This document shows positions 1-48,019 of a DNA stretch of 48,019 nt, in pieces. The translations under genes and the position numbers were made by a program. Source of the stretch: a bacterium (GTDB taxonomy: Bacteria; Patescibacteriota; Minisyncoccia; Phycocordibacterales; Zambryskibacteraceae); the NCBI GenBank assembly GCA_030650605.1, contig JAUSDP010000058.1, forward strand, positions 1-48,019. The letters are read 5' to 3'. The notes under the pieces were generated by a model. That model did no database searches. It was not told the DNA's origin and saw only the letters and a list, made by a program, of their open reading frames with translations. Within the stretch, counting starts at the first letter, position 1; each line of letters starts with the position of its first letter.

Positions 1-555
1 AAATTTAGTATCAAACCAATTTAAAAATTCGTCCGTCCACTCTTTACTCGGTTTTATATTTCCAACCGCTCCTTCTATTAAAGTTTTATCAAAATAATTT
101 TTTGTAAAAGGTAACATTTCTGGATATTCTCCAAATTCTGAAATAATACAAGGACCATAAAAAGTTCGTAGTCCTGCTTTTTTATAAATCGCATTATGCA
201 AAACTGTAATATCAGAATACCCCAAAAATATCTTTGGATTATTTCTTATCAATTTAAAATCTAGATATTTTAAAAGTTGGTTCGAGTGATTTCCGCCAAT
301 TGTACAAATTATTGCTTTTACTTTCTTATTTTTAAAAGCAGAGTGGATATCATCTACTCGCTCTTTAATTGATCCAGAAACCCAATTTTTTCTCTTTAAA
401 GCATTTTTCTCCACCTCAACCTTGAAGCCAATTTTTTCTAAATATTTAATTCCATTTTCTATTCTATGTGGAAATAATTCACCCAATCCAGCAGATGGCG
501 AAAGAATACTTATTAAGTCGCCCTTTTTTAACTTTTGTGCATTTATTATTTTCAT
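1..555 (-). CDS. LD-carboxypeptidase / MccF-like peptidase S66 (partial, C-terminus outside window)
   Basis: The reading frame opens at ATG 555 and runs without a stop to the left edge, giving the first 185 residues. The N-terminus has the S66 pattern: KKGDLISILSPSAG at the start, then a GGNHSNQLL turn and a GYSDIT segment with the likely nucleophilic serine, followed by the family-typical HNAIYKKAGLRTFYGP. The Glu and His of the S66 Ser-Glu-His triad lie further on and are not in the window. S66 enzymes either trim murein tetrapeptides (LdcA) or cleave microcin C-type toxic peptides (MccF); the sequence does not tell which. The next gene upstream ends 7 bases before this start, so the two are probably cotranscribed with the methyltransferase. 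Confidence 0.85.
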   Translation of the reverse strand, partial: MKIINAQKLKKGDLISILSPSAGLGELFPHRIENGIKYLEKIGFKVEVEKNALKRKNWVSGSIKERVDDIHSAFKNKKVKAIICTIGGNHSNQLLKYLDFKLIRNNPKIFLGYSDITVLHNAIYKKAGLRTFYGPCIISEFGEYPEMLPFTKNYFDKTLIEGAVGNIKPSKEWTDEFLNWFDTKF

Positions 556-562
556 ATTTAAT

Positions 563-1723
563 TTATATTTTTTGTTTTTTAAATTTACTAATAAATAACT
601 CTGACCCGAACCCACTTGTCAAACAAATTTCTTTATTTGAATAGGCAAGTTTTTTTGTCCAATCAGTAAATCCACCATCACCCAACGGATACCATTCGCC
701 TGTTTCATTTTGAGCAGTAATTTTAAAACAAAGATTATTATAGTAACCGATCCCAGCGATTCTTTCTAAATCAAAATCAAATTTCACAGATGGATGTCTC
801 ATTTTCAATCTATTCATAAGTGGTTCACAATTCCTTAATAAATATTCGTATGCTTTTTTAACTCCGTATTTATCCAAAACGTTTATATCAATATTTACTT
901 GCATATCTATATTGATAGGAAGTTCAATATTATTATCTTTAAATAAACTGAAGTCGGGATTTTGAGTATTTTTTGTTACCAAATCTCTATCTAGCCCCAA
1001 ATTGCTGATAATGTTTTCTAAAATCCTCAAATTTGACATAGAAACTCTAATGTTATCTACACCAAAGTTCTTTGAAACAATAGAACTTTCAATTACGGTT
1101 AAATAATAATCGATATGTTTTTCTAAATAACCTTCTATCATTTCCCATCTTCCCAAAAACTTATCTCCTGATAATAAAAACATTGCTCGGAAATGAGGGG
1201 TAAAACCTTTAATTTTGTCAAACTTTTGTCCTCTGATTACTCGATGACTTGTAAATAAATGGATGGAATCGGTAGTGCCCTCTTTCCTTCTTTTTTCATA
1301 TTCTATGGCGAGCATCGGAGAAGCATCGGACAAAACTTCATTATTCCTTGAAGTAGCTATCACATTCTTTTGGCTTAACTGTGTTAAAACGGAACTTAAA
1401 CCAAGTGGTCCGACTGGTGATAATTCTATAGCTTCCACATCATCTCCCAACATTTCAACAGCACTACTATCAAAAAGGTTGAAATCTCTAAGAGAAACTA
1501 GGCTTGGTTTTAAAAAACGATTTTCTTTTGCCTGACGTAATATATCTTTTGGTTCAAGATTTTTCGCTCTTTTATCGTATACAGAAATAAGAAGTGCTTG
1601 TAAATCTTCTCCAGACATTTTTTCCAGATCGTTGAGTAATGTTGGATTTTCAACCTTGTTCAAAACTCCTTCTAGAATTGTTTCGGTATTAGTTTTATCT
1701 TTAATATTTTCGAATTTTTCCAT
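563..1723 (-). CDS. divergent class II aminoacyl-tRNA synthetase-like protein (HisRS/HisZ-like core)
   Basis: This 386-aa protein is not a canonical synthetase. Its middle has a motif-2-like stretch (SHRVIRGQKFD, then FTPHFRAMFLL), and its end resembles the HisRS/HisZ signature in which YY-x-FE is followed by a GG-rich motif 3 (GIGYYNNLCFKI, LGDGGFTDWTKKL). No anticodon-binding domain follows; the protein ends about 20 residues later. Stand-alone class II cores of this sort include HisZ, AsnA and PoxA relatives, which regulate other enzymes or ligate amino acids to small molecules or proteins. The start lies 1 base after the methyltransferase stop, so coupling is likely. The class assignment is by motif shape only and the substrate is unknown. 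Confidence 0.5.
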   Translation of the reverse strand: MEKFENIKDKTNTETILEGVLNKVENPTLLNDLEKMSGEDLQALLISVYDKRAKNLEPKDILRQAKENRFLKPSLVSLRDFNLFDSSAVEMLGDDVEAIELSPVGPLGLSSVLTQLSQKNVIATSRNNEVLSDASPMLAIEYEKRRKEGTTDSIHLFTSHRVIRGQKFDKIKGFTPHFRAMFLLSGDKFLGRWEMIEGYLEKHIDYYLTVIESSIVSKNFGVDNIRVSMSNLRILENIISNLGLDRDLVTKNTQNPDFSLFKDNNIELPINIDMQVNIDINVLDKYGVKKAYEYLLRNCEPLMNRLKMRHPSVKFDFDLERIAGIGYYNNLCFKITAQNETGEWYPLGDGGFTDWTKKLAYSNKEICLTSGFGSELFISKFKKQKI

Positions 1724-1724
1724 G

Positions 1725-2564
1725 TTATTTCTTTGTGGCTACTGTAAATATATTCATTCCTCTGTTTACGATCGTTGGTTGACTATTATATTTCATTTCG
1801 AGCTTAAAAACTTTGTTAAAAAAATCTTCTTTTTCAAGTGCAGATGAGATTATGCTTTTTTTCTTATTCTCTGGGTCAAAATCTTCTAAGCCTGGTTGAG
1901 TGAACACCGGTACTCCATAAGTCTTACCTAAAGAAAAACCGGCCCGCCTTAGATCATTTTCTATTATCTCTTTTGAAAAAACATTGAGCTGTGGAACATG
2001 CTCTCCCCATTTAACTATCTGTTCATTATCCAATACTTCAAGTTCTTTTGTATCCGCACAATAATTATTTATTTTTGAAGCTATAGCATTATAAAAGCCA
2101 TGCCCCATTATGATAATTTTACCGCCTCTTTTCAGCACTCTAAATAATTCACTAAATGCTTTTTCTTTCTCATAAATAAAACTAATCGGACTATAAATAC
2201 TAATAATGTAATCAATTGATTCAGACTTCAAACTTTTCATCATTTTCAAATCTCCTTCAACAAGTTTTACCCTATTTTCAATATTGGCATTTATGATATT
2301 TTCCCTTGCCTTTTTAAGCATATCTATAGACCTGTCAAAGATAACGAACTTCGATTTATATATTTTACTTAAATCACAAATCCACCTACCGGTTCCTCCA
2401 CCAGCATCTAAAATCACCACATTTTCATCTATATTAGTTGGAATGTTATCCTTAATTATCTGTATGATAAGGGCATCGGATAATTTCCAAAATCCATGCT
2501 TATTAGCATTATCAACATTTTTTGAATAAGGCTTAAAAAAATTATCGAATGCTTTTTTATCCAT
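1725..2564 (-). CDS. class I SAM-dependent methyltransferase
   Basis: The 279-aa protein has a Rossmann-type methyltransferase core. Motif I is VVILDAGGGTGRW (about residues 47-59), an acidic residue follows strand 2 (FVIFDRS), EGDLKMM matches motif II, and the post-II strand IDYIISIYSPISF is followed by the usual LKRGGKIIIMGHGF. The C-terminal 100 residues are a variable cap that would set the substrate. It is the first gene of a tight three-gene set with the aaRS-like protein and the S66 peptidase. The substrate cannot be read from the sequence. Confidence 0.85.
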   Translation of the reverse strand: MDKKAFDNFFKPYSKNVDNANKHGFWKLSDALIIQIIKDNIPTNIDENVVILDAGGGTGRWICDLSKIYKSKFVIFDRSIDMLKKARENIINANIENRVKLVEGDLKMMKSLKSESIDYIISIYSPISFIYEKEKAFSELFRVLKRGGKIIIMGHGFYNAIASKINNYCADTKELEVLDNEQIVKWGEHVPQLNVFSKEIIENDLRRAGFSLGKTYGVPVFTQPGLEDFDPENKKKSIISSALEKEDFFNKVFKLEMKYNSQPTIVNRGMNIFTVATKK

Positions 2565-2575
2565 ATCTTTTCTAC

Positions 2576-3202
2576 TTAATTAGAATTTACCGGCAACTCC
2601 ATATAGAAAGTGGAACCCTGGTTGGGGCCGGCGGACTCCGCCCAAACGCGACCTTTGTGCGCTTCTACCACATCTTTAACAAACGAGAGGCCAAAGCCGG
2701 TGGAGTTGATATTGACCTTAAGCGAATTCTCGTCCCGACCGCCTTTGGTAAAGAGTTTTGGTTTGAGTTCATCCGAGATACCCACACCAGTATCCTGAAC
2801 AGTAAGTAGTATTTTAGGTTACTTGCCCCCCGAGGAAAAGTGCGTTAGCTCCGGAAGAGCTTGTCGAAGGGTAATATTGATATTTCCACTTGGTGTGTAC
2901 TTGATGGAATTGTCTATGAAACTCTTGACTGCCTCCTTAAGCTCGTTAGAGTCGCCTTTCATGCTGTAATCGCCCTCTTTAAACTCTACTTTGTATTCCA
3001 GACCCTTCGACTCAGCTGCATGTCTGCGTCTGTCTCAACACTACCCGTTACTATGTTCAGTGCCTGTTGTTGATGCAGTTACAACATCAACCAAATCTCG
3101 CACTCCATACTCTTTGCCAAACATCATCGCAAATGTCTCAACCTCCCTTTCTTTATCTTTAGTAACTTCCATCTCCCTTTCTTTATCTTCAGTGACTTCC
3201 AT
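2576..3202 (-). pseudogene. histidine kinase remnant (HATPase end), one frame broken by three stops
   Basis: Read from ATG 3202, a single frame of 209 codons continues to 2576 with three in-frame stops (TAG at 3041-3043, TGA at 3035-3037, TAA near 2822). After the stops the frame encodes a recognisable ATPase half: EGDYSMKGDSNELKEAV, FIDNSIKYTPSGN, QDTGVGISDELKPKLF and STGFGLSFVKDVV. This is closely similar to the end of the intact kinase at 5450-7120. Two stop-bearing stretches contain the interspersed motif CCCTTCGAC. The first ten codons are a near-exact 30-bp tandem duplication (MEVTEDKERE / MEVTKDKERE). The last piece (from 2785) could be read as a 69-aa ORF but lacks a kinase core. The opening 53-aa ORF (3041-3202) lies 26 bases after the ATP-grasp gene and might be an independent peptide. 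Confidence 0.7.
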
Positions 3203-3228
3203 GATTTATGTTTTTACTTAATTATTAA

Positions 3229-4218
3229 TTATCGACCCTTATTTATTAGTATATCAGCTATGGCATCACTCATCAAGACGCCCGTTGCTTCTTCTAACCA
3301 ATACCATTGACCATGGGGATTTACTTCAAAAAAGACGTACTTGTCCTCCTCCGTTACCGCAAAGTCAAATGCACCAAACACTAATCCAAGTTTTTTAATT
3401 ATTTGAAAACAAAATCTTTTTACATCTACCGGTATGGTTGTCGGCTCATATTTTAAGCTTAGGATCTTTTTAAGATCTCTAAAGTCAACCTTTGTTTCTG
3501 CAAATTCTTGCGAATGGATTTTTACTGGAAATATTCTTTTTCCTACGACAGTTATTCTCATCTCGTATTTCTTACTTATGTGTTCTTGGAAAAGAGATGG
3601 GGATTGCGTTATAAGTTTAAGTTTTTTGAGGTGATGTTTCTTTATTAAATTCGTTTGAATAACATACGCTTTCTTTTCATCTGCTATTAGTCCAATATGC
3701 ATCGGTTTGTAAATAATACCATTTTTATGTTTGTTATAAAATTTTATTACATCGTCAGGGTTATTTGTTACTAAAGTTTCTGGGATTCTCATTTGTAGCT
3801 CCTTAGCAAGTTTTAACTGAAATATTTTTTTCATTGCTCTTTCTTGATTTTCCGGCATATTCATCCAAAATACTTCTGGCCCCAATGTAAGCCATATATC
3901 ATTCAAAAATGTTTTTAGTTCTTGTTCTGCGTATCTCTTCTGATCCAGATCTCTTATTTTAAAATTCCAATGTTCAAATGGCCGCCTATTCCAAACACTC
4001 TTTACTTCTCTTAGATTAAGTACTTGTTTTTTATTCTTAATTACACAATCATATTTATTTCTTTTTACATTTACATGCATCCTTATCTTTCCTTGAATCA
4101 TTTCATCTACGTTAAATCGAAATACTTTGGCTCCTTTTCTCCTTATTTTTTTTATTACAATATCCGCATGATGAATATCTTGAGAATTTGTAAGAATTAA
4201 AATCTTATCTCTTTTCAT
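3229..4218 (-). CDS. MvdC/MvdD-type ATP-grasp ligase (graspetide synthetase-like)
   Basis: The 329-aa protein follows the ribosomal-peptide-maturase ATP-grasp plan. It starts with ILILTNSQDIHHADIV, has a VWNRRPF motif near residue 97 typical of this group, an ATP-lysine segment IIYKPM, then QEHISKKYEMRITVVG and the metal-binding end FGAFDFAVTEEDKYVFFEVNPHGQWYWLE (given here only as landmarks: FDF, then EVN-x-x-GQW). Family members join Asp/Glu side chains to Ser/Thr or Lys in precursor peptides, making omega-ester or omega-amide links. No classical precursor (PFFARFL-type leader) is visible. The only small ORF adjacent in the same direction is the 53-aa one at 3041-3202. Ligation on another substrate is equally possible. 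Confidence 0.75.
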   Translation of the reverse strand: MKRDKILILTNSQDIHHADIVIKKIRRKGAKVFRFNVDEMIQGKIRMHVNVKRNKYDCVIKNKKQVLNLREVKSVWNRRPFEHWNFKIRDLDQKRYAEQELKTFLNDIWLTLGPEVFWMNMPENQERAMKKIFQLKLAKELQMRIPETLVTNNPDDVIKFYNKHKNGIIYKPMHIGLIADEKKAYVIQTNLIKKHHLKKLKLITQSPSLFQEHISKKYEMRITVVGKRIFPVKIHSQEFAETKVDFRDLKKILSLKYEPTTIPVDVKRFCFQIIKKLGLVFGAFDFAVTEEDKYVFFEVNPHGQWYWLEEATGVLMSDAIADILINKGR

Positions 4219-4233
4219 AAAATTGGGTAAAAT

Positions 4234-5391
4234 TTAACGAACTTCTCCGTCAAATTGTGCTTTAGTTTCAGTCACCACCCTCTTATGAAGTTTGTCTACT
4301 TCATAAGAAGTAAGCGTCCGTTCAAGTGATCGGTAGGTGATACGGTACGCATAGCTTTTCTTGTTAGCGCCAAATTTTTCATCGTTTTTATATTCATCAA
4401 TAAGCACTACCTCTTCAATTAAGTCGCCGCCAATCTCGCGCACCATGTCGAAATAGTCATTTGGCACAAAGGTTTTAGGAACAATGAACGAGATATCGCG
4501 CACGACGGGCGGATATTTCGAGACTTCCCTATACACTCGCCCAAGGACCAACTGCTTCTTAACCCGCTCATCTTCAGACCAAAGGAGGCGAATATCAGGA
4601 AGAGCCATTGAAGCAATTGCGAGCCGTTCGACACCGAAACCGAATGCCCACCCGCTATAACCCTCAACCCCCATTTTCTTAAGCACTGATTTTTTGGGCA
4701 TACCGCCACCAAGTATTTCAAGCCATTCGCCACGGGCCGGACCTTCTGCGGCAGTCCCTTTCACATTGATTTCTACTTCAAGCGATGGATCAGTGTAGGG
4801 AAAGTTGTCCTTATTGAAGCGAATTTGTGTTTCTTGACCAAATACTCCTTTAGCTACCTCCGAGAGCGCGTTCTTCAAATCATCAAATGAAACTTCTTCG
4901 CTGTCTGGTGCAAGATACCACCCACCAATCTGATGGAAGATATTCATGTGACGGCTATCTATTTCATCTTTACGGTACACCTTTCCATAACACAGGGTGC
5001 CAAACGATTCGCTATTTGCGATTTTCTCCCTTATTTCAGGTGCATTGAGGTAGTAATACCAAAAGACAGTATCGTGAGTACGGAGGATATGTGTGTCATC
5101 GGCATAATATGTATCCGATTTCGATCGTGCCGGATGATCTGGCTCAAAATCAAAAAGGTTAAAGGAAATGTCAGCAGGGACGATTTCCGGCACCTTAATA
5201 ATGTCGAAGCTCCCGAAGGAAGGAATCGTCTTTACACGTTCTACGATTTCGTAAATTGGACTGCCAGGAGTACGAGAAAGGTCAGGCATATCAAGATAAC
5301 GGAGCATACGCTTTGCATCTGCATCACTTCGTTTTCTCAATCTCTCAATCAGTTGTCTTTCTTCGTCGTTAGGGACGATAATATTTTTCAT
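4234..5391 (-). CDS. pheS: phenylalanine--tRNA ligase, single-chain type (PheS core + FDX-ACB domain)
   Basis: This charges tRNA-Phe. The catalytic core has motif 1 around DHPARSKSDTYY, motif 2 (GKVYRKDEIDSRHMNIFHQI) and motif 3 (GFGVERLAI, about residues 251-259). The last 95 residues (YPPVVRDISFIVP through YRSLERTLTSYEVDKLHKRV) are an FDX-ACB domain, which in ordinary bacteria sits at the end of the beta chain PheT. The architecture is therefore that of mitochondrial monomeric PheRS, and no pheT lies nearby. A GTG at 5424 would add 11 residues; ATG at 5391 is preferred because the next residues (MKNIIVPNDEE) begin the helical N-terminus and neither start has a clear ribosome site. Confidence 0.9.
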   Translation of the reverse strand: MKNIIVPNDEERQLIERLRKRSDADAKRMLRYLDMPDLSRTPGSPIYEIVERVKTIPSFGSFDIIKVPEIVPADISFNLFDFEPDHPARSKSDTYYADDTHILRTHDTVFWYYYLNAPEIREKIANSESFGTLCYGKVYRKDEIDSRHMNIFHQIGGWYLAPDSEEVSFDDLKNALSEVAKGVFGQETQIRFNKDNFPYTDPSLEVEINVKGTAAEGPARGEWLEILGGGMPKKSVLKKMGVEGYSGWAFGFGVERLAIASMALPDIRLLWSEDERVKKQLVLGRVYREVSKYPPVVRDISFIVPKTFVPNDYFDMVREIGGDLIEEVVLIDEYKNDEKFGANKKSYAYRITYRSLERTLTSYEVDKLHKRVVTETKAQFDGEVR

Positions 5392-5449
5392 AAAATCTAA
5401 GTCTTTATTCAAGCAATATAACACATATTAAAGCAATAAATGCGATTTT

Positions 5450-7120
5450 TTACTTTACCGCCGTGGAGTTTGTGGAAGATACTTGGGCGGCTACCGGCAA
5501 CTCCAGATAGAAAGTGGAGCCTTTGTTTACTCCAAGAGATTCGGCCCAGACGCGACCTTTGTGCGCTTCCACCACATCTTTGACAAACGAGAGTCCGAAG
5601 CCGGTCGAATTGACATTAAGTTTGATCGAATCCTTGCCTTTGCCACCTTTAGTAAACAGTCTTGGTTTAAGTTCGCTCGAAATACCCACTCCGGTATCTT
5701 CAATCTTTAATAAGATTTTATCTTTGACTTTTGACATTTGAATTTTGACTTCTCCTTTCGGCGTATATTTAATGGAATTATCGATCAAGTTTCTGACTGC
5801 TTGACCAAGCTGATTGGCGTCACCCTTCATGCCATAGTCGCCATCCGCAACTGCAAGTTCAAGAGAAAGATTTTTCTCTTTCGCCATTTCTTTTTGTTTC
5901 TCACTGACTTCAGTCACAATTTTTTTGAAATCTATTGATTGCATGTCATAGACGAAAGTGCCCTTTTCAATATTCGAAGCGGTCAAGAAATCCGTGACAA
6001 AGTTAACTCCTTCGGTGAGTGAGTTAAATCCTTCCTCGAGCATTGGCTTTGTCGTATCGGAGACTGGACCGTAAGACGGTTCGGAAAGCAGTTCGGAAAA
6101 GATGTTTCTCGCCTTGGCCAAATAACCCTTAATTTGGTGATTAATAATATGTATCAAATTCGCCTGCCCCTCGTTAGCCGTCTGCAACTCCCCCGCCAAT
6201 TTTTCGATCCTTTCCTTCGCCTCAATTTCCCGTTTAACGCTTTTGATTAGAAAGTACCCGATAACAAATAACATGATAAGAGTAGCGACGGTAAGAAGAC
6301 GAATAAATTCAATTCTTTGAATAAAAAGTAGTGCAAACACAAGAAACCACACCCCTATTACAATTGCTTGGGTACCAATAATTTTTATGTTAAACGTATT
6401 CAAACTGATAATCATGTATGATAAAATCATTAAAAAGAGAATCATTCCTATTGGACCGATTAGGTTTATCTCGTATGTTTTTGTAAGTTCGCCAAAATAA
6501 TTGGAAATCCAAAAAATACCAATAAAAAATATTAATCCTAGTGGAAGTAAAATGGTACGTTTTCTATTATAAGAATTGCTTGATCGATAATAACTTTCAA
6601 AAGCTATTACAAAAATTAGGACTAGACATATAAGTTCAAAGATATAAATCGCGTACCACAATACCCCAATTACACCTTCACAATTAATTAGATCAAAGGA
6701 AGTGATATTTAGTGATGTTGGAATTAAAGTTACAGCAACAACATAAATTAATGAGAAACCATATCTGATTGGATAATTGATATCCTTTTTATAAAGATAG
6801 GTGTAACAAAAACATACGGCAAATATATAAATTAGTATCTCCGGTATTACTAGCAACTGCCATGCTAAATGAACTACTTCAAGATATGCAGCCACCCATT
6901 GAAAAAGTATTAAAAGTATCCAACCGCCAAATGAAAGAGTAATAAATGCAAGATATTTGGTTGACGGGTCTTCTTTACTTTTACTCCACACATAACTCCC
7001 AAAAAATAGAGAGATCAGTAGGATAGGGATATATACATAAAACAAGAGAGGAGGAGCAATTGATAAATCGAAAAAATTTAAGAAACTTGGACTACTGTCT
7101 GGGCAGAGTGATAGATTCAT
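5450..7120 (-). CDS. membrane sensor histidine kinase, multi-TM input domain
   Basis: The 556-aa kinase has about eight hydrophobic segments over residues 24-295, resembling 7TM histidine kinase input regions and with no obvious periplasmic sensor. A short coiled coil (295-320) leads to the H-box, with phospho-acceptor His328 in INHQIKGYL. The N-box is RNLIDNSIKYTP (443-454), G1 is DTGVGI (475-480), and G2 is STGFGLSFVKDVVEAH (505-520). No response regulator is encoded in the window, so its partner is elsewhere. Its start overlaps by 4 bases the stop of a 54-aa membrane peptide. The 3' half has a diverged, broken relative at 2576-3202, indicating a local duplication. Confidence 0.92.
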   Translation of the reverse strand: MNLSLCPDSSPSFLNFFDLSIAPPLLFYVYIPILLISLFFGSYVWSKSKEDPSTKYLAFITLSFGGWILLILFQWVAAYLEVVHLAWQLLVIPEILIYIFAVCFCYTYLYKKDINYPIRYGFSLIYVVAVTLIPTSLNITSFDLINCEGVIGVLWYAIYIFELICLVLIFVIAFESYYRSSNSYNRKRTILLPLGLIFFIGIFWISNYFGELTKTYEINLIGPIGMILFLMILSYMIISLNTFNIKIIGTQAIVIGVWFLVFALLFIQRIEFIRLLTVATLIMLFVIGYFLIKSVKREIEAKERIEKLAGELQTANEGQANLIHIINHQIKGYLAKARNIFSELLSEPSYGPVSDTTKPMLEEGFNSLTEGVNFVTDFLTASNIEKGTFVYDMQSIDFKKIVTEVSEKQKEMAKEKNLSLELAVADGDYGMKGDANQLGQAVRNLIDNSIKYTPKGEVKIQMSKVKDKILLKIEDTGVGISSELKPRLFTKGGKGKDSIKLNVNSTGFGLSFVKDVVEAHKGRVWAESLGVNKGSTFYLELPVAAQVSSTNSTAVK

Positions 7121-7281
7121 GTTTCTTCAGTTGATAAGTCTTGAGTATTTATTATTTCAATCTTCTTTTCTATTAAAGTAGAATACGAAACTATTAAGAT
7201 AGACAATATAGTGACTATCGTAAGTGTATAACTAAGATAATTTGATTTGTTCACAATGATATGTTCATCCGTAGAACTCAT
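7117..7281 (-). CDS. small single-TM membrane protein, coupled to the histidine kinase
   Basis: A 54-codon frame from ATG 7281 encodes a short polar N-terminus, one hydrophobic segment (YLSYTLTIVTILSILIVSYS, residues 15-34) and a polar tail. Its TGA overlaps the ATG of the kinase gene as ATGA, the usual mark of translational coupling, and it is the only frame that fills this 160-base gap. It may be an accessory subunit or sensor for the kinase. No homology is recognised, and the reading frame is short enough that chance is not excluded. Confidence 0.5.
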   Translation of the reverse strand: MSSTDEHIIVNKSNYLSYTLTIVTILSILIVSYSTLIEKKIEIINTQDLSTEET

Positions 7282-7316
7282 GAAAATATGATACCATAGT
7301 TATACTTAAGTTAAAT

Positions 7317-8615
7317 ATGAAAATTCTGTTTATTTCCAAAGACTTGATTGCCGCTAATCTGGCTTATTTATTGAAAAAGGAGGGGCATGATGTAAGACTT
7401 TTTATTGACGAGAAAGGTCGCAAAGGTAATTTTACAAACCTTGTTCAAAAGATTAAGACTATTAAAGCGGGTGTGTCTTGGGTTGGGAAAGATGGTTTAA
7501 TAATTTTTGACGATGTAGGGTATGGCAAGATGCAAGATAAGTTGAGAAGTAAAGGTTATCTGGTTGTAGGCGGATCAGAATTGGGAGATAAACTGGAGTT
7601 AAACAGGGAGTTCGGACAAAAAATCTTTGCCGAATATGGTCTTAAAACCGTTCCATTAAAAGACTTTGATGATCTAGATGATGCAGCCGTTTATATAAAA
7701 AATAACCCAGCCACATGGGTTATAAAAAGAAATTCTGGATCTACGAAATTTATCAGCTATGTTGGCCAGCTTGAAAATGGTCAGGATACTTTGGACCTAA
7801 TAAAAGCTTATTTGAACGATAAAACTACAAGTGGAGCCAAGATTTCTTTACAAAAAAGAGTTGATGGTGTGGAAATAGGAGTGGGAAGATACTTTAATGG
7901 CAAGAATTGGGTTGGTCCGATTGAGTTTAATGTTGAGTACACACGATTTATGCCGGGTGATATTGGTCCTATCACTAGTGAGATGGGAACTTTGGCATGG
8001 TACAGCGAAGACGAGCAGAATAAACTTTATCAGGAAACAATAGCCAAACTTGAACCCTATCTTAGAAAAATAAATTTTAAGGGAGACTTTGAACTGAACT
8101 GCATGGTAAATGAATCCGGAACTTATATCCTAGAAGCCACTTCCAGATTTGGATCACCAATCGTACATCTACAAAGCGAGATACACGAATCACCTTGGGG
8201 TGAATTTCTTTTAGCCTTAGCCAAAGGGGAGAATTACAATCTAAAGTGGAGAAAGGGTTACGGAATAGTTCTATGCCTTACCACCCCGCCATTCCCCTAC
8301 CCTAAGAAAGCAAAAGATAATTATTCATATGGGATCAACATACATTTCAATGACATTGGAGAAGATAATATGGATCATATTCACTTTGAAGAAGTTTCAA
8401 CGAGAATGAACGACCACGAACAACTATATATTTCGGATAGGAGAGGATACATATTATACATAACTGGAATGAGTAATTCTGTCCTTGAGGCGCAAGAAAA
8501 AGTTTATAATTTAGCAAGTAAAATAGTAATTCCTAAGATTATATATAGAAATGATATTGGCTCAAGTTTTGTAAATAAAAGTGAAAAACTTTTGAAGAAA
8601 TGGGGGTATTTATAA
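7317..8615 (+). CDS. PurD-like ATP-grasp ligase (phosphoribosylamine-glycine ligase family)
   Basis: The 432-aa protein has the PurD order of parts: a Rossmann-like N domain (KILFISKDLIAANLAYLL), an ATP-grasp core with WVIKRNSGS as the nucleotide-binding lysine segment, and the PurD-typical GDIGPITSEMGT near residue 220. The metal-ligand segment ILEATSRFGSP (Glu273) and a C domain with YILYITGMSNSVLEAQEKVY complete it. Classical PurD makes glycinamide ribonucleotide, but no other purine gene is in the window and the glycine loops differ, so a different amino or carboxylate substrate is possible. It diverges from the kinase operon, with 35 bases between starts. Its last 22 codons are duplicated as a remnant near 10009-10073. 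Confidence 0.75.
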   Translation: MKILFISKDLIAANLAYLLKKEGHDVRLFIDEKGRKGNFTNLVQKIKTIKAGVSWVGKDGLIIFDDVGYGKMQDKLRSKGYLVVGGSELGDKLELNREFGQKIFAEYGLKTVPLKDFDDLDDAAVYIKNNPATWVIKRNSGSTKFISYVGQLENGQDTLDLIKAYLNDKTTSGAKISLQKRVDGVEIGVGRYFNGKNWVGPIEFNVEYTRFMPGDIGPITSEMGTLAWYSEDEQNKLYQETIAKLEPYLRKINFKGDFELNCMVNESGTYILEATSRFGSPIVHLQSEIHESPWGEFLLALAKGENYNLKWRKGYGIVLCLTTPPFPYPKKAKDNYSYGINIHFNDIGEDNMDHIHFEEVSTRMNDHEQLYISDRRGYILYITGMSNSVLEAQEKVYNLASKIVIPKIIYRNDIGSSFVNKSEKLLKKWGYL

Positions 8616-8619
8616 AATA

Positions 8620-8649
8620 AAATCGGCACCCCTTTCAGAGTGCCGATTT
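8620..8649. terminator. hairpin terminator overlapping the 3' end of the membrane-protein gene
   Basis: Perfect 10-bp arms AAATCGGCAC and GTGCCGATTT flank a 10-base loop. On the minus strand the hairpin runs into a T-rich stretch and includes the last codons and TGA stop of the 177-aa gene. On the plus strand it follows the PurD-like gene, so it can serve both. The same hairpin recurs at 10075-10104. Confidence 0.8.
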
Positions 8650-9168
8650 GACTGCACGGATGACCCACTCTGCCACCGTGAGACCGGTGAACACAATCAT
8701 CGTCCACCAAGCATTTGACAACACGACACTGGCTACAAATATTTGCCAGTCCCGTCGCGTCATGCCGTTATACTCGTGAGCTCCGCGTCTCATGTAGACA
8801 ACACAGATGAAGGGGTCCCACTTGACCGAAACAAAGAGGAATACTGCTAAATCCCCTTTGTTCAGGATCCAACACATCAGTCTGTGGAAAATCCCTTTCT
8901 CATCTCTTTTCTCCCTGACTTCCTTGAGAGACTCAATCCCGAGCCAGTCTGTTTTGCTCCAGTCGTAAAACAGAAGAGTGAGATAACAGGCTACTAGAGA
9001 AAGAAGCCACATGATCCCCGCTCCACAGAATAATCCAAAATACCAGATTACTGCTGGATAGAGCAGAAGATCAAACACTTTGACCATCAGGAAGTTGGCT
9101 ACATGGCCAATTCCCCACAGACCAATCCGTCTTTTCCAAGACAGAAGATTTTGAGAAGCCATTGCCAA
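8635..9168 (-). CDS. 177-aa multi-pass membrane protein, copy 1
   Basis: Hydrophobic segments lie near residues 17-45, 47-68, 103-122 and 145-170, giving about four membrane spans with Trp-rich ends. Polar connectors contain DWLGIESLKEV and the conserved MRRGAHEYNGMTRRDWQIFVAS, which is nearly unchanged in the second copy (10090-10623) and may be functional. The gene stands alone with a consensus promoter (9218-9247), a strong AAAGGAGG ribosome site and its own terminator. It looks richer in G+C than its neighbours. No family with known function is recognised. Confidence 0.8.
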   Translation of the reverse strand: MAMASQNLLSWKRRIGLWGIGHVANFLMVKVFDLLLYPAVIWYFGLFCGAGIMWLLSLVACYLTLLFYDWSKTDWLGIESLKEVREKRDEKGIFHRLMCWILNKGDLAVFLFVSVKWDPFICVVYMRRGAHEYNGMTRRDWQIFVASVVLSNAWWTMIVFTGLTVAEWVIRAVKSAL

Positions 9169-9217
9169 CCTCCTTTCTTTTGTTTGATGTTGATATTACT
9201 GTATACTGCCTACCTCT

Positions 9218-9247
9218 ATTATAGCACGAGTGATACAGCTATGTCAA
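9218..9247 (-). promoter_or_regulatory. sigma-70 consensus promoter for membrane protein copy 1
   Basis: TTGACA (9242-9247) and TATAAT (9218-9223) are both perfect consensus boxes, separated by 18 bases and about 50 bases upstream of ATG 9168. The second copy keeps TTGACA but has TCTAAT. Confidence 0.8.
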
Positions 9248-9250
9248 GCA

Positions 9251-9294
9251 CAAAAAGAGGGGTAGCCACCGTACAAAACGATGATTACCCCTCT
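9251..9294 (-). terminator. intrinsic terminator of the lipoprotein gene
   Basis: Arms AGAGGGGTA (9256-9264) and TACCCCTCT (9286-9294) pair perfectly, and on the minus strand the stem is followed by TTTTTG. It sits 15 bases past the stop of the lipoprotein gene. Confidence 0.8.
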
Positions 9295-9309
9295 CGGCCC
9301 AGTTGTTGT

Positions 9310-9810
9310 TTAATTCACCCCGGCGGTTTTCTTTATTTCGCAATTGTCTACGAAGTATCCAGTAGCTTGGCTACCACACACTCGTGTCTCCTCGACGGTG
9401 TGTGTGACGTACCTGCCTTTGGAGTCGAATTGAATGGTGACATTTTGAGATTCTCTATCTGACTTGGAGAAAGCTCCCATGATTCCAAAGACGCCCATCA
9501 TGCTTCCGTCTCTACCGGGGCCACCATGGGAGTTAAAGGTGTACGTCGCCATACTACCCCCATCACCTGTGGTGCTTGTCATCATGGGAGGTTTTTGGAG
9601 GATTCCATTCACCTCATCTTTTGTCATCCCCGGCTTTAGTTGTGCCAATTGACTAGTCTCGATCTTCTTCGTCTTGGTGACGAAGGAATTTTCCAAACCG
9701 CCTAGACCCACCTCCATAGCTGAAATGCCAAGCCCCATGGCGAGATTACCCGCAAGAGTAACACATCCAGGGAGAAAACCTGCTAGTAAAACAACAAGTG
9801 CGAGATGCAT
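9310..9810 (-). CDS. lipoprotein with BamE/SmpA-like domain
   Basis: The 166-aa protein starts with a lipoprotein-type signal peptide (hydrophobic HLALVVLLAGF, then LPGC with Cys16 as the likely lipidation site). Residues 55-105 fit the SmpA/OmlA (BamE-like) pattern: LAQLKPGMTKDEVNGILQKP, then a strand pair. Pro at -2 of the lipobox is unusual. BamE helps fold outer-membrane proteins in diderms, but CPR cells have no classical outer membrane, so another role or recent transfer is likely; the fold also occurs in other small lipoproteins. It has its own promoter, a good AAAGGAG site and its own terminator, and lies between the two copies of the membrane protein. Confidence 0.7.
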   Translation of the reverse strand: MHLALVVLLAGFLPGCVTLAGNLAMGLGISAMEVGLGGLENSFVTKTKKIETSQLAQLKPGMTKDEVNGILQKPPMMTSTTGDGGSMATYTFNSHGGPGRDGSMMGVFGIMGAFSKSDRESQNVTIQFDSKGRYVTHTVEETRVCGSQATGYFVDNCEIKKTAGVN

Positions 9811-9876
9811 AACGTTCTCCTTTCACCTCAAATATAAAGACAACGATAAAACAAACACTGAACATTTCTGACATTT

Positions 9877-9904
9877 ATTATGCATAGATTAGTATACAAG
9901 TCAA
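9877..9904 (-). promoter_or_regulatory. probable promoter of the lipoprotein gene
   Basis: TTGACT (9899-9904) and CATAAT (9877-9882) are separated by 16 bases, 67 bases before ATG 9810. The -35 box is one base off consensus. Confidence 0.55.
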
Positions 9905-9949
9905 TGTATTATGAAGTATTAATATCTCTTACGATCCTAGATTTTGTTG

Positions 9950-9987
9950 ATACGTTAAAATAATGCGATAGCATAAAAGTAACGTAT
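9950..9987. repeat. 38-bp palindrome-ended repeat, copy C (inverted relative to A and B)
   Basis: Arms ATACGTTA (9950-9957) and TAACGTAT (9980-9987) are perfect inverted repeats. The reverse complement matches copies A (32077-32114) and B (32704-32741) in length, and about 31 of 38 bases match copy A. It lies 21 bases left of the start of the duplicated segment at 10009. Confidence 0.85.
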
Positions 9988-10074
9988 GTCCAGAGCAAAT
10001 ACTGCATAATGATATCTGTTCTAGTTTTAAGGATAAGAGTGAAAAACTTTTGAAAAAGTGGGGATATTTATAGA

Positions 10075-10104
10075 AAATCGGCACCCCTTTCAGAGTGCCG
10101 ATTT
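10075..10104. terminator. hairpin terminator, second copy
   Basis: Identical arms AAATCGGCAC and GTGCCGATTT. As in the first copy, the stem includes the final codons and stop of the membrane-protein gene. Confidence 0.8.
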
Positions 10105-10623
10105 GACTGCACGGATGACCGATTCAACGAGAGTGAGTCCGGTGAAAACTATCGTCGTCCACCATGTATTTGACACCACGACACTAGCGATAAAAATTTG
10201 CCAGTCCCGTCGTGTCATACCGTTGTATTGGTGAGCACCGTGCCGCATGAAAGCAAAACATATGAACGGATTCCACTTTACCGAGATAAAGAGGAATACT
10301 ACCAACTCACCTCGGCTAAAAATCCACCCTATAATCCTGTGGAAAAGGCCTTTCCCCTCTCTCCCTTCTCCAACTTCTTTGAGAGCCTCAATCCCCAGCC
10401 AGTCTATTTTGCACCAATCATAAAACAGAATAGTGAGATAACAGACTAGTAGAGAAAGGCACCACATGATCCCAGCTCCATCGAACAATCCAAAGTACCA
10501 GATTACTGTCGGATAGAGCAGAAGATAAAACCCTTTGACCAAAAGAAAGTTAGCAGTATAGCCAACTCCCCAAATGCCTGCCTGGTTTTTCCAAAACTGC
10601 TTCTCTTGAATTGCCATAGCCAA
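10090..10623 (-). CDS. 177-aa multi-pass membrane protein, copy 2
   Basis: Same length as and about three-quarters identical by eye to the protein at 8635-9168, with the same four membrane spans. The strongest conservation is in DWLGIE-LKEV and in the GAH-YNGMTRRDWQIF block. It has a strong AAAGGAGG site 9 bases before ATG and a promoter at 10673-10702. Retention of two intact, co-oriented copies suggests dosage or specialised variants. Function is not recognised. Confidence 0.8.
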   Translation of the reverse strand: MAMAIQEKQFWKNQAGIWGVGYTANFLLVKGFYLLLYPTVIWYFGLFDGAGIMWCLSLLVCYLTILFYDWCKIDWLGIEALKEVGEGREGKGLFHRIIGWIFSRGELVVFLFISVKWNPFICFAFMRHGAHQYNGMTRRDWQIFIASVVVSNTWWTTIVFTGLTLVESVIRAVKSAL

Positions 10624-10672
10624 CCTCCTTTCTTTTATTTGATGTTGATGTTACTGAATACTGTCTACTTCC

Positions 10673-10702
10673 ATTAGAACATGTATAATATCAAGATGTC
10701 AA
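10673..10702 (-). promoter_or_regulatory. promoter of membrane protein copy 2
   Basis: TTGACA (10697-10702), an 18-base spacer and TCTAAT (10673-10678) match the promoter of copy 1 in position and spacing. Confidence 0.65.
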
Positions 10703-10776
10703 CAGGGTAAAATATATGCTATATTGGCAATGTTTGTTCGGGGCTTATAGTTCAGTGGCAGAACACAGCATTTTCA

Positions 10777-10887
10777 CCCCGTTAGAAATATGCGTACGGG
10801 CTCATAGTAAAGTGGTATTACGCGGCATTCGCATTGCCGAGGCCCGGGTTCAATCCCCGGTGAGTCCACAAGGAATTTCTAACGGGG
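10777..10887. mobile_element. inverted-repeat-bounded insert carrying tRNA-Ala inside tRNA-Glu
   Basis: Perfect 13-bp inverted repeats (10777-10789 and 10875-10887) bound 85 bases that consist almost entirely of a tRNA-Ala gene. There is no room for an intron-encoded protein or a group I or II core. The terminal-repeat core CCCGTTAGAA recurs at the ends of another short element at 44057-44121, which argues for a mobile or repeat family. No convincing target duplication is seen here beyond a shared CA. Confidence 0.6.
10798..10868 (+). tRNA. tRNA-Ala(CGC), nested inside the tRNA-Glu insert
   Basis: A complete cloverleaf: acceptor GGGCTCA/TGAGTCC, which includes the alanine identity pair G3:U70; anticodon stem CGGCA/TGCCG with loop TTCGCAT and anticodon CGC; T-arm CCGGG/CCCGG with loop TTCAATC; discriminator A. 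CCA is not encoded. It would read GCG codons. The reduced AlaRS in this window (28289-29458) is its expected partner. Confidence 0.9.
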
Positions 10888-10924
10888 CAAGTTGCTGAAA
10901 CGGCGGTCCGATTCCGCCTAAGTC

Positions 10925-10950
10925 CACTGCTTCGCCAAGGCTTCGCAGTG
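10925..10950. terminator. stem-loop after tRNA-Glu
   Basis: CACTGC and GCAGTG pair around an inner GCC/GGC pair just after the discriminator base. A long T-run is missing, so it may aid processing rather than termination. Confidence 0.4.
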
Positions 10951-10970
10951 TTAACACAACTTCAGTTAGA

Positions 10971-11357
10971 TTAATACAGATTCTTGCCAGGATAACGAGT
11001 GCCTCTTTTTATAAAATGCTTTTCAATGTCTTTTAGACCAAACTTTTCCTTGAAGTATTTCAAAATAAAATCCGTATCCATACCATTTTTGCAAGTATAA
11101 ACATCAATACTAACAAAACCACGTAGAGGAAAGGTGTGAATACTAATATGACTTTCGGCGATGATGACGAAACCAGTCCAACCACCAGAATCTTTTTTAC
11201 CATTACTTGGAGCGTGAACAACTTTTGGCCCCAATAAAACTCTCATACCAAGTTTCATCGGTAACTCCTTTAGACATCGCTTTACTAAATGCTCATCATC
11301 GAGTTTATCTTTATTTCCACGATAACCATCAATCATTAAATGTTCTCCAAAATGCAT
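10971..11357 (-). CDS. speD: S-adenosylmethionine decarboxylase proenzyme (prokaryotic class 1b)
   Basis: The 128-aa protein has the self-processing motif ESHISIHTFP. By alignment with the Thermotoga enzyme, Ser69 becomes the pyruvoyl group, and His74 and Cys89 (VYTC) are the other catalytic residues. It makes decarboxylated SAM for aminopropyl transfer in spermidine synthesis, but no speE-like gene is in the window. Length fits the short alpha2beta2 class. It starts 8 bases after the dnaJ stop, at the end of the chaperone run. Confidence 0.92.
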   Translation of the reverse strand: MHFGEHLMIDGYRGNKDKLDDEHLVKRCLKELPMKLGMRVLLGPKVVHAPSNGKKDSGGWTGFVIIAESHISIHTFPLRGFVSIDVYTCKNGMDTDFILKYFKEKFGLKDIEKHFIKRGTRYPGKNLY

Positions 11358-11365
11358 TAGAGTTA

Positions 11366-12247
11366 TTATAACCCCAATTGTTTTAATTCTTCCACTACAT
11401 GGTGGGCTTCTTTAGAAAGATTTTCTGGAATTTGGATGGAAAGACGAATGTATAGGTCACCACGCCCTCCGGATTGACGAGTGTGTGCATTGTGAGGAAC
11501 CCCCTTACCTTTCACTCGTAAAATACTTCCGTGTTTGGCACCAGCTGAAATTTTCAAAGTAATCTCTCCATCAAGAGTATGGATAACTTTCTCTGCGCCA
11601 AGTAATGCTTCGGTCAGTTTAATTTCTAAATCCATTATCAAGTTGTATCCTTCTTTGCGTAGATACGGATGTTTCCTAACATGCACCTTAACGTAGAGAT
11701 CGCCGGGCACTCCACCCTCAAGAGCCTCGCCTTGACCATTGAGACGAATCATTTGACCATCGTCGATACCCGGTGGTACACCGATTGAAACCTCTTTTTG
11801 TTTGACAAACTTTGAATTAATAACCACCTTTCTCTCCGCGCCAAAAACTGACTCTTGGAAAGAGAGTTCGATATCCACAGCAATGTCACGTCCGCGCCTG
11901 ACACGACGACCGCCAAAGATACTCGATAGAATATCCCCTAAGTCACTGGTATCAAAACCTGCATTGCCGAAGCCGGAGAAATCGAAACCAAAACCGGATG
12001 GGTCTCCGCCATAGGCGGATCCGCCAGCCCGATTGGCGGAGAAGTCTCCTGATCCAAAGTTATCATATTCAGCACGCTTCTTTTTGTCGGAGAGTACGGA
12101 GTAGGCCTCACTTGCTTCTTTAAACTTCGCTTCATTACCACCGGATTTATCCGGATGATGAACGTGCGCAAGTTTACGGAAGGCCTTTTTTATTTCATCC
12201 TCATTTGCATTTTTATCAACTCCTAAAATTTTGTAATAGTCTTTCAT
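11366..12247 (-). CDS. dnaJ: DnaJ-type co-chaperone without zinc finger (CbpA-like)
   Basis: A J-domain (1-68) carries the DnaK-stimulating HPD at residues 31-33. It is followed by a Gly/Phe-rich linker (about 70-110) and two C-terminal beta-sandwich domains (about 118-290). The CxxCxGxG zinc repeats of classical DnaJ are absent, so this is the type II plan. The linker contains an in-frame pair of palindromes (12005-12040) encoding SANRAGGSAYGGD. Its ATG overlaps the dnaK stop by one base. Confidence 0.93.
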   Translation of the reverse strand: MKDYYKILGVDKNANEDEIKKAFRKLAHVHHPDKSGGNEAKFKEASEAYSVLSDKKKRAEYDNFGSGDFSANRAGGSAYGGDPSGFGFDFSGFGNAGFDTSDLGDILSSIFGGRRVRRGRDIAVDIELSFQESVFGAERKVVINSKFVKQKEVSIGVPPGIDDGQMIRLNGQGEALEGGVPGDLYVKVHVRKHPYLRKEGYNLIMDLEIKLTEALLGAEKVIHTLDGEITLKISAGAKHGSILRVKGKGVPHNAHTRQSGGRGDLYIRLSIQIPENLSKEAHHVVEELKQLGL

Positions 12248-14166
12248 TATTTATTATCTTCGCCCTTCTTTTCTTCCCCGCCCGAATGGCCGGAGTCATC
12301 CGGTCGGGCGGGTTTGACTTCAGCATCTTTAACTTCTGGCTCTCCGGCAGGTTTCTCAGCGGTAGGCGGATTTTTACTCATGTATTCTCCAATTTTTTGC
12401 AATTCGGTAGAAAGTGCGTCGGTAGCAGATTTAATTGAATCAATGGTACCACCCTCTTTCTCTTTCTTGAGTACTGCTATTTTTTCATTTACTGCATTTT
12501 TAATATCGTCAGGAATACTGGGCGCATCCTTCAGAGATTTTTCTGCCGTGTAAATTAGCTGTTCAGCAATATTTTTGGCATCAACCAAATCTTTTTTCTT
12601 TTGGTCTTCTGCGGCATTAGCCTCTGCATCTTTCTGCATCTTCTCGATCTCCCCCTTCGATAAACCAGAGCTAGCTTCTATCCTAATGGATTGTTCTTTA
12701 CTAGTAGTCTTATCTTTAGCTTTGACATTCAAAATGCCATTAGCATCAACATCAAAAGTAACTTCAATCTGAGGCATACCACGAGGTGATGGCGGAATAC
12801 CATCTAGAATAAAGCGACCGAGCGACTTATTGTCTGATGCCATGGTGCGCTCACCCTGTACAATGTGAATTTCGACTGAAGTTTGATTATCGGCAGCAGT
12901 TGAGAATATTTGTGACTTTGCTGAAGGAATGGTGGTATTTTTTTCAATCAACTTAGTTGCTACCCCGCCCATAGTTTCGATACCGAGCGAGAGTGGAATA
13001 ACATCGAGCAAGAGTACATCTTTCACATCACCACGAAGAATTCCTCCCTGAATAGCGGCGCCAAGTGCTACAACTTCGTCGGGATTGATAGATTTGTTCG
13101 GTTCTTTGCCGAAGAATTTTTTAACTGCTTCTACTATTGCTGGCATACGAGTCTGTCCTCCTACAAGAATCACTTCCTGTAAGTCACCAACTTTGAAAGG
13201 AGATGCTTCCATGGCACGTTTTGTAATCTCCATCGCCCGATTTACAAATTCTCCGGAGAGTTCTTCAAGCTTAGCTCTTGAAAGTTTCAGAAGTAGGTGT
13301 CTAGGACCTGATGCGTCGGAAGTGATGAAGGGAATATTAATTTCGGTCTCAGTCGCAGTAGAGAGTTCAATCTTGGCCTTCTCAGCAGTTTCGTCGAGCC
13401 TTTGAAGCGCTAAGGCGTCCGTTCTAACATCGATGCCAGATTCTTTTTTAAATTCATCTGCAATGTAATTAAGTACCTTCTGGTCAATATCTTTACCTCC
13501 TAAGTGAGAATCACCATCTGTAGATTTAACCTCAACCACATCGTCACCTACTTCAAGAATCGAGATGTCAAAGGTACCACCACCAAAGTCAAAAACGGCA
13601 ATTTTCTCATTCTTCTTTTTGTTAAAGCCGTAGGCCAGAGCCGCCGCGGTCGGTTCATTGATGATACGTTTGACATCTAGTCCAGCAATCTGACCAGCAT
13701 CCTTGGTGGCTTGACGCTGAGAATCATTGAAATAGGCCGGTACGGTAATGATGGCTTCGGTAATTTTTTCCCCAAGTTTGGCTTCAGCGTCCGTTTTTAG
13801 TTTCTGAAGAATCATGGCGGAAATTTCTTCCGGACGATAATCTTTCTCTGACATTTTCACTAATACCCCACCGGTAGGGCCGGCTTTCATTTCGAAAGGT
13901 ACTGTTACCTTATCCTTCTGAACGGCTGGATCAGCAAAAGTGTGACCAATGAAACGTTTGATACCAAAGATGGTGTTTTTTGGATTAGTAACTGCTTGAC
14001 GCCTGGCCAAGAGACCGACCAAGCGATCACCTGTCTTGGAGATAGCTATAATTGAAGGTGTGGTGCGTGCACCTTCAGCATTTTCTATAATCTTCGGCTG
14101 ACCAGCCTCCATCACTGCTACAGCAGAGTTTGTAGTTCCCAGATCTATACCAATGATTTTTGCCAT
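12247..14166 (-). CDS. dnaK: chaperone DnaK (Hsp70)
   Basis: Full-length 639-aa Hsp70. The N-terminus is [15 protein letters not shown], the phosphate loop is [14 protein letters not shown], and the adenosine loop is [12 protein letters not shown]. The interdomain linker [19 protein letters not shown], the substrate-binding beta domain and a helical lid follow. The unstructured tail (about 610-639) includes [13 protein letters not shown], encoded by an in-frame palindrome at 12277-12312. It lies downstream of grpE and overlaps dnaJ by one base. No HrcA/CIRCE element was seen upstream of grpE. Confidence 0.98.
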
Positions 14167-14179
14167 ATTTTTTTTCGTT

Positions 14180-14710
14180 TTAATTTTTAATAAATTGCCC
14201 TGTTTTTACTTTAGCTGGTCTAATAATTTTCCCCATTAGTATATAACCTTTTTGTATAACTTCAATAATTTTATGGTCTTTTTCTGACTCATCTGTAGAG
14301 ATAACTCCGATCGCCTCATGATACTTGGGGTCAAATATTTCTTCCATCGGATTTAATTCCTCTAAACCATTCTGTTTAAGGATAGAAAAAAACTGGTCAT
14401 AGACAGGCTTCACATCTTTGTTTCCATGAGCTAAAGCTATATTAAAACTATCTAGCACAGGAATCAATTCCTCAATAAGTGTAAGATTCGCAAATTTGAT
14501 AAATTCAACTTTTGACTCTTCATCACGGCGACGAAGATTTGCAAAATCCGCTTGTGCTCTCTGCCAGCCATCAAGGTATTCCTTGGTCTTGGTTTCTGCC
14601 TCCTTGAGTTTCTCACGAATCTTCTTAATTGCCACCTGAGCTGACTCTTCCTCCACCACGGAGTCATCTAGATCTGACCTGTCTATTTCGATATCATTTT
14701 CTTCCTTCAT
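14180..14710 (-). CDS. grpE: nucleotide exchange factor GrpE
   Basis: The 176-aa protein has a long N-terminal helix ([18 protein letters not shown]) and the GrpE core pattern [16 protein letters not shown], followed by a C-terminal beta domain with [16 protein letters not shown] and [21 protein letters not shown]. It releases ADP from DnaK. It is the first gene of the grpE-dnaK-dnaJ-speD run, with 13 bases to dnaK. Confidence 0.95.
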
Positions 14711-14755
14711 AGCTTAAATACAATACTGAATTTTTAGTCAAGAATCAAGTTTTGC

Positions 14756-15016
14756 TTATTTTAGAAGTTTCTTTTCGAGGTAATCCACACGTTTAAATAT
14801 GTGATCAACGTGTTGTCGCAGATACGAGTAATCATTATCAATTCGAGTGATAATTCGACTTGTATTATCTCCGGTACTTCTCACAACCTCAAGAATATCA
14901 GCAGTTTTATCTTCAATTTTCTTTTCGAGATCGCTCAGACGCTTATCAATACCTCTAAAACGCTTATCGAGACGACTTTCCATTCCCTTGAGATATGTTT
15001 TAAGTTTGGGATCCAT
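14756..15016 (-). CDS. small coiled-coil protein
   Basis: From ATG 15016 the product is 86 aa, rich in charged heptads (KGMESRLDKRFRGIDKRL, then DLEKKIEDKTADILEV), ending in VDYLEKKLLK. It looks like one long coiled coil. An upstream in-frame ATG at 15061 would add 15 hydrophobic residues; the later start is preferred because MDPKLKTYL begins the helical pattern. Similar short proteins are common in CPR genomes and have no assigned role. Confidence 0.65.
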   Translation of the reverse strand: MDPKLKTYLKGMESRLDKRFRGIDKRLSDLEKKIEDKTADILEVVRSTGDNTSRIITRIDNDYSYLRQHVDHIFKRVDYLEKKLLK

Positions 15017-15092
15017 AATGATAAAGTATAACAAAAAAATATCTAAATATACAAGAATCATCGCTCAAAGTTTAATCTGAGATGTAAAACAA

Positions 15093-15539
15093 CTAACGTT
15101 TACTCCACTTCGGAGCCTTACGAGCTTTCTTGAGACCAAATTTTTTGCGTTCTATAGCGCGAGGATCACGCTTGAGAAATCCTTTAACTTTTAACTTAGT
15201 ACGTAAATTAGGATCATATGAAACAAGCGCCCGGCCAAGACCGTGTCGTAGGGCATCGGCCTGTGAAGAAATACCTCCGCCATTAAGTTTAGCCGTCACC
15301 AGAAACTTGCTTTCTGTATTATCAAAGATGGATAAAACGGTTTTTTGGAGCGCGAGGGTAGGAAAATATTTATCAAGTTCTTTGTCATTGACAGAAACGG
15401 AAATCTTCGAGGCAGGAGTAATACGCACCCTAGCTACAGAAGTTTTCCTCCTACCCACCGCTTCTATGTACCTGCCCGCAATGCTCTCGCTTGCGAGGCG
15501 GGCGGGTCTTTCTTTTTTATTTATTGTTTCTGCAGTCAT
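15093..15539 (-). CDS. rpsI: 30S ribosomal protein S9
   Basis: S9 hallmarks are YIEAVGRRKTSVARVRI, GGGISSQADALRHGLGRAL and the C-terminal tail RKAPKWSKR that reaches the P-site tRNA. At 148 aa it is longer than usual because of about 23 N-terminal residues, of which PARLASESIAG is encoded by a palindrome (15474-15503). Its start overlaps the rplM stop by one base. Confidence 0.95.
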   Translation of the reverse strand: MTAETINKKERPARLASESIAGRYIEAVGRRKTSVARVRITPASKISVSVNDKELDKYFPTLALQKTVLSIFDNTESKFLVTAKLNGGGISSQADALRHGLGRALVSYDPNLRTKLKVKGFLKRDPRAIERKKFGLKKARKAPKWSKR

Positions 15540-15886
15540 TAAGCTTTTATTTTCAAATTATTCATCATTTTGGCACGTAATTTATTTTTTGGAAGCATAC
15601 CATAGACGGCTCGGCGCAATATCTCTTGATGTCCTTTGATACTAACTAAGTGCTCTTGTGACCGTCTCTTGAGATTACCTGGAAAACCAGAATGGCTCGA
15701 GTACATTTTGTCTCTTAATTTTTTGGCACTAAGCATCATTTGAGAACTAGAAACAACTTCTACCTCAATATCTGGTATACGGTTCCTAGCAAAATCTGTT
15801 CGATTCTTACCCATCAGAAACACTGCTACCTCTGTAGCAACTCGTCCAGGAACCCTACCTTTTGCATCGATAATATGTTTGTTCAT
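15539..15886 (-). CDS. rplM: 50S ribosomal protein L13
   Basis: A 115-aa L13, shorter than the usual 140 or so because the N-terminal strand before HIIDAKGRVPGRVATEVAVFL is trimmed. The core has NRIPDIEVEVVSSSQMMLSAKK, KMYSSHSGFPGNLK and the terminal AVYGMLPKNKLRAKMM. It overlaps rplQ and rpsI by one base each. Confidence 0.95.
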   Translation of the reverse strand: MNKHIIDAKGRVPGRVATEVAVFLMGKNRTDFARNRIPDIEVEVVSSSQMMLSAKKLRDKMYSSHSGFPGNLKRRSQEHLVSIKGHQEILRRAVYGMLPKNKLRAKMMNNLKIKA

Positions 15887-16233
15887 TATACAAATTCTAT
15901 AATGGCCATGGGGCTCGCATCTGTTGCACGTGGTCCTATCTTAGTAATACGAGTATAACCTCCAGTTCTATCCCTGTACATTACTGAAAGTTTCTCAGTA
16001 ATCTTTTTGGCGGTTACTGCGCCCACTCGACTCTCGAGTAGACGACGAGACGCAATAGTTTGTTTTTTACCTAAAGTGACAAGTTTCTCTACATATGGAC
16101 GTAGAGATTTGGCTTTAGGTTCGGTAGTTTTGATTTTACCTTTCAAAGTAAGTGAATACACCAAAGACTTAAGTAGAGCCTTCCTCTGGTTTCTTTCACG
16201 ACCGAATTTTCTGTTGGCGTTATGATGCCTCAT
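15886..16233 (-). CDS. rplQ: 50S ribosomal protein L17
   Basis: 115 aa, opening with MRHHNANRKFGRERNQRKAL, the typical L17 start, and ending with GGYTRITKIGPRATDASPMAIIEFV. It lies 10 bases after rpoA, the standard rpoA-rplQ arrangement. Confidence 0.97.
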   Translation of the reverse strand: MRHHNANRKFGRERNQRKALLKSLVYSLTLKGKIKTTEPKAKSLRPYVEKLVTLGKKQTIASRRLLESRVGAVTAKKITEKLSVMYRDRTGGYTRITKIGPRATDASPMAIIEFV

Positions 16234-16243
16234 GGGGTTAAAC

Positions 16244-17224
16244 TTATTTTAAGGTAATACCGAACTCTCCGAGTGCTTTTTTAATCTCCTGGATACCTTT
16301 GGCACCGAGACCTCCAATTTCAAGTAAGTCTTTCTCTTTTTTTCTGGCAAGACCCCCAACAGTACGAATATTGGCAATAGTGAGAGCACTTTTAGCGCGG
16401 GGGGAAATATCCAGAGATTCCACGCGTGTTTTAAGCACTTCAGGATCGACTGCTGACCTAGTAGATGATTCTCGGTTTTCTCGGACACCCTTCTCTTCGG
16501 TCGCTGGTTCATCTTCTCTGAAACCAATAATTGCCTTAAGTTGATTTATCATAATCTCAATAGAAGAAGAGAGGGCTCGAGATGGGGCAACTGTGCCATC
16601 AGTCTCAATAAACATTCTCAATTTATTGAAATCAGTTCTGTCCCCAACACGCATATTCTCAACCTCGTAACTAGCGCGACGAATGGGAGTGAAAATGCCA
16701 TCAAGTGCAATGGTGCCAATATCTACGCGAGATTTTTCTATCATTTCCTTAGGTATGAAGCCGAGACCTTTTTCTGCCCTGATTTCCATATCTAGTACAG
16801 TATTTTTCCCTATGATAGTAGCAATAACTGCGTCTGGAGTTAGAATTTCTACTTGACCTGGCACTTCTAAATCAGATGCTCGAATCACCTTCTCTTCAGT
16901 TTGAGTTGACGAACCCTTAGCCTTAAGATAAAGAATTTGTGGTTCATCCGTAGTGAAACGCATGCGAATCCTTTTAAGATTGAGAAGGATAGTCACAACA
17001 TCCTCTTTTACTCCTTCTAAAACAGTAAACTCATGATTAACACCTAAAATCTTGACCGAGGTAATAGCCACTCCAGGCAACGAAGAGAGAATAATACGAC
17101 GAAGACTATTACCAAGAGTGTGGCCATATCCAGGATAAAGACCTTCAATTTCGAATATGCCGCTTTCTCCTTCTTCGGAAACTACCTTTGGTTTAGAAGG
17201 TAAAAGTATTGTGTAGTCAGCCAT
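16244..17224 (-). CDS. rpoA: DNA-directed RNA polymerase alpha subunit
   Basis: The 326-aa protein has the N-terminal assembly domain (GYGHTLGNSLRRIILSSLPG, about 32-51) and a C-terminal helix-hairpin domain (about 260-326, with LDISPRAKSALTIANIRTVG). The acidic linker ENRESSTRSA joins them. The alphaCTD end (LGEFGITLK) is complete. Confidence 0.97.
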   Translation of the reverse strand: MADYTILLPSKPKVVSEEGESGIFEIEGLYPGYGHTLGNSLRRIILSSLPGVAITSVKILGVNHEFTVLEGVKEDVVTILLNLKRIRMRFTTDEPQILYLKAKGSSTQTEEKVIRASDLEVPGQVEILTPDAVIATIIGKNTVLDMEIRAEKGLGFIPKEMIEKSRVDIGTIALDGIFTPIRRASYEVENMRVGDRTDFNKLRMFIETDGTVAPSRALSSSIEIMINQLKAIIGFREDEPATEEKGVRENRESSTRSAVDPEVLKTRVESLDISPRAKSALTIANIRTVGGLARKKEKDLLEIGGLGAKGIQEIKKALGEFGITLK

Positions 17225-17256
17225 AAGTTATAAAAAATTAAGACTTAATTGTAACA

Positions 17257-17865
17257 CTATCTATTATAGAATTCAATCACTACTCCCAAATCGAAAATAT
17301 TTTCTCGCTCTACATAGACTGGTTGTCCTAAAACCGTCACCTGTCTATTCTCTAAATCAACCTTAAGCCAAACCGGCATAGCTATAGTTTTCATCCTTTC
17401 CGTCACCTCTCCAAAAAGAGGACTTGCAACTGAGCTGCTACGAAGACTCACAATATCCCCTTTCGAGAGGAGTATTGATGGTATTGTCACGCGAGCATTA
17501 TTAATCATGATATGTCCATGATTCGCAGCTTGACGAGCTTGGGCACGTGTTTTAGCTAATCCGGAGCGATAGATAACATTGTCAAGCCGACTCTCAAGAA
17601 TGCCAAAGAGTTTTTGAACAGGGTTAGGAGAATGAAGTGCTTTAGTAACGTAATTTCTAAATTGTTTTTCACTAACGCCGTAGCTAAAACGAGCTTTCTG
17701 TTTTTCTAAAAGTTCCTGCCCAAATTCACTTTTCGGTTTTCTACGACCCTTATGATCGCTTCTCTCCTTACGAGCAAGCGAAAGCGCGTATTTTTGAGTT
17801 TGAGTCTTCTCGAAAACTGGAGCTCCTAGACGTCTAGCTATTTTATATTTTGGTCCTATTTTCAT
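17257..17865 (-). CDS. rpsD: 30S ribosomal protein S4
   Basis: 202 aa with the S4 N-terminal domain (GPKYKIARRLGAPVF) and an S4 RNA-binding domain (RLDNVIYRSGLAKTRAQARQ, then HGHIMINNARVTIPS). The zinc-binding cysteines found in some S4 proteins are absent (C-minus form). Confidence 0.97.
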   Translation of the reverse strand: MKIGPKYKIARRLGAPVFEKTQTQKYALSLARKERSDHKGRRKPKSEFGQELLEKQKARFSYGVSEKQFRNYVTKALHSPNPVQKLFGILESRLDNVIYRSGLAKTRAQARQAANHGHIMINNARVTIPSILLSKGDIVSLRSSSVASPLFGEVTERMKTIAMPVWLKVDLENRQVTVLGQPVYVERENIFDLGVVIEFYNR

Positions 17866-17882
17866 AAATTATTTATTGCTTG

Positions 17883-17898
17883 CCCCGCCATGGCGGGG
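17883..17898. repeat. perfect 16-bp palindrome between rpsD and rpsK
   Basis: CCCCGCCATGGCGGGG is self-complementary and sits in the 42-base gap between the genes, next to the recurring stop motif TAGTTCGA. Confidence 0.75.
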
Positions 17899-17907
17899 TG
17901 AATCGAA

Positions 17908-18348
17908 CTATGTTCTTCTTGGTTTAGGTGGTTTGGGACCATTGTGAGGCACTGGAGTCTTATCTTGGATAGTACTCAAATTTATCCCTTTAGAAATAAA
18001 ACCCCTAATGGCCGACTCCCGACCAGAACCAACACCCCTTATAATCACCTTGACCTCTTTGATACCTATAGTTTGAGCCTTGAGTGCCAAGGCCTCGCCT
18101 ACTTTGGCGGCGGCAAAGGGTGTGCCCTTCTTTGCTCCTTTGAATCCAAGACTTCCGCTTGAAGACCATGCTAAGGTGTTACTTTTACTATCGGCAAGCA
18201 TTAATTTTGTATTATTGTATGTAGATTCAACATAAAGAATACCGGAATCGACATGTTTCTTGACAGATTTTTGCTCTTTAACAACTCCGGTCTCTACCGT
18301 TTTCTCTTCTATTTTATCTTGAGTTGTGACTATCTTTTTCTTTCCCAT
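17908..18348 (-). CDS. rpsK: 30S ribosomal protein S11
   Basis: A Lys-rich N-terminal extension (about 30 residues) precedes the S11 core (GILYVESTYNNTKLML, GVGSGRESAIRGF) and the end DKTPVPHNGPKPPKPRRT. Its TAG stop is part of the TAGTTCGA motif. Confidence 0.97.
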   Translation of the reverse strand: MGKKKIVTTQDKIEEKTVETGVVKEQKSVKKHVDSGILYVESTYNNTKLMLADSKSNTLAWSSSGSLGFKGAKKGTPFAAAKVGEALALKAQTIGIKEVKVIIRGVGSGRESAIRGFISKGINLSTIQDKTPVPHNGPKPPKPRRT

Positions 18349-18375
18349 TTTTTATAGATTGTTACTATCTATTCA

Positions 18376-18753
18376 CTATTTCTTTTCCGCCACCTTGCGA
18401 CCTGTACCCATGGTCTTTTTCGCGCCGCGTTTTGTTCGAGCATTGGATTTGGTGCGTTGACCATGTACCGGAAGATTGCGCATATGACGTAGACCACGAT
18501 AAGTCTTAATGTCTTTGAGCCGTTTGATATTACCAACCACTTCTCTTTTCAGATCGCCTTCAAGAGTTAAGCTCTCCATAACCGAACGAATTTTATTTTC
18601 CTCTTCTATACTTACTTCTTTTGACTTCTTTCCCAGAGGAACACCAGCCTTTTCGAGGATAACTCTGGCGCGAGAACGACCAACGCCAAAAATGGTCGTA
18701 AGACCAATTTCAAGACGCTTTTCCTCCGGGATAGTAATACCAAGTATTCTCAT
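18376..18753 (-). CDS. rpsM: 30S ribosomal protein S13
   Basis: 125 aa: MRILGITIPEEKRLEIGLTT, the helix-two-turn-helix segment GRSRARVILEKAG, and the C-terminal RGLRHMRNLPVHGQRTKSNA. It starts immediately before rpmJ's stop. Confidence 0.97.
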   Translation of the reverse strand: MRILGITIPEEKRLEIGLTTIFGVGRSRARVILEKAGVPLGKKSKEVSIEEENKIRSVMESLTLEGDLKREVVGNIKRLKDIKTYRGLRHMRNLPVHGQRTKSNARTKRGAKKTMGTGRKVAEKK

Positions 18754-18870
18754 TTAACCTTGTCTTTGTTTATGTCGTGGATTGGCCTTGCAAGTTACGT
18801 AAACATAGCCCCTTCTGCGAACTATTTGACACTTTACGCATAACTTTCTAACTGCTGCCTTGACTTTCAT
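18754..18870 (-). CDS. rpmJ: 50S ribosomal protein L36
   Basis: A 38-aa frame from ATG 18870 to TAA 18754: it opens [17 protein letters not shown] and ends NPRHKQRQG, with the L36 zinc ligands Cys-x2-Cys, a third Cys and a final His. It abuts rpsM, its usual neighbour. The gene that normally precedes it (infA) is 7.8 kb away here. Confidence 0.95.
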
Positions 18871-18884
18871 AACAGGACTGTATT

Positions 18885-19364
18885 CTAGCTTAACTTTGTT
18901 TTCTTGTCTATCCCCCGCAAAACATCATACCTACTTACAACCCCCACCACTTTACCGACAGCGTCTACCACCGGAATTGGGTTAACATTGTGATGTTCAC
19001 GAAAAGCTGCCAGAACTTCTTCATAGTTGGCATTATCTCGTAAAGTAGGTGGCTCTCTATTCATTACATCTTTAACCTTTAGTGCGATGATATCCTCGAA
19101 TTCTTTTTCAAAATAAGATTTATCTTCTCCTAATACCTTAAGATCCTTCAAGATTTTCTGTAGAGTCGGGAGGTGGACTGAGGAGCTTTGAGAAATCAAA
19201 TTATATTCTGTAATTATACCAATTAATTTGTTTTCTTTATCTACAACCGGTACGCCGTCAAAATTGTGGTCTATTATAATTTTTGCCGCCTCAAAAAGTG
19301 GCATATCTGCATTTACAGATACGACGTCTTTTGTCATCATATCAGTGACTTTTAATTTAGACAT
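18885..19364 (-). CDS. CBS-domain pair protein
   Basis: Two CBS domains make up the whole protein: [20 protein letters not shown] to GIITEYNLI, and [20 protein letters not shown] to GVVSRYDVL. Such pairs bind adenine nucleotides and act as energy or ionic-strength sensors. ATG 19364 is preferred; a GTG at 19382 overlapping the upstream stop would add six residues. It lies between the ribosomal operon and the surface-protein genes. Confidence 0.88.
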
Positions 19365-19378
19365 GTTTTTGATAATTA

Positions 19379-22300
19379 TCACGGCAAAGTAAATTCTTTC
19401 GGCGAACCTAGAAGAAGGGGGTTTGGGCCGGCGGTTCCAGAAGTTTCAATGCCATAGGCATTAATTGCATTGGCTTTGCCATCTCTAAATGAATTAGAGA
19501 TCGAAAAACTGAAACCGTGATTACCAAAGTAGCCAGTGGCATTATTTACATCGGGACGCGGAATATTTGCAGTGGCGACATAACCTGCGAATGTCCATTG
19601 ACCGGTGGCAGAGGGATAAACATAAAAATCAACTCTGATGGATTTAGAAGGGTCGTCGGGATCAAGCGCCCAGCCAATCACATTGCCGGAACCATCAACT
19701 AGATCTATCCAACCTAGCGGGGATTGATTTGCCAGCGTACTCGCCTGTGCAACAGATGAAGGAATTGAAGTATTGCCTACTGCATCATAAGCGGCGACAG
19801 TATATGAATACGCGGTTGATGGAGCAAGGCCGATATTTTGATACGAATTAGTATTAACATCGGCAATCTGAACTCCGTTTCTGAATATTTTATATCCGCT
19901 TATTCCTAACCCGCCGGCATTATCCGTAGAAACATTCCACGAAAGATTAATTTGCGAAGAAGAAATCACCGAAGCAGAAAGACCTGTAGGCACTGAGGGT
20001 TTCGTAGCATCAGGCGACTGAAGACCACTAGCTCTTTTTATCACTTCCACCGCCGTATTCATAAATGTATTCACAGTAGTATCCGGTAAAAGCTGATTTG
20101 GATAATTTCCCCAGCTTTCTAAAACAAAGTTGTCCGGGGATCCGCCTTTGATCTTATATAAATCCATAAAAGCGAGGGAATATGTTTTAAACAATCCGTT
20201 AGATTGATTCATTCCTTTTTCGGTATTAATAATGATTCCGAATTTAGCTTGATATAACTTTACTTGCTTTTCCAGATCAATAATTCTTTTTATCCAATCC
20301 ACGCTTTTCGGATCAAAATCTGCGTATGGAATGGGAGCAATTCCGGTAGAATAATCGTATCCGGAATCAACATGAATGAAATCTATATGCTCACCTACCG
20401 ACGCTGCCTTAGTAAATAATGCGTCGGTAACTGTTTTATAATCCGCGATATTGTAATAGGGCCAGCTTGGACCCCAATAAGGAGCAATGCCGCCATATCT
20501 TCGGTTTGGAAAATTATAAATCAGGCCGATTTTAATATCAGGATAAGCAGAATGTATTTTTTGCATTGAATCTATAACTTCCTTCACAGAGTCGGCGATG
20601 TTATATCCGCAGTTGGTTCCATAATCTCCGTTAGCTATTATGCGAGCAATGGGGTCATCCATCGCTAAATAATCCACTTTCCCGCCCGCATCATAAATTT
20701 TCTTGATTGTCGCCAGATCAAGCGCCGCACCCGTTTCCCCAGCTAACTTCATCGCGCAAAAATAGCTATCCCAGCCTTTCACGCCTGCTATTTCTAGCGA
20801 AGTTTTTATATTATATTTCTTTAGGATAGGAATTGCTTTCTGTAAATTCAAATCGCTTACGCCACTGGGAGACAGCGATCCACCATAAAACCCAAAAACG
20901 GCAGATTTTTGAAAAACACTTTGCAATAAAGCTTCGTCATTCCAAAACGTCTGGTAATCTGATGGGCTCGTTCTGTTCAGATGATCCGGAACTGAAAATA
21001 TATTCGGTACAAACCAAACTTCCTTTGTGGATACAGAAGGATTGATTGTAAAACTTTTTGTCGGCAGGCCCGTTACCGCATCTAACAACGGCGGGTTCGT
21101 TCCTCCCGCGGTGTCTATACCGTATGCGTATAGAGTGTGCGGTTTTCCATCGCGGTATTTTGTCGGTATTAGAAAATTGAAACCGTGGTCTCCGGGATAT
21201 TTGGTAACTTGATTTACATCCGGACGCGGTATGGCAGCTTTTACCACTCCGGCGTAATTAATTGACGCAGTGCCATCAATATAGAAATGAGCGTCGATGG
21301 ACTGCGAAGGTGCGTCGGGGTCTAAAGTCCACCCACCTATGTTTCCGCTTTGATCGAAGTCTCCTAAATAGCCGATTGGCTGGTGATTAAACGGCACCTT
21401 GCTTTCTATCCTGAAGTCAGTAAGCCACAAGTCTGCGATAACTGATTCTTTTGCTGTCCAGCCATGCGTTTCAGTGCCGATAAAAACGGCATGTGTTACG
21501 GTAGTGGGATTCAACCACCCGTTCGAAGGAGCTTTCATAAATCCACGAGAAACTAAGTTTTGAATAATTTTAAACCAATCAACCTCAATCTTTTTGGTAA
21601 CGCCTTTGGTTACAAATATTCCCATGGCGCGCCCATCCATAACAACATAATCCTCATAGCCCGGCACAGGATCAGATTGATTCCAAGCTTTCACAATATC
21701 AGCATCCGAATGCGCGTCACCCCAATTTGTTAAAGCGAAATTGATTTCTATCGCATGAGATTTGCCGTCCCACCACCCTTGCCAAGCGATGAACCCGCGC
21801 GATGCTCCATTTGGGGTGAAATCGTTATAACCTATAGTTGCACGAGTTGTAATATTATACGGTCCCGGTAACGGTCCACCGTTATGCCCGACATGATCCA
21901 TTAATACAAACCATGTCCATTCTCCCGCGCCACCGGGATGAGTAATATTGGCGAAATCGGTCTTTAAATTAACGGAATAATTTTTTCTGCCCAATTCGTC
22001 AATGTGCGGAACCCATTGCATGCTCAGTGGGCTCCCTGGCGCATTGATTGGAAAAGATTGGTTCACCGGTCCTACGGTAGAAATACCTAATTCCTTTTCA
22101 GACTCAGCCGCGACAGTCCATTTTTTTGCCTGGCCTACGCAATCTGAAGTGTCCTTATAATAGTTGACAACAGTAGCATCTACTGATTTAACACATCGCT
22201 TTGTTAAATTATAGTCCCACCCTGCTTGATAGCCGACGGGCAAAGGAGGCCACGGAAGACCGATAACCGGAGGATTAACGACAAAACTCTTTGTCGGGAG

Positions 22301-23542
22301 GCCGGTTGTTGCGTCTAACAACGGCGGATTTGTTCCTCCCGCAGTATCAATCGCATATGCGTAGAGGGTGTGTTGTTTTCCATCGCGGTATTTTGCGGGT
22401 ATCGGAAAGTTGAAACCATGGTCTCCGGGATATTTAGTAACTTGATTTACGTCAGGGCGCGGTATGGCAGCTTTTACAGCTCCTGCAAAATTAGCCGAGG
22501 CTGTGCCGTCTATATAGAAATGAACGTCGATGAATTGCGATGACACATCAGGATCTAATGCCCACCCCCCGGCAAATCCAGATGACAAAGGCTCGGCATT
22601 CAAATAGCCGGTTGGTTTGTTATTAAGAGGAACGGTAATGATAAAACTCTTTGTAAGCAAACCATTTGTCGCATCAGGTAATTGCGGATTCGTTCCTCCC
22701 GCAGTGTTTATGGCAAATGTATAAAGAATATGTTGTTTTCCGTCGCGGTATTTTTCCGGGATCGGGAAATTAAAACCGTGATTTCCGGTAACGTTCAGTT
22801 CGGCAGTTGTCAACGCTTTATTGACATCAGGACGCGATATGGCAGCTTTTACTGCTCCGGCAAAATTAGCTGACGCAGTGCCGTCAATATAAAAATGAGT
22901 GTCAATGGATTGCGAAGGCACATCAGGATCTAACGCCCAGCCGCTGGCATTTCCGTTTTGATCAACGCCCTCTAAATAACCTATTGGCTTGTTGTTAAGC
23001 GGAACAGTGATTGAAAAACTCTTTGTCAGTTGTCCGTTTGTTGCGTCAGGTAATTGCGGATTTGAGCCTCCAGATGTGTCTATGGCAAATGTGTAAAGAG
23101 TATGTTGTTTTCCATCACGGTATTTTGAAGGTATCGAGAAATCGAAGCCGTGATTTCCGGTAACTTTTAATACGTCATTTACATCCTGACGTAAAATATC
23201 GGCTTTGGTATAGCCAGCGAAATTAGCTGAAGCAGTACCGTCAATATAAAAATGCACGTCGATTGACTGCGAAGGCGCGTCAGGATCTAAAGTCCAGCCG
23301 TTGGCATTACCGCTTGTATCAATGCCGTCTAAATAGCCGGTTGGAGAAGCGCTTATCGCCGCCATCCCTACCTCAAACTCCCCGCTCCTATTCGCTACAA
23401 ATAAAATTCCCGCTAAAATACCGGCACATAAACCAATCGCAAGCCAAGCATGCCAAGAGCGTACGCGGGTTTTGCCGACAACAATGAAGTCTTTTTTAAG
23501 GGCGTCTAATACTTTCTCTACGCTGTGGTTTTGGTTTGGCAT
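19379..23542 (-). CDS. giant anchored surface protein: repeats, glycosidase-like TIM barrel, FnIII
   Basis: The 1387-aa protein has a short cytosolic start, a single TM at about 31-50 and a large outside part. Five copies of a roughly 110-residue module (GYL-x-GxxDxxG-GW-LDPD start, HFYIDGTASANFAG middle, RDGKQHTLY-YAIDT end) lie at about 23015-23345, 22640-22985, 22270-22615, 21045-21375 and 19385-19710. Between modules 3 and 4 is a beta-sandwich-like region. After module 4 a barrel-like region (20050-21000) has KVDYLAMDDPIA and GEHIDFIHVDSGYD, possible acidic active-site strands of a glycoside hydrolase. A fibronectin III domain (19735-20010) follows. It is probably an adhesin or glycan-acting protein on the cell surface. 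Its TM anchor is almost the same as in the next protein. Confidence 0.8.
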   Translation of the reverse strand: MPNQNHSVEKVLDALKKDFIVVGKTRVRSWHAWLAIGLCAGILAGILFVANRSGEFEVGMAAISASPTGYLDGIDTSGNANGWTLDPDAPSQSIDVHFYIDGTASANFAGYTKADILRQDVNDVLKVTGNHGFDFSIPSKYRDGKQHTLYTFAIDTSGGSNPQLPDATNGQLTKSFSITVPLNNKPIGYLEGVDQNGNASGWALDPDVPSQSIDTHFYIDGTASANFAGAVKAAISRPDVNKALTTAELNVTGNHGFNFPIPEKYRDGKQHILYTFAINTAGGTNPQLPDATNGLLTKSFIITVPLNNKPTGYLNAEPLSSGFAGGWALDPDVSSQFIDVHFYIDGTASANFAGAVKAAIPRPDVNQVTKYPGDHGFNFPIPAKYRDGKQHTLYAYAIDTAGGTNPPLLDATTGLPTKSFVVNPPVIGLPWPPLPVGYQAGWDYNLTKRCVKSVDATVVNYYKDTSDCVGQAKKWTVAAESEKELGISTVGPVNQSFPINAPGSPLSMQWVPHIDELGRKNYSVNLKTDFANITHPGGAGEWTWFVLMDHVGHNGGPLPGPYNITTRATIGYNDFTPNGASRGFIAWQGWWDGKSHAIEINFALTNWGDAHSDADIVKAWNQSDPVPGYEDYVVMDGRAMGIFVTKGVTKKIEVDWFKIIQNLVSRGFMKAPSNGWLNPTTVTHAVFIGTETHGWTAKESVIADLWLTDFRIESKVPFNHQPIGYLGDFDQSGNIGGWTLDPDAPSQSIDAHFYIDGTASINYAGVVKAAIPRPDVNQVTKYPGDHGFNFLIPTKYRDGKPHTLYAYGIDTAGGTNPPLLDAVTGLPTKSFTINPSVSTKEVWFVPNIFSVPDHLNRTSPSDYQTFWNDEALLQSVFQKSAVFGFYGGSLSPSGVSDLNLQKAIPILKKYNIKTSLEIAGVKGWDSYFCAMKLAGETGAALDLATIKKIYDAGGKVDYLAMDDPIARIIANGDYGTNCGYNIADSVKEVIDSMQKIHSAYPDIKIGLIYNFPNRRYGGIAPYWGPSWPYYNIADYKTVTDALFTKAASVGEHIDFIHVDSGYDYSTGIAPIPYADFDPKSVDWIKRIIDLEKQVKLYQAKFGIIINTEKGMNQSNGLFKTYSLAFMDLYKIKGGSPDNFVLESWGNYPNQLLPDTTVNTFMNTAVEVIKRASGLQSPDATKPSVPTGLSASVISSSQINLSWNVSTDNAGGLGISGYKIFRNGVQIADVNTNSYQNIGLAPSTAYSYTVAAYDAVGNTSIPSSVAQASTLANQSPLGWIDLVDGSGNVIGWALDPDDPSKSIRVDFYVYPSATGQWTFAGYVATANIPRPDVNNATGYFGNHGFSFSISNSFRDGKANAINAYGIETSGTAGPNPLLLGSPKEFTLP

Positions 23543-23586
23543 GGTGAGTCGTTTATTTATTAATATTTATTTGACCTTACTTCCGC

Positions 23587-25818
23587 TTACTGACCCAAAT
23601 TTCCTTGTCCCATATATAATCCCCAGCTTCTGATGTCCCAGCACCAACCGTGTGAATAAAATGTGGAAAAGTTTGATTTAAATGGCGTGATATTTCCATA
23701 CTGATCGGTAAGAAAAGCCGGATTGTGAATAACAACATTATTTTCTGGGCTGTCTATAGAACCTATTTTCGTCCAAGTACCGGAATCAAGATTAGATATA
23801 GAATAAGTTGAAACCGGTCCCATGTGCGGGAATTGGGATGGCTGAACGCTACACTGCCTCGTATCGTCAATTTTATCCATAGCCATAAACCATTTACCAG
23901 TTGAGTAGTCATACGCAAATGCGGTTGAACCAAAACGCGGTTTTCCCGACATCCAATCGCCTTGAGAAAGACCTTTGTAACTTATCGGCTTTGGCGCTGA
24001 AAAATTTATTCCATCTAGAGTTTCTGCGTAATAGATATCTTGATAAATCATACTTGAAAAATAAGGACTGGGATCATGATTTGAATAAAAAACATATAGA
24101 TGAGATTTTCCATCCACACTATAAGCCGAGGGTATTCCCGCGCCGTATACTTTTTCACTTAATACCTTAGGATTAAGTACCGGGTTCGGATATTTAACCC
24201 AATCAATTAAGTTGTTAGAAAAGGCTACTCCGATTCTGCTCTTCGCCCACTCATGGTCCGTACCTGTATAATAGAGTGCGTATCCATATGTTTGATTATT
24301 ATATTTGAACTCTCCTCGCACCACTGCCGGATCGCCAGCCTGCATGCTATCCCATCCGGAAACGCTCGGACTTAATATTTTCTGCGGCGCACTTAAAAGA
24401 GTTTTTGATTCCATATTGTAAGTTACATGGTAAATATTGTCGGAATTCCTTCCTTGGCTGTTAGTCGTCATTCGGTCCCAAAAAATATGCACCTTGGGAT
24501 ATTCTCCTTCCAAGGCAATGATCGCTGGCCCGTAATCCCATGCATCGGGCAAATCCAGAACCTTAGTTAATGAATTGTATCCTGAGAGAGTCGAAGATGT
24601 GCTTTCGGGCGGCATATAATGCCAATATAAATCTATGTAGCCATTACTTGGCACATTGATGGTAGCGGAATTGCCAGTCGTCTTCGGGCCGTCATGGCAA
24701 TCAATATTATTTATGCACGCAGTATAGCTGACAGTCCATCCTTGAGGCACGCTTACAGAAATCGTATGGATTCCGGCAGAAATGCTCTCGGAATAATATG
24801 GATTTGAATTTACTTCCTTTCCGTCAATAAAAACTTTTTCGTTTTGAAGTTTCGTTTGATCTGAGCCCATCAATTTAAATCCTTGAACCCTCCCTGGAGC
24901 CAAAGGCGTATAATGCCACCACAAATCAGCATATCCTCCAGACGGCACATTTACTGTAACGGAATTGCCGAGTGTTGGAATGTTGGTATGGCACGTTACG
25001 CTGTTTGTGCAAAGTGTATAGCCTACACTCCAGCCAGAAGGAACGATAACCGATACAGTATGTTTGCCAGCGGAAATATTGTTGAAAAAATATGGATTTG
25101 CGCTTGTGGGAGAATCGCCGTCTAGGCTTACTAGTTCGCCTCCCGGAGGCGTAACATTTTGATTGCCAGGCATTTTAACTTTAACACCTTGAATATTGCC
25201 GGGGGGAGCCACCAAAATTATCTCAGAAAGTTGCAAATAATAATTATTGTAATCATCAACACCAAGTTTGGTCGCATTAAATCTGATATTAGTCACGCCG
25301 GGTAAAGGCTCAAAAAAGAAATCCTGCCAATCTGTATCGGCAACATAATTAGTGAAAGTTTGACCGGGAATATTGGTAAAACTTGAACCATTGTTAGTAC
25401 TATATTGCAAAGAGAAATTCACAGGAAACGCAAAAACTTTTCCGTTCACGATGCGCGGTAAAATTCTCACTTTATGTATTTTGCTGGGCGAAATAGCAAT
25501 AGAAATCCATTGGCTTGAATTTGCGGAGGATTGAATTTTACTTGAATAGAAATTGCTCAAATTTCCATCTATCGCGTTACCAGGTGCGAGTCCTGATATA
25601 TAACTTCTAGCAGTGGCTGTCCCCCATGAAGCCGCCATCCCCGCCTCAAATTCCCCCGAGCGGTTCGCGACGAATAAAATTCCAACCGAAATACCAACGC
25701 TTAAGCCGATAATCAGCCACGCATGCCAGGAGCGCACGCGAGTTTTCCCGACAACTACAAAATCTTTCTTTAAGGTTTCTATATCCTTCTCAATCTCTTT
25801 ATTATGATCTGTTTCCAA
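23587..25818 (-). CDS. anchored surface protein: discoidin-like, two PEGA-like repeats, beta-propeller
   Basis: 743 aa. The TM anchor (33-52) and its flanks (VVVGKTRVRSWHAWL, VANRSGEFE-GMAA) match the 1387-aa neighbour. A coagulation-factor-5/8-type (discoidin) domain follows (about 58-205, GNAIDGNLSNFYSS to LQLSEIILV). Two repeats of about 95 residues with a Cys pair and a WWHYTP-type end come next (210-303, 305-402). The last 330 residues resemble a five-bladed glycosidase propeller (DPAVVRGEF, YYTGTDHEWAKSRIGVAFS, YVFYSNHD), as in GH43/GH32-like proteins. It is probably a surface glycan-binding or glycan-cleaving protein. The two genes are co-oriented, 44 bases apart. Confidence 0.75.
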   Translation of the reverse strand: METDHNKEIEKDIETLKKDFVVVGKTRVRSWHAWLIIGLSVGISVGILFVANRSGEFEAGMAASWGTATARSYISGLAPGNAIDGNLSNFYSSKIQSSANSSQWISIAISPSKIHKVRILPRIVNGKVFAFPVNFSLQYSTNNGSSFTNIPGQTFTNYVADTDWQDFFFEPLPGVTNIRFNATKLGVDDYNNYYLQLSEIILVAPPGNIQGVKVKMPGNQNVTPPGGELVSLDGDSPTSANPYFFNNISAGKHTVSVIVPSGWSVGYTLCTNSVTCHTNIPTLGNSVTVNVPSGGYADLWWHYTPLAPGRVQGFKLMGSDQTKLQNEKVFIDGKEVNSNPYYSESISAGIHTISVSVPQGWTVSYTACINNIDCHDGPKTTGNSATINVPSNGYIDLYWHYMPPESTSSTLSGYNSLTKVLDLPDAWDYGPAIIALEGEYPKVHIFWDRMTTNSQGRNSDNIYHVTYNMESKTLLSAPQKILSPSVSGWDSMQAGDPAVVRGEFKYNNQTYGYALYYTGTDHEWAKSRIGVAFSNNLIDWVKYPNPVLNPKVLSEKVYGAGIPSAYSVDGKSHLYVFYSNHDPSPYFSSMIYQDIYYAETLDGINFSAPKPISYKGLSQGDWMSGKPRFGSTAFAYDYSTGKWFMAMDKIDDTRQCSVQPSQFPHMGPVSTYSISNLDSGTWTKIGSIDSPENNVVIHNPAFLTDQYGNITPFKSNFSTFYSHGWCWDIRSWGLYMGQGNLGQ

Positions 25819-25882
25819 TAGTTAAATTTTACCTTATGCCTGTTTTTTTTCAAGCCTCTATGTCGGCATATGGGGATAGAGA

Positions 25883-26644
25883 TTACTTATAAACCACTAC
25901 CGCTCGATTGTTCATAATCTTCCAATCAGTAAGGAATTTATCAGTATTCATTTTAATCATGCCGTAGATTGGGTCGAGCAGAATAAGTTTATTGGGGCTA
26001 TCCTGTTTTCCTGTAAAACCTATTAACACTCGAGCATGTTCCCCAGGTCGAGCCTCAATCACTTTCCCATCTTTAGTTTGCCAATAGACTGACGCTCTAT
26101 TGGAAAGTAGGCCCCATACAATTACTGGGTTACCAGATACAACTTCTTTCAGAACCTTCGTCAAATCGGCTTCTCCAATAATCGCTGCATTTCTATAATT
26201 TAAAGCCAGATCAAGAATAGGCTTTTCGTAGACACCGAAGCCTGTGCGATAAAAAATCGAACCGTTGATATCTCCGACAAATCCCTTATCTGGATCTCCC
26301 CAGACACCATACGAAGACATAGGGTCTTTCGTATCAAACACCAATTTTTCTATAAGTTCCGTCTCTGAAACATATATACCATGATACCCAAGCGCCGTTC
26401 TCAATGCGGCCACCTCACAAGTCAGGCCGTTTTCTTGTAGATAATAAGGCATTGAAAGATAGAAAGAATCATCTGTATGCGGTAATACCAGCGCGAGACC
26501 ATTATCTACCAAATAAAAAATAGTCTTCGCAAAGTATTCAAGACGACTTACCTTATGATAAGCGTTATCTTCACGAACCAAAAAAGAATATGCTGATATC
26601 AAAGAAACGATTGCAACAACCACCAATATTTTCTTACCGGACAT
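25883..26644 (-). CDS. exported or membrane-anchored C39-like cysteine peptidase
   Basis: An N-terminal hydrophobic segment (4-22) is followed by a papain-like domain. The catalytic Cys is in NGLTCEVAALR (Cys76), the His in GEHARVLIGF (about 200) and the Asp in LLDPIYG (about 219), in the order of C39 peptidases. C39 proteins cleave after double-glycine leaders or act as surface proteases. It lies upstream of the two surface proteins in the same direction and could process them, although no Gly-Gly leader is obvious in either. Confidence 0.75.
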   Translation of the reverse strand: MSGKKILVVVAIVSLISAYSFLVREDNAYHKVSRLEYFAKTIFYLVDNGLALVLPHTDDSFYLSMPYYLQENGLTCEVAALRTALGYHGIYVSETELIEKLVFDTKDPMSSYGVWGDPDKGFVGDINGSIFYRTGFGVYEKPILDLALNYRNAAIIGEADLTKVLKEVVSGNPVIVWGLLSNRASVYWQTKDGKVIEARPGEHARVLIGFTGKQDSPNKLILLDPIYGMIKMNTDKFLTDWKIMNNRAVVVYK

Positions 26645-26674
26645 TTTTCTAATTATAAATAAATCTAATTAAAC

Positions 26675-26896
26675 TCAAAGTCTCTTGATGATACGCGCCT
26701 TGCCACCATAAGGTTCGAGTTCGAGTAGCACTCTGTCACCCACCAAGACTCTAATGCGATGAAGGCGCATTTTGCCGGAAAGATACGAGAGTATCTCCTC
26801 ATCTGTAATATCAAGTTTGACGCGAAACATAATATTTGGCAGTGATTCAATGATGACTCCAGTCCTTTCCAAATCCAAAGCTTTACTTTGTGGCAT
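26675..26896 (-). CDS. infA: translation initiation factor IF-1
   Basis: 73 aa with the S1-like OB fold: [36 protein letters not shown] and [15 protein letters not shown]. In most bacteria rpmJ follows directly; here four unrelated genes intervene. The gene is preceded by the stop-plus-TATAAATA motif at 26901-26924. Confidence 0.95.
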
Positions 26897-26900
26897 AATT

Positions 26901-26924
26901 ATTTATAGTGAGCCTGTCGAACTA
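26901..26924 (-). promoter_or_regulatory. recurrent stop/promoter-like motif upstream of infA
   Basis: On the minus strand TAG (stop of the preceding gene) is followed by TTCGACAGGCTCACTATAAAT. Related copies lie at 45151-45173, 28269-28291 and 17900-17910. TATAAATA resembles a -10 box placed close to the next ATG. Confidence 0.55.
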
Positions 26925-28250
26925 CTGGATAGGTAATTTTTTCAAGAATATATCGGCGCTATCCTCCGGGAAGGAGCTTTTCCAGAATGGTCTAATGGTA
27001 GCAGACGCACTCACAATAGTTGGGTAATTATTAAGAATAGAAGGAATATCTCTCTTGTGCTTGCCGATTAAATCAGTTTTCAAAGCTACTTCATCAATCC
27101 TCCACACTATAACTGCCTCTCCCTTAACGACGAATTTAATCTCATTTGAGGTTGGAGTATTCGCTGAAACATTAGTTGGGAAGGTAAAGTTAAGAGAGTC
27201 GAGTCCAACTATATCAACCGACTCACCTGGAGTAAGCGTGATTTTATTCAGAACCAAACGATTAGATAAATCACTTCTTTTGAACATAACTCCAAATAAT
27301 TCGGCATGCATGTTTATTTTCACGCTATCTACAGTAGTAGATTCTGTCTGTGGTAAATCCTCAAAAGTGATTGAGGAAAGAGAAGGCAATAAGATGAAAT
27401 CTTCCGGCACTTGAGCTTTAGCCTCGGAGTTAAGTTCTTCTTTCAATGCTATTTCAAGTTGAGCTTTTATCTGTGCTTTATCCTCGCTCTTGACTACTTT
27501 TTCCACACCAGCAAATCCACCTGACATCACTGTTTTTGATCGAGCATAAACGGAGGATGCTAAAGATGTTCCCTTAAGACCTGGCAAAGTAAAATCAGTA
27601 AGACCTATATTAAACTCTTTTCCGGGATTCTCAGCATAAACTGTAACTTCAAGCACGCCTGGATTATCAACACCACCAACTACTTTCTTGCCAGGTATAG
27701 TGATAGCATCTTGTACTTGATAAATTTTACCATCTGGAGTTTCAAAGCGCGTGGTCGCTCTAAATCGCTGTTCAGAAGCGCCGGCATTGTAGATAGCGAT
27801 AACACCACTAGCCCTTCTTTTAACCTCTTCTTCTCCTGATGCAGAGGCCTCCAGACCCTTATCTAGAGAAAGTTTAACAATACTATAAAGAAGTTCACCC
27901 TCCCCGTCCTTACTCGCCGTATATGAATCACCACCAAAAGACACGGCTTGTGATTTTGGAATATAAGCTAGAGTTGCCCCATTGAACATAGAGAACACAG
28001 CAAACATGAGAATTAGAAAAGCTACTCCAAAGGCTAGCCATTTACGCTTACCTCTACCACGACCAATTACTCTAGCTTCTTTTGGCGGAAAAGCGCAATT
28101 GGAATGCGCTAGATTATTAGATGAATGATTCTCTTTGAAAGAAGGGGTTGTTTCATAATTTTCAATTCTCCGACGTCCTTCTGGAATGGGAATATCTCTG
28201 ATACTCCTTTTTCTCTCCGGAACAATAATGTCTTCAATATTTTTTGGCAT
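26922..28250 (-). CDS. single-pass membrane protein with large outer domain
   Basis: 442 aa. A polar cytosolic N-terminus of about 88 residues (Arg-rich, with VPERKRSIRDIPIPEGRRR) leads into a TM (KWLAFGVAFLILMFAVFSMF) and about 330 residues outside. The outer part has beta-rich segments such as ASGVIAIYNAGASEQRFRA and ETPDGKIYQVQDAITIPG, which recall the baseplate J-like proteins annotated in CPR genomes. It may belong to an envelope or pilus-type apparatus, but no partner gene is near. Confidence 0.6.
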   Translation of the reverse strand: MPKNIEDIIVPERKRSIRDIPIPEGRRRIENYETTPSFKENHSSNNLAHSNCAFPPKEARVIGRGRGKRKWLAFGVAFLILMFAVFSMFNGATLAYIPKSQAVSFGGDSYTASKDGEGELLYSIVKLSLDKGLEASASGEEEVKRRASGVIAIYNAGASEQRFRATTRFETPDGKIYQVQDAITIPGKKVVGGVDNPGVLEVTVYAENPGKEFNIGLTDFTLPGLKGTSLASSVYARSKTVMSGGFAGVEKVVKSEDKAQIKAQLEIALKEELNSEAKAQVPEDFILLPSLSSITFEDLPQTESTTVDSVKINMHAELFGVMFKRSDLSNRLVLNKITLTPGESVDIVGLDSLNFTFPTNVSANTPTSNEIKFVVKGEAVIVWRIDEVALKTDLIGKHKRDIPSILNNYPTIVSASATIRPFWKSSFPEDSADIFLKKLPIQ

Positions 28251-28288
28251 CTTTTATATTATAGCTTATTTATATAGAGCAAGTCGAA

Positions 28289-29458
28289 CTATTTTTTAAA
28301 TTTCTGCTCCCCGGCAACGCTCGAGTTTTGTCTATGTTCTTCCATTTGTTTTTGAAATTTAATTTTATCAACATCCACTAATTCTTCAATAATCTCTAGC
28401 GGTAATCCGAAACTAGTAGAAACAACAAACGGATCGACGCCTTTTTTAAGTTGCTTTAATCCATTTTCTAAAGCTATTTTAAATTTATCTATTTCTTCTT
28501 GGACAATTTTAAATATCTCTGGGGATTTGAATTCATATAATTCTTTATAGCTTGGATGTTTGATTACTGCATGAATTACATCATTTAATATTATTAGATC
28601 GCCCCCAAACTTATTTGCATGGATATAAGCATGCCTTAAAAGACGTCTCAGGATGTAACCCCTACCAGTATTTGACGGAGTCACTCCGTCTGAAATAATA
28701 AATACGGAGGTGCGAATGTGGTCTGCAATTATTCTTGAGTTTGCTATCTGCATAATCTGTATAAAAAAATCAGTATCAAAAACTGTCTGCGCTTTCTGAA
28801 TTACTTTTACTAATCTTTCTAGACCCATACCAGTATCTACCCCTTTGACCTTAAGTGGTGCCAGCGTCTCATCTTCACTCTGATAATACTCATTGAAAAC
28901 TATATTCCAAATCTCAATACCATTAACATAGATCTCAGTAGTCGGACCGCAAGGACCTTCAGCACCTGTTGGACCCCAAAAATTATCTTTGCGTCCAAAT
29001 TTTTTTATTATTAAATCTTGATTTATAGATTTCCAAATCTTAGCTGATTCGATATCTTCAGGTACATTGCCTTCACCACTAAATACGGAAACATAATCAA
29101 TTTTCAATCCAAAATCTTTTGTAATAAGTTCGTATGCATATCTTATTGCCTCTTCTTTCCAATAATCACCGAAGCTGAAATTGCCGAGCATTTCAAAGAA
29201 AGTGAGATGGCTTTCATCTCCCACTTCTTCTATATCCGAGGTGCGAACACATTTCTGCGAAGAGGTGAGATTGAGAGCATTGAAATCTTTTTTAGCATTC
29301 GCTTTGCCGACATAATAGGCCTTAAACTGTTGCATTCCAGCAGTAGTGAAGAGGACTGAGGGGTCATTCTCTGGCACGAGCGAAGCCGAGGGTATGACCT
29401 TATGTCCCCGCTTCTCGAAAAATGTTAAAAATCTCCGCCGGATTTCTTCAGATTGCAT
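28289..29458 (-). CDS. alaS: minimal alanine--tRNA ligase (catalytic and tRNA-recognition core only)
   Basis: 389 aa against about 870 for usual AlaRS. The class II core is complete: RRRFLTFFEKRGHKVIPS, TSSQKCVRTSDIEEVG (motif 2 region), NFWGPTGAEGPCGP and motif 3 VDTGMGLERL. The helical tRNA-Ala recognition region with SNTGRGYILRRLLRHAYI follows. The protein stops at HRQNSSVAGEQKFKK, exactly where the editing domain would begin. Editing and C-Ala domains are absent, and the downstream DNA is a different gene, so this is a natural mini-AlaRS rather than a frameshift. It must read G3:U70, which both tRNAs in the window carry. Confidence 0.93.
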   Translation of the reverse strand: MQSEEIRRRFLTFFEKRGHKVIPSASLVPENDPSVLFTTAGMQQFKAYYVGKANAKKDFNALNLTSSQKCVRTSDIEEVGDESHLTFFEMLGNFSFGDYWKEEAIRYAYELITKDFGLKIDYVSVFSGEGNVPEDIESAKIWKSINQDLIIKKFGRKDNFWGPTGAEGPCGPTTEIYVNGIEIWNIVFNEYYQSEDETLAPLKVKGVDTGMGLERLVKVIQKAQTVFDTDFFIQIMQIANSRIIADHIRTSVFIISDGVTPSNTGRGYILRRLLRHAYIHANKFGGDLIILNDVIHAVIKHPSYKELYEFKSPEIFKIVQEEIDKFKIALENGLKQLKKGVDPFVVSTSFGLPLEIIEELVDVDKIKFQKQMEEHRQNSSVAGEQKFKK

Positions 29459-29477
29459 TGAAGATAATATAACATAA

Positions 29478-30083
29478 TTAAACGAGAGTTTTAAGTACTT
29501 TGAAATCTTCTTTGAGAGTACCTAGAAGGTGTTGATTGTAAATTGCGGCGGCGGGATGATAAAGAGACACTAATTTAAAATCTTTGGCGGAAAACACTTT
29601 GCCATGTAGAACACTTATGGAAGAAAGTTCCTTCTCAAGACCGTATCGATGCATGACATATTGCATCGAAAATCGACCAAGTGTAGCCACTACTTTTGGT
29701 TTGATTATTTCAATCTGACGGTCAAGAAACGGCGCATAAATTGCTATTTCGTCTGGTAAAGGATTACGGTTCTTGGGCGGGCGATCTTTGACAATATTTG
29801 TCACGTAGACATCCTTTCTTGCTATATTAATGGAGGTAAGAAGTTCATCAAGTATTTTCCCAGCCCGACCGCAAAACGGTCTGCCAGTCTTAGCTTCATT
29901 TTCTCCTGGCGCCTCACCGATAAACATTATTTGAGCACTGTGACTACCTTCCCCTATCACCGGAAAATATTTATTTTTTATCCGCTCGGCGTAGAGTGGC
30001 GAGCGAATAAGTGCCAACACTTCATCTCTAACTTTCTTTAACTCTTTATCCCGAGCATTGTCGAGGGATTCATCACAATTCAT
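29478..30083 (-). CDS. type 4 uracil-DNA glycosylase family, iron-sulfur ligands missing
   Basis: 201 aa with motif A FIGEAPGENEAKTGRPFCGRAG, read here as GEAPG then GRPFCG, and motif B SLYHPAAAIYN. They give the family-4 uracil recognition frame. The four cysteines that hold the 4Fe-4S cluster in this family are not in place: there is no N-terminal CxxC, the usual KCRPP is KDRPP, and the Cys before PFL is lost (IYAPFL). It removes uracil from DNA if active. The gene overlaps the endonuclease-like gene by 11 bases. Confidence 0.85.
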   Translation of the reverse strand: MNCDESLDNARDKELKKVRDEVLALIRSPLYAERIKNKYFPVIGEGSHSAQIMFIGEAPGENEAKTGRPFCGRAGKILDELLTSINIARKDVYVTNIVKDRPPKNRNPLPDEIAIYAPFLDRQIEIIKPKVVATLGRFSMQYVMHRYGLEKELSSISVLHGKVFSAKDFKLVSLYHPAAAIYNQHLLGTLKEDFKVLKTLV

Positions 30084-30930
30084 TTATTTCATTAATAACT
30101 GGTTTAATATTGAAATTATTGCCAAGAAATTTATTCAGTAATTTTGGATTTTTCTTAATATCAGAACAAAGTACTATCCTATTATCAAGCAAGGTCTTCT
30201 TATCTGTGGACGAGATGGTCATTAGACAAGTGATGGGATGAAGGCTTTCTTCTTCAATCATGTCTTGCAGATTACCTTTCTCCGGATAATTCCACCCTAT
30301 CATAGTCAGGTCTTTGCAAACACCGTAGTGAATAGCGGTACTTGAGAACTTAGTATTGGTAATGAGCCAACAGTCAGTGATATGTCTATTAGCACCACCA
30401 TAGTCAAAGACGTTTTCACGAAGATCATCAAAACGCGCTTTAATGTAGAGTACCACTTTTAAATCCGATTTAGTGCCAAGCTCATTATGAAACTTAGCCT
30501 CGATCATAATTAATTTCTTTTCATTATAGGCCACCACATCAACTTCGTGCGGTACACACACGCCGAGCACAGTTTGACGAGTCTCGCATTTAAATCCTTT
30601 GGTCTCGAGTACTTTGGCGATAAAATCTTCAAATGGGAAACCTGAGGGTCCCAGATCCATCACTGCGCGACGCAGAGAATAACTTCTGGCAATCGGTTTA
30701 CTTATTTCTTGAAGGACAGAAAAGGCATGTGTGTAGATATCATTAGTCGTCATATCTTGGTGAAGCTCGGGCAAGATATGCGATATAACTTTTTCAGTAG
30801 CCTCTTCCGTCGCGCCAGAATGAAGAAGAGAGGCGCGAAGTTTCTCCTCATCAAAGACCTCACGTTTACCATCTGCCTTAAGAACCATTATTTGCTCAGT
30901 TGTTTGTGTCACCCCGTTATTATACCCCAT
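30073..30930 (-). CDS. ATP-cone domain fused to PD-(D/E)XK nuclease-like domain
   Basis: Residues 14-100 form an ATP-cone (VLKADGKREVFDEEKLRASL to RSYSLRRAV), the nucleotide-sensing module of NrdR and class I/III reductases. Residues 105-200 resemble Mrr-type restriction endonucleases: FPFEDFIAKVLETKGF, then HEVDVVAY with the metal Asp and IEAKFHN with the ExK pair. Similar proteins are annotated in CPR genomes without a proven role. It overlaps the UDG gene, suggesting a DNA repair or defence setting. Confidence 0.75.
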   Translation of the reverse strand: MGYNNGVTQTTEQIMVLKADGKREVFDEEKLRASLLHSGATEEATEKVISHILPELHQDMTTNDIYTHAFSVLQEISKPIARSYSLRRAVMDLGPSGFPFEDFIAKVLETKGFKCETRQTVLGVCVPHEVDVVAYNEKKLIMIEAKFHNELGTKSDLKVVLYIKARFDDLRENVFDYGGANRHITDCWLITNTKFSSTAIHYGVCKDLTMIGWNYPEKGNLQDMIEEESLHPITCLMTISSTDKKTLLDNRIVLCSDIKKNPKLLNKFLGNNFNIKPVINEINEL

Positions 30931-30945
30931 GAAGTGGGTCTTCTC

Positions 30946-30973
30946 TTGCCTATTATTAAATTCTGCGTAGTAT
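30946..30973 (+). promoter_or_regulatory. probable promoter of the 87-aa cassette gene
   Basis: TTGCCT (30946-30951), 16 bases, TAGTAT (30968-30973); the start codon follows 46 bases later behind a GGGAGG site. Confidence 0.4.
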
Positions 30974-31018
30974 CATGACTAGACTTGAATATTAGACAAC
31001 CAACATGGGAGGTCGAAG

Positions 31019-31282
31019 ATGTCAAAACAGGAAAGTAAATTGGAGTTCAATGTTATCTGCTGGCTTCTCGGACACAATATTGATGGTAAGATCATTGCAA
31101 AGAGCCGCCGCAAAGCCTCGGGTAAGATAGTGGATGGATGGCAATACTACTGCAAACGTTGCCAGAACCCAGATAACTTCCCAAACCATCAATACCCTGA
31201 TCGGCGCAGTCTATACCGGCGCACCATTCCGGTCTGGATTATTAAGATGCGCAATCGCTGGCACTTTAGGAACTTCAAGTAA
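31019..31282 (+). CDS. 87-aa Cys-containing protein, paralogue of 42885-43226
   Basis: The protein shares with the 113-aa protein at 42885 the frame CW-x-LGHN near residue 14 and YYCKRCQNPD-FP with a CxxC near residue 45, then a basic NRWH end. The three cysteines and a His (C-x3-H, C-x2-C) suggest a small zinc-binding fold like phage-encoded zinc-ribbon proteins (DUF1660-like, tentative). It stands alone with its own promoter, ribosome site (GGGAGG) and terminator. Confidence 0.7.
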   Translation: MSKQESKLEFNVICWLLGHNIDGKIIAKSRRKASGKIVDGWQYYCKRCQNPDNFPNHQYPDRRSLYRRTIPVWIIKMRNRWHFRNFK

Positions 31283-31306
31283 GTGGGTTTCTTCTGGCTA
31301 TGACGT

Positions 31307-31336
31307 AAGCCTGCGATTGGAGGATCGCGGGCTTTT
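31307..31336 (+). terminator. terminator of the 87-aa gene
   Basis: AAGCCTGCGAT (31307-31317) pairs with ATCGCGGGCTT (31324-31334, one G-T pair), followed by a T-run. Confidence 0.8.
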
Positions 31337-31353
31337 TTATATTTAAACAAAAA

Positions 31354-31390
31354 GAAAGCCGCCTCAGGAGAGCGCGGCCCCCTTCGGCGG
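31354..31390 (-). terminator. probable terminator of the 156-aa gene
   Basis: On the minus strand CCGCC (31386-31390) pairs with GGCGG (31359-31363) around a GC-rich loop with inner pairing, then CTTTCTTTTTG. With the preceding terminator it fills much of the 200-base gap 31283-31482. Confidence 0.55.
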
Positions 31391-31482
31391 TAAATTTTCA
31401 ACTGTATTTATCGATTTGGATCGTGTGACCCACTTTCCACACCATCTATGAAATTGTGACCATCGTCTGGCAACAACAGTGC

Positions 31483-31953
31483 CTAGCGTTTCTCGCCCTC
31501 CTCGCCCTGCGCACACCACCTTTCGTGGATTATGCGACAAAGCTCGCCTTCCACGACTTTAACACCGACCCCCTCGAAGACCGATTTAAGAAAGTCAAAC
31601 CCTCCGTCAACGGCCTGATCAAGGAAAACCCAAGGCCTGTAGGGATGTCGAGTAATGGCCTCTGCAATTCTCTTTGCACTACTGTCCGTAGCACAGCGAG
31701 CCCAGTCATACTCATTGACAATAGAAACAATTTCCAGATCCTCATGTTCAGTAATATACTTGAGGGTATCATGTATATTAGATGTTGCCGCGGAAATAAA
31801 AGTCCACCCCTTATGCATTCCTTTTAGCCCATCTTTTACAGACGACCACCAAAAAATATATCGCCCATCCTCTAACCGCCCATCTTCCAACCTCCTATCA
31901 CTCAATCCAAACACCAATACACGAGTATATCTTTTTGTTTCTGGATATCTCAT
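31483..31953 (-). CDS. 156-aa hypothetical protein
   Basis: A soluble protein with LVFGLSDRR, a short direct repeat (RLEDGRLEDGR), YIFWWSSVKDGLKGMHKGWTFI and SIVNEYDWARCATDSSAKR. No known family is recognised. It has a consensus-like AAGGAGG site 6 bases before ATG, a plausible promoter (32008-32035) and a terminator, so it is another solitary cassette. Confidence 0.65.
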   Translation of the reverse strand: MRYPETKRYTRVLVFGLSDRRLEDGRLEDGRYIFWWSSVKDGLKGMHKGWTFISAATSNIHDTLKYITEHEDLEIVSIVNEYDWARCATDSSAKRIAEAITRHPYRPWVFLDQAVDGGFDFLKSVFEGVGVKVVEGELCRIIHERWCAQGEEGEKR

Positions 31954-32007
31954 CTACCACCTCCTTACAAGTTATGAGAAATTAGAAAAACAATCTATTC
32001 TAATATC

Positions 32008-32035
32008 AGAATAACATATGAGGTTCATTTGTAAA
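32008..32035 (-). promoter_or_regulatory. probable promoter of the 156-aa gene
   Basis: TTTACA (32030-32035), 16 bases, TATTCT (32008-32013), 55 bases before ATG 31953. Confidence 0.5.
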
Positions 32036-32076
32036 TAGCTTGGCTTAATTGATTATCTTCCTCGTTCAAATACCCC

Positions 32077-32114
32077 ATACGTTACTTTTACGTGACCGCA
32101 TTATTATAACGTAT
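32077..32114. repeat. 38-bp palindrome-ended repeat, copy A
   Basis: Arms ATACGTTA (32077-32084) and TAACGTAT (32107-32114) are inverted repeats. It lies 24 bases past the stop of the PaaX/Cas2-like gene, in the same orientation as copy B, with which it shares all but about 6 bases. Confidence 0.9.
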
Positions 32115-32138
32115 ATGCAAAAATAGTAGCGGGTTGCA

Positions 32139-32705
32139 TTAAACCAATCCGAACTCCTCTCGCAAATATTTGTCATTTTCTAATTCGTCAACAATCATAT
32201 ACAAAAGATATTTCCCTATCCCGAAATCAGTTTTGAGTAGAGTGATGATATCTTCACAATCATAAGGATAAATCCAGACACTATTTTGAAGACGACGAAT
32301 TCCAGCTTGTCTGAAAAGTATCGTTAAGTCATCTCTAGCTTTCCTTTTCTTTTCCGGAATATCAAAAATCATCACTCTCCATTTCTTGTCCCACCTCTTA
32401 GGTTTTTTCAATCTAAAATCAGCAAACTGCCAACGACGTAGCAAACTTTCCCCCTGAGAGGTTAATTGATAATGCTTACCGTTATAAAAAAGTAGTCCAC
32501 GTTTAACTAGTTTACTCGCTGAGGAACTAATGTATTCTTTCTGTCTCTTATTTGGGAAAATACCAAGCTTGGTAAGTGCTCCTATGACATTGGGAGCAAC
32601 CAGAACCACACTTAATACACCGGCGACTGCTATGGTCTGCAAAATTACGTGTTGCAGATTTTTACGTTTAGTCTTTTTCTGACTTTTGTCCTCTAATTTA
32701 CCCAT
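32139..32705 (-). CDS. PaaX-like winged helix fused to Cas2-like ferredoxin domain
   Basis: 188 aa. A basic N-terminus and hydrophobic helix (VILQTIAVAGVLSVVLVAPN) lead into a winged-helix-like part (RQKEYISSSASKLVKRGLLF, then YQLTSQGESLLRRW). The last 85 residues match the Cas2/PaaX C-terminal fold: WRVMIFDIPEKKRKAR with the strand-1 Asp, LFRQAGIRRLQNSVWIYPYD, and YLLYMIVDEL. No cas1 or CRISPR array is in the window, so this is a stand-alone type often mislabelled as CRISPR Cas2. Its start codon lies inside repeat copy B and copy A follows its stop, so it may bind, regulate from or mobilise these repeats. Confidence 0.8.
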   Translation of the reverse strand: MGKLEDKSQKKTKRKNLQHVILQTIAVAGVLSVVLVAPNVIGALTKLGIFPNKRQKEYISSSASKLVKRGLLFYNGKHYQLTSQGESLLRRWQFADFRLKKPKRWDKKWRVMIFDIPEKKRKARDDLTILFRQAGIRRLQNSVWIYPYDCEDIITLLKTDFGIGKYLLYMIVDELENDKYLREEFGLV

Positions 32706-32741
32706 ACGTTACTTTTACGCGACCACGTAATTATAACGTAT
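32704..32741. repeat. 38-bp palindrome-ended repeat, copy B, overlapping the start codon
   Basis: Arms ATACGTTA (32704-32711) and TAACGTAT (32734-32741). It overlaps the first two bases of the PaaX/Cas2-like start codon (32703-32705), and fills the 5' region where an operator would lie. Confidence 0.9.
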
Positions 32742-32755
32742 AGATAGATTTTTAC

Positions 32756-33883
32756 CTAATGCAAAATTTTATCCATCACTCCGCCGCCCAAGCAGACCTC
32801 ATTATCGTAAAAAACTATTGATTGCCCGAGAGAGAGACCTCGGACTGGTTCTTTAAATTCTACCGTCACAGTATCAGATGTCTGATGTTTGATAATTATA
32901 GGTATTTTTTCCCCACGATATCGTATTCTGGCCGATAGTGAAGATGTTGCAAGTTCATTAATCAAGTTAATATTCTTGATCGTAATTTTGGTTGGTGATA
33001 GAGAAATTATTTCTGGCTCTTTGTTTGAAACCGTAACAGTATTTGTCTTTATATCTTTAGATAATACATAAAAAGCCCCATCTTCTGACTGCTTTTTAAT
33101 AATTTCAAAACCGTGTCTCTCTCCTATGGTGTAGAGTAGGGCCCCTTTGTGGTTCCCTATAATTTCACCTTTAGTATTTAATACATTACCCGGTTTAGTG
33201 GAAATGAAGTGAGAGAGAAATTCATTCATACTGACATCACCTATAAAACAGATACCTTGACTATCCTTCTTTTCAGAAACAGGTAAATGATACCGGCGCG
33301 CTAACTTTCGCACTAAGCTTTTTTCCAAATGACCGATAGGAAAAAGAGTGTGAGCTAGATCATCTTGATTCAGAGTCCAAAGAAAATAACTTTGGTCCTT
33401 TTCTTTATCATTTCCCTCTTTAAGCACGTACCGAGCCCTCCCCTCGGTAAAGTTACCGAGGGGAGGGCTCGGTAAGACACAGCTATAATGTCCCGTAGCG
33501 ATATAATCTGCCCCCAGCTCTCTAGCTTTCTTCCAAAATGCTCCAAATTTTATTTCTCTATTACATAGAACATCTGGATTAGGTGTCCGCCCAGCTTTGT
33601 ATTCGGCTATCATCTCATCAACCACGCCTCTTTTATATTCTTCCTCAAAGTCAAAAAATAAAAAGGGTATATTAAGAGCAATTGAGACTTTCATAGCATC
33701 ACGTCGTTCGTCTCGCCAACTGCAAGGCAGGAAATCAGGCTGCCAGACCTTGATAAAAACGCCGGTAACATTGTAACCGGCATCTTTCAAGAGGGCGGCA
33801 CTTACCGCGGAATCTACTCCCCCAGAAAGTCCAACAAAAACCCTACAAGGAGAGGTACTTCTCAATGTTTCTTTTATGTTCAT
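32756..33883 (-). CDS. mnmA: tRNA-specific 2-thiouridylase MnmA
   Basis: It thiolates U34 of Lys, Glu and Gln tRNAs. The PP-loop is FVGLSGGVDSAVSAALL near the start, with the catalytic Cys pair in PDVLCNREIKFG and KDSQGICFIGDV; the KDQSYFLW block and C-terminal beta-barrel (SPTKITIKNINL, GLSLGQSIVFYDNEVCLGGG) are present. A 42-base palindrome (33431-33472) inserts about 14 residues between GHYSCV and the YVLKEGND segment. ATG 33883 is preferred over the upstream ATGs at 33913 and 33898 because MNIKETLRS directly precedes the core and shortens the overlap with mltG to 41 bases. Confidence 0.95.
   Translation of the reverse strand: MNIKETLRSTSPCRVFVGLSGGVDSAVSAALLKDAGYNVTGVFIKVWQPDFLPCSWRDERRDAMKVSIALNIPFLFFDFEEEYKRGVVDEMIAEYKAGRTPNPDVLCNREIKFGAFWKKARELGADYIATGHYSCVLPSPPLGNFTEGRARYVLKEGNDKEKDQSYFLWTLNQDDLAHTLFPIGHLEKSLVRKLARRYHLPVSEKKDSQGICFIGDVSMNEFLSHFISTKPGNVLNTKGEIIGNHKGALLYTIGERHGFEIIKKQSEDGAFYVLSKDIKTNTVTVSNKEPEIISLSPTKITIKNINLINELATSSLSARIRYRGEKIPIIIKHQTSDTVTVEFKEPVRGLSLGQSIVFYDNEVCLGGGVMDKILH
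33431..33472. repeat. perfect 20-bp-arm palindrome inside mnmA
   Basis: CCGAGCCCTCCCCTCGGTAA (33431-33450) and its exact complement (33453-33472) flank two bases. It is in frame and encodes SPPLGNFTEGRAR. Confidence 0.92.
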
Positions 33884-34709
33884 CAAAGGTCTTGGCATAA
33901 TGCATTTTTCCATCTTTACCTGTCAAGAAATACAGATAGGGTGTAGAAGTCGGATGGATTGCGGCTTCAATCGAGAGAATGCCGGGGTTATTGATTGGAT
34001 TATCTGGCAGACCAATAAATTCGTAAGTTCCAGTTTCTGAATCAACCTGCAAAGGCATTCCGAGTTTGAGCCGTTTCCATAGAATATCTGAGGCTATTTC
34101 CCGATCTTCTTTAGTATTTGCTTCTGCTTCGAGAAGCGAAGCTATAATGATTATTTCTTCAAGTGTCCGCCCTGAGGAATTGATGGCCAGCATTCTTGAA
34201 GCAATTTTGCGAGTGAAATTATCACCGAGTAGTTTTATGGTTGAAGAAGCCGTAGCGGTTACCGGTATAAAATAAGTGTCTGGGAAAAGATATCCCTCCG
34301 GTGCTAAAGTCACAAAACTTTCATGGTCAAAGAATTTAAATCTGTCGTCAAAAAGTGAAGCAATCTTTTTAACATTAAAACCTTCTGGAATAGTCAGTTT
34401 GACTGTTTCTATATCATAATCTCCATGAGAGACTCGCCAAGCGATAGCAAAAACATTTTGCGGGTCAGACATTAGATATTGACCAGCCTTCATGTCACGT
34501 TCACCACCAAAGAGAATAGCCACTACCCGAAACCAGAATGGAGAACGTATCACCTTATCTTCTTGTAATTTTTCCGCCAGTGTATAAAGACCGACCCCTT
34601 CCGGAATAGTTACAATAGAGCCAGAGGGGAAAGAAAAAGGAGGAGTAGTGGGATAGAAACAGATAACAAACAGGACTATGCCTATTAAAAAAATGTAAGT
34701 CCTCAGCAT
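33843..34709 (-). CDS. mltG: endolytic murein transglycosylase MltG (YceG-like)
   Basis: 288 aa: an N-terminal TM (3-19), a LysM-like part (VTIPEGVGLYTLAEKLQ) and the YceG domain with EGYLFPDTYFIP, the catalytic Glu194 in IIASLLEAEAN, and the end NNPGILSIEAAIHPT, YLYFLTGKDGKMHYAKTFDEH. It cuts nascent glycan strands during wall growth. Its start abuts the next gene's stop. Confidence 0.93.
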   Translation of the reverse strand: MLRTYIFLIGIVLFVICFYPTTPPFSFPSGSIVTIPEGVGLYTLAEKLQEDKVIRSPFWFRVVAILFGGERDMKAGQYLMSDPQNVFAIAWRVSHGDYDIETVKLTIPEGFNVKKIASLFDDRFKFFDHESFVTLAPEGYLFPDTYFIPVTATASSTIKLLGDNFTRKIASRMLAINSSGRTLEEIIIIASLLEAEANTKEDREIASDILWKRLKLGMPLQVDSETGTYEFIGLPDNPINNPGILSIEAAIHPTSTPYLYFLTGKDGKMHYAKTFDEHKRNIEKYLSL

Positions 34710-35965
34710 TATACGGGTAAATTTGACGGAGCCTCTGCCTTCTTTGATGTCACGCGAGTGAGAGTTGGGGTAGTAACAGTGGCACCAGGGAAATGGAACA
34801 GAGTGGCCAATTCTTCAACTGTCAGCACATAGGGTTTGCCCATTAAGTGTCTATACGGAACATTGAAGAACGAACGGCGCTTGAAGGCATCCAGGTGCAG
34901 TTTCTGGTTTCTTATTTTTCTAATATCCAGAAAATCTTCCCAAGGATAATTGATGCCGGGGATAAATTTACTGGGGCGAATGCCATTGAGAATAGTGCTT
35001 GAACCAACAAAGCCAAACTGGCGCATACTGCCAATCATGCCGGCGGTAGAGTTCTTATCATCAGCTTCCAAGGTAGTAAAATACATAAGACGAAGTTGGG
35101 CATCATATGCATGCTTAGAAGCATTGCGTTCAATTGAAGCGATGTCTTCATTTTGAGTCTTGGTTAAATTCAAGGTAGATATCGGCACACCTTCTCTTGT
35201 TTCAAAATAAGCTTCGTCCTTCGCAATTTTCTTTACAATATTTTTTACTTCTTTCGAAAAATGCTGCTTTGGTTTTAATAATACATCTTGAAAACCCTGT
35301 TTCCGATGGCCTTGAATTAGAATCTGCACCGCAGCCACTTCACCGGGTTTTCTCGCGCCAAGATATTCAAGTACCGGCGCGAGCGGGTCTACCATCTGTT
35401 CCTGTTCCTTATCAGTTTTATCAAGACCGAAATCAATATAAGTCTTTATGGGAAGAATGTCTTCTTTAACAAGTCTAGTGGTAATACCCTTAACCTTCAC
35501 TTTAACCGGATCAAAGATCATATCGAGCGCATAGTCTTTGACCTCCATAATTTCCACACCTGGATACTGCGAGTAAATGCGTGTTTCAACAACCTGCCTC
35601 CACTTCGGCCAAGTCCAGATAAAAAACTTCACTTCCCCACCGATTGAGACAATTTCCAGAGAAAACCAGTTCCTGACAGCACCATCAATATAGACATCTG
35701 TTAAAGAACCAGGCACGCCCTCCCACATACCCTCAAGTACCATCTCCATGGCAGCCGGAGTCTTTTGGATATCATTTGGCAGTTTAATTTCGAGAAGCAC
35801 ACTCCCACTCTTACGGATAAATTCATGCCTTTTGTAATTAATCCAAGTGTGCATAAAAAGCCACAGCATAAATACTGGCAACCAAACAGGCCACGTTGAC
35901 GAAATGAATTGCCAAACCTTATGGTAAAATTCAGTTTGAAAAAGAGAAATGAAATCCTCAATCAT
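34709..35965 (-). CDS. CPR-type membrane-anchored protein of unknown function
   Basis: 418 aa with one TM near the N-terminus (STWPVWLPVFMLWLFMHTW), then a mixed alpha/beta region with SVLLEIKLPNDIQKTPAAMEM, FFIWTWPKWRQVVETRIYSQYPGVEIMEV and AAVQILIQGHRKQGF. This layout is met in CPR proteins that lie near conjugation-like or VirB4-type ATPases, but none is visible here. It is coupled to mltG (stop and start overlap by one base). Confidence 0.6.
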   Translation of the reverse strand: MIEDFISLFQTEFYHKVWQFISSTWPVWLPVFMLWLFMHTWINYKRHEFIRKSGSVLLEIKLPNDIQKTPAAMEMVLEGMWEGVPGSLTDVYIDGAVRNWFSLEIVSIGGEVKFFIWTWPKWRQVVETRIYSQYPGVEIMEVKDYALDMIFDPVKVKVKGITTRLVKEDILPIKTYIDFGLDKTDKEQEQMVDPLAPVLEYLGARKPGEVAAVQILIQGHRKQGFQDVLLKPKQHFSKEVKNIVKKIAKDEAYFETREGVPISTLNLTKTQNEDIASIERNASKHAYDAQLRLMYFTTLEADDKNSTAGMIGSMRQFGFVGSSTILNGIRPSKFIPGINYPWEDFLDIRKIRNQKLHLDAFKRRSFFNVPYRHLMGKPYVLTVEELATLFHFPGATVTTPTLTRVTSKKAEAPSNLPV

Positions 35966-35986
35966 GACCCTAATTCTACATGTAAT

Positions 35987-37024
35987 CTATACGTTATGGT
36001 AGCGGTTCTCTTTATCTTTCTTAAAATACTTAGGATTCTGAAGATTCACTAGAATTGTATTCTCCTTGACATAGCGTTCTTTGAGAACTTTTTCTATAAT
36101 CTTATCTTTCATGAGAGGGCCTTCTTTTTCCAAAATCTTTTTAATAACGTCTTTCACCACACCGGATATATATCCCCATTCGGAAAGAGCATAGAGACCC
36201 CGTCCGACTAAGACAAACCTAGGATCCTTGATGAGTTCGTTGTGAGTAGTGGCCACATGCGCCTTTTTATTGAAATAAAGAGTAATAGCTTTAGCCACTT
36301 CTTTGAAATGTATAGGAGAACCATGTTTCCTGATTACTAAAAAAGCATAATCGCGCATCCCTTTCGCATTCACATTTGAAGAAGAAGCACGACCCCACTC
36401 ACCTAGAGGATTCTTGCCAATTTTATGGGAAATGGAAAGCCATCGCTTGATCACTTCTTCATTCTTATATTTCTCATTAAGGTCTTTTACTTCTTCAAGA
36501 AAAGAGTTGATGAGATCGCTCTCAACCATTAGTTCATCATCGGATAATTTAGAGTACAATTTACGAAGTGCGGCTTTAATCTTCTCCGATAATTTCTGAT
36601 CCACATGCCAATGATGCTTGAATTCTTCGCCAGCTTTCTCACGTTTAAACTCATCACCAATCACCAACAGAAAGTAAAAATAATTCTGAACACTTAAATC
36701 CTTACTCAAATGTTTTAAAAGTTCACTCTCGGAAACAATTCCGCCAAAATCAAGAATCTTCTCCTTCAGTTCAATAAAAGCAGGTTCGAGATCCTTGTAA
36801 ATTTTAGATTTGCGAATAGCGAGCAAAGAATGATTCTCTATCTGGCGCACGCGTTCTCTAGTAATGCCATATTTCTTACCTATGGAGTCTAAAGTAAGTT
36901 TGGCAGACTTAGGTCCCAACCCATACCGACTGACTAAAACGTCTTGTCCACGTTTGGTCAAAATTGACAAAAGTCGCTTGGTAATTTCTTTAGGTTTAAA
37001 ACTTAAACTGATTTGTTTGTCCAT
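35987..37024 (-). CDS. sigma-70 region 4-like HTH fused to HARE-HTH domain
   Basis: From ATG 37024 the protein is 345 aa. Residues 15-75 are a region-4-like HTH ending in IGKKYGITRERVRQIENHSL, the -35-recognising signature of sigma factors. Regions 1-3 are absent. Near 225-290 a HARE-HTH domain is visible (MRDYAFLVIRKHGSPIHFKEVAKAI to FVLVGRGLYALSEWG), as in RNA polymerase delta subunits. A further winged-helix-like tail follows. It is probably a transcription factor that touches RNA polymerase. The GTG/ATG at 37063 would add 13 residues. Confidence 0.8.
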   Translation of the reverse strand: MDKQISLSFKPKEITKRLLSILTKRGQDVLVSRYGLGPKSAKLTLDSIGKKYGITRERVRQIENHSLLAIRKSKIYKDLEPAFIELKEKILDFGGIVSESELLKHLSKDLSVQNYFYFLLVIGDEFKREKAGEEFKHHWHVDQKLSEKIKAALRKLYSKLSDDELMVESDLINSFLEEVKDLNEKYKNEEVIKRWLSISHKIGKNPLGEWGRASSSNVNAKGMRDYAFLVIRKHGSPIHFKEVAKAITLYFNKKAHVATTHNELIKDPRFVLVGRGLYALSEWGYISGVVKDVIKKILEKEGPLMKDKIIEKVLKERYVKENTILVNLQNPKYFKKDKENRYHNV

Positions 37025-37080
37025 ATTTACTCTATTTGTATCACCCTTACAAATATATGTCAAGGCGAGCTTTACTTAGG

Positions 37081-39330
37081 TTAAGTAACGATGCTAATAA
37101 TCTTTCTAGGTACAACAATGACCTTCTTAGGCTCCTTTCCATTAAGCCACTTCTGAATCTCTGGGAGAGATAATGCTGTATTTTTAACCTCCTCTTCTGT
37201 TGCTATATTTTTGACCATAATAACTCCCCGGTACTTACCATTTATCTGAACTGAAATATCGATAAACATTGGATTAGACACCCAATTTGCTTTTGGCCAC
37301 TTGGAGTTATGAATTGAATCCTTACCTCCCATTAGTTGCCATAATTCCTCTGTAATGTGTGGCGCAAAGGGAGCCAGTAATTGCAAGAATCTTTTGAAAT
37401 CGTTGGTTGGAATAAAATCCTCTTTTGCTAATGCATTTGAACAAATCATTAGTTGAGATATAGCTGTATTAAATGCCATTTTTTCTATATCATCACTTAC
37501 CTTTTCAACCGTCTTTTCAAAAACATCTTGGCAAATCATGGCATAGGGCGTAAACAGTTCTTTTGTCTTTCCTGATAATTTCCAAACCCTTTCCAGAAAT
37601 CGACGTGGACCAACAAGTGCGTCCTCACTCCAAGCGATAGCCTGTTCAAAAGGACCCATAAACATTTCATAGAGTCGTAAAGTGTCTGCGCCAAATTGTT
37701 TTACAATGGTATCAGGGTTTACAACATTGCCTTTTGATTTGCTCATCTTCTCTCCTCCTTCGGCAAGAATTAGTCCATGAGAAGTACGTTTCTTGTACGG
37801 TTCGCTGGTGGAAACAAGTTTCAAATCATAGAGAAATTTATTCCAGAAACGAGAATACAAAAGATGAAGTACCGTGTGTTCCATACCACCGTTATACCAA
37901 TCGACTTGCATCCAATATTTCAAGTTCTGCATGGATGCAAACTCCTTTTCATTTTCATGGTCGCAATATCGCAGGAAGTACCAGGAAGAACCAGCCCAGT
38001 TAGGCATGACGTCTGTCTCTCTTCTTGCTGGCCCTCCACAACGTAAACACGGAGTGTTTACAAACTCTGGTATATTGGCTAAAGGTGATTCCCCATCTGG
38101 TCCAGGCTCATATTTCTCGACCTTAGGTAATTCTACCGGTAAATCTTTCTCTGGCACCGGTACCACCCCACATTTGCCACAGTGAATCACCGGAATGGGC
38201 TCACCCCAATAACGCTGACGTGAGAAAACCCAGTCGCGGAGTTTATATTTAGTAACCTTCCTCCCAAAATCTTCAAACCCGGCCTTTTTGTATTCCCCAA
38301 CAATCGGTAGGTCGTACTTTTTAGCAAACACCATATCACGTTCGTCATCGGCAGGAACACCCATAATGGCGCCAGTGCCATAATCGGACATTACGTATTC
38401 CGCTTCCCAAACTGGAATTTTTTCTTTCGTTGCCGGATTGGTTACGAAACGACCAGTAAATTTATCTTCCTTACCAGCAATCACAACAAAAGTAGCCCCG
38501 AAAATTGTATCCGGTCTAGTGGTAAAAATCTCAATATCGTCAAATTTGATTAACACCCCCTCGCTTCGTCCTATCCAGTTCTTCTGTTGAATCTTGACTC
38601 TATTCGGATAATCTACTGTATCAAGATCATCATAGAGACGGTCAGCATACTTGGTGATGGCAAGCATCCATTGTTCTTTCTCTTTCTGCTCTACAGGTGT
38701 ACCACATCGCTCACAATGACCATCTACCACCTCTTCATTAGCAAGACCAATTTTATCTTTCGGACACCAATTAATTGGAATTTTGGCTTTGTAAGCCAGA
38801 CCCTTCTCGAGAAATTTTAAAAATATCCACTGTGTCCATTTATAATATTTTGGATCCGTCGTATTAATTTCACGCGACCAGTCAAATGACAAACCAAGAG
38901 ATTTCAATTGTTGACGAAAAGTATCAGTATTTTCTTTTGTAATCTCTCTAGGCTGTCTTCCAGTTTTAATCGCATAATTTTCCGTTGGCAAACCAAAAGC
39001 GTCCCAACCGATGGGATATAAAACATTGAAACCTTCCATCCTTCGTTTGCGGGAAACAATATCCATCGCTGTATAACTTCTGACGTGTCCCACATGGAGA
39101 CCATCTCCAGAGGGGTACGGAAATTCTACCAGTGCGTAGTATTTTGGTTTTTTAGAATCATCTTCCGCTTGATAAATACCAGATTTCTCCCAATGGTCTT
39201 GCCACCTTTTTTCTATCTTTTGTGGATTATATTCGTCTACCTCCTTCTGCCCGCCCGCTAACGCCTGAGCGTAGCGATGGCGGGCGGGCCACTTCCCTTC
39301 AATATTCTTTGGGTCGTATTCCTTAGCCAT
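37081..39330 (-). CDS. leuS: leucine--tRNA ligase with reduced editing insert
   Basis: 749 aa with HIGH motif variant PYPSGDGLHVGHVRSY, the editing-domain TTRPDTIFGAT and MGVPADDERD (with the conserved Asp), zinc-type Cys pairs (HCGKCGVVPV, CLRCGGPA), and KMSKS in GGEKMSKSKGNVVNPD. The CP1 editing domain is only about 110 residues, against about 190 in E. coli, but keeps its key motifs. The first 33 residues repeat the normal start (EYDPKNIEGKW, then EYNPQKIEKRW) and contain a palindrome-encoded linker (39249-39289). Confidence 0.95.
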   Translation of the reverse strand: MAKEYDPKNIEGKWPARHRYAQALAGGQKEVDEYNPQKIEKRWQDHWEKSGIYQAEDDSKKPKYYALVEFPYPSGDGLHVGHVRSYTAMDIVSRKRRMEGFNVLYPIGWDAFGLPTENYAIKTGRQPREITKENTDTFRQQLKSLGLSFDWSREINTTDPKYYKWTQWIFLKFLEKGLAYKAKIPINWCPKDKIGLANEEVVDGHCERCGTPVEQKEKEQWMLAITKYADRLYDDLDTVDYPNRVKIQQKNWIGRSEGVLIKFDDIEIFTTRPDTIFGATFVVIAGKEDKFTGRFVTNPATKEKIPVWEAEYVMSDYGTGAIMGVPADDERDMVFAKKYDLPIVGEYKKAGFEDFGRKVTKYKLRDWVFSRQRYWGEPIPVIHCGKCGVVPVPEKDLPVELPKVEKYEPGPDGESPLANIPEFVNTPCLRCGGPARRETDVMPNWAGSSWYFLRYCDHENEKEFASMQNLKYWMQVDWYNGGMEHTVLHLLYSRFWNKFLYDLKLVSTSEPYKKRTSHGLILAEGGEKMSKSKGNVVNPDTIVKQFGADTLRLYEMFMGPFEQAIAWSEDALVGPRRFLERVWKLSGKTKELFTPYAMICQDVFEKTVEKVSDDIEKMAFNTAISQLMICSNALAKEDFIPTNDFKRFLQLLAPFAPHITEELWQLMGGKDSIHNSKWPKANWVSNPMFIDISVQINGKYRGVIMVKNIATEEEVKNTALSLPEIQKWLNGKEPKKVIVVPRKIISIVT
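39249..39289. repeat. in-frame palindrome in the leuS N-terminus
   Basis: GCCCGCCCGC (39249-39258) and GCGGGCGGGC (39280-39289) flank a 21-base loop. It encodes PARHRYAQALAGGQ. Confidence 0.85.
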
Positions 39331-39355
39331 ACTGGCTAGTATAACAAAAAGTTTC

Positions 39356-40285
39356 TTATTTTCTTACAGGATAGAGTTCAGGGTCAATAGTGCGAGAGAA
39401 ACACTTGCGACCAGCTTCGTGTTGCCAACTGTCTCCCAGACTGCCGGGTTTGCCCATCGGTTCAGGATAAGCTATCTCGGCCATGTAACCATTTGTCGTC
39501 TGTGTAGGTTTATTAAATTCAGCACATAAATCAAAAGCAAAAGTGCCAATCTTTTTATATTCGTAAGGTCCTTTGGTTTGAGGATCTATTGGAGAAATGA
39601 AGCCAGAAATTGAATCTTGAAGTTCAATAAGTGTTGTAGGCAATATACCCTTTTGCTGCCAGTAATTTACAATCTGCCATTGAATGTTTTGCAAATCAGA
39701 AATCTTTTGTGAGTCGTAACGAAGCATGCGTTGGCTCGAGGGTGTCCCGAGCACGCTGAATCCGACAACAATTGAACCGATTACCAAAATCGTTCCGACC
39801 ACTCTCCAGATATTCCTACGAGTACCTGTCAGTTTATCCTTCAAATCATCCATGTAATAACCAAAGATACAACCGGTAACTACCAGTACCGAGAGGATTT
39901 TCAAAAGAAACGCCGTTGTCATTTCCTGTCCGTCAAGGAAATAATAGATGAGAGTAACTAAATCACCAGCGAGTATTCCACCAGCGATGAAGAGAGTGAT
40001 GTAAATGAGCCATTTGCGCACAGGATAGTCCTTGCGACTTGGGTCTGCCGTGTATCCTTTACGAAGTACATTGGCGAGAAAAAGAAAAAGTGGAAAGGCA
40101 ACAATAAGCGTCGCTACCGGTAAACTGATGGAAGTAGAAGCGTAATAGCCATATTGAGTAATCTGTGGAAAAGCAACATTAGTAACGCGGAACAAAATGT
40201 TTAAGAGCGCCACCGTACCCGTATAAAGAAGAGCAATAACAGCGATATGTAAAAAGAAATCCTTAGCAGTTATTTTTGTTTGCAT
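39356..40285 (-). CDS. multi-pass membrane protein, CPR-type (DUF5671-like)
   Basis: Five hydrophobic segments over residues 10-180 (LHIAVIALLYTGTVALLNIL, SISLPVATLIVAFPLFLFLA, WLIYITLFIAGGILAGDLVTL, ILSVLVVTGCIFGYYM, GTILVIGSIVVGFSVLG). A soluble tail follows with DLQNIQWQIVNYWQQKGILP and SFAF-type cores, like pilin-adjacent domains. It resembles CPR proteins annotated DUF5671. Function unknown. Confidence 0.65.
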   Translation of the reverse strand: MQTKITAKDFFLHIAVIALLYTGTVALLNILFRVTNVAFPQITQYGYYASTSISLPVATLIVAFPLFLFLANVLRKGYTADPSRKDYPVRKWLIYITLFIAGGILAGDLVTLIYYFLDGQEMTTAFLLKILSVLVVTGCIFGYYMDDLKDKLTGTRRNIWRVVGTILVIGSIVVGFSVLGTPSSQRMLRYDSQKISDLQNIQWQIVNYWQQKGILPTTLIELQDSISGFISPIDPQTKGPYEYKKIGTFAFDLCAEFNKPTQTTNGYMAEIAYPEPMGKPGSLGDSWQHEAGRKCFSRTIDPELYPVRK

Positions 40286-40303
40286 AAAGCTATTCTAACA
40301 TAA

Positions 40304-40561
40304 TTAAGAATATAATTCAGGGTGGATTCCGATGTGGATGAAGACAGCTATTTCGCCTTTCATATAGAATATCACTCGATAATCACCAGTAATATTTATG
40401 CTACGACATCCAGCATATTTTCCATGTAATTCATGATTATTCAAGATTGGATGAAATGATTCAACTAGAAAAATATTCCTTCTGACTTTGAATTGTTCCT
40501 TTACCTTTGGTGTAAGTTTTTTGTAGTCTTTGTCGAAAGTCCGATGAGTCAGAGATTTCAT
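40304..40561 (-). CDS. RelE/YafQ-family mRNA interferase toxin
   Basis: 85 aa with the RelE fold pattern: FDKDYKKLTPKVKEQF, NNHELHGKYAGCRSINITGDYRVIFYM and a final HIGIHPELYS. The YafQ-type active-site residues (His, Asp, Arg in HELHGK, GDYR) are present. Its ATG overlaps the antitoxin stop as ATGA. Confidence 0.88.
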   Translation of the reverse strand: MKSLTHRTFDKDYKKLTPKVKEQFKVRRNIFLVESFHPILNNHELHGKYAGCRSINITGDYRVIFYMKGEIAVFIHIGIHPELYS

Positions 40562-40833
40562 AGAGAATCCAAGTATCGATTCATCTCTTCTGCCGTAGTA
40601 AATACAGGGGAAAGATTCTTCCCTGCCTTTATATCTCTAAGTGCTTTGTCCAAAATCTTTGCTGTCTTAGCATTTGGAATTAGTGGCGCTTGGAAAGTCA
40701 TGGAGCGAGTCTCGATAATTTTTCTGGCAGCATTATTCATGAGAGCACTTACAGGCAAGCCCATTTCTTTGGCCACTTTCTGAACCTCCACCTTGAGTTT
40801 ACGATCCATTTTTATATTTAACATTGTCTTCAT
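40558..40833 (-). CDS. RelB/DinJ-type antitoxin
   Basis: 91 aa. The first 40 residues are a ribbon-helix-helix DNA-binding domain (TMLNIKMDRKLKVEVQKVAKEMG), and the helical tail (TTAEEMNRYLDSL) would wrap the toxin. It probably represses the pair by binding the AT-rich partly symmetric stretch at 40834-40860. Confidence 0.87.
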   Translation of the reverse strand: MKTMLNIKMDRKLKVEVQKVAKEMGLPVSALMNNAARKIIETRSMTFQAPLIPNAKTAKILDKALRDIKAGKNLSPVFTTAEEMNRYLDSL

Positions 40834-40871
40834 ATCTATAGTATATACAAGGGATATCTTTTGTCAATCTT

Positions 40872-41690
40872 TCAAATTAAGAATTCAATCACATCTCCAT
40901 CTTGGACTACGTACTCCTTACCTTCTATCCGGAGCCAACCCTTTTCTCTTGCTTTAGTATAAGAGCCAACTTCCATAAGTTTGTCACAGTGAATCACTTC
41001 CGCGCGAATAAACTTATCTCGAAAATCTGTGTGAATAGACTTGCCCGCCTCCGGCGCTTTCGAGCCGTGTCGTGTCGTCCAAGCCCTCGACTCATCTTCT
41101 CCCGTAGTGAAAAAAGTAATTAGGTTGAGTAGTTTGTATGCCTCTACTATCAACCTATCGAGTCCGGTACCGAAAATAGGGTCGACTTTAACAGATGGCC
41201 CCGGTAAATCTGTTACCCTGAGCGCAGTCGAAGGGCTGACCTCTGAAACATTTAATACATATAAAATCGGTTTCTTAATCCCCGCAGCTTCGAGTTCCAT
41301 ATTAATAATTTCAATATCAAATAGAGGATCAACTTTCTCGTGCACATGGATAATATCCGCATCTTCGAAAGTTCGTACCACTTCGATAATGGCATCTACT
41401 TCGCGAATATGAGAAAGGAATTTATTACCGAGCCCCTCACCCTCCGATGCACCTTTCACAAGTCCGGCGATATCAACGAACTCAACCACGGCTGGAATAG
41501 TTTTCTTTGATTTAGATAGAGCTGAAAGTTTCTCCAACCGCTCGTCCGGCACCGGCACAATGCCAACCGATGGATCAATAGTGCAGAAGGGATAATTCTC
41601 TGCCGGCACGCTCTGTTTCGTCAGCGCATTAAATAGCGTGGACTTCCCCACATTCGGCAGACCCACGATACCTATAGAAAGAGATGACAT
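40872..41690 (-). CDS. ychF: ribosome-associated ATPase YchF (Obg-like), short form
   Basis: 272 aa against about 363. The G1 motif GLPNVGKSTLFNALT, switch EFVDIAGLVKGASEGEGLGN and NVSE near the NxxE motif of YchF are present, followed by a TGS domain ending in GKEYVVQDGDVIEFLI. The helical arm is shortened. The stretch LTSALRV-type linker (VSPSTALRVTDLPGPSV) is encoded by two adjacent inverted repeats at 41189-41235. Confidence 0.93.
   Translation of the reverse strand: MSSLSIGIVGLPNVGKSTLFNALTKQSVPAENYPFCTIDPSVGIVPVPDERLEKLSALSKSKKTIPAVVEFVDIAGLVKGASEGEGLGNKFLSHIREVDAIIEVVRTFEDADIIHVHEKVDPLFDIEIINMELEAAGIKKPILYVLNVSEVSPSTALRVTDLPGPSVKVDPIFGTGLDRLIVEAYKLLNLITFFTTGEDESRAWTTRHGSKAPEAGKSIHTDFRDKFIRAEVIHCDKLMEVGSYTKAREKGWLRIEGKEYVVQDGDVIEFLI
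41189..41235. repeat. two adjacent inverted repeats inside ychF
   Basis: TAACAGAT (41189-41196) pairs with ATCTGTTA (41208-41215). It is followed by CCCTGAGCGCAGTCGAAGGG (41216-41235), whose ends pair. The motif CCCTTCGAC also marks the broken kinase at 2576-3202. Confidence 0.75.
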
Positions 41691-41711
41691 GTTTTAAAGG
41701 TAGCTAAAAAA

Positions 41712-42152
41712 TCACTTTAAATAAAATTCAATTGTAATTTCATGGAGTTTATTTTTATCAGATTCCGTATTTATTATCCAACCAGTGTTTAAAAACATTT
41801 TGAGAGATTTTTTATTGTGTTCTTGAATATGAGCAAATATTTTTTTGACTTTTTTATCTCGACAAAACTGTAAAAAATACTTCACAAAATTTTGACCAAT
41901 TCCTTTGCCTCTATAGTTTTTTTGTATTGTTATTTGTTCAAGATACCAAAATTCTGGGTTATTCTGAAATTTTGTATTCCATCCAATAAATCCAATAATT
42001 TTATTATATAAAAACACACATAATAATTGATTTTGTGTAACTCTTTCATTAATTATTTTTTTACTTTCATCTTGCTGTGATATTTCGATATCACTAATTA
42101 CATCCATTATTTCATCTAAATCATTTTGATCTGACTTTCTGTAGCTAATCAT
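41712..42152 (-). CDS. GNAT-family acetyltransferase
   Basis: 146 aa with the GNAT order: YRKSDQNDLDEIMDVI, a strand LCVFLYNKIIGFIGW, then the acetyl-CoA loop KNYRGKGIGQNFVKYF (Q/R-x-x-G-x-G) and VKKIFAHIQEHNKKSLKMFLNTGW. Substrate unknown. It lies 2 bases after the Nudix gene's stop. Confidence 0.87.
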   Translation of the reverse strand: MISYRKSDQNDLDEIMDVISDIEISQQDESKKIINERVTQNQLLCVFLYNKIIGFIGWNTKFQNNPEFWYLEQITIQKNYRGKGIGQNFVKYFLQFCRDKKVKKIFAHIQEHNKKSLKMFLNTGWIINTESDKNKLHEITIEFYLK

Positions 42153-42154
42153 AG

Positions 42155-42646
42155 TTATTTAAGTGTATTCTTTAGTTCTAATGCCCTTTGTATTATTCTT
42201 TCTCCCACTTCACCCCAATCAAAATATTTCTTATAGTCTCTGGGATCAATTAACTTAATTTCTGTTACATCACCGTCCGGATCTGCTACAAAATTGCCTA
42301 TTGGTTCAACTATACAAAAAGAACGTGTTTGTCTTATTACTCTATTCGGCTCATAAATATCTTGGTAGCCTATGAGTTCCTGATAAAGCACTTTCATGTT
42401 GGTTTCTTCTTTCACTTCTCGAATAACAGCTTGTTCATAATTTTCCCCCGGCTCAATTCCACCACCAGGTGGCGCCCAATATCTTTTTTCTTTGGCATAC
42501 ACAACTACTAGCCTGTCCCCGCAAAAACAAAAAGCATGTACACCCTGAAAAACCCTGTCTCCAAGATCAGCCAACGGATCACCTTCTCTATAGACAACAT
42601 TGAGCACTTGACCAAAGCGATTGGTGAGAATAGATTTTATTTCCAT
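42155..42646 (-). CDS. Nudix hydrolase
   Basis: From ATG 42646 the protein is 163 aa. The Nudix box GGGIEPGENYEQAVIREVKEET (given as landmarks G-x5-E and REVKEE) is intact; the last Gly of the consensus is replaced. It cleaves a nucleoside diphosphate derivative, possibly in nucleotide sanitation. ATG 42664 would add six residues without a better ribosome site. The 220-base gap 42665-42884 holds no convincing gene. Confidence 0.87.
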   Translation of the reverse strand: MEIKSILTNRFGQVLNVVYREGDPLADLGDRVFQGVHAFCFCGDRLVVVYAKEKRYWAPPGGGIEPGENYEQAVIREVKEETNMKVLYQELIGYQDIYEPNRVIRQTRSFCIVEPIGNFVADPDGDVTEIKLIDPRDYKKYFDWGEVGERIIQRALELKNTLK

Positions 42647-42884
42647 TAGAATATTATATAGCATTTAAGGACTCCCTGGGTTATCTTTCGAGTCTTAAGG
42701 ATTTCCAAATAATTTCTGAGGTCTCGGAAGTTTTATTATGAAAGAGAAGGGTGACAAATGTTCTATTGTGTTCAAACCATACCAAGTTTTAGACCCATAG
42801 GGTAAGAATATCTAATTTAAGCAATATTTCCAATCTTTGATATACTCTCTTTAGAAAAGAATAGAAAAAAGAAAGGAGTGAATC

Positions 42885-43226
42885 ATGATCAGTCGATTAA
42901 GAATGACCATTATAGACTTCATGTGTTGGTTCTTGGGACATAACTGCGATGTCAAGGTCGTTAAGAATAGTATGCGCTATGTCTCCGGTGAGATGGGATC
43001 TGCGTACCAGTACTATTGCAAGCGTTGCCAAAATCCTGATGATTTCCCTATCAATCAATTTCCAGAACGTAGCAACTTGTACCAGCGCACAATTCGCTTC
43101 TGGATTTCCCGAGAACGCAATCGTTGGCACTACAGAAATACTCACCGCGACTGGGAAAGGAATCGGGAATCCTATCTCCATTACCTTAAACAACAATCAA
43201 AGGTTTACTCTGCCAAACCGCAGTAA
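42885..43226 (+). CDS. 113-aa Cys-containing protein, paralogue of 31019-31282
   Basis: It has the same plan as the 87-aa protein: FMCWFLGHNCDVKVV, then YYCKRCQNPDDFPINQFPE and a basic NRWHYRN, plus a 25-residue extension rich in Arg/Tyr. Likely a small metal-binding protein. An AAAGGAG site lies 8 bases before ATG, TATACT (about 42841) may be its -10, and a terminator follows. Confidence 0.7.
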   Translation: MISRLRMTIIDFMCWFLGHNCDVKVVKNSMRYVSGEMGSAYQYYCKRCQNPDDFPINQFPERSNLYQRTIRFWISRERNRWHYRNTHRDWERNRESYLHYLKQQSKVYSAKPQ

Positions 43227-43244
43227 CTTACCCCGCCGACCACA

Positions 43245-43276
43245 CAAACCCGTGCAGTCAGGCGGGTTTGCGTTTT
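43245..43276 (+). terminator. terminator of the 113-aa gene
   Basis: CAAACCCG (43245-43252) and CGGGTTTG (43263-43270), then CGTTTTAT. Confidence 0.8.
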
Positions 43277-43331
43277 ATCTATTCCCAAATAATTTCTGCG
43301 CTGGACTGGATAAGAGATTCTATGCCAGCTA

Positions 43332-43360
43332 TTTACAAAAGTTGTTACACGTGCTATCAT
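43332..43360 (+). promoter_or_regulatory. promoter of the 57-aa gene
   Basis: TTTACA (43332-43337), exactly 17 bases, TATCAT (43355-43360), 42 bases before ATG 43402. Confidence 0.65.
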
Positions 43361-43401
43361 GATAACAGAATAGCAAAATAGGAAGAGGAGGAAGTGGAAG
43401 T

Positions 43402-43575
43402 ATGGTAAATCATATTGACGGGTTGGATATGTATCTGGCGGGAATTGTGTTCGCCGGTTTACTGTGTGGGTTGGGATTAGTCGTGGGAACAGATCGAGTG
43501 GAGCGACCGTACCACTGGATTGTCCGACAGATTGGTCGCCTACAGCCACTGATTCGAGTGTTTTTTGGGTTCTAA
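43402..43575 (+). CDS. 57-aa single-TM cassette protein
   Basis: The frame encodes MVNHIDGLDM, a hydrophobic span (YLAGIVFAGLLCGLGLVVGT, 11-30) and a basic tail with ERPYHWIVRQIGRL. A strong AGGAGG site lies 9 bases before ATG, a 17-base-spaced promoter lies upstream and a terminator pair follows. This makes it a well-supported small gene despite its length. No family is recognised. Confidence 0.7.
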   Translation: MVNHIDGLDMYLAGIVFAGLLCGLGLVVGTDRVERPYHWIVRQIGRLQPLIRVFFGF

Positions 43576-43579
43576 TTCT

Positions 43580-43641
43580 AACTTGCGGTTGAGTATACGC
43601 AAGTTTGGGGTCAGGCTAATCACCTGGCCCCTTTCGTTTTT
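43580..43641 (+). terminator. tandem hairpin terminator of the 57-aa gene
   Basis: AACTTGCG/CGCAAGTT (43580-43605), then GGGGTCAGG/CCTGGCCCC (43607-43631, one G-T pair) and TTTCGTTTTT. Confidence 0.85.
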
Positions 43642-43654
43642 GTATCAAAAAGTC

Positions 43655-44056
43655 CTAACTCTGAAACTTAATCTCAAATGAATACATTCCCATACCACAA
43701 ACCCCTTGCAGTGACTGCCCCACTTTTGGTATACCTATGTCAATAACTTCTTCTCCCGTTTGGGCTAAGATTTTTTGGAAGCCAAGTGAACGAATGACGA
43801 GTGCCACCGAACAATCATATGTTCCGTCCGTTTTAATTATGAGTTTTGTGGGAATCCCAGCCAAAGCTTCCGACACCTTTGGTGAATACCCACCTTTCGC
43901 ATTGACAGTAATGTACTGAATACCATCTCTTATTTCACTATTTTGCACCGTCTTGTCAGTGACTGTATTATTTTTTGATTTTGAAACACCAAAAAAGATA
44001 ATACCAATACTTAGAATGAGGGCACCTGTGATAATAATGGAAACAGTCTTATTCAT
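43655..44056 (-). CDS. membrane-anchored cupredoxin-like protein
   Basis: 133 aa with an N-terminal TM (6-23) and an outer cupredoxin-like domain. Cys82 (TYDCSVAL), Cys120 and Met122/Met124 (GVCGMGMYSFEIKF) form a plausible copper site; the usual first His is not seen. It is the last gene of the copper module and may carry Cu(I) at the outer face. Its ATG is at the edge of the inverted-repeat element 44057-44121. Confidence 0.8.
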   Translation of the reverse strand: MNKTVSIIITGALILSIGIIFFGVSKSKNNTVTDKTVQNSEIRDGIQYITVNAKGGYSPKVSEALAGIPTKLIIKTDGTYDCSVALVIRSLGFQKILAQTGEEVIDIGIPKVGQSLQGVCGMGMYSFEIKFQS

Positions 44057-44127
44057 CCCGTTAGAAGTTTAGTAATAATTATACTATCACTATATACTGT
44101 GCGGGTTGAACTTCTAACGGGATTCAT
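44051..44127. mobile_element. MITE-like 65-bp element with 13-bp inverted ends and ATTCAT flanks
   Basis: CCCGTTAGAAGTT (44057-44069) and AACTTCTAACGGG (44109-44121) are perfect inverted repeats. The element is flanked on both sides by ATTCAT (44051-44056, 44122-44127), a possible 6-bp target duplication. The left flank supplies the cupredoxin start codon. The core CCCGTTAGAA is shared with the tRNA insert at 10777-10887. Confidence 0.65.
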
Positions 44128-44134
44128 GTAGTAA

Positions 44135-45142
44135 TTATATGTTAAATAAGGGATTGATAATACCGAGTCCTGCCAGTCCAGCGAGAAGCGCAAATATTCC
44201 CAATCCTACTACCACAACACCCGCGGATTTAAAAAACAATGGAGCATGTTTTCCGTGAGCAAACGACGCCGACCCGAACGAAAGAAACACCAGCATGGGC
44301 AAAGTTCCTAATGCGAACGAGAGCATAATCAACAACCCTGAAATAAATGATCCGCTAGAAAGGGCAGAAACTTGCATCGATTGAGTAAATCCACAAGGCA
44401 AGAAAAAAGTGCCAAAGCCGATTATAAGTGGTGTAAAAGTCTTGTGTTCTATTTTCCTGAAGAAATCAAAGATTCCTGAATGGAGCGTAATTTTATTTTT
44501 CGCAAACACTCCAATCAAATTTAAACCAAGAAATAACATTACCAAGGATGCGACAAGCCCTAATATGGCAGTAAAGGTAAAATTGATACCGATAGCGCTA
44601 CCAATCAGTCCAAGCACTCCACCCAATATTGCAAAACTAACCAGTCTTCCAATGTGGAAAAGTGTAAAAGTTTTAGTATCACTGACATTATCTTGTGATA
44701 TTTTTGCCGAAAGTGAAAGAACAAGTCCTCCGACAATAGCTAGACAGCTTGAAACTGAAGCGACGAGACCAATAATAAAGCTGGTGATGGGTGTCGTCTG
44801 TCCACCCAAACCAAAATTCAAAATACCCGACTTTTGTAAAAGAAAGAAGAGAGTGAGAAAAATCAAGCCGATCGGTATAGCTTGCCAAATAACATTTCCA
44901 TTTTGCTTTTCTTTGATAAATTTTCCCGCTGACAATGTGTAACCATTTGGTTTGATTTTTTCAGTAAGAATTTGCGCTAATTCTTCCGGATTCATAAGAG
45001 AATCGGTGCTAATTTCAACTGTTTCGTGTTTTAAATTAACTTTTACGTTTGTAATAAAATCTTGTTCATTCAAAACACTTTCAATCAAGATTTTACACGA
45101 TGCACAGTGAGTACCTGAAACGTGAAATATGTATGTTTTCAT
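44135..45142 (-). CDS. HMA domain fused to TauE/SafE (UreH-like) membrane protein
   Basis: 335 aa. An N-terminal heavy-metal domain with the Cu ligands in GTHCASCKILI (Cys13, Cys16) is followed by six or so TM segments (about 90-330) of the sulfite-exporter/cytochrome-biogenesis transmembrane family, with SVSSCLAIVGGLVLSLSAKI and FGTFFLPCGFTQSMQ. Similar proteins accompany CopA and are thought to move or hand over copper. It follows copA by 28 bases. Confidence 0.85.
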   Translation of the reverse strand: MKTYIFHVSGTHCASCKILIESVLNEQDFITNVKVNLKHETVEISTDSLMNPEELAQILTEKIKPNGYTLSAGKFIKEKQNGNVIWQAIPIGLIFLTLFFLLQKSGILNFGLGGQTTPITSFIIGLVASVSSCLAIVGGLVLSLSAKISQDNVSDTKTFTLFHIGRLVSFAILGGVLGLIGSAIGINFTFTAILGLVASLVMLFLGLNLIGVFAKNKITLHSGIFDFFRKIEHKTFTPLIIGFGTFFLPCGFTQSMQVSALSSGSFISGLLIMLSFALGTLPMLVFLSFGSASFAHGKHAPLFFKSAGVVVVGLGIFALLAGLAGLGIINPLFNI

Positions 45143-45150
45143 ATATTTTA

Positions 45151-45173
45151 TTTATAGTGAGTTAATTGAACTA
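45151..45173 (-). promoter_or_regulatory. recurrent stop/promoter-like motif after copA
   Basis: TAG (copA stop) followed by TTCAATTAACTCACTATAAA, the same layout as before infA. Confidence 0.5.
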
Positions 45174-47462
45174 TAATTTCTTAGCTTTAATTCGTAATGA
45201 GTTCGACACTACTGAAACACTAGACATAGCCATAGCAAACCCCGCAAACACTGGTGAAAGGAGCCAGCCGAAAATTGGGTAAAAAACTCCAGCGGCAAGT
45301 GGAATACCCACAATGTTATAGATAAATGCCCAGAAAAGATTCTGTTTGATCCCTCGCATGGTCATTTTCGAGAGCTTAATTGCTTTAACAAGTTTCGAAA
45401 TATCGCCACCTAAAAGAGTGATGCCTGCTGATTCTATTGCCACATCAGTTCCTGTACCCATAGCAATACCGACATCGGCTTGAGCCAGTGCGGGAGCATC
45501 ATTGACACCATCGCCCGCCATCGCCACCACTCTTCCTTGTGATTGTAATTCTTTTATTTTTACCAATTTGTCTTGTGGCAATACATGAGCCACCACATCA
45601 TCGATACCCACAAGTGATGCCATATATTTTGCAGCCTTCTCATCATCTCCGGTAAGCATTACCACCTTAATTCCCAATTTATGCAGATCTTCTATGGCTT
45701 GTTTTGATTCTGCCTTTATTTCGTCAGCCACCATCACAAAGCCCAATACTTTGTCTTTTGTAGCAAGAATGGCTGGCGTTTTCCCCTGCGCTGTAAATTG
45801 GTCAATTTCTGAAGTGTTAAATGTTACTCCCAGGTCTTTAATGAGTTTGGTGTTACCCACAAAATATTCCACACTATCAATCAATCCCTTGAGTCCCTTA
45901 CCTTGAATACCTTCGAAGCTGGAGACTTGGTTTAGTAAAATATTTTTTTCCTGCGCGTAACTCACAATAGCGTTAGCAATCGGATGCTCTGACTTTTTTT
46001 CAAGTGAAGCTAGTATTGATACGAGTTCGTCATTCTTAAGATTAGAAAGATTTTGAATATCGACTAGCGTTGGTTTACCTATAGTGATTGTCCCAGTTTT
46101 ATCTACTATGACTGTATCTACCTTATGAAGTTTTTCGAGTGTGGCTGCATCTTTGATAAGAATACCTTCTTTAGCACCCTTGCCTACGCCAACAATAATC
46201 GCAGTCGGTGTAGCAAGACCGAGGGCACAAGGACAGGCAATAACTAAGACACCGACAAATGAGACGAGTCCAAACGAGAGGGCTTGAGAAAATCCGAGTG
46301 TACTTGTGCCGATAAGTAACCAAGCGCCCAGTGTAAGAAACGCGATGACAAGAGTGGTCGGCACAAAGATAGAAGATATTTTATCTGCCAGCGCTTGGAT
46401 CGGCGCTTTACTACCCTGCGCTTCCTCAACCATCTTTATAATCTGAGCGAGCAAGGTTTCAGAGCCAACTTTTGTAGCTTTAAATGTAAATGTCCCATTC
46501 GTGTTTAATGTACCAGAGACAATACTGTCACCAACCTTCTTTTGGACCGGCATGGGCTCACCTGACACCATTGATTCATCGACAAAGGATGAACCTTCTG
46601 TGATTATTCCGTCTACCGGAATTTTTGCCCCCGGTTTTATGATGATAATGTCTCCATGCGCCACATTATTTACTGAAATTTCTATTTCTTTTCCATTCCG
46701 AATTACCAGTGCAGTTTTCGCTTGAAGATTGAGAAGTTTTTCGATAGCATCTCCTGTTTTTATCTTTGAACGCGCCTCAAGATATTTACCGAGTGTGATA
46801 AAAGCAATAACAATAATTGTTACATCGTAGTAGGTATTTTCAACATTTATAAAAGGACTAAGTACATCTTCAAAGGCCGTCACCACAAAGCTATATAGAT
46901 ATGCGGCTACAGTGCCAATACCAATCAGAGTATCCATATTTGCTTTGCCATATCGCAAAAAACGATAAAAACCCAAAAGATATGGTTTGCCAACTATAAA
47001 GAGCATGTAAGTTGCCATGATAGGCAGAAGATGATGAAAAAACTCTTTTATCATATCGCTCATGATAAACACTGTGTTGTATTGAGCGAGAATATCCCAG
47101 CCCATGATAAAAACACTGAAAATAGCAAGCGGAATAGCCAAGATTACTTTCGACCGCATACCGGCGACTTCCTCCAACTTTTCCTTTCTCGACTGATTTA
47201 GACCAATATGAATAGCGTGTTCATCGGCACTCATGCCCATTTCATTTGCAGTTGGAATCACTAGAGAATATCCAAACTTTTCTATCTTTTCTGAGAGTGC
47301 ATGGGGGTTTGTTTTTGACTCATCGAACTCCACCTTAGCTGTTTCAGTTCCATAGTTTACTTCGACAGATTGAACACCGTCAATTTTTTTGAAAGTGTTT
47401 TCTATGATACCGGCACATGAAGCGCAGTGCATCCCCTTCACTCTGTAATTTGCATGATTCAT
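45171..47462 (-). CDS. copA: copper-translocating P1B-type ATPase CopA
   Basis: 763 aa. One N-terminal HMA domain (GMHCASCAGIIENTF, Cys13/Cys16), then TM helices, the actuator TGE variant VSGEPMPVQK, the copper-path VIACPCALGLATPTAI, phosphorylation DKTGTIT, HP-type SEHPIANAI and hinge GDGVNDAPALAQADVG. The C-terminal pair of TMs has Met/Ser-rich YNIVGIPLAAG and MAMSSVSVVSNSLR, the Cu(I) class signature. It exports Cu(I) and lies 9 bases after csoR. Confidence 0.96.
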   Translation of the reverse strand: MNHANYRVKGMHCASCAGIIENTFKKIDGVQSVEVNYGTETAKVEFDESKTNPHALSEKIEKFGYSLVIPTANEMGMSADEHAIHIGLNQSRKEKLEEVAGMRSKVILAIPLAIFSVFIMGWDILAQYNTVFIMSDMIKEFFHHLLPIMATYMLFIVGKPYLLGFYRFLRYGKANMDTLIGIGTVAAYLYSFVVTAFEDVLSPFINVENTYYDVTIIVIAFITLGKYLEARSKIKTGDAIEKLLNLQAKTALVIRNGKEIEISVNNVAHGDIIIIKPGAKIPVDGIITEGSSFVDESMVSGEPMPVQKKVGDSIVSGTLNTNGTFTFKATKVGSETLLAQIIKMVEEAQGSKAPIQALADKISSIFVPTTLVIAFLTLGAWLLIGTSTLGFSQALSFGLVSFVGVLVIACPCALGLATPTAIIVGVGKGAKEGILIKDAATLEKLHKVDTVIVDKTGTITIGKPTLVDIQNLSNLKNDELVSILASLEKKSEHPIANAIVSYAQEKNILLNQVSSFEGIQGKGLKGLIDSVEYFVGNTKLIKDLGVTFNTSEIDQFTAQGKTPAILATKDKVLGFVMVADEIKAESKQAIEDLHKLGIKVVMLTGDDEKAAKYMASLVGIDDVVAHVLPQDKLVKIKELQSQGRVVAMAGDGVNDAPALAQADVGIAMGTGTDVAIESAGITLLGGDISKLVKAIKLSKMTMRGIKQNLFWAFIYNIVGIPLAAGVFYPIFGWLLSPVFAGFAMAMSSVSVVSNSLRIKAKKL

Positions 47463-47471
47463 GTTTATTAT

Positions 47472-47738
47472 TTATTTAGACTTAAGCTTATAAATTTTCA
47501 AAATTTCACTGACGGCCTTCTTTTCATCACCATGTTGTATTTGATACATAACATGTGTTTCCAAATGATTTTGTAAAAGCAAATCTCCCACACTAGAAAG
47601 CGCCTCTCGTACCGCCTCTATCTGTGTAATAACATCTACGCAATACTTTTCTTGTCGAACCATTTCTTCAATACCACCAACTTGTCCAGCAACAATAGCT
47701 AGTCTGTGCTTAGCATTTTCCTTTATCTCCTTTTTCAT
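47472..47738 (-). CDS. csoR: CsoR-family metal-sensing repressor
   Basis: From ATG 47738 the protein is 88 aa, an all-helical DUF156 fold: KHRLAIVAGQVGGIEEMV, then Cys33 (YCVDVI), His58 and His62 (NHLETHV). In CsoR the third ligand is Cys; here it is His, giving Cys-His-His. It should repress the copper module and let go on metal binding. The operator palindrome is 10 bases upstream. An ATG at 47822 would place the operator inside the gene, so the later start is chosen. Confidence 0.9.
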   Translation of the reverse strand: MKKEIKENAKHRLAIVAGQVGGIEEMVRQEKYCVDVITQIEAVREALSSVGDLLLQNHLETHVMYQIQHGDEKKAVSEILKIYKLKSK

Positions 47739-47747
47739 ATCCCCTAG

Positions 47748-47766
47748 TATACCCCCTGGGGGTATA
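47748..47766. promoter_or_regulatory. CsoR operator
   Basis: TATACCCCC and GGGGGTATA flank one base. G/C-tract palindromes of this sort are the known CsoR/RcnR-family binding sites. It lies just upstream of csoR ATG 47738. Confidence 0.85.
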
Positions 47767-47867
47767 GAGTCAAGTCGATTCAAATTGGAGCGATAAGTGA
47801 TCAACCGTATGCACCCCATCAAAGTGTTTTTCTAAGTTTTTTGTCGAGAGAATTGACACTGATCTTA

Positions 47868-48019
47868 TTATTTATATGCAGACAATTTTTCTTTTAATAC
47901 AGGGATATCTTGTTGTATTGTGTCCCAAACAATATCGAGCTCAAGATTCATGTATTCATGAAACGCCATATTTCTGAAACCGACAATCTCGTTCCACGCC
48001 AAATCAATTTTAGCCTGTG
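47868..48019 (-). CDS. HepT-like HEPN RNase toxin (partial, N-terminus outside window)
   Basis: The last 50 codons of a gene entering from the right. The end reads IDLAWNEIVGFRNMAFHEY, then DIVWDTIQQDIPVLKEKL, the DUF86/HepT pattern, with the HEPN catalytic R-x4-H in RNMAFH followed by Tyr. HepT pairs with the MntA nucleotidyltransferase, which would lie beyond the edge. Confidence 0.75.
   Translation of the reverse strand, partial: QAKIDLAWNEIVGFRNMAFHEYMNLELDIVWDTIQQDIPVLKEKLSAYK

Follow-up and report, generated by a model that had tools for sequence, protein, structure and literature searches.

A complete tRNA-Ala(CGC) gene lies within the anticodon loop of another tRNA gene, between inverted arms, in the window (the whole 48,019-nucleotide stretch of Zambryskibacteraceae DNA that was analysed), where the outer gene occupies positions 10741-10776 and 10892-10926. 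We consider it probable that a short hairpin-bordered insert disrupted the resident tRNA-Ala(CGC) gene and now does its work, and that the locus is one of a class, recurrent in Patescibacteria, whose replacement tRNAs serve the same amino acid. The nest structure is real and far beyond chance: the 187-nt nest folds 4.9 standard deviations better than shuffled sequences (z-score -4.9), and nests of this anatomy, with arms that covary, are found again in many genomes. In the following, G000 is the genome of the window itself, G003 and G010 are congeners, and numbers beginning with L denote inspected loci. The features of the nest and its surroundings are as follows.

10741-10772, + strand: 5' half of the outer tRNA-Ala(CGC), common to the uninterrupted gene of G003, which reads GGGCTTATAGTTCAGTGGCAGAACACAGCATT-CGCA-TTGCTG.. 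at the syntenic site
10773-10776, + strand: left border of the insert, TTCA, which together with the rest of the insert takes the place of CGCA of the empty site
10777-10789, + strand: left inverted arm, CCCCGTTAGAAAT
10790-10797, + strand: spacer from the left arm to the inner tRNA
10798-10868, + strand: inner tRNA-Ala(CGC), complete, with the anticodon at about 10830-10832 (Rfam RF00005, 64.2 bits; ARAGORN)
10869-10874, + strand: spacer from the inner tRNA to the right arm
10875-10887, + strand: right inverted arm, ATTTCTAACGGGG
10888-10891, + strand: right border of the insert, CAAG (CRRG in other nests)
10892-10926, + strand: 3' half of the outer tRNA-Ala(CGC)
10971-11357, - strand: S-adenosylmethionine decarboxylase gene (PF02675), the first synteny anchor
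11366-14710: DnaJ (PF00226/PF01556), DnaK (PF00012) and GrpE (PF01025), beyond the decarboxylase gene

An earlier note, made from the sequence alone, had described a complete tRNA-Ala(CGC) nested in the anticodon loop, and its coordinates are borne out, as is its perfect 13-bp stem, formed by the exact inverted match of the two arms. ARAGORN and Rfam both recognise the inner tRNA-Ala(CGC) as the only tRNA in the whole window. Removal of 10777-10891 (115 nt) yields a perfect cloverleaf with 7/7 acceptor, 5/5 T and 5/5 anticodon pairs, which ARAGORN types as tRNA-Glu(TTC), as the earlier note had proposed; this much of its reading holds, and the identity of the gene does not.

The outer gene is a tRNA-Ala(CGC) and not a tRNA-Glu: its intact syntenic counterpart in the congener G003 is a tRNA-Ala(CGC), and the G3:U70 pair is kept. 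In G003, the order GrpE, DnaK, DnaJ, S-adenosylmethionine decarboxylase and then a convergent tRNA is as in the window, the chromosomal flanks also match, and the uninterrupted tRNA-Ala(CGC) is 99% identical to the outer halves outside the anticodon. The empty site of G003 reads ..ACAGCATTCGCATTGCTGGAACGG.., and the filled site of the window reads ..ACAGCATT-TTCA-insert-CAAG-TTGCTGAAACGG.. The insert thus put 119 nt (10773-10891) in place of the four nucleotides CGCA, starting at 10773 rather than 10777 because TTCA belongs to the new sequence, and the apparent Glu anticodon TTC is therefore part of the insert border. The TTCA border is also found in broken Val, Pro and Ala-TGC tRNAs. G3:U70 is the alanine identity pair for AlaRS; it had been noticed in the inner tRNA and is present there, and the acceptor stem of the outer tRNA has it too. 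The outer halves display neither the descent from tRNA-Glu nor the Glu acceptor identity of a functional tRNA-Glu(UUC), and the empty site of G003 rules this candidate out. A second probable empty site is provided by G791, where the gene is intact (L149), compared with G790, where a nest (L137) stands between identical neighbours.

The true tRNA-Glu(TTC) of the genus is a separate sequence near tRNA-Ser(CGA) and/or tRNA-Val(GAC) in at least seven congeners. A DNA search for such a gene, the check suggested by the earlier note, found none in the G000 draft assembly. The likely cause is an assembly gap, since tRNA-Ser(CGA) is also missing from the G000 tRNA list and a contig ends about 300 bp away from tRNA-Val(GAC).

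Sequence comparison also indicates that the inner and the outer tRNA are different lineages of tRNA-Ala(CGC). The inner tRNA, the sole CGC alanine tRNA found in G000, matches the outer at 70% identity and a tRNA-Ala(CGC) that stands free in G010 at 96%. Across eight nests compared, the window's and seven others, inner and outer are 64-77% identical, and L057 mirrors the window, its outer being 90% identical to the window's inner and its inner 82% identical to the window's outer. In some other nests (L037, L004), the inner tRNA and the outer halves have almost the same sequence. For L202, the idea that the inner element is a copy of the outer plus its flank was dropped, the common flank being the insert's own spacer repeated.

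Nests of this kind recur across Patescibacteria. On conservation in relatives, which the earlier note had asked about, inspection gave nests in 58 genomes, and the locus itself is an empty site in G003. GTDB genomes scanned for the nest pattern gave 18 loci, of which about a dozen are true nests, all in Patescibacteria, including Brennerbacteria, Yanofskybacteria, Doudnabacteria, Moranbacteria, Giovannonibacteria, Niyogibacteria, Gribaldobacteria, Levybacteria and others. A stricter first pattern had given 14 matches in 397 genomes, with the window's nest the only one recognised and L052 missed through one fixed base. Scanning tRNAs for inverted flanks revealed further nests, so that G000 itself contains at least two more, an Ala(TGC) nest on contig C34 and an Ile(GAT) nest on contig C108. 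The Ala(TGC) locus (L170, G000:C34:11800-13400, reverse strand) comprises one intact tRNA and at least three successive broken 5' halves; its 3' halves are decayed, and more hairpin inserts sit in D- and T-loops. The tRNA-Ile(GAT) nest on C108 (L171, G000:C108:1500-2900) and one on G108:C3 (L106), from two families of the order, have the arms and secondary inserts in common, which means that the Ile nest is old or was transferred.

A covariance model was built from 14 nests; on loci already collected it scored Ala and Pro nests at 89-124 bits and free tRNAs at no more than 82. Several nests whose spacers are longer or whose tRNAs are of other types (L068, L056, L046, L106) fall below the nest range and would be missed. 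At a cut-off of 85 bits, it matched 80 of the 384 genomes of the class, which is a raw rate at that cut-off. A recognisable broken outer tRNA of the same amino acid was present at 73 of the 90 inspected loci (58 genomes); most nests come from this model, trained on nests, and the counts give no frequency for other kinds of insert. With an arm score of at least 8, the inner tRNAs are Ala (CGC, TGC, GGC), Val (CAC, TAC, GAC), Pro (CGG, TGG, GGG), Gly (CCC), Thr (CGT, TGT) and Ile (GAT), and the arms of one Met nest are perfect and shorter. Nests of several layers (tRNA onions) exist. Two tRNAs with perfect inverted flanks of 13-14 bp and no recognisable outer, a tRNA-Asp (L007, G000:C83) and a tRNA-Thr (L096, G416:C15), are possibly free arm-tRNA-arm units, or else chance or terminator repeats.

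The nests follow common rules. Inner and outer tRNA have the same amino acid in 60 of 61 strong cases, against 18.7 expected and a maximum of 30 under label shuffling, and in all 13 weaker cases; they have the same sense in 74 cases, opposite sense in none, with 8 undecided. Both rules could partly reflect selection for survival. The arms vary in sequence among nests and stay complementary nevertheless (91.7% paired, 41 cells changed on both sides), with none of 500 shuffles pairing as well and slid controls pairing at 32-55%; this complementarity may result from how the arms arise rather than from selection on the fold. Among nests with IR of at least 8, the left borders are TTCA (32) and CTTG (7) and the right borders CAAG (22), CAGG, CGGG or TGAA (9), so that reversed borders, CTTG..TGAA, occur as well. 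Arms bordered by TTCA and CRRG number 45 in 739 kb, 44 of them enclosing a tRNA, compared with 3, 0, 0 and 0 for four control borders; the 739 kb are loci chosen for their tRNAs, and the count is not a genome-wide rate. The insertion sites are mostly in the anticodon loop and sometimes in the D-loop (L224, L228), where one copy of the same arm family (L202) has no tRNA cargo. About 2-7 nt of target are lost, and no target-site duplication is seen at the nests, the window having TTCA on the left, CAAG on the right and CGCA at the empty site.

The most likely consequence is that the inner tRNA-Ala(CGC) replaces the outer gene, which is most likely dead. The earlier note had offered a dead outer gene as one of its options; the dead gene would be the tRNA-Ala(CGC), not the tRNA-Glu it had named. 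We propose that a unit made of TTCA, a 13-nt arm, tRNA-Ala(CGC), the complementary arm and CAAG entered the anticodon loop and broke the resident gene. The inner tRNA would be a working gene, transcribed in sense, probably from the resident promoter, and freed by ordinary RNase P and 3' processing, and the outer halves would be a dying pseudogene that yields no tRNA product. Inserts with variable self-complementary arms would land in anticodon loops, sometimes in D-loops and sometimes repeatedly at one locus, the insert being, or having been, mobile DNA that acts via a single-stranded hairpin. The anatomy, the empty site, the rules of same amino acid and same sense, the covariation of the arms, the recurrence and the decay of several outer genes are established. 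The outer halves are broken or re-invaded in L066, L067, L068, L106, L137, L046 and on C34, and several others, including the window's, are intact except for the loop, which fits a recent event and also a retained function.

Constant borders on unrelated tRNAs, the two border orientations, the copy without a tRNA and the divergence between inner and outer speak for a mobile unit. We tentatively suggest, with more doubt than confidence, that Patescibacteria harbour mobile elements of about 110-130 bp with a tRNA as their sole gene, which home via a single-stranded DNA hairpin into the loops of cognate tRNAs and replace them, sometimes in nested fashion. Each of 10 genomes tested has Y1 transposases, and searches around them and around unpaired copies of the arms found no transposase or integrase tied to the arms.

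The nests may alternatively have arisen in situ, an explanation we regard as possible and rather unlikely: a palindrome in the loop would provoke template switching, or unequal exchange would take place between tRNA copies, whether resident, arisen by duplication or acquired through natural transformation; products with an intact inner gene would be kept by selection. The agreement in sense and amino acid, almost without exception among clear cases, would then be expected, as would the near identity of inner and outer halves in L037 and L004; L202, L170 and L109 have left or right units repeated in tandem, which resembles unequal crossing-over, and the border orientation varies at constant tRNA sense. 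Against this, the inner and outer tRNAs of the window and seven other nests share only 64-77% identity, and the arms with TTCA/CRRG borders behave as a defined unit across unrelated tRNAs, one copy of which lacks the tRNA cargo.

Membership in a known REPIN or MITE family, with capture of a tRNA by chance, appears unlikely. The size of about 115 nt, the inverted arms and the Y1 transposases would suit it, and some nest-bearing genomes contain dispersed palindromes of 32-135 bp, CCCCGTTAGAAG..CTTCTAACGGGG, that are very like the arms of the window and mostly have direct 4-bp TNNA flanks. The nest flanks, however, are not direct repeats, arm sequences differ among nests, and nearly all units found are inside a cognate tRNA. 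Inspection of 18 Y1 loci found no such hairpins near the Y1 genes, and in G000 the sequence TCTAACGGGG occurs only at the two nest arms and, unpaired, at one other place; a search for the arms as a dispersed repeat of G000 yielded nothing beyond this unpaired match. The palindromes are 65-135 bp long in G415-G418 (L064, L066, L075-L101), with a variant of about 32 bp in G419 (L081), and two of those in L064 lie where the discriminator base meets CCA in tRNA-Ala genes.

The earlier note had further considered that an unusual excision might free two tRNAs from one transcript, so that the insert would be a nested intron, removed from the outer pre-tRNA with joining of the exons. We find this improbable. 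Excision at 10776/10892 would give a perfect cloverleaf with a 7-nt loop, the arms are stacked beneath the anticodon stem, and the TTCA and CRRG borders are conserved in the manner of splice sites. The joined product, however, would combine G3:U70, the identity pair of alanine, with UUC as its anticodon, where the empty site gives CGC as the true anticodon; the joined loop has 9 nt in L052, L058 and L202; the outer halves of L066, L067, L106 and L137 are broken though borders or arms are kept; and reversed CTTG..TGAA borders are also found. RtcB (PF01139), for which the earlier note had recommended a search, is absent from G000 (97% complete) and from 9 of 11 other genomes, that is, from 10 of 12 tested, and splicing is unlikely because of this absence and because several outers are decayed. 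Anticodon stem and arm are separated in the predicted fold by a helix of just 3 bp, with loops of 1x1 and 2x1, and the bulge-helix-bulge motif (3-nt bulge, 4-bp helix, 3-nt bulge) is not predicted at the junctions; together with the absence of RtcB, this led us to reject an intron of that type. The judgement of the earlier note that the insert is too short for a self-splicing intron is right. Rfam gives no family except tRNA in the window at gathering thresholds, and a group I or group II intron or other known RNA was rejected on this ground.

That both tRNAs are simply disrupted, or that the nest is an artefact of assembly or binning, is scarcely credible: the G000 bin is large (1.14 Mb, compared with 0.4-0.6 Mb in congeners, in 110 contigs), whereas the nest lies well within a contig of 48 kb and has conserved gene order to one side, its inner tRNA scores 64 bits, and comparable nests exist in many independent assemblies. 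Some tRNAs of G000 are nearly duplicated (Ile-TAT on C50 and C78), and the bin may mix two close genomes.

Other features of the window include two similar 177-aa reading frames without a Pfam match (8635-9168 and 10090-10623), adjoined by a BamE-like lipoprotein gene (9310-9810); this side of the locus differs from G003. The lineage is thought to have no outer membrane, and a BamE-like lipoprotein is therefore unexpected. Very large adjacent proteins with a common N-terminal segment (VVGKTRVRSWHAWL..) are encoded at 19379-25818, the first of which contains repeated GYLDG..GNANGW.LDPD units; they are probably surface proteins.

Dozens of Patescibacteria genomes have a tRNA gene lodged within another tRNA gene of the same amino acid, a recurrence that suggests a route, not described before, by which essential tRNA genes are replaced. 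In the open-licence literature searched on nested tRNA genes, CPR tRNA introns and REP elements in Patescibacteria, we found no earlier description of the arrangement. An essential tRNA gene that is present in one copy should be difficult to replace, and the nests, whose model matches up to a fifth of the sampled genomes of the class, place the new copy inside the old gene. If mobile, the inserts would be among the smallest elements known with a host function, self-rescuing parasites of tRNA genes; if formed in situ, they would represent a mutational pathway for tRNA gene turnover. Nests also provide direct before-and-after pairs for tRNA replacement in mostly unculturable bacteria. For annotation, excised outers would give false tRNAs, here a false tRNA-Glu, and tRNA callers overlook the broken halves.

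Compared with known systems, the nest insert has the architecture of a REPIN or MITE and spares host function like an integrative element, and it departs from each in defining features. REPINs are REP doublets that form hairpins and are associated with RAYTs (PMC3116915). With REPINs and MITEs the insert shares short, non-autonomous DNA, inverted arms, the potential for a single-stranded hairpin, tag-like borders and the presence of Y1 transposases in the genomes. Unlike them, it holds an entire tRNA and was found nearly always within a cognate tRNA gene, its arms are unrepeated in G000, and it has neither target-site duplication nor RAYT linkage; no inverted doublet repeated in extragenic space was found in G000, and no copies beside a cognate RAYT (Y1) gene at the 18 Y1 loci. 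The terminal inverted repeats of a MITE or DDE transposon are present as 13-bp perfect arms that covary across nests; target-site duplications are absent from the nests, whereas the palindromes of G415-G418 mostly have TNNA duplications.

Some integrative elements target tRNA genes by means of tyrosine recombinases (reviewed for archaea in PMC8371274). The nest insert resembles integrative elements of this type in targeting tRNA genes, including the anticodon loop, with tRNA function preserved. Such elements have lengths of kilobases and an integrase gene of their own, and they restore the tRNA through identity with one of its halves. The nest insert, in contrast, has about 119 nt with a tRNA as its sole gene and thus no site-specific integrase, and it replaces the whole tRNA by a divergent copy.

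Archaeal and eukaryal tRNA introns at position 37/38 (PMC4090602), together with the group I introns of bacterial tRNA genes (PMC3984707), share with the nest insert the position in the anticodon loop and a hairpin on the anticodon stem. The insert differs from introns in having no ribozyme match, no RtcB, a wrong joined anticodon and a complete tRNA inside. Split and permuted tRNA genes (PMC4033280, PMC3978253) likewise have tRNA halves apart and complementary sequence beside the break. In the nests, by contrast, the halves are those of a formerly intact gene, several of them decayed, with an intact copy between them. Intervening sequences of rRNA are hairpin inserts in loops of a structured RNA that are excised by RNase III, and the fragmented rRNA still works. 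In the nest, the insert destroys the decoding loop and brings a replacement with it.
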